57,940 nt of DNA, taken from the NCBI GenBank assembly GCA_945787805.1, contig CALZID010000012.1, positions 1 to 57,940 of the forward strand, read 5' to 3'. Each line of letters begins with the position of its first letter. Position 1 is the stretch's first letter. Shown piece after piece: positions 1 through 57,940 of this stretch. A program made the position numbers and the translations under genes. The DNA is from an uncultured Clostridia bacterium. GTDB taxonomy: Bacteria; Bacillota; Clostridia; Oscillospirales; Acutalibacteraceae. The notes under the pieces are model-generated. The model was not told where the DNA came from. It was given only the letters and a program-made list of their open reading frames with translations, and searched no databases.

Positions 1-53
1 AAAAAACCTTTACTTATAGGGTTTTATGCGGTCTACACTTTTTTTACAACCCC
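1..53 (-). repeat. 53-bp dispersed repeat, left-edge copy
   Basis: These 53 bases are the exact reverse complement of 8963-9015. The copy begins 8 bases past the yhaM stop codon and runs leftwards out of the window, so only its first part is visible. The other copy continues into a multi-hairpin element. Both copies start just downstream of a gene's stop codon with GGGGTTGTAAAAAAAG. A dispersed, possibly mobile, intergenic element is inferred. Confidence 0.85.
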
Positions 54-61
54 ATTTGTTT

Positions 62-1027
62 TTACAGTATATCAACCTTTAATTCTGCGTCATTATATTT
101 ATAAAACTTTCTGTCTTCAAGAGCCCAGAGTCTTTGAGTGAATTCGCCTTTTTCTATTCCGCTGACTGCGTCCATAATTTCATAGATACGGGCGTCCATT
201 AAGTCAAGCTGTGAAAGCAATTCCGCTTCAAGAAAAAGCGGTCTGACCGCTGCGCCGAATTCGGGTTCACCGTGATGGGACAAAATCATGTGCTGCAAAA
301 GCATTGATTTTTCGCTGTCAATATTGAGCTCTTTTGACGCATCTGCCACCATCATTGCACCCATTACAAGATGTCCCAAAAGATTGCCTTCGACGGTATA
401 TCCCGACGCTATACCCGTATCCTTAACATCAAACTCAACTGTTTTTGCAATATCGTGAAGAATTGCACCGGATATGAGCAACTCTCTGTTCACAAAGGGA
501 TAAACCTTGCAAACGCTCTCGCAGAGCTTAACGATTGATGATGTGTGCATTAAAAGTCCGCAGCGGATAGCATGGTGCAAACGGAATGCCGCAGGAAAAT
601 AGAGAATTTTTTCCTTATTCTTCTCAAGCAAATGTGTTACAACTCTTTTAAGGTCGTTATCTTTAAACTCGCCGACGGTTTTCAGAAGAAAGCCGAGCAT
701 ATCTTCTCCGCTGTAATCCGCTGATTTAACAAAGTCCGAGACATCAACACCGTCGCTGTCAATTACAGGACGGATTTTTTCAATTCTTAACTGGTCGTGT
801 CCGTTATACTGCGATATTGAACCTCGAACCTTTACAAACATATCGTTTTCATATTTACCGTGAGTATTTTCATTATAATCCCAGAGCTTTGCAAAAATTT
901 CTCCGCTTTTATCAGAAAGCACAATATCAAGATAAAAATTACCGTTTTTAGCTGTTTTTTTATCGCATTGTTTAATTACCGCAAAGCCTTCAACAAGTCC
1001 GTTATTACCGATTTCATTAAAATTCAT
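62..1027 (-). CDS. yhaM: 3'-5' exoribonuclease, YhaM family
   Basis: 321-residue protein with an N-terminal OB-fold (about residues 1-85, with WDYN and VRGSISQYNGHDQLRIEKI) followed by an HD metal-dependent hydrolase domain. The HD residues are visible as H-A-I-R-C-G-L-L-M-H, ILHDIAKT and LSHHGEPEFGA. YhaM enzymes are cytoplasmic 3'-5' exonucleases acting on RNA and single-stranded DNA, and about 315 residues is usual. The ATG follows AAAGGAAAC. It lies 68 bases downstream of the 41-aa peptide gene and has its own promoter, so it need not be part of the sporulation cluster. The stop is 8 bases from the 53-bp repeat. Family assignment is firm; the exact substrate is inferred from the family. 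Confidence 0.9.
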   Translation of the reverse strand: MNFNEIGNNGLVEGFAVIKQCDKKTAKNGNFYLDIVLSDKSGEIFAKLWDYNENTHGKYENDMFVKVRGSISQYNGHDQLRIEKIRPVIDSDGVDVSDFVKSADYSGEDMLGFLLKTVGEFKDNDLKRVVTHLLEKNKEKILYFPAAFRLHHAIRCGLLMHTSSIVKLCESVCKVYPFVNRELLISGAILHDIAKTVEFDVKDTGIASGYTVEGNLLGHLVMGAMMVADASKELNIDSEKSMLLQHMILSHHGEPEFGAAVRPLFLEAELLSQLDLMDARIYEIMDAVSGIEKGEFTQRLWALEDRKFYKYNDAELKVDIL

Positions 1028-1059
1028 ATATATAGTTTCCTTTCGACTGTATATATAAA

Positions 1060-1088
1060 ATTATACACTGACGAAATAACTATTGCAA
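1060..1088 (-). promoter_or_regulatory. SigA-type promoter of yhaM
   Basis: On the minus strand TTGCAA (1088-1083), a 17-base spacer and TATAAT (1065-1060) precede the yhaM ATG by about 33 bases. It overlaps the end of the 41-aa peptide gene region. Recognised by eye from consensus. Confidence 0.55.
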
Positions 1089-1095
1089 TATGTTT

Positions 1096-1221
1096 TTATC
1101 CGAAAAGCATTTTACCGGTGTTTTCCTGCACAATAAACAGTCCGCAAAGGGCAATTGTAATAAGCAGCGTTACCATGGACGACAGTATAAAACTCTTTAT
1201 AAGCGAAGACAGCTCCGACAT
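1096..1221 (-). CDS. 41-aa membrane peptide coupled to spoIIP
   Basis: A small reading frame whose ATG shares one base with the spoIIP stop (TAATG), preceded at proper distance by AAAGGAGTG, which lies inside the end of spoIIP. The peptide starts MSELSSLIKSFILSSMVTLL, continues with more hydrophobic residues (ITIALCGLFIV) and ends QENTGKMLFG. It therefore looks like a single membrane-spanning peptide with a short tail. The overlap and strong ribosome site suggest translational coupling to SpoIIP. I do not recognise the family. A role with the SpoIID/M/P engulfment machinery is only a guess from position; it may equally be an unrelated membrane peptide. Confidence 0.6.
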   Translation of the reverse strand: MSELSSLIKSFILSSMVTLLITIALCGLFIVQENTGKMLFG

Positions 1222-2336
1222 TATATTTCACACTCCTTTAATAATTCGGTTAACGATTCGGCAAAATACCGGGCTGAAAAAATAGCTTCTGTCAGGGTGT
1301 TTGCATCTGTTCCTATATCGACGGACAACGCACAGGGCAGTAAATCCATATTGTATTTTCTGCTTGAAAAAACCAAGGGTCTTATTAGTTTTGAGTTGTC
1401 ATTTGCCAATTTGTTTTGCAGTTTTAATGCAAAGGTCAGGTTTTTCTCCCAATTTGGAAAATCCGTCACATTGCCCGACTCACAGCCCGTTGTCAGCATT
1501 ATTTGAGCTACTTTTTTACCATCAATTTCAGCAGTCGTTTTAATTCTTGAACCGTCCTTTTGATAAATGGAATCACGGTGTACATCAAGCACAATTTGTA
1601 TCGACGGGTTATTTCTTAAAACTTCGCTCACCTTTTCTCTTGACCTTTCATAAGCGCCGCTGTACTGTTCGTCAAAGGTATCGGTTATATGAATGGTTTT
1701 ATATCCGTTTTCGTTGAGAATTTTACAGACTTCTTCACCGATTCGCACCACGGTTTCACCCTTATTTTCACTTCTTATACTCCTTGCATTTGAATAGAAA
1801 TCTCTGTCTATCAATTCATAGCTTTCAGAGGTATGTGTGTGATAAATAAGCACCGCAGGTTGATTTTTTGAAACATTGGCGGTAATCTTTTGATTTATAT
1901 AGTCTTCTATGTTTATTTCTACATCTAATGTTGTGTTTCTTAAAAGGATTTTATCATATTCTGCCGTAGCGTTTTTGCGGCTGTAATCTTCGCTGAGAAT
2001 TTTGCCGTCATTTGAAATATTATCGGCGTTTTTTCCTTCTGCTTCAATCAGTCTTTGAACATCGTCGGGTATATCTGACTTAACAGTCACCGACTGAGCC
2101 TCTTTATATGCCTCGCCCATTGAAGCCACTATCTTATCTTCTTTATTTATCGGGGCTTGCTGATTTTTAAAATATGATATACTCTCAAAAGGATATGACA
2201 AAAATGTTCCTATATCTATTATTGTTTTTTTATTAAAATCAGCATCAGAAACGCAGAAAAGAAACAGAGCAACAGGTATAATTAACTTCACAGCATATTC
2301 TGTAATAATTTCTGAAATGTTTGTCCTTTTATTCAA
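1221..2336 (-). CDS. spoIIP: stage II sporulation protein P (engulfment hydrolase)
   Basis: 371 residues with an N-terminal membrane anchor (about residues 13-28), a low-complexity linker, and a C-terminal amidase_3-like domain. Visible motifs are YHTHTSESY, LDVHRDS and a late SVDIGTDANTL. SpoIIP is the amidase/endopeptidase that, with SpoIID and SpoIIM, thins septal peptidoglycan during forespore engulfment, anchored in the mother-cell membrane. The start is TTG: the upstream ATGATG is out of frame and stops at once, and AAAGGA sits 8 bases before the TTG. It directly follows gpr, the same order as in Bacillus subtilis, and has a SigE-like promoter in the gap. It overlaps the 41-aa peptide gene by one base. 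Confidence 0.92.
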   Translation of the reverse strand: MNKRTNISEIITEYAVKLIIPVALFLFCVSDADFNKKTIIDIGTFLSYPFESISYFKNQQAPINKEDKIVASMGEAYKEAQSVTVKSDIPDDVQRLIEAEGKNADNISNDGKILSEDYSRKNATAEYDKILLRNTTLDVEINIEDYINQKITANVSKNQPAVLIYHTHTSESYELIDRDFYSNARSIRSENKGETVVRIGEEVCKILNENGYKTIHITDTFDEQYSGAYERSREKVSEVLRNNPSIQIVLDVHRDSIYQKDGSRIKTTAEIDGKKVAQIMLTTGCESGNVTDFPNWEKNLTFALKLQNKLANDNSKLIRPLVFSSRKYNMDLLPCALSVDIGTDANTLTEAIFSARYFAESLTELLKECEI

Positions 2337-2363
2337 AGCATCATTCCTTTCATATTTTACAAA

Positions 2364-2393
2364 AATATATGAAAGAAATATTTAAAAAATGAC
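2364..2393 (-). promoter_or_regulatory. possible SigE-type promoter of spoIIP
   Basis: Minus strand GTCATTTT (2393-2386), 14-base spacer, CATATATT (2371-2364). This resembles the mother-cell SigE consensus (about GTCATATT, 13-14 bases, CATACAAT). It leaves a leader of about 20 bases before the spoIIP ribosome site. SigE control of spoIIP is established in Bacillus subtilis; the site here is inferred by eye. Confidence 0.42.
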
Positions 2394-3265
2394 TACATCA
2401 ACGAAAGCAAAAATTCAGGCTCGATATGAGGTTGAAGTGCGCAATTTATACTGAGCGCCAATAAGCGTGACGCTCTTTCGATAATTAAATCAATATCTCT
2501 CGGTGTTACCATCACTTTTTCCGCTTCATTTGAAATTGAGTCAGTATTTTCATCGTTTTCGGTTAAATCGCAAACAAGGGTTTTACCGTCAACTACTGTC
2601 GGAATTCCGATTGCTATTACCGGTATTCCTAACATTTCACTGTCTATTCTTGTTCTGTGGTTACCCACACCCGAACCCGGTGAAATGCCCGTATCGGACA
2701 ATTGAACTGTTTTTCCCAATCTTGACAGACTTCTCGAAGCTAACGCGTCAACCGCAATAACCGCCTTAGGTTTTATTAAATTCGCAATTCCTTTAATGTA
2801 TTCGGCGGTTTCTATTCCGGTTTTTCCAAGCACCCCCGTTGAAATGGCTGACACGGAATTAAATTCGGGCAATCCTAAATCCTTTGAAATATCTTTCGCA
2901 ATGTGACGTGTTGAAAAAATTTGTTCCGCACAGCAAGGCCCCAATGCATCGGGTGTAATATTGTCATTGCCGATTCCCGCTACCAAAACTGCTCCGTTAC
3001 TGTCAGGAAGCAATTGTACAATTATATCTGTTAAAGCTTTTAACCGTCCGTCGAGTAATTCTGTTTCGTGTGAAAACTCAGGTAAGTCAACGGTATAGTA
3101 TTTTCCCTTTGGCTTGCCCACCTGTCTTTCGCCGTCTTCGTCTAAAACTTCTATCAAGGTTATAACCGCATCATCTTTTTCGGTTTCTTCAAATTTTATT
3201 CCTTTTATATTACTACTTTTTATTATCTCATGACGCTCGAGCGCCAAATCAGTCCTGAATTGCAT
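2393..3265 (-). CDS. gpr: germination protease GPR
   Basis: 290-residue member of the GPR endopeptidase family (peptidase A25), which cuts small acid-soluble spore proteins during germination. The N-terminus carries RTDLALER, typical of the propeptide cleavage area. Further along are GNDNITPDALGP, VIAVDALASRSLSRLG and GISPGSGVGNHR, all characteristic of the family. Length matches clostridial GPR, slightly shorter than the Bacillus enzyme. The ATG follows TAGGGTGAAGCT. It is divergent from rpsT and upstream of spoIIP, a synteny widely kept in endospore formers. In Bacillus it is made in the forespore under SigF/SigG; no convincing forespore promoter could be read here. Confidence 0.95.
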   Translation of the reverse strand: MQFRTDLALERHEIIKSSNIKGIKFEETEKDDAVITLIEVLDEDGERQVGKPKGKYYTVDLPEFSHETELLDGRLKALTDIIVQLLPDSNGAVLVAGIGNDNITPDALGPCCAEQIFSTRHIAKDISKDLGLPEFNSVSAISTGVLGKTGIETAEYIKGIANLIKPKAVIAVDALASRSLSRLGKTVQLSDTGISPGSGVGNHRTRIDSEMLGIPVIAIGIPTVVDGKTLVCDLTENDENTDSISNEAEKVMVTPRDIDLIIERASRLLALSINCALQPHIEPEFLLSLM

Positions 3266-3344
3266 AGCTTCACCCTATAAAATCATGGTTTTTCATCATT
3301 ATTATTGACCGCAGAAAAAAATATAGTCAATTTATAAAAAAAAC

Positions 3345-3373
3345 TTGATTTTTATTTTAATTCGTGCTAATAT
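3345..3373 (+). promoter_or_regulatory. rpsT promoter
   Basis: TTGATT (3345-3350), 17-base spacer, TAATAT (3368-3373), leaving a leader of about 27 bases with AAGGAGGTG before the rpsT ATG. Consensus-like SigA site read by eye. Confidence 0.55.
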
Positions 3374-3406
3374 ATGTATCTGTAATGCGAAGGAGGTGTA
3401 ACGAAT

Positions 3407-3664
3407 ATGGCAAATATTAAATCAGCTAAAAAGCGTGTTCTCGTTAACAAGACAAAGGCACAGCGTAACAAGTCAACTAACTCTGCTCTCAAAACAGCTA
3501 TCAAAAAGGCAAACATTGCTATTGAAACAAATGCTGCTGACAAAGATGAGCTTGTAAAGATTGCTGTTAAGAAAATCGACCAAGCCGCTGCAAAGGGTCT
3601 TCTTCATAAGAATAATGCAGCTCGTAAAAAGTCTGCTCTCGTTACAAAACTTAACAAGGCTTAA
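3407..3664 (+). CDS. rpsT: 30S ribosomal protein S20
   Basis: 85 residues, lysine- and alanine-rich, opening MANIKSAKKRV and carrying NSALKTAIKKA and a late KGLLHKNNAARKKS. This is the full S20 pattern and length; it binds 16S rRNA in the small subunit. The AAGGAGGTG ribosome site is near perfect and 8-9 bases from the ATG. It is divergent from gpr, the usual clostridial arrangement. No clear intrinsic terminator follows before the 59-aa gene. Confidence 0.98.
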   Translation: MANIKSAKKRVLVNKTKAQRNKSTNSALKTAIKKANIAIETNAADKDELVKIAVKKIDQAAAKGLLHKNNAARKKSALVTKLNKA

Positions 3665-3732
3665 TTTATTTACGCAGTTCTTTGCCGTTGACGAAAGTCT
3701 TCGGCATTTTTCTTATTTTTACAAACTGTTCA

Positions 3733-3761
3733 TTGACATTTTTTAATTAGTTGTGTATAAT
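3733..3761 (+). promoter_or_regulatory. perfect-consensus promoter of the 59-aa gene
   Basis: TTGACA (3733-3738), exactly 17 bases, TATAAT (3756-3761). Both hexamers match SigA consensus at every base, followed by GGGAGGA before the ATG at 3795. Strong constitutive transcription is inferred. Confidence 0.75.
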
Positions 3762-3794
3762 TAAAAAAAGATATTTATTGGGAGGATTTCTCTT

Positions 3795-3974
3795 ATGAAA
3801 AAGGCTTTGAAAGTTATTGCTGTTATTGCCGGCATTGCCGCTGTTGCGGTTGCTGCGTATGTTGTTATCAAAAAATATGTTGACAGTAAAAGAGTTGTAA
3901 TCGGCAATGATGCTGAAAACTATGTTTCATGCTCATTCTGTGATGACACTTTTGTTTCTGAAACTGTTGCATAA
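3795..3974 (+). CDS. 59-aa membrane peptide with CSFC motif
   Basis: A 59-residue peptide with start MKKALKVIAVIAGIAAVAVA, one membrane helix (about residues 6-26), a basic stretch KKYVDSKR, and a polar acidic tail containing VSCSFCDDTF. The two cysteines spaced C-x2-C followed by aspartates could bind metal or form a disulfide. The ribosome site GGGAGGATTT is good, the promoter is perfect consensus, and a hairpin terminator follows directly, so this is a complete monocistronic unit. The family is not recognised. Topology is probably N-in with a short external tail if the helix acts as a signal anchor. Confidence 0.75.
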   Translation: MKKALKVIAVIAGIAAVAVAAYVVIKKYVDSKRVVIGNDAENYVSCSFCDDTFVSETVA

Positions 3975-3990
3975 TCAGAACTCATAATGA

Positions 3991-4022
3991 AAAACAGGAC
4001 TGTGAATTCAGCCCTGTTTTTT
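3991..4022. terminator. bidirectional terminator
   Basis: Stem ACAGGACTG / CAGCCCTGT with one mismatch and a TGAATT loop, followed by eight T on the plus strand and a T-run on the minus strand. It separates the convergent 59-aa gene and spoVAE. Confidence 0.8.
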
Positions 4023-4376
4023 TTATTTTGATTTCGGCTTTGTAACAAACGATGTGATTAGTCCGCAAAGCATTGCCACGGTTATACCCACCGAGCCTGC
4101 CGATAACGGCCCGGATATGATTCCCAAAGCACCTTTTTCTTTAATTGCTTCTTTTGTTCCCTGAACTAAGGTATTGCCAAAGCCCGTCAAAGGCACGGTT
4201 GCCCCTGCGCCTGCCCACTTGACAATGGGCTCATAAATTCCCAATCCGCCTAAAATGACGCCGATAACCACAAATGCGACAAGAATTCTCGCAGGCGTAA
4301 GTTTTGTAAGGTCAATTAAAAGCTGACCTATTACGCATATAATTCCGCCGACTAAAAATGCTTTTAAAAAAATCAT
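4023..4376 (-). CDS. spoVAE: stage V sporulation protein AE
   Basis: 117 residues and highly hydrophobic, with about three to four membrane helices. The motifs GGIICVIGQLL, TPARILV and VPLTGFGNTL are typical of SpoVAE (SpoVAEb). SpoVA proteins form the inner-forespore-membrane channel that loads dipicolinic acid. Normally spoVAC, spoVAD and spoVAE lie together; here spoVAE stands alone, so the partners must be elsewhere in the genome. The ATG follows GGGAGGAAG. A SigG-like site lies just upstream. Function is well supported by family. Confidence 0.92.
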   Translation of the reverse strand: MIFLKAFLVGGIICVIGQLLIDLTKLTPARILVAFVVIGVILGGLGIYEPIVKWAGAGATVPLTGFGNTLVQGTKEAIKEKGALGIISGPLSAGSVGITVAMLCGLITSFVTKPKSK

Positions 4377-4394
4377 ATTTCTTCCTCCCTAACA

Positions 4395-4424
4395 TAGTTT
4401 GGCAGAAAGAAAATTTTTTATTCA
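4395..4424 (-). promoter_or_regulatory. possible SigG-type promoter of spoVAE
   Basis: Minus strand TGAATA (4424-4419), 17 bases, CAAACTA (4401-4395), close to the forespore SigG pattern TGAATA / CATACTA. It overlaps the T-run end of the upstream terminator and leaves a very short leader, about 12 bases, before the ATG, which lowers confidence. Confidence 0.35.
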
Positions 4425-4455
4425 ACAAAAAAGCACGAGATAAAATATCCCGTGC
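4423..4455 (-). terminator. terminator of the sigma factor / zinc-ribbon unit
   Basis: Minus strand stem GCACGGGATA / TATCTCGTGC with an internal mismatch, followed by six T. It ends the transcript before spoVAE. Confidence 0.75.
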
Positions 4456-4466
4456 AAATTTTTAAA

Positions 4467-4742
4467 TTATTCGCCCTTCATTTTAGCAAAGCATTCACTG
4501 CAATAAACAGGTCTGTCGTCTTTGGGAAGGAAAGGAACTTTTGCTTCACCGCCACAAGAAGCACAAACTGCTGTGTGGAATTCCTTTGCACCGCGAATTG
4601 CATTTTTGCGTGCTACACGGCACTCTTTGCATCTCTGCGGTTCATTCACAAACCCTTTCTCTGCATAAAATTCCTGTTCACCTGCTGTAAAAACGAATTC
4701 GTTTCCACAATCTTTACAGGTAAGTGTTTTGTCTTCGTACAT
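4467..4742 (-). CDS. zinc-ribbon domain protein
   Basis: 91 residues with four C-x2-C knuckles in order: CKDC, CKEC, CASC and CSEC. Together they make two zinc ribbons of the small cytoplasmic family usually annotated as zinc-ribbon domain (zf-Tbcl-like). No enzymatic residues are visible. It sits 35 bases after the SigH-like sigma gene and is probably co-transcribed with it. The ATG follows GCGAGGTAG. Proteins of this type are common next to unrelated genes in Clostridia and their function is unknown; nucleic-acid or protein binding is a family-level guess. Confidence 0.85.
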   Translation of the reverse strand: MYEDKTLTCKDCGNEFVFTAGEQEFYAEKGFVNEPQRCKECRVARKNAIRGAKEFHTAVCASCGGEAKVPFLPKDDRPVYCSECFAKMKGE

Positions 4743-4777
4743 TTTGCTACCTCGCTTATTTTTTACCCAAAGGGCAT

Positions 4778-5329
4778 TTATTTGATACTGCGGATTTTCT
4801 TGCGTATTCTTTGCAGCGCATTGTCAACAGACTTTTCACTGCAATCAAGAATCTCAGCAATTTCATTATAGCTTAAACCGAGCAAATTAAGTCTGAACAC
4901 TTTTTTCTCGGTCTTTGAAAGGTTGTTATTAACAAAGGATAGAATAGAATCAATTTCTTCGTTATATATCAACATTTCTTCAGGAGTCGGAGTAAAAGAA
5001 CGAATATCGCTTTTTTCATCAATTGAAATATATGAATCAAGCGGAAGATTATTCTTTTTGTTTGCAGTTCTCAATGCAGAAAGCATTTTTCGGGTAATAA
5101 GAGTTGCAGCATATGTAGAAAACAACACACCCTTTGACTCATCAAAGGAATAAACCGCAGAAAGAAGCCCCAACATCCCCTCTTGATATAAATCTTCATT
5201 CTCAATGCCACTTATTGTCTTAAAAGAAAGTGATTTTTGAAGAACTGTTTCGGAATAGCGTTTAATTATATCGGTTAATGCATTACTGTCTCCGCTTTTT
5301 GCCTTTGAGACAAGTAAATTTTCATCCAA
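4778..5329 (-). CDS. RNA polymerase sigma factor, SigH-like
   Basis: 183-residue sigma-70 family protein. Region 2 is visible as NEDLYQEGMLGLLSAVYSFD, then RKMLSALRTANKKNNLPLDS, and region 4 as LSYNEIAEILDCSEKSVDNA. The LPLDSY and TPEEMLIYNEE stretches match Spo0H/SigH rather than the housekeeping factor. SigH in endospore formers drives early sporulation and stationary-phase genes. I chose a TTG start (5329) because GAGGTG lies 6 bases upstream; the frame is open to a GTG at 5356. It is a little shorter than Bacillus SigH (about 218 residues), so a divergent paralogue is possible. Confidence 0.8.
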   Translation of the reverse strand: MDENLLVSKAKSGDSNALTDIIKRYSETVLQKSLSFKTISGIENEDLYQEGMLGLLSAVYSFDESKGVLFSTYAATLITRKMLSALRTANKKNNLPLDSYISIDEKSDIRSFTPTPEEMLIYNEEIDSILSFVNNNLSKTEKKVFRLNLLGLSYNEIAEILDCSEKSVDNALQRIRKKIRSIK

Positions 5330-5381
5330 AAAATTCACCTCGAAACACCATGACACAAAACTACTAATCTATATATTCTAA

Positions 5382-5409
5382 ATTATATCACAAAAACTGT
5401 AAAAGTCAA
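5382..5409 (-). promoter_or_regulatory. promoter of the SigH-like gene
   Basis: Minus strand TTGACT (5409-5404), 16-base spacer, TATAAT (5387-5382). It is about 40 bases upstream of the GAGGTG ribosome site. Confidence 0.55.
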
Positions 5410-5447
5410 CTAATATTTTTGTATATATTTCATAAATTTATATTACC

Positions 5448-5478
5448 GAAAAAAAGAACCGCAAAACAATTGCGGCTC
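5448..5478 (-). terminator. terminator after the 31-aa peptide gene
   Basis: Minus strand stem AGCCGCAA / TTGCGGTT with a five-base loop followed by a T-rich run. It closes the pgcA unit. Confidence 0.75.
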
Positions 5479-5485
5479 TCTGTTT

Positions 5486-5581
5486 TTACATAAATATTTG
5501 AATTATAACCGTGGCTGTACTTAAAAGCATAATTGCAGCAAGAAAGATTGCAACTGCCTTAACAAAAAAACTTCTGTTCAT
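5486..5581 (-). CDS. 31-aa hydrophobic peptide
   Basis: Reading frame of 31 residues starting MNRSFFVKAVAIFLAAIMLL, followed by STATVIIQIFM, essentially one membrane helix. Its ribosome site AGGAGT is formed by the last codons of pgcA, with 9 bases to the ATG, and a terminator follows the stop. The position argues for translation coupled to pgcA. No family recognised. It could be a small membrane peptide or a leader-like fragment; the good ribosome site and clean ending make it worth annotating. Confidence 0.45.
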   Translation of the reverse strand: MNRSFFVKAVAIFLAAIMLLSTATVIIQIFM

Positions 5582-5586
5582 TTTAA

Positions 5587-7302
5587 TTAAACTCCTAAAA
5601 TATCAGAAATACTCTTTCCTAAGATTTCTGCTTTTTCTTCTGAAATCTTCCTGGTTTCACCGCAAGCAGTAATATATGCCTTGATTTTGGGCTCTGTACC
5701 CGACGGACGGACAATAACCTTGCTGCCGTCTGCGAGATAATATGAAAGTACATTGGATTTCGGCAGGTTTATTACACTTTCTTCACCGTTATTTGATTTC
5801 ATTACGCTCAATTTATAATCTGCAATCTTTACAACATCAAAATCGCCGATTTTCTTTGGCGGATTTTCACGAAGCGATGACATTATATCCGCCATCTTCT
5901 GCATTCCGCTTGCACCTTCAAAGGCAAAATTTAACACAGTGTTGAGATACATGCCGTATTTTTCGTAAATGCCATCCATAAACTCTTTAAGCGAGATACC
6001 GCGTAGCTTATAATATGACGCCATTTCGCAGATAAGAAGCGATGCAACAACCGCATCTTTATCACGGGCATGTATGCCGCGAAGATAGCCGTAAGATTCT
6101 TCCATACCTACAACAAAGCGGTTTTCTTCGTTGTTTTTCTCAAGCTTTGTGATAAGTTCGCCGATATACTTAAATCCGGTTAATAAATCGGCGGTTTCTG
6201 CTCCGTAAAAAGACGCTATTGTTTCAATCAAAGGTGTTGTGACTATTGTTTTTACCACAATTGGATTTTCGGGCAGTTTATTTTGCTCTTTAAGTGATGA
6301 GAGAAGGTATTCTGTAAACATTGCACCCACTTCATTACCGGTCATAAGCACATAGTCATCGCCGTCTTTTACTGCTATGCCCACACGGTCACAGTCGGGG
6401 TCGGTTGCCAAAAGCAAATCTGCATCTGTTCCCTTTGCGGTTTCGATTGCACATTCAAATGCCTGACGGATTTCGGGGTTCGGATAAGGACAAGTTGGGA
6501 AATTACCGTCGGGTTTTTCTTGCTCTTTTACCACTGTAACATCCTTAACACCTGCCATTTTAAGCACTTTACGAACAGGCTTATTGCCTGCACCGTTAAG
6601 AGGTGTATAAATCACTTTAAGGTTTGCTTTTTTGATAGAATCAGGATTAACAAGACTTGAAATCACCTTTGCATAGAATTCTTCGTAAAGCCAGTCTTCA
6701 ATAAAATCGACCATATCTTCAGCCAAAGCATTGTCAAAATCCATTGTTTTAACATCTTTAAACATATCAATATTCTGAATATAATTATATGTCTTTGCCG
6801 CCGCTTCGTCTGTCATTTGATATCCGTTGGGGTCATAGCACTTAAATCCGTTATATTTTGACGGATTGTGACTTGCAGTAATAATGATACCCGATGAGCA
6901 ATTAAGTCTTCTGACTGCGAACGAGAGCATTGGTGTGGGAACAAGTTCGGGATAAATATATACCTTAATTCCGTTTGCCGCAAGAACACCCGCCGCACTT
7001 TCGGCAAATTCTTTAGACTTTATTCTTGAATCGTAAGCAATGGCAACGGACGGATTTTCAAAAGCTTCGTTAAGATAATCAGCCAAGCCTTGTGTTGCCT
7101 GATTAACCGTATAAACATTCATTCGGTTCGTACCTGCTCCGATAACTCCGCGAAGCCCTGCTGTACCGAATTCGAGATTTTTATAGAATCTGTCAAGAAT
7201 TGCTTCTTCGTCCCCTTTTATGCTTTCAAGCTCTGGAATTAAATCAGCATCGGCAGTTGCCGAAGATAACCAAATTTCATAGAGTTTATTGATATCGTTC
7301 AT
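5587..7302 (-). CDS. pgcA: phosphohexomutase (phosphoglucomutase/phosphomannomutase)
   Basis: 571-residue alpha-D-phosphohexomutase that interconverts hexose 1- and 6-phosphates. The four hallmark loops are present: catalytic phosphoserine loop TASHNPSKYNGFKCYDP (about residue 143), metal loop DPDCDRVG (about 303), sugar loop GMEESYGY (about 399), and phosphate loop RPSGTEPKIKAY near the C-terminus. Length matches the PgcA/Pgm type of Firmicutes, which feeds UDP-glucose, glycogen and wall polymer synthesis. The ATG follows TTGGAGG. It is divergent from comM. Substrate preference cannot be read from the sequence. Confidence 0.93.
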   Translation of the reverse strand: MNDINKLYEIWLSSATADADLIPELESIKGDEEAILDRFYKNLEFGTAGLRGVIGAGTNRMNVYTVNQATQGLADYLNEAFENPSVAIAYDSRIKSKEFAESAAGVLAANGIKVYIYPELVPTPMLSFAVRRLNCSSGIIITASHNPSKYNGFKCYDPNGYQMTDEAAAKTYNYIQNIDMFKDVKTMDFDNALAEDMVDFIEDWLYEEFYAKVISSLVNPDSIKKANLKVIYTPLNGAGNKPVRKVLKMAGVKDVTVVKEQEKPDGNFPTCPYPNPEIRQAFECAIETAKGTDADLLLATDPDCDRVGIAVKDGDDYVLMTGNEVGAMFTEYLLSSLKEQNKLPENPIVVKTIVTTPLIETIASFYGAETADLLTGFKYIGELITKLEKNNEENRFVVGMEESYGYLRGIHARDKDAVVASLLICEMASYYKLRGISLKEFMDGIYEKYGMYLNTVLNFAFEGASGMQKMADIMSSLRENPPKKIGDFDVVKIADYKLSVMKSNNGEESVINLPKSNVLSYYLADGSKVIVRPSGTEPKIKAYITACGETRKISEEKAEILGKSISDILGV

Positions 7303-7375
7303 TATTAAACCTCCAATATTTTTCTATTATGTATTTTATATCAAATCACAACAAAAGTAAATATATATTTTTATG

Positions 7376-7405
7376 TTGAAAAAGATATGTTTAGTATTGT
7401 ATAAT
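7376..7405 (+). promoter_or_regulatory. promoter of comM
   Basis: TTGAAA (7376-7381), 18-base spacer, TATAAT (7400-7405), about 30 bases before the TTG start. Confidence 0.5.
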
Positions 7406-7434
7406 TATTACAGTTTATATTGGATGTGATAATT

Positions 7435-8961
7435 TTGTTTTCAAAAATAATTAGTCTCGGTCTTTTCGGTATGGAGGCCTATAAAGTGATTGTTGAAGCC
7501 GATATTTCGGGCGGTATGCCCCGTTTTGATATTGTGGGACTACCCGACACTGCTGTATCCGAAAGCAAGGAAAGAGTGCGTTCTGCAATAAAAAACACAA
7601 ATTTGCAATACCCTGTCAGCAGAATTACAATAAACTTGGCGCCTGCCGATATGAAAAAGGAAGGTCCGTTGTATGATTTGCCGATTTTGATTGCGCTTCT
7701 CTGTGCTAACGACCAATTAAAAGGCGTTGATGACAGCATGGCGTTTATCGGTGAATTGTCACTTGACGGTACTTTAAGACATATCAACGGTGTTTTGCCC
7801 ATGGTACTTTGCGCCAAAAAGAACGGAATTGATAAGATTTTTATTCCTGCCGAAAACATCAATGAAGGTGCGGTTGTTGAAGGGATAAAGGTTTATCCCG
7901 TAAAGTCTGTTCTTCAGCTTATTAACCACCTGAGCGGAATTGAAGAAATCACGCCGGTAACCGCAAAAGATTATAATGAATATAGAAATCCTGACAATCT
8001 CCCCGATTTTTCCGATGTTCGCGGTCAAAAAGAAGTTAAAAGAGCATTGGAAATTGCCGCAGCCGGCGGACATAATGTGCTTATGGTCGGACCGCCCGGT
8101 TCGGGTAAAAGTATGCTTGCCAAAAGAATGCCTTCAATTCTGCCGGATATGACCTTTGATGAGGCAATTGAAACCACAAATATTTATTCTATTGCGGGAG
8201 CATTGCCGAGCGGTGTATCTCTTCTAAGGTCAAGACCTTTCCGCTCGCCCCATCACACAGTATCCCCTGCCGGGCTTTCAGGCGGAGGTGCAATTCCCAG
8301 ACCGGGTGAAGTTTCGCTTGCACATAACGGAGTTCTGTTTTTAGACGAATTACCTGAGTTTACAAGAAACACACTTGAAGTTTTGCGCCAACCCATAGAA
8401 GATGATATTATTACCATATCAAGAGCTGCCGCAAAATTTCAGTATCCTTGTTCGGTTATGATGATATGCGCTATGAATCCCTGCCCTTGCGGATATTTAG
8501 GCCATCCGACACGGCCTTGCACTTGCTCAAACGGTATGGCACAAAGATATCTTAACAGAGTCAGCGGTCCGCTTTTAGACAGACTTGATATTCATATTTC
8601 TGTACCGCCCGTTGATTTTGAAAATCTTTCCGGAACAGAAAAAGCAGAGCCGTCTTCTGAAATCAAAAAGCGAGTTGAAAAAGCAAGGCGTATTCAACAA
8701 GAAAGATTTAAAGGCACGAAGATTACCTGTAATGCAAAAATGGATTCAGCGGCTACTAAAAAGTACTGTTATCTGTCACCTGCTGCACTGATGATATTAA
8801 AAACCGCATTTGACAGGCTTTCGCTTTCTGCCCGTGCTTATGACAAGGTTTTAAGAATTGCAAGAACTATCGCTGATTTAGACGGCGAAGATGAAATAGA
8901 TGTTAAGCACATCACGGAAGCAATACAATACAGAAGTCTTGACAGAAGATTTGATTTATAA
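7435..8961 (+). CDS. comM: YifB/ComM-family AAA ATPase
   Basis: 508-residue Mg-chelatase-like ATPase. The N-terminal ChlI domain covers about residues 15-190. The AAA core has Walker A GPPGSGKSM, then FRSPHHTVSPAGLSGGG and LFLDELPEF, followed by a Cys-rich loop (NPCPCGYLGHP...CTCS) and a Mg_chelatase_C helical domain. In competent bacteria ComM is a hexameric helicase promoting branch migration of incoming DNA; the clostridial role is less clear. I chose TTG at 7435 because family members start MFSK...; the frame opens at TTG 7420. The ribosome site (GGATG) is weak. It stands alone, followed by the hairpin repeat element. Confidence 0.9.
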   Translation: MFSKIISLGLFGMEAYKVIVEADISGGMPRFDIVGLPDTAVSESKERVRSAIKNTNLQYPVSRITINLAPADMKKEGPLYDLPILIALLCANDQLKGVDDSMAFIGELSLDGTLRHINGVLPMVLCAKKNGIDKIFIPAENINEGAVVEGIKVYPVKSVLQLINHLSGIEEITPVTAKDYNEYRNPDNLPDFSDVRGQKEVKRALEIAAAGGHNVLMVGPPGSGKSMLAKRMPSILPDMTFDEAIETTNIYSIAGALPSGVSLLRSRPFRSPHHTVSPAGLSGGGAIPRPGEVSLAHNGVLFLDELPEFTRNTLEVLRQPIEDDIITISRAAAKFQYPCSVMMICAMNPCPCGYLGHPTRPCTCSNGMAQRYLNRVSGPLLDRLDIHISVPPVDFENLSGTEKAEPSSEIKKRVEKARRIQQERFKGTKITCNAKMDSAATKKYCYLSPAALMILKTAFDRLSLSARAYDKVLRIARTIADLDGEDEIDVKHITEAIQYRSLDRRFDL

Positions 8962-8962
8962 A

Positions 8963-9248
8963 GGGGTTGTAAAAAAAGTGTAGACCGCATAAAACCCTAT
9001 AAGTAAAGGTTTTTTAGTACTCCAAAACAGCATTTAACACATAAAAGAAATAAAAAACAAAAAACAGATAAAAAATAATGTTTTATGCTATGAACAAACT
9101 TCGCCTCTCGGCGTACCTTTGTACGCCGTCGGGTAACCGATAACAAGGCAAAAGCCTTGTTATCGCTCAGTTTGTCCATTCTACGCATTTTTTCCTAACC
9201 CCACAGAAGGGGCTGTAAAAAAACTTTCGTTTTTTTACAGCCCCTTCT
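8963..9248. repeat. multi-hairpin intergenic repeat element
   Basis: Fills most of the 305-base gap between comM and the giant gene. 8963-9015 is the second copy (inverted) of the 53-bp repeat at the window's left edge. An outer 11-base inverted repeat (9090-9100 / 9169-9179, one mismatch) encloses two perfect hairpins: 9109-9128 (8-bp stem, CTTT loop) and 9138-9165 (12-bp stem, AAAA loop). A perfect 20-bp stem with TTTC loop follows at 9205-9248. The start GGGGTTGTAAAAAAAG and the inverted end (9229-9244) agree at 14 of 16 bases, like terminal inverted repeats. No transposase and no clear target duplication are visible. Confidence 0.75.
9205..9248. terminator. perfect 20-bp palindrome downstream of the giant gene
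   Basis: Arms 9205-9224 and 9229-9248 are perfectly complementary, with a four-base loop, and lie 18 bases past the stop of the minus-strand giant gene. The arms contain a run of seven A/T, but no separate T-run follows, so it is an unusual terminator candidate and also the end of the repeat element. Confidence 0.5.
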
Positions 9249-9266
9249 CTTCATTTCTATAATTGC

Positions 9267-12200
9267 TTAACTGTGTTTTTTCTTTTTATTCGCAACAATT
9301 ATCGCAACTGCCGCAACAATGATAACCAATATAATCGGCACAACCATTAACATGATTTTATTTGTATTGTTTTCATTTGAATCGACAGTATCTGTATTTG
9401 TATTGTTTGCATTTACATCTTGCGGTTTTGTAGTATCTTCTGCGACATTTGTGTCTTGTGGCTTTGATACATTATCATTGATATTGCCTGAATTTGTATT
9501 CTGCGAATTAGGGTTATAATTTTTATCATAAGTGAAAGCAATATGCTGTGCTTCACCTATTACACCCGATTTAGACACTGCACGGAAAGCGTATGTATTA
9601 AAACCGTCTTCACTTGCAGTGAATGTGTTAGAATCCATATCAATCCATTCGCCGCCGTTTATACTGTATTGATATTTCGCAATATTCGAATTTTGTCCGT
9701 TTGAAAGCGTTACGGTTACACCTTTATTAAATATTTGGCCATTTTCAATGATGTTACCGTTTGATATTGCTTCCATCTTAAAGTTCTCGGGAACAGATTT
9801 ATCAATCATAACCGCATATTCCCGTGACTGGGCACTTTCACCGCCTGCACCGTTAACTGCTTTAAATTTATAGGCTGCATTGATATTTTCACTTACTATG
9901 AGAACATTGCTGTTCATTTCTTTCCAGCCGTGTCCGTTGTCACAGTAATAAGTAATGCCCGATTTGCTGTTTGTGCTGCTTAATGTGAACACAACATTTT
10001 CAGATGTCCACTCATCTGTTACACCTGTTACATCAACGCAGAGTTCTGGAATGCCTTTTTCAATATTTGAAACGGTTATACTGTCTGACGCTTTATTACC
10101 GTTATTGAGCGTCACTACAACTAAGTATGTTCCGTTTTCGCTTACTGCATATTTGTCCCCGTTAAACTGTTCGCCGTTTACGGTTACATTTGCAATTCCA
10201 CAAGCACTGTTATCGGTAATATCAATGTAAAGTGTTATATCTTCATTTGTGAAATCGACTGTGTTTGCTTTAAGCTCTATTTCAGGAACAGTCTTATCAA
10301 TCATAACCGCATATTCTTGTGACTCGGCACTTTCACTTCCGGCACCGTTGACTGCCTTAAACTTGTAAGCTGCATTGATATTTTCACTTACTGTGAGAAC
10401 ATTGCTGTTCATTTCTTTCCAACCGTGTCCGTTATCATAGTAATATGTTATACCTGAATTTCCGTTAGTTTTGCTCAATGTAAATACGACATCCGACGAA
10501 GTCCAAGCGCCTGTTGTGCCTGTTACACTAACACTGATTTCAGGAATTCCTTTTTCTGTTTTTGTTACGATTGATACCGTATCACTTTCAAGGCCGGAAT
10601 TTGAAACTGCCTTGAAGCTGTAGGTATGAACACCGTCTATGGCAATTAGGCTTTCGGTTGTCATTATGTTCCATTCGCCGTCATCAATGCTGTACATATA
10701 TGAAGCTATTTCGGAGAATGCGGTTGCGCTCGGTGTGAGAATAATATCCTTTGATGTAAATGTACCGCTGTATTCTTCTCCGTCAACCGTTGCGGTAACC
10801 TTTATGTTTTCGGGATTGTCTTTGTCAACTATAAATCCCTTTGATGTGATAGCAGGAGATGTATTGCCCGCATTGTCCACCGCTCTTGCTTCAACATATC
10901 CTTTGAAGTTTACATCTACTGTCGGTTTTCCATTTTCATTATATGCAACCCATTCGGTTGTAGGATTACCGTCTGCATCAAGCAATCTGTATTCAATTCT
11001 GTTAAGACCCGACGCACCCGTATCTTCTGCAGTAACCGAAATTTCTATTTCTTCGTTAAAGAACAGTCCGAATGTAACCGCATTGATGAATTTTGCAAAT
11101 CCGCCCGTATTCTTGTGCTCCGTACCGATATCGGTAACTTTCGGTGCTTCGTAATCAAAGCTTGCAACATTTAATACGGTTGTAGCACTCAACCCATTAT
11201 TTGCCGTTACGGTCACTGTGTATTTTCCGTTTTCGGTTACAGTGAATTCACCTGTATCGGTTATATCGGTACCGTTTACGGTAATTGACTGAATTCCCGA
11301 TATGCCCGCATTTGCAACAACCGTTGCGGTGCGTGCGGAATTAGTAAAGTTTATACTGTCAAGAGCGACCGAGACACTTGGTGCGACAGTATCAAGCATT
11401 ACACTGTATTCGGCACTTTCTGTACTTTCTCTGCCTGTTTCGTCAACTGCTTTGAACTTGTAGGTTTCTGTACCGATATTTACAACGGACAACATATTGC
11501 CGTTCATTGCCTGCCAGCCGTTACCTTTATCGAAATAATAAGTAACATCGCCCTCGCACTCTGTTGCAGAAAGCACAAAAATTGCGGCATTTGAAGTCCA
11601 GCCACCGGTTGTGCCTGTTACGGCAACATTGAGAATAGGCTTCTTTTCAACGAGAAGATAATTTTTATCAACAATAACTCGGTATGACGGGCTTTGATAA
11701 CTTTCGGTGCCCGTACCGTTGACCGCTTTAAAGGTATATGTGGCATCAACAGTGTAATTGACAGTTACTGTATTGCTGTCTAATTCTGTCCAGCCATCAC
11801 CTTTATTGCAATAATATGTAACACCCGAAAGGGTATTCGGTGAAGACAGAGTGATTGTAACATCATCGTATGTTCTGTGGCCGATTGTACCGTCAACCGC
11901 TACCGAAAGAGCAGGAACTGCGTTTTCGTATTTTGTTGACAAAGCAGAAACGGCGCTTTCAAGATTTGCTTTTGAAACGGCCTTAAATTCATAGCTGTTT
12001 TCGCCCACATCTTTAAGAGCTACGGTATTTCCGCTGAGTTTTACCCATTGAGAGCCGGAAATTCTGTAATAGTATTCAAAAATTCCCGAATATGCTTCTG
12101 ACAAAAGTGAAATTTCAATTTCTTTATTTGTCCAACCGCCGTTATACTCTTCACCGTTTACGGTTGCTGAAATTACGGGAGCAGTCGGGTTTATAAGGTC

Positions 12201-15200
12201 AACTGTTATGCCTTCGCTCTTTACTGTTTCGGACATTTTTGTACCCGTTGTATCAAAAGCACGGGCTTCAACACTGCCTTTGAAATTTGAGCTTACAGTG
12301 GGCTTATTTGCGTCATCATATATTGCCCACGAACCTGTGGGGTCACCGTTTTGGTCAAGGAAACGGTATTCGATTTTGCCGATTGCGCCGTCATTGCATG
12401 CAGCTTCCATTGAAACCGTTACATTTTCGTTAAAGTATTTGCCGAAAGCCTCATTAAAGTGATTTGCAAATCCGCCGGCACTTGAAAAATCAATACTTGT
12501 GACCTTGATTTCATAAGTAATAAAGTTTTCTATTCTTAAAACTTCGGTTGATGTAATTCCGTTGTTACCCGTCATTACTAAAACATAGTTTCCGTTTTCA
12601 TTAACGGTAAATCTGTCTTGTCCCGTAATATCAACACCGTTTATGCTGACTGATTTAAGCCCCGACTCGCCCGCTGTAATATTAAACATAACATCATAGG
12701 GCTCGGTTGTGTAATCGGTCTTTTCGGGGGTAAATATGACTGACGGAGCAACATTATCAATCATAACCTTATAACTGTCGGACAAATCGCTTTCTGTATT
12801 TGCACCGTTTATTGCTTTGAAAACATAGGTTGCATTGGTATTATCATTGAGAATAATTTCATTCCCCGTTGTGATTTCCGTCCAGTTTGTTCCGTCGGTA
12901 CTGTAATAATATGTAATACCTGAAACGGCATTTTCAAGTACGGAAAAGCTGAATTTCACATCGCCCGAAGACCATTTGCCGAATGTTCCTTCAAAATCAA
13001 CACGGATAACAGGCTTGATTTTATCAATTTTCACTGTGAACGGTGTCACTGAGCTTTCAAGAGCCGAATAAGACTCTGCCTTAAACTGATATTCTGTAAT
13101 TCCGTGAGTTGAAGCTACGAGCGTGTTACCGCTGAGCTCATTCCATGTTGCGCCGCCGTCGGTACTGTAATAATACATATAAATATCGGAAAAAGCGGTT
13201 GATGAAAGCGTAAGAGTAACATCGGTTGAAGTCCATGTGTCATTTACATAAAGTCCGTCTGCATCTGTTGCGGTAACAACAATATCGGTGGGATTTGTTC
13301 CGTCGATTATGTAGCCTTCGGAATAGTATGAGTCGGACACATTGGTTGCTTTGTCGGTAACTCTGGCTTCGATATAGCCCTTGAAATCAGGGTTCTGTGA
13401 GGGCTTATTACTTTCGTTATAGACCGCCCATGCAGTTATGGGGTCGCCGTTTTCGTCAAGATATCTGTATTCAATAATGTCAACACCCGCAACACCGTAA
13501 TCCACGGCGGAGATTGTTGCTTCGACTTCTTCATTGAAGAATTTGCCGAAAGTGAGTGTATTCACAAACCTTGCAAATCCCCCTGTGTTTTTATGGTTAA
13601 GGGTGACATCGGTAATTTCCGGAGCAGTTTTATCAATGTTTTCAATCAATATCTGCTCTTCTTTTTCTGTACCGCCGACAGTAGTGATTTTTACTTTATA
13701 AGTACCGTTTTCATTTACTGTAAATGAAGTTGTGCCTGTAATATCGTCGCCGTTAAGAAGAATTGAAGAAACTCCCGACGCACCGATGGTACCTATGTTA
13801 ATATTGACATTGTAAGACTGGTTTGTGATTTCTGTTTTTTCAGGCGTAAGCGTAAACGCCGGAGTGACCTTGTCAATATTCACGCTGTAGCCCGTTGTTA
13901 CAGAACTCTCAATGCTTTTGCCGTTGATTGCCTTAAAATAATATGTTTCTTCAATGTTTGTATCAACAGTCAAGGTATTGCCCGTCAAGGCTGTCCAGCC
14001 CGAATCGGAACCGGTCTTATAATAATATGTAATGCCGTCAACCTTGTGCGTACTGTCGAGAGTAAAGGTAACATCTTCTTTTGTCCATTCGCCTGAATAG
14101 TCCGTTGGCTCGGTTGTCACAGACACAACGGGAACACCGTATATGATTACGGGGAATGTATCGGAAGCACTTCTTCCGCAATGTGAATATGTGACTGTAA
14201 TGCTCTGTTCAACATCTAACAAGGTCGGGTCAAAATCAGAAGTATTTACTGTATAGTTTGTGATTTCTTCACTGCTTGCGTTAAGATAATTTGCAACGAC
14301 TTTAAGCCCTGAAAGGTCAAGCGCCGTTTCACCTTCAAGATATTCGTATCTTGGATTTTGTGTTATATCGATTGTATCAACCTGTTTGGATTTTACAAGA
14401 ATGGGGAATATGGTACGCATTTCTTTGCCCGCTCTTGTAACGGTAACAATGATGTACTGTTCGCTGTCAAGTAAATCGGAGTTGATTGCGCTGACTTCGT
14501 AATCAGTAACGGCTACCGTCATTTTGTCGTCAGTCCAGCTTGCTGCTTCGGGATAATACTGAGCAAGCTCATTTTTATCGTATGTTATTTTTACTTCTAA
14601 GCCTGAAAGGTCAAGCTCGGTTTCGCCCTCAAGATATTCATATTTTGTAGGTGCGGTTACGGCAATACTCTTGGGAGTAAGCTCAACAACAGTAATGTCT
14701 TTGTAAAGTGTTTGTTTTGATGATGCAGTTAAATTATTCTGCATATATGTCCAGAGTTCTGCCGAACCTGCCTTTAATCCCGAAACAGTGCCTGATGAAG
14801 CGCTTACAGAAATGTATTCATTCTGTGTATCGTCCATACTCGAAACTGTTTTGTTATTGTCATCCCACGGTTTATTGCCGTTTGCATCCGGTGTACCCCA
14901 GAATTGACGGTAAACGCCCATTCTTACGGGAGTGTGGGATGATGCAAAGGTATAGGGGAAATCCACAACAACCGCATCGGGGCCGTTAATTTTACCACCG
15001 GTATATTTATTAAGGCCGAGTTTTGCAGAAACTTTAATTGTAAATATTTTTGAAACACCGCCGATTGTTGCGGTAATTGTTGTGCTTTGTGAGGGATTCT
15101 TGATAGGGGAATAATTGCCGCCTGCATCAAGACCTTTTACAACGCCGTTTGAGTCAACAGATGCGATTGATGGGTCAGCCGAAGTCCAGACGATTGTGTC

Positions 15201-16769
15201 AAGCAATGCCGGGTCATAGTCTGCGGGAGTGACAGAGGTTATTGTCAGCGTTGTTGAGTCACCCTCTTTGATTGAATCGCTGCCTGAAATTGTGAAATCG
15301 GTTATGGCGTTACCGACGGAAACTTCAAAAATATTTGATACTGTTGTGCCGTTGTATTCCGCATCTATAAAGATTTTTGATTTACCTGATGACAAACCTG
15401 TAAAATTGCCGTTGTTGTCAATCTTACCTATTCCGTCAGTAGCTTCACTGTCCGACGCATAAATTTTATCTCCCGTAATCGGGTCAATAAGTCCCCAACG
15501 CCTTATAACATCAGAGTTTGAATTAAGTCGGGAAGGCGTAATTGTTGCAGAATATACCGCACTGTTGCCGATACCCACAGCCGTGTCACCGCTGATTTCA
15601 ACACCTGAAATAGTGCTGCCGAAGAGATTTCTGGAGACTGTTACGGTAAATGTCTTTGTAACACCGCCTATTGTTGCGCTTATTGTTGCGGTTTTTGAAT
15701 ATGTGAGTCCGCTGCCGCCGTCAAGTCCGGTAACAACACCGTTCTGGTCAACCAATGCAACTGACGGGTCAGAGGATGACCATACCAAATCGCCCGTATA
15801 TGCACCGGCAGGGACAAGGTTACTGATAGCAAGCTGAATTGTTTTACCCTCATCAACTTTTGTTGCACCTGTGATTTCAAAATTCGTCACCGGAAGCTCC
15901 GATGGGTCAACAATAGTGAATGTAATTTTATCAGAGAAAAGCAGTTTATATGCAGCGCTTTTGGGATTGAGTTTAACGGTTGCCTGACCGGGAGCATTAA
16001 AGGTTACAAGTCCCGTATCAGAAACTGAAGCTTTTGAAGAAGATGAAGAACCGTCCATTGACCACGCAACATCCTGTTTAAGACGCACGGGAGTACATGC
16101 GCCGTAAAGCTGAACCGTTGTACCGACGGCAACAGTAGTCGGGACACTTTTCTTGTTTGTTATATGCACACCCGTGGGAGCAACCGAAGCAATAATGCTC
16201 TTTTCAACTATAACTTCTACTGTATCTTCTGCAAGGACAGTTTCGTATTCGTCATAGAGAATTGCCTTAATTTCAATAGTCATATTGTCAAGTACAGACT
16301 GCAAGCTGTCTGCAAGGGTATCACCCACAACTGTTCTGACTATCGTAACAATGGTATTAGTGTCGGCAGTTTCAATATCAATACCTGCGGATTCAAGAGC
16401 GCTGACAATACCGTCCGCCATTGCGTCGCCTATAAGCGGAGTTGAACGCACTTCTTCGTCGAGCCACTGTTGAAAAATAGCCGCTTTTGAATAGTCATAG
16501 GCCGTAACCTTACCGTTATCGTTAACACCCGCTAACAAAGGCTGACTGCTAACCCAATCAACACGGGCGCCTTCGGGCATATCGGATGAAAGAGTATAAC
16601 TCAATTGCACAGAATTATACTCCTTAATTGAAATTCTTTCGGTTACAACCGTGCCGTCATTTGTAATCTCCAATGTGATACTTGCCGAGAATGTACTTAA
16701 CCCCGGTATCAACATTGTTGTAATCAAGATTGCACACAAAAGCACGCTCATTATCTTATTTTTTCTCAC
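9267..16769 (-). CDS. giant modular surface protein (about 2500 aa)
   Basis: Secreted, membrane-anchored adhesin-like protein. Order of parts: signal peptide (RKNKIMSVLLCAILITTMLI); N-terminal region of about 170 residues; about five BIG2-like Ig domains (encoded about 16140-14660, with WSSSDPSVALVD); two Big_3-like domains, each opening YEYLEGET and then LDLSGL; and ten tandem modules of about 75 residues with the pattern W-T-x2-D-V...GITYYY...NxL...FKAVNG...ES. Three larger TGGFA...FNEE domains interrupt the modules. An Asn/Thr/Asp-rich stalk, one membrane helix (MLMVVPIILVIIVAAVAII) and KKKKHS end it. There is no LPxTG. I chose GTG at 16769 (GGGAG 8 bases upstream); an upstream GTG at 16814 overlaps the promoter -10. 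Ligand unknown. Confidence 0.9.
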   Translation of the reverse strand: MRKNKIMSVLLCAILITTMLIPGLSTFSASITLEITNDGTVVTERISIKEYNSVQLSYTLSSDMPEGARVDWVSSQPLLAGVNDNGKVTAYDYSKAAIFQQWLDEEVRSTPLIGDAMADGIVSALESAGIDIETADTNTIVTIVRTVVGDTLADSLQSVLDNMTIEIKAILYDEYETVLAEDTVEVIVEKSIIASVAPTGVHITNKKSVPTTVAVGTTVQLYGACTPVRLKQDVAWSMDGSSSSSKASVSDTGLVTFNAPGQATVKLNPKSAAYKLLFSDKITFTIVDPSELPVTNFEITGATKVDEGKTIQLAISNLVPAGAYTGDLVWSSSDPSVALVDQNGVVTGLDGGSGLTYSKTATISATIGGVTKTFTVTVSRNLFGSTISGVEISGDTAVGIGNSAVYSATITPSRLNSNSDVIRRWGLIDPITGDKIYASDSEATDGIGKIDNNGNFTGLSSGKSKIFIDAEYNGTTVSNIFEVSVGNAITDFTISGSDSIKEGDSTTLTITSVTPADYDPALLDTIVWTSADPSIASVDSNGVVKGLDAGGNYSPIKNPSQSTTITATIGGVSKIFTIKVSAKLGLNKYTGGKINGPDAVVVDFPYTFASSHTPVRMGVYRQFWGTPDANGNKPWDDNNKTVSSMDDTQNEYISVSASSGTVSGLKAGSAELWTYMQNNLTASSKQTLYKDITVVELTPKSIAVTAPTKYEYLEGETELDLSGLEVKITYDKNELAQYYPEAASWTDDKMTVAVTDYEVSAINSDLLDSEQYIIVTVTRAGKEMRTIFPILVKSKQVDTIDITQNPRYEYLEGETALDLSGLKVVANYLNASSEEITNYTVNTSDFDPTLLDVEQSITVTYSHCGRSASDTFPVIIYGVPVVSVTTEPTDYSGEWTKEDVTFTLDSTHKVDGITYYYKTGSDSGWTALTGNTLTVDTNIEETYYFKAINGKSIESSVTTGYSVNIDKVTPAFTLTPEKTEITNQSYNVNINIGTIGASGVSSILLNGDDITGTTSFTVNENGTYKVKITTVGGTEKEEQILIENIDKTAPEITDVTLNHKNTGGFARFVNTLTFGKFFNEEVEATISAVDYGVAGVDIIEYRYLDENGDPITAWAVYNESNKPSQNPDFKGYIEARVTDKATNVSDSYYSEGYIIDGTNPTDIVVTATDADGLYVNDTWTSTDVTLTLSSTAFSDIYMYYYSTDGGATWNELSGNTLVASTHGITEYQFKAESYSALESSVTPFTVKIDKIKPVIRVDFEGTFGKWSSGDVKFSFSVLENAVSGITYYYSTDGTNWTEITTGNEIILNDNTNATYVFKAINGANTESDLSDSYKVMIDNVAPSVIFTPEKTDYTTEPYDVMFNITAGESGLKSVSINGVDITGQDRFTVNENGNYVLVMTGNNGITSTEVLRIENFITYEIKVTSIDFSSAGGFANHFNEAFGKYFNENVTVSMEAACNDGAIGKIEYRFLDQNGDPTGSWAIYDDANKPTVSSNFKGSVEARAFDTTGTKMSETVKSEGITVDLINPTAPVISATVNGEEYNGGWTNKEIEISLLSEAYSGIFEYYYRISGSQWVKLSGNTVALKDVGENSYEFKAVSKANLESAVSALSTKYENAVPALSVAVDGTIGHRTYDDVTITLSSPNTLSGVTYYCNKGDGWTELDSNTVTVNYTVDATYTFKAVNGTGTESYQSPSYRVIVDKNYLLVEKKPILNVAVTGTTGGWTSNAAIFVLSATECEGDVTYYFDKGNGWQAMNGNMLSVVNIGTETYKFKAVDETGRESTESAEYSVMLDTVAPSVSVALDSINFTNSARTATVVANAGISGIQSITVNGTDITDTGEFTVTENGKYTVTVTANNGLSATTVLNVASFDYEAPKVTDIGTEHKNTGGFAKFINAVTFGLFFNEEIEISVTAEDTGASGLNRIEYRLLDADGNPTTEWVAYNENGKPTVDVNFKGYVEARAVDNAGNTSPAITSKGFIVDKDNPENIKVTATVDGEEYSGTFTSKDIILTPSATAFSEIASYMYSIDDGEWNIMTTESLIAIDGVHTYSFKAVSNSGLESDTVSIVTKTEKGIPEISVSVTGTTGAWTSSDVVFTLSKTNGNSGITYYYDNGHGWKEMNSNVLTVSENINAAYKFKAVNGAGSESAESQEYAVMIDKTVPEIELKANTVDFTNEDITLYIDITDNSACGIANVTVNGEQFNGDKYAVSENGTYLVVVTLNNGNKASDSITVSNIEKGIPELCVDVTGVTDEWTSENVVFTLSSTNSKSGITYYCDNGHGWKEMNSNVLIVSENINAAYKFKAVNGAGGESAQSREYAVMIDKSVPENFKMEAISNGNIIENGQIFNKGVTVTLSNGQNSNIAKYQYSINGGEWIDMDSNTFTASEDGFNTYAFRAVSKSGVIGEAQHIAFTYDKNYNPNSQNTNSGNINDNVSKPQDTNVAEDTTKPQDVNANNTNTDTVDSNENNTNKIMLMVVPIILVIIVAAVAIIVANKKKKHS

Positions 16770-16805
16770 AAAATCAGCTCCCAGTGAAAAAATGTAATTA
16801 GAAAA

Positions 16806-16834
16806 ATTATACACTAAAACCTAAGAAATTTCAA
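16806..16834 (-). promoter_or_regulatory. promoter of the giant surface protein gene
   Basis: Minus strand TTGAAA (16834-16829), 17-base spacer, TATAAT (16811-16806). Because the -10 box overlaps the GTG at 16814, that GTG cannot be the start; the GTG at 16769 is favoured. Confidence 0.65.
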
Positions 16835-16880
16835 GCAACATACAGTTATTTAATTAATTTTTTTTGTCAACGGACAATAC

Positions 16881-16908
16881 AAAAAATAAAAATCCCGCAA
16901 GGGATTTA
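16881..16908 (-). terminator. terminator of the lipoprotein unit
   Basis: Minus strand stem AAATCCC / GGGATTT with TTGC loop followed by a T-rich run, 64 bases past the lipoprotein stop. Confidence 0.65.
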
Positions 16909-16919
16909 TTTCGTTGAAA

Positions 16920-16971
16920 GAGCGACTAAAAGTAGTGTAAGCAGGGGTAAGAACGACCAAAAGTAATGTAA
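16920..16971. repeat. short imperfect direct repeat
   Basis: AGCGACTAAAAGTAGTGTAA and AACGACCAAAAGTAATGTAA occur about 30 bases apart and agree at 16 of 20 positions, just downstream of the lipoprotein gene. Meaning unknown. Confidence 0.4.
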
Positions 16972-17343
16972 TCACTTCAAATCTTCACTATATACAAACT
17001 GCGTATTGATAGGAATTTTAAAAAAGTCATTATCCCCATTGTCAATCAATATAAGGGTGTTCTTATCCTTAATCTCAAATTCAAATGTTGTGCTTTGTGA
17101 AGTGGCAATAATCTTTCCGTCTGCAATTTTATAAGAGCCATATTCCTGATAAGAAACTACAGAACCGGCACCAAAACGAAACTCATTGTTATCGGTATCA
17201 AGCGAAAGATACGGCGTTAACATTTCTTCATAATCGCCAACAGCATAATAGCAGCCGGAAAGAACAGGGGTTGTATCAGAATCACAACCTACGAATGAAA
17301 ATAGCATCAACAAGCAAATCAAAAAACAAATAATTCGTTTCAT
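16972..17343 (-). CDS. small lipoprotein
   Basis: 123 residues with a clear lipoprotein signal (KRIICFLICLLMLFSFVGC, lipobox FVGC at about residue 19) and a mature part of about 100 residues rich in beta-strand-like segments and acidic residues. It would be attached to the outer face of the membrane by a diacylglyceryl cysteine, processed by the LspA encoded at 32858. The ATG overlaps the stop of the four-helix-bundle gene (ATGA), so the two are coupled. Family not recognised; no enzymatic motif seen. Confidence 0.8.
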   Translation of the reverse strand: MKRIICFLICLLMLFSFVGCDSDTTPVLSGCYYAVGDYEEMLTPYLSLDTDNNEFRFGAGSVVSYQEYGSYKIADGKIIATSQSTTFEFEIKDKNTLILIDNGDNDFFKIPINTQFVYSEDLK

Positions 17344-17687
17344 TTTATACTCTCCTTTAATGTCTTACAACTTGCAATCAACATTCGTCTGATTCGACCG
17401 CAAAGATTTCTATGCTTTTTATAGATTTCTTCATCAATAGCGTTCGTATTGAACAACAAACGCAACCATCCTTCGGTTTCGCTACATTCCTTAAGAGCAA
17501 TTTCAAATTTTGAAAGCATATCCGCTTTGCTTTGCCCATAATTTGCTTCACGAATGTTTGCATAAACACTGCTCGAACTTTTACGGATCTGAAAAAGAGT
17601 GTTAGATGGTGCTTTGATATTTTGGCATAGCAATTCTATTTCTGTTGCAAGCTGTTCAGAATATATCAGCAAATAATTTTTCGGCAT
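17340..17687 (-). CDS. four-helix-bundle protein (S23/IVP family)
   Basis: 115 residues, all helical by composition, with SSSVYANIREANYGQSKADM and a later FEIALKECSETEGWL, the typical signature of the 23S-intervening-sequence protein family (TIGR02436-like). Such proteins form small pentameric four-helix bundles related to the Avd accessory protein of diversity-generating retroelements; their role is mostly unknown. Here it is a free-standing gene, not in an rRNA insert, and no reverse transcriptase is nearby. AAAGGAGTG precedes the ATG. It heads a two-gene unit with the lipoprotein, and its promoter abuts the hairpin array at 17735-17900. Confidence 0.85.
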   Translation of the reverse strand: MPKNYLLIYSEQLATEIELLCQNIKAPSNTLFQIRKSSSSVYANIREANYGQSKADMLSKFEIALKECSETEGWLRLLFNTNAIDEEIYKKHRNLCGRIRRMLIASCKTLKESIK

Positions 17688-17708
17688 ATAACCACTCCTT
17701 TCAAGAGA

Positions 17709-17737
17709 ATTATACTACTTTTCCACAAACAAATCAA
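17709..17737 (-). promoter_or_regulatory. promoter of the four-helix-bundle / lipoprotein unit
   Basis: Minus strand TTGATT (17737-17732), 17-base spacer, TATAAT (17714-17709). The -35 box overlaps the first three bases of the first hairpin in the array, so hairpin formation or a protein bound there could affect it. Confidence 0.6.
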
Positions 17738-17900
17738 GGCGAAGCCTTGTATAGCATCAATTCCGCAGGAATTGCATATCATCAACACGCAGTGTTGCAT
17801 CTCATCAAGCCGCAGGTAATACAGCCTTCGGCTGATGATATGCGCCTACGGCGATGATATACACGCTGACGCGTGATGATATGCCAAGCCTGCGGCTTGG
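17735..17900. repeat. array of seven short hairpins with shared linkers
   Basis: Perfect small hairpins in order: 17735-17749 (CAAGGC/GAA loop), 17758-17774 (CAATTCC/GCA), 17783-17797 (CAACAC/GCA), 17822-17834 (CAGCC/TTC), 17843-17853 (CGCC/TAC), 17862-17875 (CACGC/TGAC) and 17884-17900 (CCAAGCC/TGC). Linkers are CATATCATC-like in the left half and its reverse complement GATGATATG in the right half, so the array is itself roughly inverted. Stem sequences all differ but pairing is kept. A degenerate unit lies at 17808-17820. No spacers of CRISPR type. Confidence 0.85.
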
Positions 17901-17902
17901 AT

Positions 17903-17946
17903 AAAAAAAGAAGTAACTTTTGGTAGACAAAAGTTACTTCTTTTTT
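17903..17946. terminator. strong bidirectional terminator behind tRNA-Leu
   Basis: Perfect 19-bp stem (17904-17922 / 17928-17946) with a five-base loop and T-runs on both strands. The right arm reaches the last base of the tRNA CCA end, so the hairpin starts directly at the tRNA 3' terminus. Confidence 0.85.
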
Positions 17947-18032
17947 GGTGCCGGTGACCGGGGTCGAACCGGTACGGTATCGCTACCACTGGATTTTGAG
18001 TCCAGCACGTCTGCCAATTCCATCACACCGGC
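17946..18032 (-). tRNA. tRNA-Leu (anticodon CAA)
   Basis: Class II tRNA on the minus strand. Acceptor GCCGGTG pairs with CACCGGC, the anticodon arm is CTGGA-CTCAAAA-TCCAG with anticodon CAA reading UUG, there is a long variable arm, and the T-loop is GGTTCGACC. CCA is encoded (17948-17946). Length is 84 bases without CCA. It has a consensus promoter and its own terminator, so it is a single-gene unit. Confidence 0.96.
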
Positions 18033-18049
18033 ATTTATATGACTAAAAT

Positions 18050-18078
18050 ATTATATGAAATTAAGTTCAAAAAGTCAA
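18050..18078 (-). promoter_or_regulatory. promoter of tRNA-Leu
   Basis: Minus strand TTGACT (18078-18073), 17-base spacer, TATAAT (18055-18050), ending 18 bases before the tRNA 5' end. Confidence 0.7.
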
Positions 18079-18096
18079 TAGCCAATATAAAAATAA

Positions 18097-18888
18097 TTAG
18101 AATATGTGTTTCCACTTGTCACTTTTTCTGAATGAGAAGTATTCGTCGCCGTGACCGATGATAATGTGGTCGTTAAGCTTAATTCCGACTGACTCCAACA
18201 CATTTGCCATTGCAATAGTTGCATTGATATCTGCTTTTGAAGGCGCAGTAATACCTGAAGGATGGTTATGTATCAAAATTACACTTGCCGCCTTTGAAAG
18301 AATGGCACATTCGGTTATTTTGCGATTATTTATCATTGTGGCATTTATTGTGCCTTCACTTATCAAATCAAAGCTTAATTTCTTACAATTACTGTCAAGA
18401 CATAGCAAGTATAGTTTTTCTTCGGTTAAGCCCACAAAATGCTTTGCGGCATATTTGGCAACAAGCTCGGAGCTGTTAAGATGAACTTCTGTCTTGTTGA
18501 GCTTATCTTTCTCGTACATTCTGAAAAGCTGCGGCATAAGTTTAATCAGGAGAGCGCTGCGCTCACCTACCCCTTCGACTTTGCAAAGTTCTTCATAATC
18601 AGCATCAAGCACCTCTGACAATGAGCCGAAACGGTAAATCAAGTTATGAGCTATTTCATTAGTATCTTTCACCGGAATACTATAAAACAGCAATAGCTCA
18701 AGTATGTTGTGGTCTTGAAAGGTTTCGAGTCCGTTATTCAAAAAACTCTCTCGGAGTCTTTGCCTATGCTTTTCGTGCGGATTTTCGGGCTTTTTCTTGG
18801 GTTTTGATGATTCCTTCAACACATTTCCTTCAAGACCGACTTTTTCTCTGTTTTTATACTCATACATATCGGGCACTTTTCTTGCCAT
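18097..18888 (-). CDS. radC: RadC-family JAB domain protein
   Basis: 263 residues. N-terminal helix-hairpin-helix area (KVEGVGERSALLI, about residues 105-120) followed by the JAB/MPN metalloprotease-like fold with LIHNHPSGITAPSKAD, which supplies the HxH...D metal site. Despite the name, a repair role is not proven; RadC proteins are widespread in bacteria and also in mobile elements. It is the last gene of the metF-DUF5685-J-membrane protein run, two bases after the membrane protein stop, so it is co-transcribed. Length slightly above the usual 225 because of a polar N-terminal extension. Confidence 0.92.
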   Translation of the reverse strand: MARKVPDMYEYKNREKVGLEGNVLKESSKPKKKPENPHEKHRQRLRESFLNNGLETFQDHNILELLLFYSIPVKDTNEIAHNLIYRFGSLSEVLDADYEELCKVEGVGERSALLIKLMPQLFRMYEKDKLNKTEVHLNSSELVAKYAAKHFVGLTEEKLYLLCLDSNCKKLSFDLISEGTINATMINNRKITECAILSKAASVILIHNHPSGITAPSKADINATIAMANVLESVGIKLNDHIIIGHGDEYFSFRKSDKWKHIF

Positions 18889-18890
18889 TA

Positions 18891-19436
18891 TTATTTAAAC
18901 ATCCTTTTAATATATTTTTGCCAACGAACCAAATAAACTGTTACCAATCGGGTTAATGCTATATCATAAAGCGCAAAAACTATATTACCCACAAGCAACA
19001 ATGCCGGTAAAGCGTATTTGCCCAAAAAATCAATATCGTCAAATGAAATCATAAATACTTTTGATATCACAAAATATGAAGAAATCATTGCTATATTAAA
19101 AATTAAATATTTAATTATCCAAGAGAGAGTTTTGCCGGTTTTATTCTCAATGAAGCTCTTAATTATCGGATAATACCCAAAAAACGCAGCATACATTACT
19201 GCGGCTTCTTTATCGGCAACAACTAACAAAGAGAGTATTGATACGGCAATATAGATAGCGCCGGCAAAAACAGAGCCCAGTTCGATAACCACTGCCATTA
19301 ACAACGCTCCGCACAAAGCCGGAATTGCATAAGTTAATGTCGGAATTATGCCCGTGGAGAACATAAACACAATTGACAAAGCCACAATTATTCCGCCGAA
19401 TGCAGCTTTAAAAGAAAGCAATTTATTATTTCTCAT
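18891..19436 (-). CDS. integral membrane protein, unknown family
   Basis: 181 residues with about five to six membrane helices and an opening that includes LLSFKAAFGGIIVALSIVF. The IPTLTYAIPALCGALLMAVV stretch, the DKEAAVMYAAFFGYYPI stretch and a C-terminal LYDIALTRLV are distinctive and I associate them with a conserved but uncharacterised clostridial membrane family; similarity in style to ECF-type substrate-binding subunits is possible. It sits between the J-domain protein (1 base gap) and radC (2 base gap), so all are almost certainly made together. Function unknown. Confidence 0.8.
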   Translation of the reverse strand: MRNNKLLSFKAAFGGIIVALSIVFMFSTGIIPTLTYAIPALCGALLMAVVIELGSVFAGAIYIAVSILSLLVVADKEAAVMYAAFFGYYPIIKSFIENKTGKTLSWIIKYLIFNIAMISSYFVISKVFMISFDDIDFLGKYALPALLLVGNIVFALYDIALTRLVTVYLVRWQKYIKRMFK

Positions 19437-19437
19437 A

Positions 19438-20025
19438 TCAACAACATGGGATTAAATCCCCACCCATACATTCACAGCAACAGTCGGCGCAGATTAGTCC
19501 CTGACAGATATCGCAAGTGCTGCAGCCCGATGCATTACGAGATGTTCTGTATCCGCCTGTTGAATTCATATTCATTGCGTTAAATGCCGCCGCATATTCG
19601 CTGTTTGACGGGTCCATCGAACAAGCGGTCTGATAACAACGGTAGGCTTCGTTCAGCCAACCGCGCCGTTGATGAATCATTCCTTTCAAGTAGTGCCATT
19701 CGGCAGTTCTCATATTATTGGGAATTCCGTCAAGAATTGTTTCAGCATCATCAATTCTGCCGGCATTTATTCTCTGCCGAACATCTGAGAATTGTGAAGA
19801 ACCTCCCTTATATGAAGAATTCGAGTTGTTATAATAAGCGCCTGTGCCTCTGATTTCGTTGAGCACATAGTCATAAGCTTCATTAAGTTCATTCATTCTG
19901 CTTGTTTTTTCACTGTCGGAAGAAGATGAATTCTGTATGCTTGCCGCAATGCTTCTGTATGCGTTCATAACCTCTTGTTCAGATGCATTTTTGCCAACCC
20001 CGAGAAATTCATAAGGATTATTCAC
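19438..20025 (-). CDS. J-domain-like protein lacking HPD, with Cys-rich tail
   Basis: 195 residues. N-terminal J-like segment begins NPYEFLGVGKNASEQEVMNA and later has MNELNEAYDYVLNE, but the HPD tripeptide that activates DnaK is replaced by a serine-rich stretch (SIQNSSSSDSE). The middle part looks like one or two TPR helices (AEWHYLKGMIHQRRGWLNEA, then YRCYQTACSMDP). The last 28 residues hold ten cysteines, including the motifs CSTCDIC and CADCCCEC, probably a metal-binding or disulfide module. I prefer GTG at 20025, with GAGG 8 bases upstream; the GTG at 20034 lies inside the ribosome site. It overlaps the end of the DUF5685 gene by 8 bases. Confidence 0.82.
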   Translation of the reverse strand: MNNPYEFLGVGKNASEQEVMNAYRSIAASIQNSSSSDSEKTSRMNELNEAYDYVLNEIRGTGAYYNNSNSSYKGGSSQFSDVRQRINAGRIDDAETILDGIPNNMRTAEWHYLKGMIHQRRGWLNEAYRCYQTACSMDPSNSEYAAAFNAMNMNSTGGYRTSRNASGCSTCDICQGLICADCCCECMGGDLIPCC

Positions 20026-20863
20026 TTTTCTCACCTCTGTATTTTTTTATAATTCTGTCTAACTGATAATTCAAACCGTCATATATAATATTATTTATTA
20101 TTGACTCAGTTTTATTAAATTTAAGTTCCTGCAAAAGCATAGTTAATTCGCCGATTGAAAGTCTTATTGAAACCGCAGCATCACTCTCGACATCTTTTGA
20201 TTTAAAAAACGGATTAAATGAATTTGACTTTTCATCATCTTTGTAATCATCAAAAGCGTCAAGATAATAGACTACCCTGCCCAATTGATAACCGAATCTA
20301 TATGATTTTTCGTATACTTCTTCATTTTCGCCGTAAGAAAATAACCACCCGAGCATTTTTGCCGATGCATCAGCCGATAAATCCAAGCTTGGATTTTCCT
20401 GTTTTTCAACATCAAGCTGTTCTTCCATACCCTTTTCTATTGTTTTATATATATCCGGATATTTTTTAACGGCTTTATTTTTGAGTAAAGCAAAATAAGG
20501 TAAAATCAGATAAAAAAGCAATTTTTTTATTGTTTTGCTATCATTCAAATTATCTTTTAATTTAAAATATGCCAAAATCACGGTTATGGCGCTTGCTGTT
20601 TTATAGATGTCATCTTCGCAAGTAATTTTAAAGCATTTTTTACAAGGATTGAATGTACAACGGGACATTTTTGCATTTGTATCAGCATTTCTTATACCCA
20701 TTTTAAACAGTACAAAAAATGCGCCGTCATAACTTAAAAGAAATCTTGAAAGAACACCGTATTCTTTTCCCATTTCTTTGCAAAGGGTACAATAAACGCC
20801 CTTATATGCGTCGTAATCTTTAATTTTAAGTTCAGGTTTATAAGCAGTTACATAGCCGAACAT
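20018..20863 (-). CDS. DUF5685 family protein
   Basis: 281 residues, mostly helical, beginning MFGYVTAYKPELKIKDYDAY. Near the N-terminus are YCTLCK and then RCTFNPCKKCFKITCEDD, a cluster of six cysteines likely to bind metal. A later AYFKLKDNLND recalls the aspartate-rich helices of all-alpha isoprenoid-type folds, but the classic DDxxD is not present, so this is only resemblance. The DUF5685 assignment is from memory of the family pattern. It follows metF by 3 bases and overlaps the J-domain-like gene, so a joint role with that protein is inferred. No function is established. Confidence 0.75.
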   Translation of the reverse strand: MFGYVTAYKPELKIKDYDAYKGVYCTLCKEMGKEYGVLSRFLLSYDGAFFVLFKMGIRNADTNAKMSRCTFNPCKKCFKITCEDDIYKTASAITVILAYFKLKDNLNDSKTIKKLLFYLILPYFALLKNKAVKKYPDIYKTIEKGMEEQLDVEKQENPSLDLSADASAKMLGWLFSYGENEEVYEKSYRFGYQLGRVVYYLDAFDDYKDDEKSNSFNPFFKSKDVESDAAVSIRLSIGELTMLLQELKFNKTESIINNIIYDGLNYQLDRIIKKYRGEKSE

Positions 20864-20866
20864 AAA

Positions 20867-21724
20867 CTATTTGTTAATCCCCTTTAATACCGTTTTGGCA
20901 ACATGCGGTTTGTTCATGGTATAAATGTGAATTCCGTTCACTCCGTTTGACAGGAGTTCATTGATTTGATTTATTGCAAAGTCAAGCCCTGCTTTTTCAA
21001 GCTCTGTCGGGTTATCTTTATATTTTTCAAGAAAATCACTGACTTTCGGCGGTATTTTTGTACCCGACAAAGAGATAATTCTATCAATTTGCTTAATATT
21101 GGTAATCGGCATAATACCCGCAAAAATCGGAGCATAAACGCCTTTCTTTCTAACCTTTTCTAAAAACTCACAGAAAACACCGTTATCATAAAAAAGCTGT
21201 GTTATGAAGAAATCTACTCCGCAATCAAATTTGATTTTTAAATTATCGATATCTTTTTCAAGACTGTCACATTCGGGATGACACTCGGGATAACAAGCGC
21301 CGCCGATATCGAAGCATTCATATTTTTTTATGTGTGCAACAAGCTCACTCGCATATTTATAGTATTCACCCGCAGGTTTTACAAAATCGGTGGGAATATC
21401 GCCCCGCATAGCAAGGATATTGTCGATATTATTTTCTTTTAATGCTTCAAGTATCTCATCAATTTTTTCCTTGGATGTTGACGCACAGGTCAAATGAGCA
21501 AGGGCAGTTGTATCAAGCCTGTTTTTAATAAGTGACGCAATTTTTGTTGTATATTGACTTGTGCCGCCGCCCGCACCGTATGTAACACTCATAAAGTCAG
21601 GGTTAAATGCCGCAAGCTCTCTGACTGACCACTCAATACTGTCGAATGCCGAATCGGTTTTTGGCGGAAAAACTTCAAAAGAAATCAATTGATCCTTAAC
21701 CATCAATTTTTCAGTAATTCTCAT
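20867..21724 (-). CDS. metF: 5,10-methylenetetrahydrofolate reductase
   Basis: 285-residue FAD-binding TIM-barrel enzyme reducing methylene-THF to methyl-THF for methionine synthesis. Motifs: SFEVFPPKTD at the N-terminus, SVTYGAGG, LAHLTC, NILAMRGDIP and DFFITQLFYD. I start at the ATG at 21724 behind GGTGGTGAAATTT; the frame is open to GTG at 21736. It lies 118 bases downstream of the Stn-like complex but a hairpin terminator and a new promoter separate them, so coupling to that complex is not demanded. It is first in a run of five tightly packed genes ending at radC. Confidence 0.94.
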   Translation of the reverse strand: MRITEKLMVKDQLISFEVFPPKTDSAFDSIEWSVRELAAFNPDFMSVTYGAGGGTSQYTTKIASLIKNRLDTTALAHLTCASTSKEKIDEILEALKENNIDNILAMRGDIPTDFVKPAGEYYKYASELVAHIKKYECFDIGGACYPECHPECDSLEKDIDNLKIKFDCGVDFFITQLFYDNGVFCEFLEKVRKKGVYAPIFAGIMPITNIKQIDRIISLSGTKIPPKVSDFLEKYKDNPTELEKAGLDFAINQINELLSNGVNGIHIYTMNKPHVAKTVLKGINK

Positions 21725-21741
21725 AAATTTCACCACCTATG

Positions 21742-21770
21742 ATAATAACACAGTACTCAATATTTATCAA
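21742..21770 (-). promoter_or_regulatory. promoter of the metF operon
   Basis: Minus strand TTGATA (21770-21765), 17-base spacer, TATTAT (21747-21742), about 18 bases before the metF start. Very short leader expected. Confidence 0.5.
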
Positions 21771-21804
21771 GAAAATCAGAGATTTTTTACATTTATTTAA
21801 CAAA

Positions 21805-21832
21805 TTATCCCCATCGGTTATGACGGGGATAA
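21805..21832 (-). terminator. terminator of the Stn-like operon
   Basis: Minus strand stem TTATCCCC / GGGGATAA with a 12-base loop followed by TTTGTT, 11 bases past the stop of the fused subunit. Confidence 0.55.
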
Positions 21833-21842
21833 AATCTTGCAA

Positions 21843-24533
21843 TTAAAACAATGAGCTGCTCTTGATTATTTCTTCGTTTGTAACTTTTCCAGTTGAAACC
21901 GCATTTATTTCTTTTTCCGCTTCACAAGTTATGTCATCATAAGAATTTTTGAGCTTTTTGTTGATGACTTCCGCAAAGGTTTCTTTTGTAAATATAGCTT
22001 TCTGTGTTTTCTTGTTACCGTATTTATCAAAGAATGTTCCGTTTTCACAATAAGGTGATAAGGCAGCAACATATTTATTTGCATTTGTTTCAATTTGAGC
22101 GTTTACAAGTAAAACAGATTTAATATTTTGCGGCAAAGTATTATACTCTTTAATTCCGAGTTTTGAAATAGCATAATAGTTTGCATCTGTTTCGTTTGCA
22201 ACCGTATAAATTGACGCATTGTTTTCTTCTGAAAATTTTTTGAGAACAAACAAAGCTTCCGCCGAAACTCTGCCCCCTACAACTATTGCAAAATCGGTAT
22301 TTACGAGAGCCGACAAATCATCAATTTGATTTTGCGCTTTATCGTTGAGCACACCGAAACGCCCGCCCTTGCAGAGAATTCCGTTATTCACAGGTAATGC
22401 TCTTGTAACGGTTGAGCCGATATAACGATAATCAATATCACAGAGATTTGAACAGTTTGTGCAAATACTCATTTGTGATTTTTCTTTGACGGGAACATTC
22501 TTTGAAAATGCAGTTTTTTCTCTTAATGCTCCTGTCGGACAAAGGGCTACACACTGTCCGCATGCGATACAATCCGTCTCTTTAAGCGGTTTCGAAAGCT
22601 CGGGCTCCACAAGAGTGTTAAATCCGCGATTGATAAGTCCGATTGCAGATTTACCCATAACTTCTTCGCACACACGAACACAAAGTCCGCAAAGAATACA
22701 TTTATCGGTATTTCGTGCAATTAAATCATTTGCATTTTCTTGATTTCTGTTATGCTTTTCGCCGTCAAATCTTGACGGATTAACATCATAATCGTTTGCA
22801 TAAGAAATGAGTTTACATTCAAAGTAATCGTGACAACCGCATTCCAAACAACGCATTGCTTCTTTTTTAGCCTGTTCTTCAGAAAAACCGAAATTAACTT
22901 CTTTGAAATTGTTTTTTCTGTCAGTGGGTGTCATGTGAGGCATTTTAGCTCTCGGTAATTTTGAAAACTTTGAATAGTCTATATCTTTGCTTTCTCTTTC
23001 AACAAAATACGGTTTTTTATAGCCGACAGTTTCACCGTTTAAATATCGGTCAATTACAACCGACACTTTCTGCGCTTCACCGATTGCGGCTATAGCGATA
23101 TCGGCGCCCTTATTTGTAGCGTCGCCCACTGCAAATACGCCTTGTAGCGATGTTGTGAATCGGCTTTCATCTGCTGAAATTGTATTTTTGCGCGTTGCTT
23201 CAAGAGCCTCAAATCCAGAGAGATTAGGATATTGACCTATCGCCATAATTACCGAATCAAGCGCTATTTCTTCTGTTTCGCCTTCAATTGCAACAGGTCT
23301 TCTGCGGCCGCTTTCGTCAGGCTCGCCGAGCTCCATTTTTTGCAAAATAACACCGTTGAGTTTTCCGTTTTCGCCTGTAAATTCAATTGGGTTTGTAAGA
23401 TATTTATAGACGACCCCTTCTTCTTCGGACTCAAGAATTTCTTGTGGGTCAGCAGGCATTTCGTCTTTTGTTCGACGGTATATAACATATACATTTTCAG
23501 CGCCTAAACGGACTGCGGTACGGCAAGCGTCCATAGCGGTATTACCGCCGCCGCAAACTGCCACATTTTTGCCTAAATTCACTTTATTGCCGAGGGCTAC
23601 TTCACGAAGAAGGTCAATACCGCCCCACACACCGTCAAGGTCTTCTCCCGGCACTCGCATTTTACTGCTGTTCCATGCGCCGATAGCAACAAGTGTAGCG
23701 TCAAAATCTTTTTGTATCTGTTCAAAAGAAATATCTTTACCGATATTCACATTGTTTTTAAGGGTTACACCCATATCTTCAATAAGCTTGATTTCTTTAT
23801 CAAGTACCGCTTTTGGAAGTCGGTATTCGGGAATTCCGTAACGAAGCATACCGCCCATTTTCTCCATTTGTTCAAAAACAGTTACGCTGTGGCCGTTTTT
23901 ACGAAGAAAATATGCGGCAGTAAGTCCTGCAGGGCCGCCGCCGATAACAGCGACTTTTTTGTTTGTATCAGGCTCTGTTTCGGGGATATATGTGTTCTCT
24001 GACAAATCCGTATCCGACACAAAGCTTTTTAAGAATGCTATTGAAATCGGCTCATCAACGTATTGTCTTCTGCATGCCTTTTCGCAAGGGTGGGGACAAA
24101 TTCTGCCGATTGACGCAGGAAGCGGTAATTTGTCTTTAATGAGTTTAACCGCTTCTGTATATTCACCGTTTGCAATAAGTCCTACATACCCCTGGCAGTC
24201 AGTTCCCGCAGGGCAAGCCTTACTGCAAGGTGCAACACAGTCACCCGTATGGTCTGAAAGCAATAATTCAAGAGCCACTTTGCGTGATGATTTAACTCTT
24301 TCGGTTTGTGTATGTACCACCATTCCGTCAGCAGCCTTTGTTGAACATGCACGAAGAAGCTTAGGATTACCTTCAACTTCAACGGTACAAAGTCCGCAAG
24401 CGCCGTATAATTCAACCCGTCCGTCATAGCACAAGTTTGGAATTTTAATACCGTTTTCAGATGCAGCATTGAGTATTGACATACCTTCTTGTGCAATAAT
24501 TTTTTTACCGTCTATTGTTAATGTAATACTCAA
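21843..24533 (-). CDS. fused NuoG-N/GltD-like flavoprotein with Fe-S domains (StnC-like)
   Basis: 896 residues in five parts. (1) Plant-type [2Fe-2S] domain with NLCYDGRVELYGACGLCTVE. (2) Cys-rich HTGDCVAPCSKACPAGTDC (about 93-111), with GRICPHPCEKACRR after it. (3) GltD/NfnB-like FAD and NAD(P)H domains: GGGPAGLTAAYF (about 195), GGGNTAMDACR (about 328), VGDATNKGADIA. (4) Two [4Fe-4S] ferredoxin motifs: CILCGLCVRVC (about 612) and CIACGQCVALCP (about 648). (5) A molybdopterin-oxidoreductase Fe4S4-type segment, CTNCSNLCDIDY...LCKGGRF, then about 200 residues, far too short for a molybdenum active site. TTG start directly after the nuoF-like stop, GGAGG 8 bases upstream. Probably the NADP(H)-reactive subunit of a bifurcating transhydrogenase. 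Confidence 0.85.
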   Translation of the reverse strand: MSITLTIDGKKIIAQEGMSILNAASENGIKIPNLCYDGRVELYGACGLCTVEVEGNPKLLRACSTKAADGMVVHTQTERVKSSRKVALELLLSDHTGDCVAPCSKACPAGTDCQGYVGLIANGEYTEAVKLIKDKLPLPASIGRICPHPCEKACRRQYVDEPISIAFLKSFVSDTDLSENTYIPETEPDTNKKVAVIGGGPAGLTAAYFLRKNGHSVTVFEQMEKMGGMLRYGIPEYRLPKAVLDKEIKLIEDMGVTLKNNVNIGKDISFEQIQKDFDATLVAIGAWNSSKMRVPGEDLDGVWGGIDLLREVALGNKVNLGKNVAVCGGGNTAMDACRTAVRLGAENVYVIYRRTKDEMPADPQEILESEEEGVVYKYLTNPIEFTGENGKLNGVILQKMELGEPDESGRRRPVAIEGETEEIALDSVIMAIGQYPNLSGFEALEATRKNTISADESRFTTSLQGVFAVGDATNKGADIAIAAIGEAQKVSVVIDRYLNGETVGYKKPYFVERESKDIDYSKFSKLPRAKMPHMTPTDRKNNFKEVNFGFSEEQAKKEAMRCLECGCHDYFECKLISYANDYDVNPSRFDGEKHNRNQENANDLIARNTDKCILCGLCVRVCEEVMGKSAIGLINRGFNTLVEPELSKPLKETDCIACGQCVALCPTGALREKTAFSKNVPVKEKSQMSICTNCSNLCDIDYRYIGSTVTRALPVNNGILCKGGRFGVLNDKAQNQIDDLSALVNTDFAIVVGGRVSAEALFVLKKFSEENNASIYTVANETDANYYAISKLGIKEYNTLPQNIKSVLLVNAQIETNANKYVAALSPYCENGTFFDKYGNKKTQKAIFTKETFAEVINKKLKNSYDDITCEAEKEINAVSTGKVTNEEIIKSSSLF

Positions 24534-26279
24534 TTATTTCACCTCCACTGCATTGAATTTACATACATTTATACAATTACCGCATTTGATACATTTTTCC
24601 ATATCAATAGAATGCGGATTTTTAACTGTGCCGTTAATAGCCCCGACAGGACATTTTTTAGCGCACAATGTACAGCCCTTACAAGCATCTGCGTTGATTT
24701 CATAACGGAGAAGATTGGTGCATTCGTGTGCTTCGCATTTTTTCTCTGTAATGTGCTCAACATATTCATTTTTAAAGTATTTGAGAGTAGTGAGCACGGG
24801 GTTTGGCGCAGTTTGGCCCAGTCCGCACAATGCACCGTCTTTAATGGCAAGGCACAATTCTTCTAAAAGCTCAATATCTTCTTCTTTGCCGTTGCCTTCG
24901 GTTATGCGAGTGAGAATTTCAAGCATACGCTTTGTTCCAAGACGGCAATGCACACATTTTCCGCAAGATTCTTTTGCGGTGAAATCAAGGAAGAAACGAG
25001 CCATTTCTACCATACAGGTAGAGTCGTCCATAACAACCATACCCCCCGAGCCCATAATGGCGCCCGTTTGTGACAATGCTTTGTAATCAATAACGGTATC
25101 TAAAAGCTCTTTGGGGATACAACCGCCTGACGGTCCGCCCATTTGAACTGCTTTAAAATTCTTATTATTTTTAATTCCGCCGCCGATGTCAAAAATAACA
25201 TCACGAAGCGTTTTACCCATTGGAATTTCGACAAGTCCTCCACGCTTAATTTTGCCTGTGAGAGCAAAAACCTTTGTTCCCTTGCTGTTTTCCGTACCCA
25301 TTGATGAGAACGCACTGCCGCCATTTAGGATAATCCAACTGACATTTGCAAAGGTTTCAACATTGTTTATATTTGAGGGCTTTCTCCAATAACCCGACTG
25401 TGCCGGGAACGGCGGTTTTAATCTCGGCATGCCTCGTGAGCCTTCAAGGGATTCTATCAGAGCGGTTTCTTCACCGCAGACGAACGCACCCGCACCCGCT
25501 TTAATTCTAAAATCGCAGGAAAAAGATGTGCCCATTATATTTTGCCCTATAAAGCCTTTTGCCTTTGCCTGTTCGATAGCATTTTGCAGTCTGCGAATTG
25601 CAAGGGGATATTCTGCACGGACATAGACGATTGCTTCACCGGCACCAATTGCATAAGCACCGATTAACATACCTTCGATTAGGTTATGGGGGTCGCCTTC
25701 GATAACTGCTCTGTCCATAAATGCGCCGGGGTCGCCTTCGTCGGCATTACAAATCAGATATTTCTTTTCGCCCTGTGACTGACGAGCTGCATTCCACTTA
25801 AACCAGGTTGGGAAACCCGCACCGCCACGACCTGCAAGGCCTGAAACTTTAATCTCTTCAATTACATCTTCGGCACTCATTGTTGTCAAAACCTTTTCGA
25901 GTGCTTTATATCCGTCACCGTCGGTATAATCTTCAATAATTTCAGGATTTATAATACCGCAATGACGAAGTGCAATTCTTGTTTGCTTATCAAGGAATTG
26001 TTTATCATCATCTGAAATTTCATATTCTTTAACCGAAATCAAATTATTCTCATTAACTGCATTTGCGATTTTTTCTGCAATTTCACCGTTGACTTTTACA
26101 AATCTGTGAAGTCCGTCATCTGCATAAACATCGACTATGGGTTCAAGATAGCACATACCGATACAGCCTGTAACGGTAAGCTGATTATCGGAAAAATCAA
26201 GGTTTGAACTCAAAACTTCATACGCTTTCATAGCACCTGCGGCTATACCGCAACTGCCTTGACCTACTGCAATTTTCAT
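24534..26279 (-). CDS. NuoF/HydB-like NADH-binding flavoprotein subunit
   Basis: 581 residues. N-terminal thioredoxin-like [2Fe-2S] domain (VGQGSCGIAAGAMKAYEVL; CIGMCYLEP), the FMN/NADH core with GLAGRGGAGFPTWFKW and CNADEGDPGAFMDR, the [4Fe-4S] motif SCGKCVHCRLGTKRML, and two C-terminal ferredoxin motifs, CKGCTLCAKKCPVG and CIKCGNCINVCKF. This is the layout of HydB/HndC and the StnB-type subunit, where NADH is oxidised at FMN. The true start is ATG at 26279, overlapping the nuoE-like stop as ATGA with GGGGAG upstream; the longer open frame to 26399 is the nuoE-like gene read out of frame. Confidence 0.9.
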   Translation of the reverse strand: MKIAVGQGSCGIAAGAMKAYEVLSSNLDFSDNQLTVTGCIGMCYLEPIVDVYADDGLHRFVKVNGEIAEKIANAVNENNLISVKEYEISDDDKQFLDKQTRIALRHCGIINPEIIEDYTDGDGYKALEKVLTTMSAEDVIEEIKVSGLAGRGGAGFPTWFKWNAARQSQGEKKYLICNADEGDPGAFMDRAVIEGDPHNLIEGMLIGAYAIGAGEAIVYVRAEYPLAIRRLQNAIEQAKAKGFIGQNIMGTSFSCDFRIKAGAGAFVCGEETALIESLEGSRGMPRLKPPFPAQSGYWRKPSNINNVETFANVSWIILNGGSAFSSMGTENSKGTKVFALTGKIKRGGLVEIPMGKTLRDVIFDIGGGIKNNKNFKAVQMGGPSGGCIPKELLDTVIDYKALSQTGAIMGSGGMVVMDDSTCMVEMARFFLDFTAKESCGKCVHCRLGTKRMLEILTRITEGNGKEEDIELLEELCLAIKDGALCGLGQTAPNPVLTTLKYFKNEYVEHITEKKCEAHECTNLLRYEINADACKGCTLCAKKCPVGAINGTVKNPHSIDMEKCIKCGNCINVCKFNAVEVK

Positions 26280-26770
26280 TCTGCATTCTCCCCTTTCTGT
26301 AATTCTTTGAATATGCTTATTGCTTTTTCGGGAGTAAGCGAGCCATAAGTTTCGTCGTTTATCATCATAACCGGAGAAAGACTGCAACAACCGAGACAAG
26401 CCACATTTTTAAGTGTGAATAATCCGTCGGCAGTTGTTTCGCCGTTTTTTATGCCGAGATATTCATTGATTGTTTTTTCAATTTGCAAGGAACCGTTTAC
26501 ATGACAAGCGGTACCCTGACAAAGCATAATTAAATATTTACCCACAGGCTCAAGTCTGAACTGTGAATAAAAGGTTGCTACGCCCATAATTTTAGTTACT
26601 TTTATACCCGTTCTCTTTGAGATATGTAAAATAACATCTACGGGTAAGTAACCGTATATATCCTGAGCGTTCTGTAATATAGTTATAAGGCTTCCGGGTA
26701 CCAAAGCATATTTTTGCAAACAAGGTTCGAGAAGCGAAAAATCATTGTTTTTTTGACAGTTGCAGTCCAT
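26276..26770 (-). CDS. NuoE/HydC-like [2Fe-2S] subunit
   Basis: 164 residues. N-terminal helical part (LPVDVILHISKRTGIKVTKI) then thioredoxin-like [2Fe-2S] fold with ligands in MLCQGTACHVNG and NVACLGCCSLSP. Full length for the 24-kDa family of NADH dehydrogenases and bifurcating hydrogenases. The ATG follows CTCGGAGG. It is first of three genes, overlapping the NuoF-like gene by 4 bases. No hydrogenase H-cluster or formate dehydrogenase subunit is encoded nearby, which speaks for a transhydrogenase rather than a hydrogenase or formate dehydrogenase. Confidence 0.9.
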   Translation of the reverse strand: MDCNCQKNNDFSLLEPCLQKYALVPGSLITILQNAQDIYGYLPVDVILHISKRTGIKVTKIMGVATFYSQFRLEPVGKYLIMLCQGTACHVNGSLQIEKTINEYLGIKNGETTADGLFTLKNVACLGCCSLSPVMMINDETYGSLTPEKAISIFKELQKGENAE

Positions 26771-26908
26771 ATATAAACCTCCGAGAATAAAACTGTATAT
26801 ATAATAATATAAATATTTATTTTTTTCAATTTATATTTTAAAAAAATATCGACTTTAAAAGAAAAAAGGTATATACTAATTGTAATTTATAGAAAAAGAG
26901 GAATTATT

Positions 26909-27589
26909 TTGAAAAAATATTTATATGAAATGCACTATCACACCAAAGACACAAGCAACTGTGCAAATGTTAAGGCAGAAGATTCAGTTGAATATTATAT
27001 AAATGCCGGTTATGACGGTATTGTTGTCACCGACCATTTAAGCTCTTCAACATATATGAAATACGGCAGGGAGCTTTTGCCTTGGAAAAAGAAGGTTGAC
27101 TTTTTCTTGCGCGGATATAATGCTGCAAAGAAAGCGGCAAAAGGCAGAATAAACATAATTTTAGGTATGGAGCTTCGATTCAGAACAAGCGAGGGCGACA
27201 ATGATTATCTTGTTTACGGAATAACGGAGGATTTTCTTTATAACACACCCGAACTTTTAAATCTTAATATAAAAAAATTCTATGAGATATGCCAAAAGAA
27301 CGGATTTTTAGTTTTTCAGGCTCATCCGTTCAGGTTTAATATGAAAGTTACAAATCCGCAATTTCTTGACGGAATTGAAGTTTTCAACGGAAATCCACGG
27401 CACAACGCAAACAACGATATTGCAGAAATGTGGGCAAAAAAATATGACCTTACGGTCACATCGGGTTCGGATTATCACGAGCTTGAAGATTTAGGCATCG
27501 GCGGAATTTATTTCAATAAAGAAATTAAAAACGGTAATGAGCTTGTTGCTGAACTTAAAACAAGACAGTATGAGTTGAAAAAAGGATAA
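26909..27589 (+). CDS. PHP-domain metal-dependent phosphoesterase
   Basis: 226 residues with the PHP metal-binding motifs in order: HYHTKDTS near the start, VVTDHLS (about residue 40), GMELRF (about 88), QAHPFR (about 137) and SGSDYHE near the C-terminus. PHP proteins hydrolyse phosphoesters such as histidinol phosphate or nucleotides; no histidine-biosynthesis neighbours are present, so the substrate is open. TTG start behind AGAGGAATTA. Transcribed alone, divergent from the nuoE-like gene, closed by a hairpin terminator. Confidence 0.85.
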   Translation: MKKYLYEMHYHTKDTSNCANVKAEDSVEYYINAGYDGIVVTDHLSSSTYMKYGRELLPWKKKVDFFLRGYNAAKKAAKGRINIILGMELRFRTSEGDNDYLVYGITEDFLYNTPELLNLNIKKFYEICQKNGFLVFQAHPFRFNMKVTNPQFLDGIEVFNGNPRHNANNDIAEMWAKKYDLTVTSGSDYHELEDLGIGGIYFNKEIKNGNELVAELKTRQYELKKG

Positions 27590-27603
27590 AATTGCATAAT
27601 AGA

Positions 27604-27633
27604 GGGCGAGTTAAACAACCCGCCCAATTTTTT
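27604..27633. terminator. terminator between PHP gene and WCY-repeat gene
   Basis: Stem GGGCGAGTT / AACCCGCCC with one mismatch and a short loop, followed by AATTTTTTG on the plus strand. Serves the PHP gene, and possibly the convergent secreted-protein gene. Confidence 0.7.
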
Positions 27634-27647
27634 GTGTCAATATTATA

Positions 27648-29045
27648 TCAATAAACGAAATCAGTATAGCTGTTTTGAACAAAGCATTCTCCGGTTGCTT
27701 TGATTGGCATAACGGATACTTTTAAATTCAATGCATTAACTGTCATAATATAAGAAATATCAAGGCTGACAAGACAACCGTCTTCTATAACCGCATTAAC
27801 GGTAATTGATTTATAATCAATATCACATGACTCGGCAACTATTTGTGACTCTCCTACAGCTGCAGCAAGAGTTGTTTGAACTTCTTCAAGAGTGATGAAG
27901 TCATTTGTAACACGATTAAGTCCGTTGCTACCGTCTTTTTGCGGATTATTTACATCACATATCTTAATTTTATAAGTATTTCCGGATAATGTTAATTCTT
28001 TAATGTCGGCATTAGTTAAATTAAATGCTTTCAATAAATGTTTTTCAGACATAGCTTCGCCGGGTTTACCGTTTGTTACGGTGGATTCATATGAACCTAT
28101 TCCGAGAAAACCGCCGACAACAGAGTCAAGAGTTGCGTTTGCATCTACATTTTGAATAATATTATTGAGAACATCTGTTGAAGCACCCATATCTATAGGT
28201 TTTGTATAATATGCTTCTCTTGACCATGAGTAACTGCTGTTTACCGCTTTTGATGTAGCGCTGTTCAGTATTCCCACAACATCAATCTGAGTTCCCGAAC
28301 CAATCAAAGCACCGTTCTCGTCAAAGTCATACATAGCACCGTCTATAAAATTTGTTCCGGTTACCATGTGAGCGTCACTGTCGAGATAATATTTCTTGCC
28401 GTTATATGTTAACCAACTTGATGTAACTGCACGACCGCTGCCGTCAACATAGCACCAACCGACTGAGTCTGTCTTCCATTGATTTGTTATCATATAACCG
28501 TTTGAATCAACATAGCACCAGCCCACTGAATCTTTAGCCCACTTGTTTTTTGCCAAATATCCGTTTGCATCAAGATAGCACCAGCCTACCGAATCTTTAG
28601 CCCATGCATTTTTTACGCAAAAGCCGTCAGCACCCACATAGCACCAACCTACTGAATCTTTAAACCATTTATTTGTGACTCTTCTGCCGTTTGCATCGAG
28701 ATAGCACCAGCCTTGACTGTCTTCAAACCACTGATTTGTAAGACAATATCCGTCTTCACCTACATAGCACCAGCCCACTGAGTCTTCTACCCACTTGTTT
28801 GTTGCCATATAGCCGTCCGAATCAAGATAGCACCAGCCAACGCTGTCTTTTTTCCATGTATTTCTGACTTTAAAGCCGTTTTCATAATATGCCCATTTGC
28901 CGTTTTCAAAAACCCAACCCTTTTTTATGGTAATAATACCACTTATATCGGGAAAAAGGTCTGCCGCAAACGATGAAATTGCGGTTAACGGCATCATAGC
29001 CGCAACCATTAAAATCGCCAAAAGAATTGATAAGCTTTTTTTCAT
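27648..29045 (-). CDS. secreted cell-wall-binding WCY-repeat protein
   Basis: 465 residues: signal peptide (KKSLSILLAILMVAAMMPLT...ISSFAA), then about ten wall-binding repeats of about 20 residues (residues about 42-240), then a C-terminal domain of about 210 residues without recognised family. The repeats follow the choline-binding-like pattern, but seven carry W-C-Y where most families have W-Y-Y or W-K-Y (for example DSVGWCYLDSDGYMATNKW). The cysteine in each repeat is unusual for a secreted protein. CTCTCC on the plus strand gives a GGAGAG ribosome site. A related repeat block occurs in the protein at 46208-48517. Attachment to wall polymers is inferred from the family. Confidence 0.88.
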   Translation of the reverse strand: MKKSLSILLAILMVAAMMPLTAISSFAADLFPDISGIITIKKGWVFENGKWAYYENGFKVRNTWKKDSVGWCYLDSDGYMATNKWVEDSVGWCYVGEDGYCLTNQWFEDSQGWCYLDANGRRVTNKWFKDSVGWCYVGADGFCVKNAWAKDSVGWCYLDANGYLAKNKWAKDSVGWCYVDSNGYMITNQWKTDSVGWCYVDGSGRAVTSSWLTYNGKKYYLDSDAHMVTGTNFIDGAMYDFDENGALIGSGTQIDVVGILNSATSKAVNSSYSWSREAYYTKPIDMGASTDVLNNIIQNVDANATLDSVVGGFLGIGSYESTVTNGKPGEAMSEKHLLKAFNLTNADIKELTLSGNTYKIKICDVNNPQKDGSNGLNRVTNDFITLEEVQTTLAAAVGESQIVAESCDIDYKSITVNAVIEDGCLVSLDISYIMTVNALNLKVSVMPIKATGECFVQNSYTDFVY

Positions 29046-29300
29046 TTCGCTCTCTCCTTTTATATTTAAATAATACAGAGCAATTTTTCTGTTACTACAA
29101 CATTATTTAATTTATGTAAAAGTAGTCACAGAATTATCTGCTCACACCTATAGTGTATCACTATATGCGTATTTTTTCAATTATGCTTTTTAAACAATTT
29201 TTTGCTATTGCTTTTGTTAAATACACCCATAAGCACTTTTCTTATAAATGATTAAAGGCAGTAAAACTGTTGTTTCACTGCCTTCATTGTTGGTTATTGT
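29046..29300. other. 255-base AT-rich intergenic region
   Basis: Contains the terminator of the long operon (29255-29284) and a perfect odd-length palindrome TATAGTG-TAT-CACTATA at 29149-29165 that could be an operator for the secreted-protein gene. No gene and no clear -35/-10 pair were found. Confidence 0.4.
29255..29284 (-). terminator. terminator of the 15-gene operon
   Basis: Minus strand AAGGCAGT / ACTGCCTT stem with a loop of about 14 bases and a short T-run (TTTAAT), 16 bases past the transketolase stop. Confidence 0.6.
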
Positions 29301-30248
29301 TTATTTCTTAAGTTTCACTGCCTGTTTGCATTTTGCAACGATATTTGCGGCGTCAAGTCCGAATTCGTGGAGAAGTTGGACTGCGGGGCCTGATTTACCG
29401 AAAGTATCTTCAACACCCACACGGATTACGGGAACGGGCACTGTTTCGCAAACTACTTCTGCAACTGCCGAACCCAGACCGCCGATAATATTGTGCTCTT
29501 CGGCAGTAACGATTACGCCTGTTTTCTTTGCACTTTCAATTACAATCTCACGGTCAATGGGCTTGATTGTTGCCATATTAACAACTCTCGCAGAAATGCC
29601 TTCTGCTTTGAGTGTTTCGTAAGCCATAAGCGCTTCGTTTACCATAAGACCTGTTGCGATGATTGTTACATCTGTTCCTTCTTTAAGAACGGCACCTTTG
29701 CCGATTTCAAACTTATAGTTTTCACCAAACACTCTCGGAACTGCAAGACGACCGAATCTCATATAAACAGGGCCGTTGTGCTTTGCGGCTGCAAGAACGC
29801 AAAGTCTTGCTTCAACATCGTCGGCAGGATTGAGAATAACCATATTGGGAATTGTTCTCATAAGGCCTATATCTTCACAACACTGGTGGCTTGCACCGTC
29901 TTCACCCACAGAAATGCCCGCATGAGTTGCACCGATTTTAACATTGAGATTTGTATATCCGATTGAGTTTCTTACCTGTTCAAAAGCACGGCCTGCCGCA
30001 AACATTGCGAACGATGATGCAAAAACGGTATATCCCGCACTTGCAAGACCTGCCGCAACGCCCATCATATTGCCTTCTGCGATACCGCAATCAATGAATT
30101 TTTCGGGGTGTTCTTTTTTGAACATACCTGTTTTTGTTGCGGCGGCTAAGTCTGCATCAAGAACAAGAATTTTAGCATCTGTATTACCAAGCTCTACAAG
30201 TGCTTTACCGTAAGCATCACGAGTTGCTGTTTTAATTACTTCGCTCAT
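29301..30248 (-). CDS. transketolase, C-terminal subunit
   Basis: 315 residues covering the pyrimidine-binding and C-terminal transketolase domains, with DCGIAEGNMMGVAAGLASAG and GATHAGISVGEDGASHQC. Splitting of transketolase into two polypeptides is common in Clostridia and archaea. I chose the ATG at 30248 behind GGAGGG; the frame is open to 30269 but that part lies inside the N-terminal subunit gene. One base separates the two genes. Together they move two-carbon units between pentose phosphates. Confidence 0.93.
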   Translation of the reverse strand: MSEVIKTATRDAYGKALVELGNTDAKILVLDADLAAATKTGMFKKEHPEKFIDCGIAEGNMMGVAAGLASAGYTVFASSFAMFAAGRAFEQVRNSIGYTNLNVKIGATHAGISVGEDGASHQCCEDIGLMRTIPNMVILNPADDVEARLCVLAAAKHNGPVYMRFGRLAVPRVFGENYKFEIGKGAVLKEGTDVTIIATGLMVNEALMAYETLKAEGISARVVNMATIKPIDREIVIESAKKTGVIVTAEEHNIIGGLGSAVAEVVCETVPVPVIRVGVEDTFGKSGPAVQLLHEFGLDAANIVAKCKQAVKLKK

Positions 30249-30249
30249 T

Positions 30250-31095
30250 TTATACACCCTCCAACTCATTAAGTTTTGCAGTAAGCTCTGCTACTGCCTG
30301 ATTATAAAGCTCTTCATTTGGAGCCGCACCGTGCCAGTTAACCTGGTTTTCCATATAAGAAACACCTTTGCCTTTAACTGTTTTTGCCACAATAGCAGTC
30401 GGTCTGCCCTTAGTGTTCTTTGCTTCTTCAAATGCTTTTTCGATTTCGTCAAAATCGTTACCGTCAATTTCGATTGTGTTGAAGCCGAATGCTGTGAACT
30501 TCTCGGGAATGGGATACGGCGAGTTAACTTCTTCAACCGTACCGTCTATTTGAAGGTTGTTGTTATCGACGATTACAACAAGATTATCAAGCTTCTTTGC
30601 GTTGGCAAACATTGCGGCTTCCCAAACCTGACCTTCTTCAATTTCACCGTCACCGAGAATTGTGTAAACTCTGAAATCTTTATTGTCAAGCTTTGCGGCA
30701 AGCGCCATTCCGACTGCGGCAGACACGCCCTGGCCCAGTGAGCCGGTACTCATATCAACACCCGGTACGCATTTCATACTTGGGTGACCTTGAAGATAAG
30801 AATCTGCTTTTCTGAGTGTTTTCATATCTTCTGTCGGGAAAAAGCCTTTGAGCGCAAGTGTTGCATAGAGAGCCGGTGCGGCGTGTCCTTTCGACAGAAC
30901 AAATCTGTCTCGGTCTTCCCATTTTGGATTTTTTGCGTCAATTTTCATCTCAACATTATAGAGATAGGACATAAGCTCAGCAATTGAAAGTGAACCGCCC
31001 GGATGCCCTGCCTTTGCATTGAAGATGCCTTCTAACAACAGAAGTCTTTCTTTTGTCGCAAAGATTTCTAATTCCTTTTTCAAAGAAGTATTCAT
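30250..31095 (-). CDS. transketolase, N-terminal subunit
   Basis: 281 residues with the thiamine-diphosphate motif GDGEIEEGQVWEAAMFAN...VDNNNLQIDG (about residues 150-190), HPGGSLSIAELMSYLY and SKGHAAPALYA. Complete for the N-terminal half-enzyme; the active site forms with the C-terminal subunit encoded directly downstream. The ATG follows GGGGGAG. It sits 30 bases after the HAD gene, so probably belongs to the long operon. Confidence 0.93.
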   Translation of the reverse strand: MNTSLKKELEIFATKERLLLLEGIFNAKAGHPGGSLSIAELMSYLYNVEMKIDAKNPKWEDRDRFVLSKGHAAPALYATLALKGFFPTEDMKTLRKADSYLQGHPSMKCVPGVDMSTGSLGQGVSAAVGMALAAKLDNKDFRVYTILGDGEIEEGQVWEAAMFANAKKLDNLVVIVDNNNLQIDGTVEEVNSPYPIPEKFTAFGFNTIEIDGNDFDEIEKAFEEAKNTKGRPTAIVAKTVKGKGVSYMENQVNWHGAAPNEELYNQAVAELTAKLNELEGV

Positions 31096-31125
31096 TTTTT
31101 ACTCCCCCTATTTTTTTATATAAAA

Positions 31126-31956
31126 TTATTCTTTACAGTCATTCATTATGTATTCAAGCAAATCCGCAACCGCGCCCTGATTACAGTGGCACGCATGAAA
31201 TTTTGCAATCTCGTGCATTGCTTTCGGTGCCTGCCCGCAACAAGCGGGAAGTCCGACAGTTTTAAGCATATCGTAATCGTTGAAATAATCACCGATTGCC
31301 GCCGTATGCTCGTGGTCGATATTGTACATCTCTGCAATCTTCATAAGTGCAGAGCCTTTATGAACGCCTTCGTTGAGCATTTCAAAAGAGCAAATTGAAC
31401 TTGACATAAAGTTAGCGCCCGTATTTTCAAGTGACAATGCATATTTTTTAACTGCACTTATAAGCGGTGGAACACCTAAAAAAATAACTTTGCCCCAATT
31501 TTCTCTCGGTACTTCATCTGGACTGTTACAGTTTACACAGTGAAGCTTATCTGCCAATACCATGCACGGTGCAAAGATTTTTGCGTTCAGTGTGTAGATT
31601 ACTTTATCTGTCAAAATCTCAATTTCGAGCATTGGAAAACGCTCATATATCTCGAATACCAAATCAACCGCTTTTTGATTGATTGGTGTGAAGTGCAACA
31701 TTTTTTCTTGTGAATAGTCATAAACTCCCGCACCGTTAAGAACAACTGCAGGAGTGCCTTTAATGGGCAATCTGTTATAGTGTTTTCTCATTGATTCAAC
31801 ATTTCTGCCCGAAGCCAATGTGAAATGGCCGTTACACTTTAACACGAAATGTTTTATTGCTTCAAAATTTCTTTTTGGCAAATGTCTTAACTTATTATTT
31901 AATGTTCCGTCAATATCTGACACAACAAGCCAGTTTGACAAGTCTTTATGTGACAT
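31126..31956 (-). CDS. Cof-type HAD phosphatase
   Basis: 276 residues. Haloacid-dehalogenase motif I VSDIDGTLNNK near the N-terminus, motif II around TLASGRN, and motif IV AAIGDYFNDYDM with a C-terminal Cof cap signature (LLEYI). Cytoplasmic phosphatase of the sugar-phosphate/flavin type; substrate not readable. A cysteine-rich end (ACCGQ, HACHCNQ) is slightly unusual. The GAGGT ribosome site overlaps the rluA stop. Confidence 0.88.
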   Translation of the reverse strand: MSHKDLSNWLVVSDIDGTLNNKLRHLPKRNFEAIKHFVLKCNGHFTLASGRNVESMRKHYNRLPIKGTPAVVLNGAGVYDYSQEKMLHFTPINQKAVDLVFEIYERFPMLEIEILTDKVIYTLNAKIFAPCMVLADKLHCVNCNSPDEVPRENWGKVIFLGVPPLISAVKKYALSLENTGANFMSSSICSFEMLNEGVHKGSALMKIAEMYNIDHEHTAAIGDYFNDYDMLKTVGLPACCGQAPKAMHEIAKFHACHCNQGAVADLLEYIMNDCKE

Positions 31957-31965
31957 TTTTTTACC

Positions 31966-32877
31966 TCATTTGATTTTATTTAAAAAGTTTTCAAAATAAT
32001 CAGGCAGATTACTTGAAAATTCCATATATTCGTTTTTTATAGGATGAACAAACCCGATTTTTATTGCGTGCAAGCACTGACCGTTTAGTTCGGCGCTTCT
32101 CTTATCATTACCGTAAACTAAGTCCCCTGCCACAGGATGGCCTATATGAGCCATATGGACTCTTATCTGGTGAGTTCTGCCTGTTTCAAGCTTTAACGAA
32201 ATGTGAGAATATTTATCAAACTCCGTGATAACTTTATAATGTGTGACAGCATTTTTTGAATTTTGCATTGTCACGCACATTTTTTTGCGGTCCTTCGGGT
32301 TACGCCCTATCGGAGCATTAACCGTGCCTTCCGTCTCTTTTAAATGACCGCAAATTATTGCGTTGTATTCACGGGTAAAGCTATGCTCTTTTATCTGTTC
32401 GGCAAGGCCTATATGGGCTTTATCGTTTTTTGCAACAATTAAAAGTCCGCTTGTATCCTTATCAATTCTGTGAACAATTCCCGGTCTTAAAACACCGTTT
32501 ATGCCTGACAGGGAATCTTTGCAATGATACAGCAATGCATTAACCAAAGTACCGCTGTAATTACCGGGTGCGGGGTGCACAACCATTCCCCTTGGCTTAT
32601 TCACAACAAGCAAATCATCATCTTCATAAACAATGTCCAAGGGAATATTCTCGGGCTCGGCGTCAAGAGGCTTCAGCTCACCTGTAATCAACAGAATTTC
32701 GTCATCTGTATTGACCTTGTATTTTTTATTTACCGAAACACCGTTAATTGTGACATTTCCCTGTTCAATCAGTTTTTGAATTGAGTTTCTTGAACAATCG
32801 GGTACAAGAACCGATAAAAACTTATCAATTCTTTCACCGTGAAATTCTTGTGGAACTTCAATTAACAATTCGCTCAT
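31966..32877 (-). CDS. RluA-family 23S rRNA pseudouridine synthase
   Basis: 303 residues: S4 RNA-binding domain (about residues 10-75, DKFLSVLVPDCSRNSIQKLI) and pseudouridine synthase domain with catalytic HRIDKDTSGLLIVAKN and GRTHQIRVHMAHIGHPV. RluD-type by domain order, as usual directly after lspA in Firmicutes. I chose the ATG at 32877 behind AAAGGACTC; the open frame reaches 32943. It overlaps lspA by 20 bases. Confidence 0.92.
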   Translation of the reverse strand: MSELLIEVPQEFHGERIDKFLSVLVPDCSRNSIQKLIEQGNVTINGVSVNKKYKVNTDDEILLITGELKPLDAEPENIPLDIVYEDDDLLVVNKPRGMVVHPAPGNYSGTLVNALLYHCKDSLSGINGVLRPGIVHRIDKDTSGLLIVAKNDKAHIGLAEQIKEHSFTREYNAIICGHLKETEGTVNAPIGRNPKDRKKMCVTMQNSKNAVTHYKVITEFDKYSHISLKLETGRTHQIRVHMAHIGHPVAGDLVYGNDKRSAELNGQCLHAIKIGFVHPIKNEYMEFSSNLPDYFENFLNKIK

Positions 32878-33355
32878 TTTTTGAGTCCTTTTCTTTTCTA
32901 CTATCTCTGTAAATGTCATATATGAGCCAAGCAATAAGCACAACTGCGCTGCAAGTGACTAATATATCTGCAAAATTAAAAACTGCAAAGTTAATAAATA
33001 ACGGCTCAATGTAGTCAACCACAAAGCCACGGAAAACTCGGTCGATTAAATTGCCTAATCCGCCTGAAATAATCAATGCCAAACAAACATATTCCACACC
33101 GAACTTGACTTTCTTAAACATCAATGCCAGTATGCCGACTGTAATTGCAACAAAGGTGAAAACAGAAAGAATTTCCGTGTATCCGCTAAACGAACCAAAA
33201 GCAGCCCCCGTATTCTCGACATAATTCAGCTGAATAAAGCCGTCAATCAACGGGATACTGCCAACCGGTTTGAGATAGTTAAGTACAAGTAATTTTATTA
33301 TTTGGTCCAATGCGACCAAAAAAAGCATTATGACAAGCGTGATTACTTGAAGCAT
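32858..33355 (-). CDS. lspA: lipoprotein signal peptidase
   Basis: 165 residues with four membrane helices and the two catalytic aspartate boxes, GNLIDRVFRGFVVDYIEP and FNFADILVT. Cleaves the signal peptide of prolipoproteins in the membrane, such as the one at 16972. ATG follows GAGGT. Sits between divIVA (16 bases) and rluA (overlap), the standard order. Confidence 0.95.
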   Translation of the reverse strand: MLQVITLVIMLFLVALDQIIKLLVLNYLKPVGSIPLIDGFIQLNYVENTGAAFGSFSGYTEILSVFTFVAITVGILALMFKKVKFGVEYVCLALIISGGLGNLIDRVFRGFVVDYIEPLFINFAVFNFADILVTCSAVVLIAWLIYDIYRDSRKEKDSKNERIVN

Positions 33356-33371
33356 ATTTTACCTCGTTATC

Positions 33372-34442
33372 TTATTTTTTCTTGAAGAAGTTCTTAAATG
33401 AAATTGACTGTGGTTTTTCTTCTTCGTCTTCTTCTTCTTCTGCTGTTTCTGCAACTGACGGCTCGCCGACTTTTTCTACAGCCTTTGATTCTTCGTCGAT
33501 GTCGTCTGCAAAGTCAATTTTACTTAAATCAAGCTTGAAAGCCTTTTTAACAACAGGCTCTTCTGCCGGTTCTTCTGCAATTTCTTGGATATTTTCTTCA
33601 ACGACTTCAAAAGCTTCTTCTGCTGTTTCTTCTATTTCTTCAATTTCTTCGACTGCTTCTTCTTGCTCTGAAGCTTCAGCGACAGGCTCTTCTGTTTCTG
33701 TTTCTATTTCTGTTTCTTTTTCTGCTTCTGCTTCTGTTTCAATCTCTTCTGCTTCTTCAATTACGACAAATTCGTCGGCAGGCTCTTCAATTACAGGTTC
33801 TTCGGCAGAGACTTCTGCTTCTGCTTCTGCTTTTTCTTCTGCTTCCGCAATCTGTTCCGCGGCAATTTCAGGAAGCTGATTTATAAGGTTGATATGCTCT
33901 TTATACATTACAACGAGTTTGGATTTGAACTCAGACGCTTCTTTTTGAATCATATCATAAACAAGGCTCTCGTGTGTAACTTTGCGGTTGATATTACCGA
34001 GAATTTCTTTGCCTTGTGCGTTTGCATCTGCTATGATTTTTTCAGCTTCTGCTTTTGCGCCGCTGAGAAGCTCATCTTTTTCAGTATTCAATACCGATAA
34101 ATATTCGTCAGCCTTTGCCTTTGCGTCTGCAACCATTTTTTCACAATCCGCTTTAACTGTTGCTGTTTCGTTTTCGGCATTTTCACGGGCTTCTGCAACG
34201 ATTTTATCAGCAAGCTTTTGCGCATTGAAAAGTGCGGTTTTAAGGCTTTCTTCATCTGCTCGGTATTCTTCAATTTTCTTAACGAGCACACTGATTTTTT
34301 TAATAAGGTCACCGTTTTCTTTGAACATTTGCTCATAAGAGGCAGATACTTCACTTAAAAAGCTATCAACATCTTCAGCACGGTATGAACCGCGACCTGT
34401 TGTTTGAAATGATTTTTCTTTGATTTTATCAGGTGTAAGCAT
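33372..34442 (-). CDS. divIVA: DivIVA-domain protein with long acidic tail
   Basis: 356 residues. N-terminal DivIVA domain (MLTPDKIKEKSFQTTGRGSY, then AEDVDSFL), an alanine/glutamate coiled coil to about residue 190, then about 140 residues very rich in Glu, and a basic-aromatic end (SISFKNFFKKK). DivIVA proteins mark curved membrane at poles and septa. The acidic tail is much longer than in Bacillus DivIVA (164 residues). The chosen ATG (34442) has GGGAAGG upstream; the frame is open to 34469. Between sepF and lspA, as in the cell-division cluster of Firmicutes. Confidence 0.9.
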   Translation of the reverse strand: MLTPDKIKEKSFQTTGRGSYRAEDVDSFLSEVSASYEQMFKENGDLIKKISVLVKKIEEYRADEESLKTALFNAQKLADKIVAEARENAENETATVKADCEKMVADAKAKADEYLSVLNTEKDELLSGAKAEAEKIIADANAQGKEILGNINRKVTHESLVYDMIQKEASEFKSKLVVMYKEHINLINQLPEIAAEQIAEAEEKAEAEAEVSAEEPVIEEPADEFVVIEEAEEIETEAEAEKETEIETETEEPVAEASEQEEAVEEIEEIEETAEEAFEVVEENIQEIAEEPAEEPVVKKAFKLDLSKIDFADDIDEESKAVEKVGEPSVAETAEEEEDEEEKPQSISFKNFFKKK

Positions 34443-34491
34443 AAAAATTTCCTTCCCGTTCTTATACATTTTTTAATTGGTATGAATGTTA

Positions 34492-34950
34492 TCAGAAAAA
34501 CATTCCGTTATTCTCAAGCTCATCAATCAAATCACCCATTACATCAACATTATAAGGTGTAATAATGAATGTGCTGTTTGCGATGCGCTTAAGCTGACCG
34601 TTGTTAGCATAAGCAACGCCTGTAAGGAAGTCAATAAGGCGACGGGCAACATCTTTGCTGACTGATTCAAGGTTGAGAACGACTGTTCTCTTTTCATTGA
34701 GATTATCGGCAATGCTGAGAGCCTCATCAAATTTTTCAGGCTTGGAGAGCACAACCTGAAGCTGTGCCGTTGTATGAATATTCACAACTTTATCTTGGTC
34801 GGCACCTCGTTGAACTCTGTGTGAAGGTCTCGCCGGTTTCTGCTCATTTTCTTCAAAGCGGTCGATAAAATCGCCTGTATCTTCATCATCGGGATAATAA
34901 CCGTCTTCTCCGATATTAACCATATCTTTGATTTTGTCAAAAAAGCTCAT
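34492..34950 (-). CDS. sepF: cell division protein SepF
   Basis: 152 residues: N-terminal amphipathic membrane-targeting helix (MSFFDKIKDMVNIGED), acidic linker, C-terminal SepF domain with RTVVLNLESVSKDVARRLID, then FLTGVAYA and TFIITPYNVDV. Binds FtsZ polymers and the membrane. Full length. Between ylmE and divIVA. Confidence 0.95.
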   Translation of the reverse strand: MSFFDKIKDMVNIGEDGYYPDDEDTGDFIDRFEENEQKPARPSHRVQRGADQDKVVNIHTTAQLQVVLSKPEKFDEALSIADNLNEKRTVVLNLESVSKDVARRLIDFLTGVAYANNGQLKRIANSTFIITPYNVDVMGDLIDELENNGMFF

Positions 34951-34968
34951 TTTTAGTCCTCCTAAAAT

Positions 34969-35694
34969 TTAATAAATTCTCGGACCGAAAATCGAAGAAC
35001 CTATTCTTACAAGATTCGACCCGCATAAAATTGCTTCACAATAATCTCCCGACATTCCCATCGACAGAATATTCATATCTATATTATCTAACTTTTTCTC
35101 TTTAATGTCAACATAGATATTGTGTATTTTTTCAAAATATTTACAAAGTATTGTATTATTTTCACAAATTGGGGGTATTGTCATAAGACCTTTAATTCTT
35201 ATTGCGCCGATTTCTGAAATTTCATGCATAGTTTCAAAGAATTCCGACATAGAAAAACCCGTTTTGCTTTCTTCTTCGCCGACATTTATTTCGAGAAGCA
35301 CATCGGTTGTAATTCCTTTTTTAACAGACTGTTTTGCAATCTCTTTTGCGATTTTAAGAGAATCCACCGACTGAATCATATCAACCTCGCCAACTATTTG
35401 ACCGGCTTTATTGGTCTGCAAATGACCTATTAAATGTTTATCTACACCGTCAAGGTGTAAATCCGGCTTTTTTCTGAGCATTTCCTGCACTCGGTTTTCA
35501 CCGATAAGCTTAACACCGTAATCAAGAGCATAATTTATAAAAATAGGGTCCACTGTTTTTGTAACAGCCATAAGCCTGACATCCTGCGGATTTCTTCCGC
35601 TTTTTACGGCGCTCTCTGCAATTCTTTCGTTGATGACATCGAGATTATACTCTATATCTGCCTTACGGCTTTCAAGAAATGACTTTTCCGTCAT
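34969..35694 (-). CDS. ylmE: YggS-family PLP homeostasis protein
   Basis: 241 residues with the PLP-lysine segment LMAVTKTVD, GENRVQEML, HLIGHLQTNK, LEINVGEEESKTGF and MGMSGDYCEAI, covering the whole YggS/PLPBP fold. It keeps pyridoxal phosphate levels balanced. The chosen ATG (35694) lies behind AAGGAG; the frame is open to 35727. Overlaps the HlyD-like gene by 23 bases. Directly upstream of sepF as in Bacillus. Confidence 0.93.
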   Translation of the reverse strand: MTEKSFLESRKADIEYNLDVINERIAESAVKSGRNPQDVRLMAVTKTVDPIFINYALDYGVKLIGENRVQEMLRKKPDLHLDGVDKHLIGHLQTNKAGQIVGEVDMIQSVDSLKIAKEIAKQSVKKGITTDVLLEINVGEEESKTGFSMSEFFETMHEISEIGAIRIKGLMTIPPICENNTILCKYFEKIHNIYVDIKEKKLDNIDMNILSMGMSGDYCEAILCGSNLVRIGSSIFGPRIY

Positions 35695-36901
35695 ACAAAT
35701 CAACTCCTTCGGTAATAACAGTGTCATACTGTTTTATATAGGATGAATCGTCAACCTTTTCGACAATTGAATATTCTTCACTTGAAGAAATAATATTTAT
35801 CTTTTTAAATTGGATTATATTCCCCCGTAAAACATAGACACCTTTTTCGCCGTCTAATTCACGAATTGCTTTATTGTTTATACGGATGCCGGTATATTCG
35901 TCACTGATTATTTCAATATCTTCAATTCGCAAGTTTGCTACATCACGGTTCATAATATTGCATTTGAGCACTAACGGAACAAAGTCCCCTTCCTTTGCTC
36001 CGATATAAGCAATCTGACATTCAATACTGCCGACCGCCGTATTGGGAATATTGACTGTTACCTTTTTATCTGCTTTGAGTTGGCCCGAATCACCATAAGG
36101 TATATTGCAAACAAAATACCAATCGAATGAGTCAACCAATTTTCCCATTACATTGTCCGCAGTTTCTTGCTTGCCGTAAGACAACAAATTTGTAATTGTG
36201 TCGCAATTTATGTTGTTCAACACATCTGAATATGCAATAGCATTTTCAAAGCCGTCAACGGAGCCGATATAATACCCGGGATTCGGTGAAGCCACAGTGG
36301 TAAAGCCCACCGCCTTACTCTTTAAATCAATAAGCTCTGCTTCGAGAGAAGAAAGCTTGGCATCTACCGACAATTGAGTTCCCACAGCCAGCTGACGGGC
36401 AGTTACGGAATCTCTTAAATCAATAAGCGCTTCATCAAATTCGCTGTCTATGCAGTTTCTTGACGCCGCAATAAATGATATGCAGGCATTGTCTATTGAG
36501 TCGTTGTATGACGACGGGGCATTTGTGCCTACTCCCACACGGTTTTTCAGCTGCTTATAATAGTTTATCTCTTTTTCAAGCTCGTTTATTCTAACATAGG
36601 CAGAAGCACTTTCCGAGCTTTGAAAAACTACGGCAACCGCATCACCGCTGCCGACTCTTTTACCGTCTTCGGCAATTGAAACAACGGTTCCGTTTACATT
36701 TTCTGTTTTAAGATATTCTTCATCGCGAATTGCAAACGCCTTAGCGGATATTATACTTTCAACTTTTCTTTCTACCGCAACTTCGGTTTTATAAGGAGAT
36801 GCGTTCATTTGAACTACCTGAAAAACGAAATAGCAAATGATAAGAACGCCGAGAACTGTACAAGCAATATATTTAATTGTATTCTTGCTCAACTTTTTCA
36901 T
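35672..36901 (-). CDS. HlyD-like membrane-anchored adaptor protein
   Basis: 409 residues with one N-terminal membrane helix (about residues 10-27), a biotinyl-lipoyl-like beta hairpin (about 60-90), a coiled-coil hairpin (about 100-200), and a beta-rich C-terminal half. This resembles HlyD/RND adaptor proteins without an attached transporter. Proteins of this form recur upstream of ylmE-sepF in Clostridia (from memory), pointing to a role near the division site or wall, not proven. Its ATG overlaps the miaA stop by 4 bases. Confidence 0.8.
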   Translation of the reverse strand: MKKLSKNTIKYIACTVLGVLIICYFVFQVVQMNASPYKTEVAVERKVESIISAKAFAIRDEEYLKTENVNGTVVSIAEDGKRVGSGDAVAVVFQSSESASAYVRINELEKEINYYKQLKNRVGVGTNAPSSYNDSIDNACISFIAASRNCIDSEFDEALIDLRDSVTARQLAVGTQLSVDAKLSSLEAELIDLKSKAVGFTTVASPNPGYYIGSVDGFENAIAYSDVLNNINCDTITNLLSYGKQETADNVMGKLVDSFDWYFVCNIPYGDSGQLKADKKVTVNIPNTAVGSIECQIAYIGAKEGDFVPLVLKCNIMNRDVANLRIEDIEIISDEYTGIRINNKAIRELDGEKGVYVLRGNIIQFKKINIISSSEEYSIVEKVDDSSYIKQYDTVITEGVDLYDGKVIS

Positions 36902-37848
36902 TGTTTTTTCTCCTTTAAGAATTCATTTATCATATCAAAAACATATTCATGCATATCTGTTTCACTTTGGTAATCATCGGGATAAACCCAATTTATATTT
37001 TCGTTTTTTCTGAACCAAGTTAATTGCCGCTTTGCATAATGTCTTGTTTCAATTTTAAGACTTTCAAGGCACTCGTCAAGTGCTTTTTCGCCGTTGAAAT
37101 AAGGCGATAATTCTTTATAGCCGATTGCCTGACAAGAGGTTTTATCAGAGTCGATATTATAAAAATCCTTCGCTTCTTCTAAAAGTCCGTTTTCGACCAT
37201 TATATCGACACGGCGGTTAATTCTGTCATAAAGAATGTTTCTGTCACGGTAATTTATACCGATATATAATGGGCTATAGGGTGACGGCTCTGCTTTTGAG
37301 AGAACCTTTTGCTCAGTCATTGTTTTTCCCGTCAATTTATAAATTTCAAGGGCACGGATTATTCTGCTTTTATCTTTTATATGCAGTTTTTCTGCTGTTT
37401 CTTTGTCAATTTCAGCCAACATATTCAGCATATATTCTGCGCCTTTTTCGTCGAACATTTCTGTCAGTTCCTTGCGGATTTCAGTGTTTTCGTCTTCTTC
37501 AGTAAACTGTATATTCTGAAGAAGTGAATCAACATAAAGACCTGTTCCCCCTACGATTACGGGGATAAAGCCATCCGTATAAATCTTATTTATACACTCT
37601 TTTGCCGACTTTACATAATCTGCAACGCTGAACTTTCTGTCAATGGGCTGAAAACCGATTAAATGATGGGGTACTCCTTTCATTTCTTCGGCAGTCGGTT
37701 TTGCAGTTGCAATATTCATTTTTTCGTAGATTTGCATTGAGTCAGCCGACACAACCTGCCCCGAAAAGCGCTTTGCAATTTCAATTGACAAAGAAGTTTT
37801 TCCTGACGCTGTCGGACCTACAACTGCAATAACGGGAATTTTGTTCAT
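36898..37848 (-). CDS. miaA: tRNA dimethylallyltransferase
   Basis: 316 residues. P-loop GPTASGKTSLS at the N-terminus, SADSMQIYE, GGTGLYVDSLL and QAIGYKEL, all family motifs. It adds a dimethylallyl group to A37 of tRNAs reading UNN codons, which MiaB (encoded upstream at 42829) then thiomethylates. Between mutL (3 bases) and the HlyD-like gene. Length typical. Confidence 0.96.
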   Translation of the reverse strand: MNKIPVIAVVGPTASGKTSLSIEIAKRFSGQVVSADSMQIYEKMNIATAKPTAEEMKGVPHHLIGFQPIDRKFSVADYVKSAKECINKIYTDGFIPVIVGGTGLYVDSLLQNIQFTEEDENTEIRKELTEMFDEKGAEYMLNMLAEIDKETAEKLHIKDKSRIIRALEIYKLTGKTMTEQKVLSKAEPSPYSPLYIGINYRDRNILYDRINRRVDIMVENGLLEEAKDFYNIDSDKTSCQAIGYKELSPYFNGEKALDECLESLKIETRHYAKRQLTWFRKNENINWVYPDDYQSETDMHEYVFDMINEFLKEKKQ

Positions 37849-37851
37849 AGA

Positions 37852-39690
37852 TTATACCCTACCGAATTGTTTTTCAAGCTCATATTTTGAGATTTCAATC
37901 ATCACAGGTCTTCCGTGGGGACAAAATCTCACATCTTTATCGTTTACCACCTGTTTTGCAAGTGCCAAGAGCTCCGCATCTGAATTATCGTCCCCTGCTT
38001 TTATGGCACTGCGACAAGCAACATTATGATAAATCCAGTCGAGATGTTCATTCATAATATCACGGCGGTTTTTTGTGAGATATTCAGCAATTTCGCTGAT
38101 TAAAGGTGCTATTTCACAGTTATCTAAATCCATGGGGCAACTGCGGACAATTACTGTTCCGTTGCCGAAATCTTCAATATCAAAGCCCGATTTTGCAATT
38201 GTTTCAATGTTTTCGGTAACAGAAATATATTCTTCCTTGCCGAGAGCTACGGTAACGGGTGCTAAAAGGATTTGACTGCCGCTGACTTGTGTTTCTGCTT
38301 TCAGTTTATTAAAGAGAATTCGTTCATGGGCTGCGTGTTTATCAATGACACAGAGCTTTCCGTTGAGCTCAATCAATATGTATGTTTTATAGGCTTCGCC
38401 GATAAGACGGATTGTGTCTTCATGATTATTTTCAATGATAATTTCTTCTGCGGTTATTGTTTTCTTTTCTTCTGTCGGAATTGAAACCGGGAATTCAATC
38501 TTGAACGGGTCATCGTCTTCATCCGGAGTGTAATCTGATTTAATATCATTTACAAAGACTGAATTTGACAGCGGTTTTAAAACCTTTTCTGTATATGCGA
38601 TATTCTCCCTGACCGTTGTCTGTTTAAACTCAGGTTGTGATTTCGCAAAAACATCGTTAAATACAGTTTTTTTATCGGGTAAAACCGCTTGTTTAAGCGA
38701 TGTGTTTTCACTGAGCGCCGATTTTACCGAATGATAAACTGCGTCGAAAATTGCCCGTTCGTCAGAAAAACGGACTTCGATTTTTGATGGGTGCACATTG
38801 ACATCAACAAGCTCCGGCGGTAATGTTATAAACAAAACTCCGCCGGGGAATTTGCCCACCATAACGCTGTTTTTATAAGCATTTTCAAATGCCGCCATAA
38901 TTGTTGAATTCTTAACACTTCTTCCGTTTACGAAGAAATACTGCATTCCGCGGGAGCCACGGCAGTTAAAGGGCGGTGTTACAAGACCTGTAACCGAAAC
39001 ATTTTCAACTGCCGAATTCACGGTTAAAAGTCCCTTTGAAAAATCTTTGCCGAATGCAGAGAAACACACATTTTGTAAATTTCCGTCACCGTTAGTTGTA
39101 AACACCTGCTTGCCGTCACGAATAAAACGGAAACTGATTTCGGGATGTGAAAGTGCAAGCTTTTCAACCGCAGACGCTACAAAATTGCCTTCGCTCACAT
39201 CCTTTTTCAGGAATTTCATTCTTGCGGGTGTGTTGTAGAAAAGCTCACGGACAATCATAGTTGTACCCACAGCGCAGCCGGCGTCTGAAAAGTCAGTAAT
39301 AACTCCGCCTTCAATGGTGAGTGATGTGCCCATTTCTTCCGCTTCGGTTTTAGTAATCATATTCACTTTTGAAACTGCGGCAATTGACGGCAATGCTTCG
39401 CCACGGAAACCTAAAGTGAGAATTGAAGTTAAATCTTCGGCAGTTTTTATTTTGCTTGTAGCGTGACTTAAAAATGCGGTTTTTACATCGCTTCGTTCAA
39501 TTCCGCTTCCATTGTCAGTTACACGGATATATGAAATTCCGCCGTGCTGAATTTCAACGGTAACGGTAGCAGCACCGGCATCAACGGCATTTTCAACAAG
39601 TTCTTTTACCACGGAAGCCGGGCGTTCCACAACTTCACCCGCCGCAATTAAATCTGCCATGTGTTTCGGGAGTTTATTTATTTTTGCCAT
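37852..39690 (-). CDS. mutL: DNA mismatch repair protein MutL
   Basis: 612 residues. GHKL ATPase N-terminus with ELVENAVDAGA, DNGSGI, TSKI and GFRGEAL. The C-terminal domain contains DKHAAHERI, ACRSAIKAG and CPHGRPV, the metal-site motifs of the nicking (endonuclease) MutL class found in organisms without MutH. I start at the ATG at 39690 behind AGGTGA; the frame is open to a GTG at 39699. Confidence 0.96.
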   Translation of the reverse strand: MAKINKLPKHMADLIAAGEVVERPASVVKELVENAVDAGAATVTVEIQHGGISYIRVTDNGSGIERSDVKTAFLSHATSKIKTAEDLTSILTLGFRGEALPSIAAVSKVNMITKTEAEEMGTSLTIEGGVITDFSDAGCAVGTTMIVRELFYNTPARMKFLKKDVSEGNFVASAVEKLALSHPEISFRFIRDGKQVFTTNGDGNLQNVCFSAFGKDFSKGLLTVNSAVENVSVTGLVTPPFNCRGSRGMQYFFVNGRSVKNSTIMAAFENAYKNSVMVGKFPGGVLFITLPPELVDVNVHPSKIEVRFSDERAIFDAVYHSVKSALSENTSLKQAVLPDKKTVFNDVFAKSQPEFKQTTVRENIAYTEKVLKPLSNSVFVNDIKSDYTPDEDDDPFKIEFPVSIPTEEKKTITAEEIIIENNHEDTIRLIGEAYKTYILIELNGKLCVIDKHAAHERILFNKLKAETQVSGSQILLAPVTVALGKEEYISVTENIETIAKSGFDIEDFGNGTVIVRSCPMDLDNCEIAPLISEIAEYLTKNRRDIMNEHLDWIYHNVACRSAIKAGDDNSDAELLALAKQVVNDKDVRFCPHGRPVMIEISKYELEKQFGRV

Positions 39691-39717
39691 TGATGTCACC
39701 TGCCTTTTTTAATTATT

Positions 39718-42324
39718 TTAGTTTTTTGCTTTGTCGGTTAGTTCATATAAAAGCCCCATGGCTTCAATTGGGGTCAATGTGTTAATGTCGACTGTACGAA
39801 GTCTGTCTAAAATGTATTCTATTGAATTTGATTCAAAGGACATTTGAATTTCGGGCTCTTTTTCTTCGGGAATATCTTTAACCATTTTAGGCTTCATCAA
39901 GTCGTTATCTTCAAGTGTTTTAAGAATTGTCTTTGCCCGTTTAATTACATTGTCGGGTACGCCCGCAAGCTTTGCCACTTCAATACCGTAGCTTCCGTCA
40001 GCACCGCCACGGACAATTCTGCGGAGAAATGTAATATCATCCCCACGCTTTTTAACTGCGATATTGTAGTTATTGACACCGTCAACCGTGCCCTCCAATT
40101 CGGACAACTCGTGATAATGGGTTGCAAAGAGAGTTTTTGCGCCGATTTTCTTTTTATCGGCAATATATTCAACGACCGAACGGGCAATACTCATACCGTC
40201 AAAGGTTGATGTGCCACGGCCGATTTCGTCAAGAATTATAAGACTGTTCTTTGTTGCGTATTTAAGAATTTCGGCAACTTCGTTCATTTCAACCATAAAT
40301 GTTGACTGACCCGATGCTAAGTCATCAGAGGCGCCAACACGGGTGAAAATGCTGTCAACAATGCCGATATCCGCTGACTTTGCAGGAACAAAGCAACCCA
40401 TTTGCGCCATAATTGTAATAATTGCAATCTGTCGCATATATGTTGATTTACCCGCCATATTAGGACCTGTGATTATTGCCATTCGGTTTTCTTCACAGTC
40501 AAGCACCGTATCATTGGGCACAAACATTGTTTTCTTTTGTATGCTTTCTACTACCGGATGTCTGCCTTCATAAATACGGATTATACCTTTATCGTTTATG
40601 TCGGGGCGTGTGTAGTTGTTTTTAAGAGATACTGTTGCAAATGAGCAGAAAACATCTAAAAGTGCAATGGCGTGAGCCGTGCGCTGAGTACGAAGATACT
40701 CGCCCGCTATTTTTTTGCGGATTGAATTGAAAACCTCATATTCAAGCCCCACAATTCGCTCCTGTGCGCCGAGCACCTTTGTTTCTAACTCTTTCAATTC
40801 TTCTGTAATATATCTTTCACAGTTTGAAAGTGTTTGTTTTCTTATATATGTATCGGGCACTAATTCTTTATAGGAATTAAGCACTTCAAAATAGTAGCCG
40901 AACACTTTGTTATAGCCGATTTTCAGCTTCTTTATTCCTGTTTTTTCTTGCTCGTCCGCTTCAAGCTTTGCAAGAATACTCTTACCGCCGTTGACAATGT
41001 CACGAAGCTCGTCAAGCTCTTTATTGAAACCGTCTTTAATCATTCCGCCTTCACGGACGGAGAACGGTGCATCTTCTTTAATTGAAACCCTGATAAGTGC
41101 GCAAACATCTTCTAAAACATCAATTTCGTTATAAATGTATTTGAGCATATTACTGTTTGCATTTTTAAGATTTTCTTTAATTTCGGGAAGATTTTGAAGT
41201 GTTGTGCAAAGGGACAGTAATTCTTTTGCATTGGCAGTGTTATAAACAATACGGGTCATAAGACGCTCCATATCATAAACACCCGTCATAAGCTCGGTTT
41301 CACGCTCACGAAGTTCTGTATTAGAATAAAGCTCGTCCACCGCATTAAGTCTTTTTGAAATTTCAACTGAGTCATAAAGCGGGCGCTCAATAAATGAACG
41401 GAGCATTCTCTTGCCCATTGCGGTTTTGGTTTTATCAAGAACCCAAAGAAGCGAACCTTTTCTGTCACGGTCTCGCATTGTTTCTAAAAGCTCAAGGTTA
41501 CGGATTGCAGAAATACCGAGGCTCATAAACTTTGCGTCGGTATAAAAGTTAATTTCTTTTATATTCTCCAAATCTCTTTTTTGAGTACCCCGAAGATAAG
41601 AAATTGCCGCACCCAATGCACAGACGGCAGTATTGCGCTGATTAAGTGAAAGAGTTGTTAAATCGTCAGTATTAAAATGCTCTTTGCAAATTTTTTCCGC
41701 ATTAAAAAATTCAAATTCTTCAATCAATAGCTCAACAGACGCTTCAAGTTTTTTAGATATGAATTCAGAAAAAGATGTGAAGGACACAACTTCTTTATTG
41801 AGAATAATTTCAGTTGGGTTATATCTTCCCATTTCGTTTATTACTCTTTGCTCAATATTCTCACTAAACTCAGTTAAATTGACTTCGCCTGTTGAAATAT
41901 CGATAAAGCACATACCGACTTTGCCGTCGGTTGCGCAGACTGATGCGAGATAATTGTTTTTTGACTCGTCAAGCATTGAGCTTTCGATAACGGTGCCCGG
42001 TGTGATAACACGAATAACATCACGCTTTACAATGCCTTTGGCCGTTGCCGGGTCTTCCATCTGCTCGCAGATTGCAACTTTATAGCCTTTTGACACAAGC
42101 TTTGCAATATAACTGTCGGCACTGTGAAAGGGCACGCCGCACATCGGCGCACGCTCTTCTTCACCGCAGTCACGACCTGTAAGCACTAATTCAAGCTCTT
42201 TTGACGCAGTTTTTGCATCGTCAAAAAACATCTCATAAAAGTCACCGAGACGGAACAGTAATATGGTGTCTTCATAATTCTTTTTAATTTCAAAATATTG
42301 TTGCATCATTGGTGAAAGTGCCAT
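39718..42324 (-). CDS. mutS: DNA mismatch repair protein MutS
   Basis: 868 residues. Mismatch-binding domain I with GDFYEMFFDDA (Phe-x-Glu wedge), lever and clamp domains, Walker A GPNMAGKST, Walker B area ILDEIGRGTSTFDG, and a C-terminal helical tail. Recognises mispairs and recruits MutL. Full family length; 27 bases before mutL. Confidence 0.97.
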   Translation of the reverse strand: MALSPMMQQYFEIKKNYEDTILLFRLGDFYEMFFDDAKTASKELELVLTGRDCGEEERAPMCGVPFHSADSYIAKLVSKGYKVAICEQMEDPATAKGIVKRDVIRVITPGTVIESSMLDESKNNYLASVCATDGKVGMCFIDISTGEVNLTEFSENIEQRVINEMGRYNPTEIILNKEVVSFTSFSEFISKKLEASVELLIEEFEFFNAEKICKEHFNTDDLTTLSLNQRNTAVCALGAAISYLRGTQKRDLENIKEINFYTDAKFMSLGISAIRNLELLETMRDRDRKGSLLWVLDKTKTAMGKRMLRSFIERPLYDSVEISKRLNAVDELYSNTELRERETELMTGVYDMERLMTRIVYNTANAKELLSLCTTLQNLPEIKENLKNANSNMLKYIYNEIDVLEDVCALIRVSIKEDAPFSVREGGMIKDGFNKELDELRDIVNGGKSILAKLEADEQEKTGIKKLKIGYNKVFGYYFEVLNSYKELVPDTYIRKQTLSNCERYITEELKELETKVLGAQERIVGLEYEVFNSIRKKIAGEYLRTQRTAHAIALLDVFCSFATVSLKNNYTRPDINDKGIIRIYEGRHPVVESIQKKTMFVPNDTVLDCEENRMAIITGPNMAGKSTYMRQIAIITIMAQMGCFVPAKSADIGIVDSIFTRVGASDDLASGQSTFMVEMNEVAEILKYATKNSLIILDEIGRGTSTFDGMSIARSVVEYIADKKKIGAKTLFATHYHELSELEGTVDGVNNYNIAVKKRGDDITFLRRIVRGGADGSYGIEVAKLAGVPDNVIKRAKTILKTLEDNDLMKPKMVKDIPEEKEPEIQMSFESNSIEYILDRLRTVDINTLTPIEAMGLLYELTDKAKN

Positions 42325-42363
42325 ATTACTGTCTTCCTCTCGATAAATGTTTAATGTTCTTAA

Positions 42364-42792
42364 TCAGTGATTACAGCCTTCGTCGCCGCAGTCACAACCG
42401 CAGCTGCCGCAGTCGCCGCCGCATGAATGAGCAGTCGGGTCGCAGGTATCAGGGTCGTCGCCGTTTACACACATAGCAAGAATACCTGTAAGGTAATTCA
42501 TAAGGTCATCTATTTCTTTTCTTGCCATTTCGTAATTACGCATATTTTCGTTCATCATAATTTCTGAATAAACACCGCGGAATTCTTCGTCATAAGCCTT
42601 CATTTTGCCTTCATCGGGCTCTTCTTTTGATGCTTCGTGCTGATATGAAACCTGAATGAGTTGGATTTTGCTCATAAGTTCGTTGAGAGCAGTATCCTTT
42701 TCGTTTGCTTCAATTGCTTTTTGCATTGCAAGATATCTTTCATCTTGCTGAATTGCTTTGCCAAGCTCTCTTGTAAGTTTTTCGATTGACAT
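42364..42792 (-). CDS. YlbF-family protein with Cys-rich tail
   Basis: 142 residues. Helical YlbF/YmcA (Com_YlbF) domain to about residue 110, then a tail of about 30 residues with eight Cys and two His (TCDPTAHSCGGDCGSCGCDC then GDEGCNH). In Bacillus subtilis, YlbF, YmcA and YaaT form a complex that carries iron-sulfur clusters and guides RNase Y; the cysteine tail here fits metal or cluster binding but is richer than usual. Between miaB (an Fe-S enzyme) and mutS. Confidence 0.88.
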   Translation of the reverse strand: MSIEKLTRELGKAIQQDERYLAMQKAIEANEKDTALNELMSKIQLIQVSYQHEASKEEPDEGKMKAYDEEFRGVYSEIMMNENMRNYEMARKEIDDLMNYLTGILAMCVNGDDPDTCDPTAHSCGGDCGSCGCDCGDEGCNH

Positions 42793-42828
42793 TTGTTTTT
42801 TGCTCCTTTATTTTTCATTTATTATTAA

Positions 42829-44226
42829 CTATTTAATGAGTTCGCCTCGGACAAGCCAGTTAAGCGGCTCTGTAACTTTCACATGACAGAATTTGCCGAT
42901 TAAATCTTCGTTGTCACAAGGGAATTCAATAATAACATTACCGTCTGTGCGCCCGGCAAAGTAACCGTCAAGAGTTTTACTCTTGCCCTCACACAAGACT
43001 CTGTATGCTTTGCCCAGCATTTTTGCGCTGTGCTCACTTGCGATATCTTCTTGCAAGTCGCAAAGCTCTTTAAACCATTTATTCTTTTCGTCATAAGAAA
43101 CGGGGTCTTCCATCAAAGAGGCTTTTGTACCCTTTCTTGAAGAAAATATAAATGTAAAAAGCGAAGTGTATCCGACTTCTTTTACAAGTGACAGGGTATC
43201 GCAAAATTCTTCATAGGTTTCCCCCGGGAAGCCTACAATAATATCACTTGTGAGAGACAAGCCTTCGATTTTTTCTTTCGCATAAGAAATGAGCTCGAGA
43301 TATTTTTCACGGGTATAATGACGGTTCATTTCTTTGAGTATTCTGTTATTGCCCGACTGCACGGGAAGATGAATATGCTTTGAAAGTTTTTCGCACTCAG
43401 CGATTGTGTCTATAAGCTCTTTTGTGCAGTCTTTCGGGTGAGAAGTCATAAATCTGATTGTGAATTCACCGTCTAACTCGTTAAGACTGCGAAGAAGTTT
43501 TGAAAAATTTATATCTTCATCTAAACCCTTGCCGTAGGAATTAACATTTTGACCGAGAAGCGTAATATCTTTATAGCCTTCTGCGACTATCTCTTTAAAT
43601 TCCGCAATGATATCCGCAGACGCTCTGCTCCGCTCTCTTCCCCTGACATAAGGTACCACACAATAGCTGCAAAAATTATCGCAACCGTACATAATTGGCA
43701 ACCATGCTTTTGCGGAGTTGTCACGGAGTGCGGGCATACCTTCAACAATTTCATTTGTTTCGGTCATATCTGCAAAAAATCTTTTGCCTTTCAAGAGATA
43801 TGATTTAAAGATTTCGGGTACTGTGTATTGATTGTGAGTGCCGAACACAATATCCACAAAAGGATAACTGTTATATATCTTTTCTCTGATATGCTCTTGC
43901 TGCATCATACAACCGCAAAGTGCAATAATAAGGTTTGGGTTAGTTTGCTTTAATCTTTTTATTGCACCCACATTACCGAAAACTCTGTCTTCGGCATGCT
44001 CTCGAATTGCGCAGGTATTATAAAGAATTAAATCTGCTTCTTCTTTATCTTCAGTCATAGTATAGCCCATTTTAGTGAGCATTCCTTTAATGCGCTCACT
44101 GTCGGCAACATTACCCTGGCAGCCGTAAGTGTGGACGAATGCTTTGGGAGTGTTGCCGTGGCGAAGCAACAAAAGTTCTGCTACTTCATCGGCTATATTA
44201 TATTGCTTTTGGATTTTTTCATTCAT
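42829..44226 (-). CDS. miaB: tRNA-2-methylthio-N6-dimethylallyladenosine synthase
   Basis: 465 residues. UPF0004 domain with cysteines near TYGCQGN, NTCAIREHA and CGCMMQ, radical-SAM motif CDNFCSYCVVPYVRG (C-x3-C-x2-C), then a TRAM domain at the C-terminus. Contains two [4Fe-4S] clusters and thiomethylates i6A37 made by MiaA. Six bases after the hydrolase gene. Confidence 0.96.
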   Translation of the reverse strand: MNEKIQKQYNIADEVAELLLLRHGNTPKAFVHTYGCQGNVADSERIKGMLTKMGYTMTEDKEEADLILYNTCAIREHAEDRVFGNVGAIKRLKQTNPNLIIALCGCMMQQEHIREKIYNSYPFVDIVFGTHNQYTVPEIFKSYLLKGKRFFADMTETNEIVEGMPALRDNSAKAWLPIMYGCDNFCSYCVVPYVRGRERSRASADIIAEFKEIVAEGYKDITLLGQNVNSYGKGLDEDINFSKLLRSLNELDGEFTIRFMTSHPKDCTKELIDTIAECEKLSKHIHLPVQSGNNRILKEMNRHYTREKYLELISYAKEKIEGLSLTSDIIVGFPGETYEEFCDTLSLVKEVGYTSLFTFIFSSRKGTKASLMEDPVSYDEKNKWFKELCDLQEDIASEHSAKMLGKAYRVLCEGKSKTLDGYFAGRTDGNVIIEFPCDNEDLIGKFCHVKVTEPLNWLVRGELIK

Positions 44227-44232
44227 TTAGAA

Positions 44233-45174
44233 TTAAACGCCCTTTATATAAGTTGATTGTAAAAATTTAAGAACATCGTTATAAACTACTTCTTTTTCTG
44301 TTTCATTGAGAATTTCGTGACGCATTCCCGGATAGAGAATTGTTGTCGGTTCAAAACCGGCACCGGCAAGCTGGTCCGCAACTGCCAAAACACCTTTTCC
44401 GTTCATACCGACGGGGTCTTTTGCACCTGAAATAACCATTATTTTAAGCTCTTCGGGAAGTCGGTATGCCCAAAACTCGTCACAGGCTTCACGCATAAGG
44501 TTATAAATATCACGGTATCCCGCAAGCGTATATGTAAATCCGCAAAGTTCGTCATTTGAATATGCAAGTCTGTTGTCGGCATTCTCTGAAATCCATGCAA
44601 GGGGATTACTCTTGTCATCGCTAATCATTGAAAAGCCCTTATTCATAATGTCGCCCATACCGTCAATTCTTCTTGTCGGGCCGTATTTATTGACAAGTGC
44701 GTCAATACCGTCAACTGCTGCGTTGATAATTGAGGGAACACTGCCTGTTCCGCAAATAATCAATCCGTCAAGCTCATAGCCGAAATGACCGGCATACACC
44801 CTTGCACAGAATGAGCCCATTGAATGACCGAACAAGAAATACGGAATATCGGGATTTCTCTTTTTCATAATTTTCGTGAGAATGTGCATATCGTCAACAA
44901 GACGCTTATCACCGTTACATTCTCCCATAAAACCGATTTGTGAACGCTCTTTAATGCTTTTTCCGTGGCCTAAATGGTCGTGACCGCAAACTACAAATCC
45001 GTTTGATGCAAGAAAGCGTGCGAAATCGTCATAACGGGCAATATGCTCTGCCATTCCGTGAGTCAGCTGAACAATGCCGATTGGGGTGAGTTCGTCATCT
45101 TCCCATATTAAAGTTCTGATTAAGTTTTCACCGTCCGATGAGTTAAAATATGCCTCTTTTCTAACCAATGCCAT
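44233..45174 (-). CDS. alpha/beta hydrolase, monoacylglycerol-lipase type
   Basis: 313 residues. Alpha/beta-hydrolase fold: oxyanion area QLTHGMAEH, HDHLGHGKS, nucleophile elbow LFGHSMGSF (Ser), acid near ISGAKDP, and His in GMRHEILNE. Serine hydrolase of the Hydrolase_4 type, probably acting on lipid esters. The start is the ATG at 45174 behind GGAGG; the frame is open to 45189. First gene behind the operon promoter. Confidence 0.9.
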   Translation of the reverse strand: MALVRKEAYFNSSDGENLIRTLIWEDDELTPIGIVQLTHGMAEHIARYDDFARFLASNGFVVCGHDHLGHGKSIKERSQIGFMGECNGDKRLVDDMHILTKIMKKRNPDIPYFLFGHSMGSFCARVYAGHFGYELDGLIICGTGSVPSIINAAVDGIDALVNKYGPTRRIDGMGDIMNKGFSMISDDKSNPLAWISENADNRLAYSNDELCGFTYTLAGYRDIYNLMREACDEFWAYRLPEELKIMVISGAKDPVGMNGKGVLAVADQLAGAGFEPTTILYPGMRHEILNETEKEVVYNDVLKFLQSTYIKGV

Positions 45175-45218
45175 AATAAATTCCTCCAAAATGCATAATA
45201 CTGCATAATAATCAATTT

Positions 45219-45247
45219 ATTATACTACAAAACGCAGTTTTTGTCAT
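45219..45247 (-). promoter_or_regulatory. promoter of the 15-gene operon
   Basis: Minus strand ATGACA (45247-45242), 17-base spacer, TATAAT (45224-45219). The leader holds two tandem copies of GCATAATA at about 45193-45210. The rest of 45248-45411 is AT-rich with no gene seen. Confidence 0.6.
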
Positions 45248-45411
45248 TAAAAATCTGTAAATTTTTCAAAAAAATAATTTTTGTAACTTTTACTATTATG
45301 AAAAAATTTTTTCGTCATTTTTTATATAATTTAGTTATAAAAAATGGTAAATATGACTAAAAATCAGTGTTTTTGAGCATTTTTTCATCACTTTTCAAGT
45401 CGTTTTTGAAT

Positions 45412-45440
45412 TTGCAATACTTTTTGCTTTGTGATAAGAT
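45412..45440 (+). promoter_or_regulatory. promoter of the SCP2-domain gene
   Basis: TTGCAA (45412-45417), 17-base spacer, TAAGAT (45435-45440); leader of about 24 bases with AAGGAGTG. Confidence 0.5.
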
Positions 45441-45470
45441 AATAAAAAATAAAATAAGGAGTGAATAACT

Positions 45471-45794
45471 ATGACATACGAACAGGTTGTAGCTAAGGTT
45501 AAGGCTAAATTTCAAGATGTAGACGCAAGTGCCATTGACGGCGTTGTTGCTTTGCAGATTAACCTTGAAGGCAAAAGCACAAATGGAATTTTCTACATTG
45601 AAGTTAAGGACCACAAAGTGAATGTTGAGCCTTATGAGTATTACGACAGACACGCTATTGTTACTGTTAACCCGACAAACCTTTTGAAGCTTGTTGAAGG
45701 TAAGCTTGACCCTATTGAAGCATATACTAAAGGCAAGGTTACAATTGACGGTGACGCAGGCGCAGTGCTTACAGTAATCAATCTTGCAAAATAA
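45471..45794 (+). CDS. SCP2 sterol-binding domain protein
   Basis: 107 residues forming one SCP2 lipid-binding domain: IEVKDHKVNVEPYEYYDRH, NPTNLLKLVEGKLDPIEAYT and a final KVTIDGDAGAVLTVINLA. Bacterial stand-alone SCP2 proteins are thought to bind lipids or acyl chains; clients are unknown. Has its own promoter and terminator, so it is expressed alone. Confidence 0.88.
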   Translation: MTYEQVVAKVKAKFQDVDASAIDGVVALQINLEGKSTNGIFYIEVKDHKVNVEPYEYYDRHAIVTVNPTNLLKLVEGKLDPIEAYTKGKVTIDGDAGAVLTVINLAK

Positions 45795-45842
45795 TAATTG
45801 ATAAAGTTTTTTGCAAAAAGTGGCGAAAGCCACTCACCCTTT

Positions 45843-45872
45843 GGGGACGCTTCACGAGGCGTCCCTTTTTTA
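45843..45872 (+). terminator. terminator of the SCP2 gene
   Basis: GGGACGC / GCGTCCC stem with eight-base loop followed by six T. Confidence 0.85.
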
Positions 45873-45888
45873 TTTGTATTTTCTACGT

Positions 45889-46075
45889 GCGATTCGTGAA
45901 TCGCCCCTACTTTTGCCTCCCTCTGACGAGGGAGGTGGCAAAACCGCAGGTTTCGACGGAGGGAGAGAAAATGCTATGATTGTGTTTTGACTACCCCTCA
46001 GTCTACTTCGCAGACAGCCGCTGACGGCGGCCGTCCCCTCTGTCACTTCGTGACATCTCCCCGCACTGCGGGGAG
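45889..46075. repeat. cluster of seven short hairpins
   Basis: Within the 413-base gap after SCP2: 45889-45904 (GCGATTC/GT), 45916-45935 (CCTCCCTC/TGAC), 45941-45953 (AAACC/GCA), 46001-46015 (GTCT stem), 46017-46028 (GCCG/CTGA), 46042-46054 (GTCAC/TTC) and 46057-46075 (CTCCCCGC/ACT). Loops overlap the set used at 17735-17900. A reading frame across it gives an unconvincing low-complexity protein, so I take it as an intergenic repeat. The first hairpin recurs near 50229. Confidence 0.75.
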
Positions 46076-46159
46076 TCACCCCTTTCAGTGGAGCCGAGAA
46101 TAGACTTTTTCGACAGTCGAGTCGTCGTCCCCTACAATAATAACGCAAATATACTTATA

Positions 46160-46200
46160 CATTAAAAATGGGTGATAGGAGAAATCCTACCACCCGTTTT
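46160..46200 (-). terminator. terminator of the large WCY-repeat gene
   Basis: Minus strand stem GGGTGGTAGGA / TCCTATCACCC with TTTC loop and following T-run (ATTTTTAATG), just past the gene's stop. Confidence 0.8.
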
Positions 46201-46207
46201 GCTTTAT

Positions 46208-48517
46208 TTATCCAATCCAAACACCGTTTGAAGCGAATTTATATGTTTTTCCGTTGATGACTTTTGTGCCTGTTACCATATAACCGTTGTTATCGAGATA
46301 ATACCAGTTGCCGTTCCACTGTAACCAAGAGTTTGTCATCATTCTGCCGTTTGCGTCAAGATAGCACCAACCTTTTGAGTCTGCTTTCCATTGATTTGTT
46401 ACGCAGTATCCGTCAGCGCCTACATAGCACCAGCCTACTGAGTCTTTAATCCACTTGTTTGTTGCCATTCTTCCGTTAGAATCGAGATAGCACCAACCGT
46501 GTGAGTCTTTCTTCCAAGTATTTGTTACGCAGTAACCGTCTGCACCTACATAACACCAGCTGACAGAATCTTTAACCCACTTGTTTGTTGCCATTCTGCC
46601 GTTTGCATCAAGGTAACACCAGCCATGGCTGTCTTTTCTCCACTGATTTTTCACTCTGTATCCATTTGCATCAAGATAACACCAATTTTCCATATCATCT
46701 TTAGCCCAAGTGTTTTTAGCACAATAACCGGTTTTATCAAGATAGCACCAACCATGTGAATCCTTTGCCCACTTATTAGTTACCATATTGCCGTCGAAAC
46801 CAATATAACACCATTTGTCGCCGTATCTAACCCATTTGTTAGCAACTTTTATACCATTATCATAGTAATACCAGTCTTGTGTTTGACGCCATCCGTTATC
46901 AATAGCAGTATTTCTTGCCGTAACTTTACCACATGCGCGACATTGCTGTGTCATTTCAGCAAATTCACCCCCCTGTAAGTCAGACTTTTTAGCCTGAGCT
47001 TCTCCAAAAAGGCATTCTAAAAGATGGTTATCATGAAAATGCTTTATTATCTTATCAAAATCCACATAGTAGTAAGTTTTAACACTTTCACCGTCAACTT
47101 CTTCTGTTGTTGAAATTACAATATTGTCACTGATTGAATATTCAAATTCAAAGTATGAGCCCATACTTGACAAATCAATTTCACAAACGCTTTCGAAGAA
47201 GTTAACAGTAAAAAACAAAGTATCGGAATTTTTTAAGCCTAAAATATTTACCTCATAAGCAGAAATGTTTTCTTCGCAATAATTAACTATTTCACATGCA
47301 AATTGAATATCTTCTGAATCTAAATATGACCACTTTTGTCTGTCAAAATGATTTGCCGACCTGGTGTAAATATCACATTCGTCATTTGAATCTTTTGTTG
47401 CAATTACACATTTGTCCTTTGCTATCATCGCACCCGAAAACTGTTGGCAATCTTCCTGCTCAAAATATGGTTCCAAAGCCATTTTTTCAAAGTCAAGAGT
47501 GTATATGCTCAATTTTGCCGGTTCGATATATGTTTCATTTGTATCGGGGTTCTGATAGCCTTTCGTTTGCCATCTTGCAAACATAGGTACTTCATCAAAA
47601 GCGGTAAAGCCCACAAATTCTAACGAATCATAGCGTAAAGTATCAAAGTTACCGGTTTTGCCAAGCAATTTACCGGTACACATATCAAGCCACGAAAGGT
47701 CTATTGTCTGATAGTTTTCAAAATCTGTTGTCCAGATATAATCGCCAAATTTCGTTACCGTGCTAATTCTATCACCCAAGTTTTGTAAATCGTAATAGAA
47801 GAGAACTCCGTTCATTGTTACTACAATGTTAAACTCACCTTGAACATCATAATCAGAACACCCTGAAATCTTGTCCTTTGCAATATATGGAGTATGTCTT
47901 TCCTGCCATTCATGTCCGTCTTCTGAAATATAGTATTTCTGTGCAACCTTTCCGTTACTTTCGGAACAATCGTTTATATTTGCAGCAATATAAAATCCGT
48001 GATATTCACCGTAATACCGTGCATATCTCGGTAATTCCAATACTGATTTTTCAGATAAAACCCATGTCTTAAAATCATATGTTTGCAAGTACTTGTATTC
48101 GCATTCATAATAGCCACTATCTAATAGGCTATCTATTTCAACGACAATTTCAAAACAATCGTTTATTATAATGCTGCTGCCAAAATAAATTTCAAAGTAA
48201 TCCTCGCGGGACAACACTTCCAAATCCTTTAAATATGATATTGAATAATCAACAGCATTATCAGAATATGCTATAAAAGAATCATTCAAATCCATGTCAA
48301 ATCCGTAAATGTAGTGTTGCTCATTGTATAGGCCTTCATCGTAGATTGAAAAATCACTTGGCAGACCTTCGATTTTTTGAAGCGGAAAGCCATTTACATC
48401 AGCAGTGCTGAGATAAAGCCATCCTGACGACGAGAGTGCAAATGAGTTTACAAAAGCGGTTTGCATTATTATCAACGCCAATATTATTGAAATAATACAT
48501 TTTGTCATTTTTTTCAT
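46208..48517 (-). CDS. large secreted cell-wall-binding WCY-repeat protein
   Basis: 769 residues. Signal peptide (KKMTKCIISIILALIIMQTA), an N-terminal domain of about 500 residues with many short Trp/Tyr-containing strands that could be a beta-propeller (inference), a QCRACGK motif near residue 535, then about ten wall-binding repeats (about 560-750), eight with W-C-Y, ending in WYYLDNNGYMVTGT and YKFASNG. No catalytic motif recognised. GGAGGAAAAGG precedes the ATG. A structured leader and terminator-like hairpin lie directly upstream, suggesting regulated expression. Confidence 0.88.
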   Translation of the reverse strand: MKKMTKCIISIILALIIMQTAFVNSFALSSSGWLYLSTADVNGFPLQKIEGLPSDFSIYDEGLYNEQHYIYGFDMDLNDSFIAYSDNAVDYSISYLKDLEVLSREDYFEIYFGSSIIINDCFEIVVEIDSLLDSGYYECEYKYLQTYDFKTWVLSEKSVLELPRYARYYGEYHGFYIAANINDCSESNGKVAQKYYISEDGHEWQERHTPYIAKDKISGCSDYDVQGEFNIVVTMNGVLFYYDLQNLGDRISTVTKFGDYIWTTDFENYQTIDLSWLDMCTGKLLGKTGNFDTLRYDSLEFVGFTAFDEVPMFARWQTKGYQNPDTNETYIEPAKLSIYTLDFEKMALEPYFEQEDCQQFSGAMIAKDKCVIATKDSNDECDIYTRSANHFDRQKWSYLDSEDIQFACEIVNYCEENISAYEVNILGLKNSDTLFFTVNFFESVCEIDLSSMGSYFEFEYSISDNIVISTTEEVDGESVKTYYYVDFDKIIKHFHDNHLLECLFGEAQAKKSDLQGGEFAEMTQQCRACGKVTARNTAIDNGWRQTQDWYYYDNGIKVANKWVRYGDKWCYIGFDGNMVTNKWAKDSHGWCYLDKTGYCAKNTWAKDDMENWCYLDANGYRVKNQWRKDSHGWCYLDANGRMATNKWVKDSVSWCYVGADGYCVTNTWKKDSHGWCYLDSNGRMATNKWIKDSVGWCYVGADGYCVTNQWKADSKGWCYLDANGRMMTNSWLQWNGNWYYLDNNGYMVTGTKVINGKTYKFASNGVWIG

Positions 48518-48536
48518 TTTCCTTTTCCTCCATTTA

Positions 48537-48566
48537 TAAAAAATGCGGCTACCGAAGCAGCCGCAA
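48537..48566 (-). terminator. terminator-like hairpin in the leader of the secreted-protein gene
   Basis: Minus strand stem GCGGCTGC-TTCG-GTAGCCGC (one G-U pair) followed by six T, ending just before the GGAGG site of the gene it precedes. A terminator in a 5' leader is typical for attenuation or riboswitch control; no upstream minus-strand gene needs it. Confidence 0.65.
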
Positions 48567-48806
48567 AAAAACGCAAACTCCGATAGTCGCCAAACTTAAT
48601 TATGCAAAAAGGTATTACCAAATCCATAATGGAATTTGCATTTTTATCAAATTCACCGGATTAGGCAAAAATGTATATCTCCACTACATAAGAAAACCTA
48701 TTTTGCAATTTTATCAGTTTGGCAATTTTATTTTATCATTATACCAAAAAATTGTCAATATGAAGTTATTCAAACAACAATTGCATATATTTATTTCTTT
48801 TTAGGG

Positions 48807-48835
48807 TTTATTTTTATTTTTCTTTGGTGTATAAT
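48807..48835 (+). promoter_or_regulatory. promoter of the Gfo/Idh oxidoreductase gene
   Basis: TTTATT (48807-48812), 17-base spacer, TATAAT (48830-48835). Weak -35, perfect -10. Confidence 0.45.
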
Positions 48836-48869
48836 TAGCATAATATATAGAGTTAGCGAGATGATATTT

Positions 48870-50168
48870 ATGTCAGAACCGGTTACTGCCATAATTGTGG
48901 GTGCCGGGCACAGAGCACTTATTTATGCCCAACTTGCAATTACCAATCCTGAGCTTTTAAAGATTGTGGGCGTTGCCGACCCTAATCCCGTAAGACGGGA
49001 AATGTGTATGAAAAAGTTCGGCTTTTCAGAAGATATGTGCTTTGAAACTGCTCAAGAATTGGCAAAGAAAGGCAAGCTTGCCGATACAATAATCAACGGT
49101 ACTATGGACCATCAGCATTTGGAAACTTCTATTCCCCTGCTGGACGCCGGATATGATATGCTTTTGGAAAAGCCTTTTGCACCCAACGAAGAAGAGATGA
49201 GAGAAATCGTTGAATGTGCAAGAAAGAATAACTCAAAGGTTATGATTTGTCATGTGCTGCGCTACACACCGTTCTATTACGGAATCAAAGAACGAATTGT
49301 AAACGGTGAAATCGGTGACATTATCAACATTCAGACTACCGAAAATGTCAGTTATCATCATCTTTCAACTTCATATATTCGCGGAAAGTGGGCTAACAGT
49401 AAAGAATGTCACACTTCTATGCTTCTTGCAAAATGCTGTCACGATATTGACATTATGATGTGGCTTATGAGTGAAACAAAGCCAACTCAAATTGCAAGCT
49501 TCGGCAGTAAATTTCAGTTCAAGCCCGAAAATGCACCTGAAAATGCGGGTACAAGATGTCTTGTTGACTGTCCGTTAGTGGAAGAATGCAGATACTCTGC
49601 AAAGCGGCTTTACATTGACCAACCCGAACGCTGGGCTTTTTATATCTGGGATAAGTTAGAGCATATTGAAAATCCGACTATTGAAGATAAAATAAATCTT
49701 CTCAAAGGTGACTCGCCATACGGCAGATGTATTTACAAATGTGACAATGATGTTGTTGACCATCAGTCAGTGCTTGTAAACTTTGAAAGCGGTGCTACGG
49801 GTACTCACAACCTTGTTGGCGGCAACTCAACTTCACTTCGCAGAATACATATTACGGGTACAAAGGGCGAAATTTACGGAAACTTTGAAGAGTCAAAATT
49901 CTTCGTTTCAAAAATTCACCCTACTACCACAGATGAAAAAATTGTTGAAGAAGTTGACCTTAATGTATCGGGCGATATGGTGGGCGCATACGGCGGTCAC
50001 GGCGGCGGTGACGAAAGACTTGCCGCTGACTTCGTTTCATTCGTCCGTGGCGAAAAACCAAGCCTTGCCTGTACTTCGATTTTTGATTCCGTTGCAGGTC
50101 ACTTGTGCGTATATCTCGCTGACAAGTCAAGAGAAAACGGCGGTATGCCGCAAAAGGTTGAATTATAA
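48870..50168 (+). CDS. Gfo/Idh/MocA-family oxidoreductase
   Basis: 432 residues. N-terminal Rossmann fold with AIIVGAGHRALIYAQ, the conserved LEKPFAPNEEE (catalytic Lys of the EKP motif), HVLRYTPFY, and CCHDIDIMMWLM. A C-x3-C-x4-C element (RCLVDCPLVEECRY) in the second domain is found only in some members. NAD(P)-dependent sugar or polyol oxidoreductase; substrate unknown. I start at ATG 48870; an in-frame ATG lies at 48861, and the open frame extends to 48636 only through the leader. Transcribed alone. Confidence 0.88.
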   Translation: MSEPVTAIIVGAGHRALIYAQLAITNPELLKIVGVADPNPVRREMCMKKFGFSEDMCFETAQELAKKGKLADTIINGTMDHQHLETSIPLLDAGYDMLLEKPFAPNEEEMREIVECARKNNSKVMICHVLRYTPFYYGIKERIVNGEIGDIINIQTTENVSYHHLSTSYIRGKWANSKECHTSMLLAKCCHDIDIMMWLMSETKPTQIASFGSKFQFKPENAPENAGTRCLVDCPLVEECRYSAKRLYIDQPERWAFYIWDKLEHIENPTIEDKINLLKGDSPYGRCIYKCDNDVVDHQSVLVNFESGATGTHNLVGGNSTSLRRIHITGTKGEIYGNFEESKFFVSKIHPTTTDEKIVEEVDLNVSGDMVGAYGGHGGGDERLAADFVSFVRGEKPSLACTSIFDSVAGHLCVYLADKSRENGGMPQKVEL

Positions 50169-50186
50169 AATACAGTAAAAAAATAA

Positions 50187-50216
50187 GGGGCTCACAGTTT
50201 GAGTCCCTTTTTTCTT
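50187..50216 (+). terminator. terminator of the Gfo/Idh gene
   Basis: GGGGCTCA / TGAGTCCC stem with five-base loop followed by six T. Confidence 0.85.
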
Positions 50217-50228
50217 TATATAAATAAA

Positions 50229-50248
50229 GGGCGATTCGTGAATCGCCC
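50229..50248. repeat. short palindrome shared with the 45889 hairpin
   Basis: GGGCGATTC-GT-GAATCGCCC, followed by CCTAC, the same as at 45888-45910 apart from the outermost arm bases. Lies between the Gfo/Idh terminator and the upp stop; on the minus strand a TTTATTT follows, so it may also end the upp transcript. Confidence 0.75.
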
Positions 50249-50262
50249 CTACATAAATATTC

Positions 50263-50892
50263 TTATTTAGTACCGAAAATTCTGTCGCCTGCATCGCCGA
50301 GTCCCGGAATAATGTATTTGTGCTCATTGAGTTTTTCGTCAAGTGCTGCACAGTAAACTTCAACATCGGGATGTGCTTCTGTGAGTGCTTGAAGCCCTTC
50401 GGGAGCGGCAATAATGCCCATAAACTTAATTGATTTGGGGTTATACTCTTTAATCTGTGAGATTGCGTCAATTGCCGAACCGCCTGTTGCGAGCATTGGG
50501 TCAAGAACAATTACTTCACGCTCTTCAATATCTGACGGAAGCTTGCAATAATACGGAATGGGCAGTGCGGTTTCGGGGTCACGGTACATACCGATATGAC
50601 CTACCTTTGCTGACGGTACAAGTGAAAGCACCCCGTCAAGCATACCTGTTCCTGCTCTTAAAATCGGAACAAATGCAAGAGTTTTACCCGAAATTACTTT
50701 TGTTTTTGCCATTGCAACCGGAGTTTCAACTTCAACTTCTGTGAGCGGAAGGTCACGGGTTGCTTCATAGCACATAAGAGTTGCGATTTCAGAAACAAGT
50801 GATCTGAATTCTTTTGAGCCTGTGTTCTTATCTCTTAAAAGAGTAAGCTTGTGTTGAATAAGCGGATGATTTGTAATTGTTACATTTGCCAT
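50263..50892 (-). CDS. upp: uracil phosphoribosyltransferase
   Basis: 209 residues, the usual length. PRPP-binding loop [27 protein letters not shown], and the C-terminal uracil-binding [13 protein letters not shown]. Makes UMP from uracil and PRPP. Placed after rpiB, a frequent clostridial neighbour; own promoter in the gap. Confidence 0.97.
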
Positions 50893-50935
50893 TTAATATT
50901 CCCCCAAAATTTTCTTGTTTTTTTCTTTGAATTTT

Positions 50936-50964
50936 ATTATATACTCTAATTCTGCAATTTACAA
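50936..50964 (-). promoter_or_regulatory. promoter of upp
   Basis: Minus strand TTGTAA (50964-50959), 17-base spacer, TATAAT (50941-50936). Confidence 0.55.
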
Positions 50965-50970
50965 GATTTT

Positions 50971-51408
50971 TTATGAATTTTCTATCTCTGTAATTTGGTC
51001 TATTCTTCTTTGATGTCTGCCGCCTTCAAATTCTGTTTCAAGGAATACATCAACAAGTTCAAGTGCAAGTCCGACGCCGACAACACGACCGCCCATACAA
51101 AGAGCGTTTGCATCGTTATGCATTCTCGTAAGTTTGGCGCTGAAATAATCGGAACAACAAGCGGCACGGATGCCCTTGACTTTATTCGCCGCCATTGAAA
51201 TGCCTATGCCTGTGCCACAACAGAGTATTGCTTTTTCACATTCACCGCTTGTCACCTTTTCGCAAGTTGCTTTTGCAATCGGTGCATAGTCGATTGACTC
51301 TGCCGAGTATGTTCCGCAGTCAACATATTCTACACCTTTTTCGTCGAGATGCTTTTTAATTGCTTCTTTCAATTCAAATCCGCCGTGGTCTGCTCCCAAT
51401 GCTATCAT
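50971..51408 (-). CDS. rpiB: ribose-5-phosphate isomerase B
   Basis: 145 residues: GADHGGFELKE at the N-terminus, CCGTGIGISMAANKVKGIRA with catalytic Cys, and NDANALCMGGR. Interconverts ribose-5-P and ribulose-5-P, linking to the split transketolase at 29301-31095. Its ATG overlaps the tsaB stop by 4 bases. Confidence 0.96.
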   Translation of the reverse strand: MIALGADHGGFELKEAIKKHLDEKGVEYVDCGTYSAESIDYAPIAKATCEKVTSGECEKAILCCGTGIGISMAANKVKGIRAACCSDYFSAKLTRMHNDANALCMGGRVVGVGLALELVDVFLETEFEGGRHQRRIDQITEIENS

Positions 51409-52115
51409 TTTATATTCTCCTTTTTTAGTGATTTTTTATTATTCAATTCCCTTTCTGCCTGAGGTACTCTCAAATAAAAAGGAACAAGGTTTGATGATTC
51501 TGTGGTTTCTTCGCCGTTGTTTAGTTTTTCTTCTGCAAGTCTGCAAATACTTGAAGCGTGAACATAGCGGATATTTTCGTCCGAAAGTTTAACGCTTTCT
51601 AATGTTTCGCTCAATTTATTATAACAAAGCTCTGCTCCGTCGCCTATAAACACAACAGTTTTATTATAATTTTTGAGTTCTTCACCTAACTCGTCAATTA
51701 ACACTGCTTTATCTTCGCAAAGTCGTTTTCCGTTTTCAAAAATTGCGGTATAAACCTGATTGCAGCGAGCGTCCATAACAGCACAAGCTGTGCAATCTTC
51801 ATTTTTCAGCGGTTCGGCAATGGCTTCGAGAGTCGAAACCGCAAAGCACTTCTTATTTAGTGCATCTGCCATACCTTTAATTGAGGCTATGCCTATTCTG
51901 ACACCCGTAAATGAACCCGGTCCGTTTGTTATTGCAAAAATGTCAATATCTTTCAGTGCTTTTCCACTTTCTGTCAGAGTTTTCTCAACCATGGGCATAA
52001 GAGTTTGGCTATGAGTCAGCCCGTTATTTATAAAGTTTTCAGCTAATACAACACCGTTTTCGCTAATTGCTACGGAAGCTGTTACAGATGTTGAGTCAAG
52101 GGCTAAAATAGTCAT
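51405..52115 (-). CDS. tsaB: tRNA t6A modification protein TsaB
   Basis: 236 residues, actin-like fold with LALDSTSVTASVA, FAITNGPGSFTGVRIG and VMDARCNQVYTAIF. Partner of TsaD/TsaE in threonylcarbamoyl-adenosine synthesis at tRNA position 37. Overlaps tsaE by 4 bases. The usual neighbours rimI and tsaD are not in the window. Confidence 0.94.
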   Translation of the reverse strand: MTILALDSTSVTASVAISENGVVLAENFINNGLTHSQTLMPMVEKTLTESGKALKDIDIFAITNGPGSFTGVRIGIASIKGMADALNKKCFAVSTLEAIAEPLKNEDCTACAVMDARCNQVYTAIFENGKRLCEDKAVLIDELGEELKNYNKTVVFIGDGAELCYNKLSETLESVKLSDENIRYVHASSICRLAEEKLNNGEETTESSNLVPFYLRVPQAERELNNKKSLKKENIK

Positions 52116-52540
52116 ATCTGCACACCCCCGTCTATAGTAATTATACGCTGAGTTTCGTGTTCCCCACGCTGAAATTCAACTCGAATCGTATTATCGGGCA
52201 AAGCATTTTCAATGTTTTCGCTCCATTCAACAGCGAGAATTCCCCCTGCTTCGTAGAAGTCGAAAAATCCGCTTGAATATAAATCGTCCCAAGTTTCTAC
52301 ACGGTACATATCGAAATGATACAGCGGCGGATTTCCGCCATAATCATTGACTATTGCAAATGTGGGACTGCTCACTTCTTCTTTTGTGCAAAGTGCTTGC
52401 GCAAGACCACGGGTAAATGCGGTTTTACCCATACCGAGTCCGCCGAAAAATGCAACAACAGTTCCGCCTTTCAGCGCTATACCGAGCCTTCTGCCTAATT
52501 CAGTTGTTTCTTCTGCACTGTTTGTAATAAATCTTTGCAT
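52112..52540 (-). CDS. tsaE: tRNA t6A modification ATPase TsaE
   Basis: 142 residues, P-loop ATPase with GGLGMGKTAFTRGLAQAL, SSPTFAIVNDY, HFDMYRVE and AVEWSENI. First gene of the tsaE-tsaB-rpiB unit. Confidence 0.95.
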   Translation of the reverse strand: MQRFITNSAEETTELGRRLGIALKGGTVVAFFGGLGMGKTAFTRGLAQALCTKEEVSSPTFAIVNDYGGNPPLYHFDMYRVETWDDLYSSGFFDFYEAGGILAVEWSENIENALPDNTIRVEFQRGEHETQRIITIDGGVQI

Positions 52541-52571
52541 ATATTCACCGTTAATAATTTTATCTTTTGAT

Positions 52572-52600
52572 ATTCTACCACATAAAATTATATTAGTAAA
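52572..52600 (-). promoter_or_regulatory. promoter of the tsaE-tsaB-rpiB unit
   Basis: Minus strand TTTACT (52600-52595), 17-base spacer, TAGAAT (52577-52572). The AT-rich stretch up to 52760 shows no gene. Confidence 0.5.
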
Positions 52601-52762
52601 TTGATATTTCTATTATTTTTGCGAATTTTTGCCTTTTATATTAAAAATTTGAGTATTTCAAGCATTTTGTAATATGTTTGAAAATTTATACTGACTTTTT
52701 TGTCGGGGCTTGTCAATATTACCAAATTATGCTGATAAAACGCAATTTATTTCTTTTATTTT

Positions 52763-52791
52763 TTGAATTGAAAAAAAGTTATATATATGAT
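52763..52791 (+). promoter_or_regulatory. promoter of gdhA
   Basis: TTGAAT (52763-52768), 17-base spacer, TATGAT (52786-52791), leader of about 27 bases ending in AAGGAGG. Confidence 0.45.
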
Positions 52792-52824
52792 ACCATTATT
52801 TAGTATAATAAGGAGGTTCATATT

Positions 52825-54171
52825 ATGAACAGTTATATTGAAAGAGTTATTGAAAATGTTAAAAAGCGTGACGGTGACAAGCCCGAATTTCTTCAATGCG
52901 TAAATGAAGTTTACAATTCGCTTGAAAAGGTTGTTGAAGCACACCCCGAGTATGAAAAATACGACATTCTCGGCAGAATGGCTGAGCCTGAAAGAAGCGT
53001 ACATTTCAGAGTTGCCTGGGTTGACGATAACGGCAAAACTCAGGTTAACCGCGGTTTCCGTGTTCAGTTTAACTCTGCTATCGGTCCTTACAAGGGCGGT
53101 CTTCGTTTTCATCCCAGTGTAAATGCAAGTATCATCTATTTTCTCGGATTTGAACAGACCTTCAAAAACTCACTCACGGGTCTTCCTATGGGCGGTGCAA
53201 AGGGCGGTTCTGACTTTAATCCCGTCGGTAAAAGCGATGCAGAGATTATGAGATTCTGTCAGGCATTTATGACAGAGCTTCAAAGACATATCGGCGATAA
53301 CCTTGATGTTCCCGCAGGTGACATCGGTGTTGGCGGCCGTGAAATCGGCTATCTTTTCGGTCAGTACAAGAGAATTAAAGGCTGCTTTGAAAACGGTGTT
53401 CTCACCGGCAAAGGCCTTGCATACGGCGGTTCACTTGTTCGTCCCGAAGCCACCGGATACGGCGCAATTTACTACACAAATGAAGTTCTTGCACACGACG
53501 GTGAAAACATTAAAGGTAAAACCTTTGCGATTTCAGGTTTCGGCAATGTTGCCTGGGGCGCAATCAAAAAGATTGCAGAGCTCGGCGGTATTCCTTTAAC
53601 ACTCAGCGGTCCCGACGGATATGTTTATGACAAGGACGGCATCGTAACAGAAGAAAAAATCAACTATCTTCTTGAAATGCGTGCATCGGGCAGAGACAAA
53701 GCAAAGGATTACGCCGATAAATTCGGTGCTGAATTCTTCCCGGGCGAAAAACCCTGGGGTGTTAAAGTTGATGTTGCTCTCCCCTGTGCTACACAGAATG
53801 AAGTAACTCTCGAAGAAGCAAAGAAAATTGTTGCTAACGGCACAAAATATTACATTGAAGTTGCCAATATGCCCACAACCGCAGATGCCGTTGAATACTT
53901 TATTAAAAACGGAGTAATCGTTGCTCCTTCAAAAGCAGTTAATGCCGGCGGAGTTTGCGTTTCAGGTCTTGAAATGAGCCAGAACAGTCAGAGACTTGCT
54001 TGGACAGCGGAAAAAGTTGATGAAATGCTTAAACACGCTATGAAGAATATCTATGATATTTCCGTTGACGCTGCCGGGCGCTACGGTCTCGGTTATGACC
54101 TTATTGCAGGTGCTAACATTGCCGGTTTTGAAAAGGTTGCAGACGCAATGCTTCAACAGGGCATATATTGA
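52825..54171 (+). CDS. gdhA: NADP-type glutamate dehydrogenase
   Basis: 448 residues, the hexameric small GDH. Motifs: GPYKGGLRFHPSV, PMGGAKGGSDF with catalytic Lys, PAGDIGVGGREIGY, Rossmann SGFGNVAWGA, and a C-terminal GANIAGF. Assimilates ammonia onto 2-oxoglutarate. Length and motifs match the NADP(H)-dependent class, though cofactor is not proven. AAGGAGG is 8 bases from the ATG. Monocistronic with terminator. Confidence 0.96.
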   Translation: MNSYIERVIENVKKRDGDKPEFLQCVNEVYNSLEKVVEAHPEYEKYDILGRMAEPERSVHFRVAWVDDNGKTQVNRGFRVQFNSAIGPYKGGLRFHPSVNASIIYFLGFEQTFKNSLTGLPMGGAKGGSDFNPVGKSDAEIMRFCQAFMTELQRHIGDNLDVPAGDIGVGGREIGYLFGQYKRIKGCFENGVLTGKGLAYGGSLVRPEATGYGAIYYTNEVLAHDGENIKGKTFAISGFGNVAWGAIKKIAELGGIPLTLSGPDGYVYDKDGIVTEEKINYLLEMRASGRDKAKDYADKFGAEFFPGEKPWGVKVDVALPCATQNEVTLEEAKKIVANGTKYYIEVANMPTTADAVEYFIKNGVIVAPSKAVNAGGVCVSGLEMSQNSQRLAWTAEKVDEMLKHAMKNIYDISVDAAGRYGLGYDLIAGANIAGFEKVADAMLQQGIY

Positions 54172-54193
54172 TAATTGTTATATCAGATTACAT

Positions 54194-54231
54194 AAACTCC
54201 CTTTCACCAACGGTGTTGGGGAGTTTTTTAT
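54194..54231 (+). terminator. terminator of gdhA
   Basis: AAACTCCC / GGGAGTTT outer stem with an inner CACC / GGTG pairing, then a T-run. Confidence 0.8.
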
Positions 54232-54245
54232 TGCATTTATAATTA

Positions 54246-54274
54246 CAAAAAGCACCCTACTGATGTAGAGTGCT
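54246..54274 (-). terminator. terminator of the MmeI-like gene
   Basis: Minus strand stem AGCACTCTAC-ATCA-GTAGGGTGCT (one T-G pair), then five T. Confidence 0.8.
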
Positions 54275-54325
54275 TAAATTTATGTCAAAATATCTTTTTA
54301 AAATTTTTTTGAAGTTTATTGCAAA

Positions 54326-57082
54326 TTACATATTGCATAGTTTCTGATACATTTTCATAAGTTCTGCTACACATTCGCTTTCGGTCATTGTTTTATAGTC
54401 AAAACCGTATGCCTGCATAACCGCTTTATCGTTTGCCTGATGCGCTTTGCGGAGTTCACCAGGCATTGTCAATTCGTCATACAAATCAGCAAGGGAACAA
54501 TCGGGATATAACGCCCTTGCATCAAGTATTGCCTGTGCCGTTTGCTCAATTTTTGCCTTTTGCTCATCAGTAGGATTAGGCCATGGGAAATTGTTGTAAA
54601 CAATATCTTTTGAGTAACGGTAATCACTTTTTAGCCTACCGCAAACAGTTCTCATCCATGCATTGTGAACATTAGACATCAATATACCAAAGTTATACAA
54701 GGTACCTTCTGGAATTAGGAAAACAAGGTCACTTGCAATTGTTTCTTTATCCATAAATCCTAACGGGACATATCTCCTTCTTCCAGATGAAGTTTTTGGT
54801 ACAATGATATAATTGGTGTCTGGTTGTGCTATCTGACAAAATGTCATTGGAGTTTTTGCAAATTTTCGTGTTCCTGCAGCTTTGCTTGATGCACGGAAGT
54901 CCCGTATAAATTCAATCCGTTTCATAACCGACGGACATTTTTTAACTTCACTTGGATTTGCACCAACAAGCCAAAGACAATATCTCTCTCTGTTATTGAT
55001 AAATTCTGTTGCGCCAATATATGGATGAATCCATTTTTCAGATAATGGTTCTTTGGCAATCATTTCGGTTTTTTCTTCAGAGGACAACACAAAACCTCCG
55101 CCGTCTCGTGGCATACTACCAAATCGCATTGGTGGAACATCACATAATGGCTTTGACACAGACTGAATAAAAATATCAGGAGCTTCTGCTAAGTACGAAT
55201 TAATGTTTTCAACAATTTTGTATTTATCATTGTCAAATATAATCTTTTTCTTACTATCAGTAGTAGAAAAGCCTACAATAACACAATGAACATGCGCTTT
55301 TATATTAGCTTCGCTATCCCATATAAATGTTCTGTGTGCAAAATTGATTTTAACCCCTTTTTTCATAATGGGTTCCCAAAGTGTAACAGCTTGTTGCCCC
55401 TGACAGATTGAGTTCGTTGAAACAAAAGCTACTTTAATATTTGTGTTTTGAATATAATCAGTCGCTTTCATATACCAAGCACAAACATAATCTAATTCCC
55501 CGACACCCTTTATGTTGTTAAAAACTTCTGTCATTTGAGATTTTTGTTCTCTGCTCATCATCATCCCACCAATAAACGGTGGATTACCCATAATGTAATT
55601 GAGTTCATTTTTAGGTACAACTGTTTCCCAATCAATTCGCAGGGCATTGCCCTCAACAATATAGGCATTTGTTGTCAGAGGAAGAAAGTCAATTGTTGTA
55701 TGAACAATATCCTCTGTTTCCTTTATCATTTGGCTTTCGGCAATCCAAAGGGCTGTTTTTGCAACCGTTACGGCAAAATCGTTTATCTCAATTCCGTAAA
55801 ACTGGCTGATTTTAACCTTTATAATATCGCCTGTATCAAATATGATTTGATGCTGATTGATTATTGATATTGCTTCATTTTCAAGCTTACGCAGAGAGAT
55901 ATATGTTTCAGTTAAGAAATTACCCGAACCGCAGGCAGGGTCAAGAAATTTAAGAGTTGATAATTTATCGCAGTATTTACTGAGCCTGTCCTTTTGTACA
56001 TTTAGTTGCTTGAGTTGTTTTATATCTTCAAGTTCGCTCTTTAAGTCGTCAAGAAAAAGCGGGTCAATAACCTTATGTATATTTTCAATAGAGGTGTAAT
56101 GCATACCGCCGCTTCTGCGTGTTTCGGGGTTTAATGTGCTTTCAAAAAGAGCGCCGAAAATTGTGGGGCTGATTTCAGACCAGTCAAAATCTTCACTTGC
56201 ATTTTGTAAAATAAGTTCTCTAATTTCATCCGTAAACTGCGGAATTTCAATGTTTTCCTCTGCAAACAAACCGCCGTTTACATAAGGAAACTTTGCAAGT
56301 TCATCATCAACATACGGGTCTCTGTCTTCAATTTTTGTGTTTAATATCTTAAACAAATCTATTAGTGCATTACGAAAATGTCTTGCATCAAAATCTTTAA
56401 GATAATCATGAAACATCAGATGCTTTCCGAAGACACCTGCGTCCTCTGCATAAAAGCAGAAAACAAGGCGAACACAGAGCATATTAAGACTTTTAAGTGA
56501 ATTTTCATCATCGGGATTGACATACTGTTTACGAAGTGCATCATAGAGTTTACCGACAATCTCGCCTGCCTTTATGGATATTTCCATTTCTCTTTTTACA
56601 TTCTCATTGCCCCTATCAACAAGAAAATCAAGGCGGTAATATTCCTTGTCAAGATTTTTTAACAAAATCTGTTCAGGTTCAGCATTAGGATTTTCCATAT
56701 CATAAACAAGAAATTCACTGAAATTAGATGTAACAATCCATCTCGGTCTGCGAGAAAAAGGCAATTCGGCAGAATAACGCTTTGCTTGCTGAAAAGGAGT
56801 AAGCAAAGAACCGTCCGACTGCTTAATAGGTTTGCGCAAGTTCTTGCCCAGACCTTTTTGCTCAATAAGCACCTTCGTTTCGGGAATATATCCATCAATA
56901 AAGCTTGTATGGTCAAGGTGTACCTGATCTTCAAAGGTAATATACTTTTCCGGTGACTCAACACCCAAAACATCACGAAGTAAGGACAGCCAAAATGGTT
57001 GGCATTCCCCTTTTTCGTATCCCTTATCTTTCCAATATTCCGCAAATGCTTTTGCCGCAGTGCGAATAGCCGAATCTTTCAT
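54326..57082 (-). CDS. MmeI-like type IIL restriction-modification enzyme
   Basis: 918 residues, close to MmeI itself (919). N-terminal nuclease domain with a PD-(D/E)xK-like DGYIPETKVLIEQKG (about residues 60-75). A helical spacer follows to about 360. The N6-adenine methyltransferase has motif I FLDPACGSGNFL, then GIEINDFAVTVAKTALW, and motif IV MGNPPFIGG. Then a target-recognition domain and a C-terminal helical domain. One polypeptide both methylates and cuts. Start at ATG 57082 behind GGGGGA; the frame is open to TTG 57103. No separate specificity subunit. Catalytic D...E-x-K looks intact, so it is probably active. Confidence 0.9.
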   Translation of the reverse strand: MKDSAIRTAAKAFAEYWKDKGYEKGECQPFWLSLLRDVLGVESPEKYITFEDQVHLDHTSFIDGYIPETKVLIEQKGLGKNLRKPIKQSDGSLLTPFQQAKRYSAELPFSRRPRWIVTSNFSEFLVYDMENPNAEPEQILLKNLDKEYYRLDFLVDRGNENVKREMEISIKAGEIVGKLYDALRKQYVNPDDENSLKSLNMLCVRLVFCFYAEDAGVFGKHLMFHDYLKDFDARHFRNALIDLFKILNTKIEDRDPYVDDELAKFPYVNGGLFAEENIEIPQFTDEIRELILQNASEDFDWSEISPTIFGALFESTLNPETRRSGGMHYTSIENIHKVIDPLFLDDLKSELEDIKQLKQLNVQKDRLSKYCDKLSTLKFLDPACGSGNFLTETYISLRKLENEAISIINQHQIIFDTGDIIKVKISQFYGIEINDFAVTVAKTALWIAESQMIKETEDIVHTTIDFLPLTTNAYIVEGNALRIDWETVVPKNELNYIMGNPPFIGGMMMSREQKSQMTEVFNNIKGVGELDYVCAWYMKATDYIQNTNIKVAFVSTNSICQGQQAVTLWEPIMKKGVKINFAHRTFIWDSEANIKAHVHCVIVGFSTTDSKKKIIFDNDKYKIVENINSYLAEAPDIFIQSVSKPLCDVPPMRFGSMPRDGGGFVLSSEEKTEMIAKEPLSEKWIHPYIGATEFINNRERYCLWLVGANPSEVKKCPSVMKRIEFIRDFRASSKAAGTRKFAKTPMTFCQIAQPDTNYIIVPKTSSGRRRYVPLGFMDKETIASDLVFLIPEGTLYNFGILMSNVHNAWMRTVCGRLKSDYRYSKDIVYNNFPWPNPTDEQKAKIEQTAQAILDARALYPDCSLADLYDELTMPGELRKAHQANDKAVMQAYGFDYKTMTESECVAELMKMYQKLCNM

Positions 57083-57117
57083 TAAAAATCCCCCGAAAGT
57101 CAAAAATATACAAAATA

Positions 57118-57146
57118 ATTATAGCAATTAAAGTTACAAACTGCAA
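57118..57146 (-). promoter_or_regulatory. promoter of the MmeI-like gene
   Basis: Minus strand TTGCAG (57146-57141), 17-base spacer, extended TGC-TATAAT (57123-57118). Confidence 0.6.
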
Positions 57147-57159
57147 GTTAATTTGAAAA

Positions 57160-57190
57160 TATACAAAAAAAGACCTTCAAATGAAGGTCT
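57160..57190 (-). terminator. terminator of the PIN-like gene
   Basis: Minus strand perfect 8-bp stem AGACCTTC / GAAGGTCT with ATTT loop, then seven T. Confidence 0.85.
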
Positions 57191-57201
57191 AAACTTACAA
57201 A

Positions 57202-57789
57202 TTATTTTTTATCTTTTAATAATGGTTTTATTGCTTTGCAAACTTGTTTATGTAAATCATTATCTTTTAGATATTTGCTAATATTTCCACTAATTGAATT
57301 TTTAGTTTTTAATGTCTGTATTTTATCAACAATAAAGTTAATCAAATCGCCTTTATTGTGTCCTTCAATATCAATTCCTTTTAACGCATCTGCTACTTTT
57401 TGCTGTAGTTCATTCTTTTGTTTAGATGAATTGTAACCCGATAAATTTAAGACTCTGTTCAACTTAATATTGTCATTTTTAGTAAATAAAGTTAAACAAT
57501 CATAACCTTGGTCCTGACTGACAATATCAATTTCACAATTTGGATACTTTGCAGCTAACTCACCTGCAAAGAAAGATAATTGAAAATCCAAGGCATTCTT
57601 TGTATTTACATCAACTTTTTTTGTAATAACAGTTGCTTTTGATTCAATAATCTTATTTAACAAATCAAAGTTAAGTTTATCAGCATTCTTTGAATAGAAA
57701 ATATATACTTCTGCATTTGTATCAAGTTTGTTTAACCCAGAGAGCCCAGCTTCGTGAACATTTTCATAATCTACTAAGTAATATTTCAT
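57202..57789 (-). CDS. PIN/NYN-like nuclease domain protein
   Basis: 195 residues. N-terminal YYLVDYENVHEAGLSGL with the acidic VDxEN motif, DFQLSFFAGELA and VSQDQGYDCL, together giving the Asp/Glu set of a PIN/NYN-like ribonuclease (PIN_7-like). A C-terminal helical domain of about 80 Lys/Asn-rich residues may bind nucleic acid. Own promoter and terminator. Next to the MmeI-like enzyme, so a defence role is possible but unproven. AAAGGAG precedes the ATG. Confidence 0.8.
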   Translation of the reverse strand: MKYYLVDYENVHEAGLSGLNKLDTNAEVYIFYSKNADKLNFDLLNKIIESKATVITKKVDVNTKNALDFQLSFFAGELAAKYPNCEIDIVSQDQGYDCLTLFTKNDNIKLNRVLNLSGYNSSKQKNELQQKVADALKGIDIEGHNKGDLINFIVDKIQTLKTKNSISGNISKYLKDNDLHKQVCKAIKPLLKDKK

Positions 57790-57809
57790 AAATAATTCTC
57801 CTTTAGATT

Positions 57810-57838
57810 AATATAAAGTATTTAACAATATTTGTCAA
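57810..57838 (-). promoter_or_regulatory. promoter of the PIN-like gene
   Basis: Minus strand TTGACA (57838-57833), 17-base spacer, TATATT (57815-57810). Confidence 0.65.
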
Positions 57839-57874
57839 TAAAAAAAGAACTTCCCGAACAAATCGAAAAGTTCT
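57838..57874 (-). terminator. terminator entering from the right
   Basis: Minus strand AGAACTT / AAGTTCT stem with a large loop followed by seven T. It would stop a minus-strand transcript coming from outside the window. Confidence 0.5.
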
Positions 57875-57882
57875 AACATCTA

Positions 57883-57901
57883 TGTACCCTGAAAACTGAA
57901 C
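57883..57901 (+). other. rRNA-leader-like box at the right edge
   Basis: TGTACCCTGAAAACTGAAC resembles the conserved CTTGAAAACTGAA element found next to 16S/23S genes in Firmicutes rRNA operons. No rRNA sequence itself is inside the window, so an rRNA operon starting just beyond the edge is only inferred. Confidence 0.35.
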
Positions 57902-57940
57902 AAAGGAGTGAAGGGATAGAAATTGTAACTCATAGAAACC

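Follow-up and report, generated by a model that had tools for sequence, protein, structure and literature searches.

A conserved three-gene bacterial system built around DUF5685 and a cysteine-tailed partner protein

What joins three genes that lie packed end to end on the minus strand of a Clostridia contig, and what might their products do together? The genes occupy positions 18891-20863 of the window, by which we mean the whole stretch of 57,940 nucleotides that was analysed, from an uncultured Clostridia bacterium (GenBank assembly GCA_945787805.1, contig CALZID010000012.1). The DUF5685 gene (20018..20863, minus strand) encodes a protein of 281 aa that matches PF18937 with an E of 2e-70, at 237.5 bits against a Pfam cut-off of 26.7. 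It overlaps by 17 nt a gene with a GTG start (19438..20034, minus strand), whose 198 aa product carries a J-like domain, a TPR-like repeat and a cysteine-rich tail, and a single nucleotide separates the latter from the gene of a multi-helix membrane protein of 181 aa, DUF2232-like by profile comparison (18891..19436, minus strand). Methylenetetrahydrofolate reductase (MTHFR; 20867..21736, minus strand; PF02219, E 5e-84) lies upstream after a gap of 3 nt, and RadC (18097..18888, minus strand; PF04002, E 3e-36) lies downstream after a gap of 2 nt; both probably share a transcript with the unit. Because genes thus abut the unit on both sides too, its arrangement could be put down to chance clustering in a compact genome, but the neighbourhood survey refutes this idea, to which we attach next to no probability. 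The whole triad recurs in 49 of 50 near loci and in 80 of 80 named loci, as expected of the single unit of overlapping or abutting genes that had been claimed for the window, whereas the flanking genes do not follow it. MTHFR stands beside the unit at no fewer than 23 of the 34 loci of the window's genus, where some loci end early, and at 0 of 16 loci outside it; RadC does so at 32 of 34 and at 1 of 16 (L045), respectively. MTHFR and RadC are therefore outside the conserved unit.

The association is tightest between DUF5685 and the cysteine-tailed protein. Both are present in 51 of 59 genomes and both are absent in the other 8, so that the pair occurs together beyond chance. Among 45 genomes of the phylum with DUF5685, a cysteine-tailed protein is adjacent in 38, fused in 1 and within about 8 kb in 4; none was found in 1, and 1 remains outside the count. 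A second DUF5685 copy in one genome (G055) is adjoined by a cysteine-tailed, J-less protein of its own. The 50 near loci omit G028, in which the partner gene runs off the contig and which was inspected later, and G387, whose weak match contains stops, was left aside. The 170-row DUF5685 alignment holds a few genes twice (L033/L211, L045/L241, L093/L249), as loci were fetched by two routes, and the 80 named loci are thus not wholly independent of the others. A usual separation of DUF5685 genes from the J-like gene had been named as fatal to the original prediction, and it is not what the survey shows. The three neighbouring genes are a conserved bacterial system that has not been described previously; in the literature searched for DUF5685 or PF18937, one paper gives the name in a list, and we could find no published role. 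A role in defence is not supported: a PADLOC search with six proteins at E 0.01 gave no match. Phage origin was considered and is not supported, as tblastn finds no relative among the viral contigs that gave 40 pattern matches, and plasmid records hold two relatives, both in records of more than 380 kb.

The AlphaFold2 model of the DUF5685 protein is mainly helical (pLDDT 94.7, from 41 rows; structure prediction drew on 41 of 50 DUF5685 and 38 of 49 membrane proteins). As judged from alignment and model, two of its helices carry Asp-rich motifs at their C-terminal ends, a feature of class I isoprenoid synthases. The first motif, D104-NLN-D108 (20540..20554, minus strand), closes helix 86-108, with D104 kept in 170 of 170 rows and D108 in 169. 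The second, D202xxxD206xxxD210 followed by N217 (20213..20260, minus strand), stands at the end of helix 181-205; its three aspartates are kept in all 170 rows and N217 in 169. The polyprenyl synthases, that is, the trans-isoprenyl diphosphate synthases of PF00348, are the best non-self match of the 170-row DUF5685 profile; the match is weak (E 2e-4, probability 46%), yet it aligns both Asp motifs in register, and 0 of 120 shuffles reach its score. YtpB/DUF2600 and squalene synthase, the latter profile built from 2 sequences only, rank next at 3-6% probability, above unrelated profiles. Block shuffles reached the DUF2600 score in 2 of 60 cases, and the best block shuffle fell just short of the polyprenyl synthase score, at 34.6 against 35.4. 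Among 41 scanned DUF5685 relatives, one has a DUF2600 match in Pfam (E 7e-4) and none passes the cut-off of any isoprenoid synthase family. No isoprenoid synthase came up in a PDB profile search, which gave designed helical proteins, interferon-gamma and some isolated weak matches. The helix order of the model agrees with that of the isoprenoid-synthase fold. DUF5685 probably adopts a class I isoprenoid-synthase fold, and the motifs together with the best non-self profile matches indicate lipid or isoprenoid chemistry. The motifs and these matches had been missed in the earlier reading of the locus.

YtpB, the tetraprenyl-beta-curcumene synthase of DUF2600 (PF10776), shares with DUF5685 a DNLxD motif and a DxxxDxxxD motif with an asparagine seven residues on, at equal spacing; the YtpB motifs are published (PMC7839719). 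DUF5685 is, however, shorter, with 98 residues between the motifs against about 160 in YtpB, and differs further in having three conserved cysteines and a cysteine-tailed partner. The glutamine that precedes the second motif in PF00348 enzymes is replaced in DUF5685 by tyrosine (87 of 88 rows, following the profile alignment).

The window's DUF5685 protein contains six cysteines, at residues 25, 28, 69, 74, 77 and 82, which had been taken for a six-cysteine cluster. Only half of this cluster stands. C25, C28 and C69 are conserved in 87 of 88 rows of one alignment, the 88th being a gap, while residues 74, 77 and 82 are cysteine in 13, 37 and 9 rows and are not conserved; the cluster of six was accordingly dropped. 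In the larger alignment C25 and C28 (20780..20791, minus strand) are each kept in 168 of 170 rows and C69 (20657..20659, minus strand) in 169, all others being gaps. C69 lies beside a predicted beta-hairpin, with strands 62-68 and 76-82 near it in the model.

The partner protein is best described as a variable adaptor with a constant tail. In the window its J-domain match (PF00226) is barely over the Pfam cut-off, at 29.7 against 27.8 bits, and a TPR-like repeat at residues 111-144 (19603..19704, minus strand; TPR_2, PF07719) scores 26.4 bits, just below the cut-off of 27. Elsewhere the adaptor consists of J and TPR parts, of J alone or of TPR alone, so that either part can be missing in other lineages, and the cysteine tail is the constant companion of DUF5685. 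The window's tail, CSTCDICQGLICADCCCECMGGDLIPCC, lies within residues 171-198 (19441..19524, minus strand); it holds ten cysteines, as first described, and they are conserved in relatives. Together with the three DUF5685 cysteines that are kept, this disposes of the objection that the cysteines might not be conserved. Across much of the window's order the tail cysteines are near-fixed in spacing and accompanied by D, E and GGD. By lineage their count and spacing vary: the final 40 residues hold 5-18 cysteines in a set of 50 partners, and hydrophobic versions such as LCFGLCIADLCCPFC occur. A DNA pattern for CCECxGGD matched in 15 of 396 genomes, at the DUF5685 locus in 14 of these, against 1 for the reversed control pattern. 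The match away from DUF5685 (L173) was discarded as chance, as it falls inside a polyprenyl-synthase-like protein and is not C-terminal. A Pfam scan of three isolated tails found no family.

The J-like domain of the window's adaptor has lost its HPD motif, and by alignment QNS stands in its place (19927..19935, minus strand). None of the 34 loci from the window's genus has HPD, whereas 15 of 16 relatives from beyond the genus do; the protein is therefore J-like rather than a strict J-domain protein (Hsp40) in the window and its genus. The loss itself had been recognised in the original prediction, which coupled it to the gain of the cysteine tail. This coupling is rejected, since most lineages seen carry the tail with an intact HPD, as do 76 of 80 named loci and 15 of the 16 relatives from beyond the genus. 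The proposal that the assembly acts by scaffolding rather than through DnaK is likewise confined, by the local nature of the loss, to the window's genus at most; elsewhere HPD is mostly kept, and a full-length Hsp70 gene adjoins the unit in three other genomes. Hsp70 is found within the gene cluster in three more, in two of which GrpE accompanies it. As with Hsp70 and GrpE, polyprenyl synthase genes are neighbours of DUF5685 in some deeper lineages: they were seen in five genomes of three families, and four of these genomes also carry a DUF2232-like relative of the window's membrane protein. They are co-directional with DUF5685 in G207 alone and on the opposite strand in G112, G214, G282 and G306. 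None of the 80 named loci, taken with flanks of up to 7 kb, holds a polyprenyl synthase that passes E 1e-8, which confines the physical link to deep lineages. Control loci for these Hsp70 and polyprenyl synthase neighbours mostly span about 4 kb against up to 15 kb, and sometimes more, for the DUF5685 loci, and are thus uneven.

The third gene, at 18891-19436, does encode the multi-helix membrane protein expected of it. Its product has no Pfam match and does not reach the DUF2232 (PF09991) cut-off, while 10 of 38 scanned relatives match that family (best E 3e-4). Compared profile against profile, the two reach 92% and E 8e-7 over 129 columns, a score attained by 0 of 120 shuffles. On this comparison the protein appears to resemble DUF2232/YybS, although it is shorter, with 181 against about 300 residues. 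Its AlphaFold2 model has a pLDDT of 90 (38 rows), a PDB profile search gave no match, and the DUF2232/YybS papers listed in a search added nothing of use. Of 44 genomes of the phylum, an HMM detects the protein in no more than 17.

How might these parts work together? Our preferred reading, put forward tentatively, is a membrane-associated chaperone-adaptor system around the constant pair of DUF5685 and cysteine tail, in which the tail would be handled by DUF5685, perhaps by S-prenylation. DUF5685 would be a diverged protein of the class I isoprenoid-synthase fold that retains both Asp-rich motifs for metal and diphosphate, and would bind a prenyl diphosphate. The tail, borne by a small variable adaptor and once by DUF5685 itself, would have one or more of its cysteines S-prenylated, while C25, C28 and C69 perhaps hold a metal that activates the tail thiol. 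The prenylated tail could then tether the adaptor to the membrane next to the DUF2232-like protein, and HPD-bearing adaptors could call Hsp70 to that place; in the window's genus the adaptor would serve as an Hsp70-independent scaffold. For a membrane or lipid role of the tail we see the chances as evenly balanced, and prenyl transfer to cysteine is the more doubtful step. ComQ and PalQ, isoprenoid-synthase-like enzymes akin to PF00348 that prenylate peptides, provide a precedent, but they modify tryptophan, as does every trans-IDS-like peptide prenyltransferase so far characterised (PMC13290415). Two further points speak against prenylation: the tail of the window's order keeps acidic residues and GGD, which resemble a defined site for metal or docking more than a plain lipid string, and in G207 tail and DUF5685 form one fused protein.

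The original prediction saw in the locus a metal- or thiol-handling assembly, a role that we hold to be slightly less probable than our preferred reading. On this account the tail binds zinc, an Fe-S cluster or another soft metal, DUF5685 contributes its three-cysteine site, and metal or reducing power is relayed by the adaptor at the membrane. The near-fixed ten cysteines with their D, E and GGD, and the near-invariance of C25, C28 and C69, fit it well; the shifting number and spacing of tail cysteines, the hydrophobic tails and the lack of anything recognisably metal-related among the neighbours in a non-systematic look fit it poorly, and the Asp motifs of DUF5685 are left unused. The motifs would find their use if DUF5685 were a synthase of terpenoids or prenyl diphosphates that yields a small isoprenoid for the membrane, with tail, J and TPR parts serving only to scaffold or stabilise it. 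The motif spacing shared with YtpB, a C35 terpene synthase (motifs in PMC7839719), and the five genomes with polyprenyl synthase neighbours are in keeping with this. Neither the constant cysteine-tailed partner, which accompanies even the second copy in G055, nor the three conserved cysteines are explained by it, and we judge it unlikely.

A specialised Hsp70 pathway, in which the adaptor brings Hsp70 to a client at the membrane and DUF5685 serves to bind the client without being a catalyst, would account for the Hsp70 and GrpE neighbours and for the HPD that most named loci retain. It sits badly with the 34 genus loci that lack HPD and keep the rest of the unit, with the several lineages that have no J domain, and with invariant Asp motifs, which are unexpected in a non-catalytic part; we hold it to be quite improbable.

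Our preferred reading of a prenylated adaptor tail invites comparison with the eukaryotic cysteine string protein DNAJC5, which combines a J domain with a cysteine-rich, lipidated tail. The HPD-bearing partner of L036 matches DNAJC5 among many J proteins, and not as the best of them. The bacterial tail differs in standing at the extreme C-terminus, in including acidic residues and in having a DUF5685 gene alongside; the likeness shown is one of architecture. A literature search found nothing on the combination of a J domain, a cysteine-rich C-terminus and HPD. The boldest form of the reading, which we think rather unlikely, is that DUF5685 would be the first bacterial cysteine protein prenyltransferase, an enzyme of the isoprenoid-synthase fold with a three-cysteine metal site that S-prenylates the C-terminal cysteine tail of a chaperone adaptor; bacteria would then arrive by other chemistry at a membrane-anchored counterpart of the cysteine string protein.

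DUF5685 is kept across many families of Clostridia. The J-like protein also offers a natural set of cases in which HPD has gone while the other residues of its helix stay conserved. If the preferred reading is true, DUF5685 would represent a new branch of the isoprenoid synthase superfamily, tied through the cysteine tail to an Hsp70/J adaptor, and with that tail would form a concrete, testable enzyme-substrate pair; bacteria may lipid-modify a chaperone tail.

All three genes are encoded on the window's minus strand. DUF5685 (20018–20863) has a clear Pfam match (E 2e-70); in the J-like/TPR protein with the cysteine tail (19438–20034), hereafter the partner, a J-like domain barely over the Pfam cut-off is followed by a TPR-like repeat barely under its own, and the membrane protein (18891–19436) has no Pfam match. 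DUF5685 and the partner gene overlap by 17 nt, the membrane-protein gene follows the partner gene after 1 nt, and NCBIfam gave sub-threshold matches only for all three products. The unit is closely bordered by MTHFR and RadC. Downstream of RadC, at 17340–17687 on the minus strand, lies a free-standing gene for a four-helix protein of the 23S rRNA intervening-sequence type (PF05635, E 5e-19), which adjoins a small lipoprotein-like gene; at 9267–16814, also on the minus strand, is an apparent large surface protein of 2515 residues, which begins with a signal-like segment, has repeats resembling the Big type by eye, and carries a hydrophobic stretch in its C-terminal part.

The original prediction that these genes form one unit was borne out by the neighbourhood survey. 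Searches with the J-like protein and then with PF18937 found both in the same 51 of 59 related genomes; the remaining 8 had neither, ordinary DnaJ being at most what matched the J-like protein there. DUF5685 and the partner were adjacent in all 50 near loci from the related genomes, and the membrane protein was there too in 49. When an eight-row DUF5685 alignment was used to scan the public genome collection, at least 592 relatives were confirmed, and the triad was present in 80/80 of the named loci, the best of these relatives; this sample is not phylum-wide, since its record titles are mostly Clostridia (Acutalibacter, Anaeromassilibacillus, Caproiciproducens, Ruminococcus and Oscillospiraceae bins, with a few given only as 'bacterium'). 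Across the phylum, DUF5685 occurs in 45 of 398 genomes; leaving out G387, a cysteine-tailed protein adjoins it in 38 of the 45 and is separated from it by about 4 to 8 kb in four (G112, G214, G282 and G306); in one (G207) the tail is fused to DUF5685 itself, and in G192, whose DUF5685 is a fragment, no such protein was found. The membrane protein is less constant, with an HMM match in 17 of 44 (the 45 without G387). One locus (L284, NZ_AP023421.1), with gmk, rpoZ, priA and cdaA beside DUF5685 and a J-domain gene, belongs to a 504-kb record labelled plasmid pMM59_01, which could be a chromid or part of a chromosome.

The supposed tie between loss of HPD and gain of the cysteine tail did not hold. 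In an alignment of 50 partners, HPD was at its position in 0/34 loci of the window's genus and in 15 of 16 others, and it was present in 76 of the 80 named loci (best 80 of at least 592 confirmed relatives); ordinary DnaJ keeps HPD in all three genomes of the window's genus looked at. Within the genus, loss of HPD seems to have left the J-like fold in place, because the J-domain helix residues A29, Y30, R31, A34, M51, E53, A57 and D59 (open-frame numbering) remain at least 90% conserved. In one locus (L059, 823–1480), the HPD-bearing J part and the TPR/cysteine part of the partner fall in two overlapping open frames, which is a frameshift or an assembly error.

What stays constant in the partner is its tail. 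In genomes outside the order, the J domain is absent from the partners of L075, L098, L103, L105 and L106 and the TPR part from those of L058 and L067, and the tail is still at the end. At the G207 locus (L097), no separate partner was found; DUF5685 itself carries the tail there, and 14 of its last 100 residues are cysteines. A second DUF5685 gene in G055 (L280, 4693–6175), on a different contig from the triad of that genome, is followed by a J-less protein of 173 residues with a cysteine-rich end and no match to the partner HMM. At least five cysteines in the last 30 residues were found in 21 of the 1746 remaining long open frames in the collected loci; 14 of the 21 are partner genes fetched twice, one is the fused DUF5685, one is a TPR/cysteine protein (L186), and five appear to be non-coding. 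Fifteen of 396 genomes contain the motif CCECxGGD, 14 of them at DUF5685; the sole match elsewhere is an internal CCECIGGD in a polyprenyl-synthase-like protein (L173, 733–1680) reminiscent of ComQ. The version that prevails in the window's order, CxxCDxCxxLxCADxCCECxGGDxIxCC, has more the look of a defined site and may bind metal; hydrophobic forms, e.g., CLQGFCLGLALQAICGNCK and LCFGLCIADLCCPFC, look like lipidated or membrane-dipping ends.

DUF5685 probably has the isoprenoid-synthase fold, as judged from its motifs, profiles and model. In a 170-row alignment, D104, D202, D206 and D210 never vary, D108 and N217 each have a single replacement, and C25, C28 and C69 are absent only through gaps. 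Its motifs are KLKDNLND and DAFDDYKDD, the latter with N seven residues later, and their spacing is identical to that in 28 collected DUF2600 sequences. They resemble DYLDNLxD and DY(F,L,W)IDxxED, given for YtpB/BalTS in PMC7839719. A Pfam scan of 41 DUF5685 proteins matched DUF2600 in one (E 7e-4), and 15 other families, one member each, at E 0.007 to 0.33, which sets the noise level. Since the first profile comparisons were weak (DUF2600, 7–13%; squalene synthase, 4–12%), profiles of 24 gene families, DUF5685 included, were built from the fetched loci. The best non-self match of the 170-row DUF5685 profile was polyprenyl synthase (E 2e-4, 46%), followed by DUF2600, squalene synthase and a second DUF2600 set (E 0.006–0.013, 3–6%), with unrelated families from E 0.035 on. 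At a loose setting, the alignment to polyprenyl synthase spans most of the protein and keeps the two Asp motifs in register; its score of 35.4 was reached by 0/60 column and 0/60 block shuffles (block maximum 34.6), and that of DUF2600 by two of 60 block shuffles. In the predicted structure (pLDDT 94.7), the first motif ends one helix and the second ends the fourth helix after it, the known order for this fold.

The membrane protein, modeled with seven helices (pLDDT 90), resembles DUF2232, a family related to the S components of ECF transporters: of 38 relatives scanned, ten matched DUF2232 (best E 3e-4), and the profile match reached 92% (E 8e-7), a score attained by 0/120 shuffles. Its next non-self match among the 24 families was the membrane protein that follows polyprenyl synthase in deep clusters (63%, E 7e-5), a similarity which strengthens the link between the triad and those clusters. 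In G255, G088, G085, G312, G372 and G415, a different small protein adjoins the unit; by eye it has hydrophobic stretches and an end resembling a zinc ribbon, and the two examples scanned gave sub-threshold Pfam matches only. Examples with MYGRYGIDQLYY or similar lie next to the tailed partner at L081 5465–5965, L086 2789–3214 and L273 4019–4432, and the usual membrane protein was not found in this genome group.

Five genomes of deep lineages, from three families, have a polyprenyl synthase gene in the vicinity of DUF5685: G207, G282, G306, G214 and G112 (PF00348, E 2e-37 for the L184 copy). In each of the latter four, a relative of the L184 membrane protein comes after the synthase; the L184 protein itself matches PF09991 (E 2e-7), and the L102 copy has no Pfam match. 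Synthase and DUF5685 are co-directional only in G207; in the other four they are on opposite strands and therefore not on one transcript, which weakens the link a little. Hsp70 genes adjoin the unit in three genomes with an HPD-bearing J partner (G255, G088 and G372) and lie inside the cluster in G282, G306 and G112, with GrpE in G306 and G112. Two different short Hsp70 genes of about 510–530 residues share a cluster (L275 4613–6217 with L099 197–1798; L276 4866–6401 with L102 313–1845). A further protein of G282, G306 and G112, adjoining Hsp70, ends in an HPD-less J-like stretch (L275 6178–6948; L276 6402–7085; L184 3754–4647); two J-domain profiles rank first among 25 for it (57–74%), and Pfam gave no J domain and no family over the cut-off. 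Counted over loci of differing length, extended further only for some genomes, Hsp70 was found in 0/62 control loci round DUF2600, DUF2232 or squalene synthase genes, and polyprenyl synthase in 0/30 DUF2232 loci and, as expected for that pathway, 21/30 DUF2600 loci. The 80 named loci (best 80 of at least 592) held no polyprenyl synthase at E 1e-8, one clear Hsp70 match (L224, E 1e-99) and two weaker ones (L206 and L227), possibly MreB.

That a protein resembling isoprenoid synthases is paired with a cysteine tail at the extreme C-terminus points to this tail as substrate or partner of DUF5685. A membrane or lipid role of the tail stands at about even chances; its S-prenylation by DUF5685 is a putative step that we regard as less likely than not. 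ComQ and PalQ, which have this fold, prenylate peptides, so far only on Trp (PMC13290415). Strand orientation and the membrane-protein match leave the odds of these readings unchanged. Within the open-access articles searched, DUF5685 is named in one paper, which lists it for a C. difficile strain, and no description of the unit was found. DUF5685 would best be explained as acting on the cysteine tail of a chaperone adaptor, in a system of which, by the HPD pattern, Hsp70 recruitment is an optional part.
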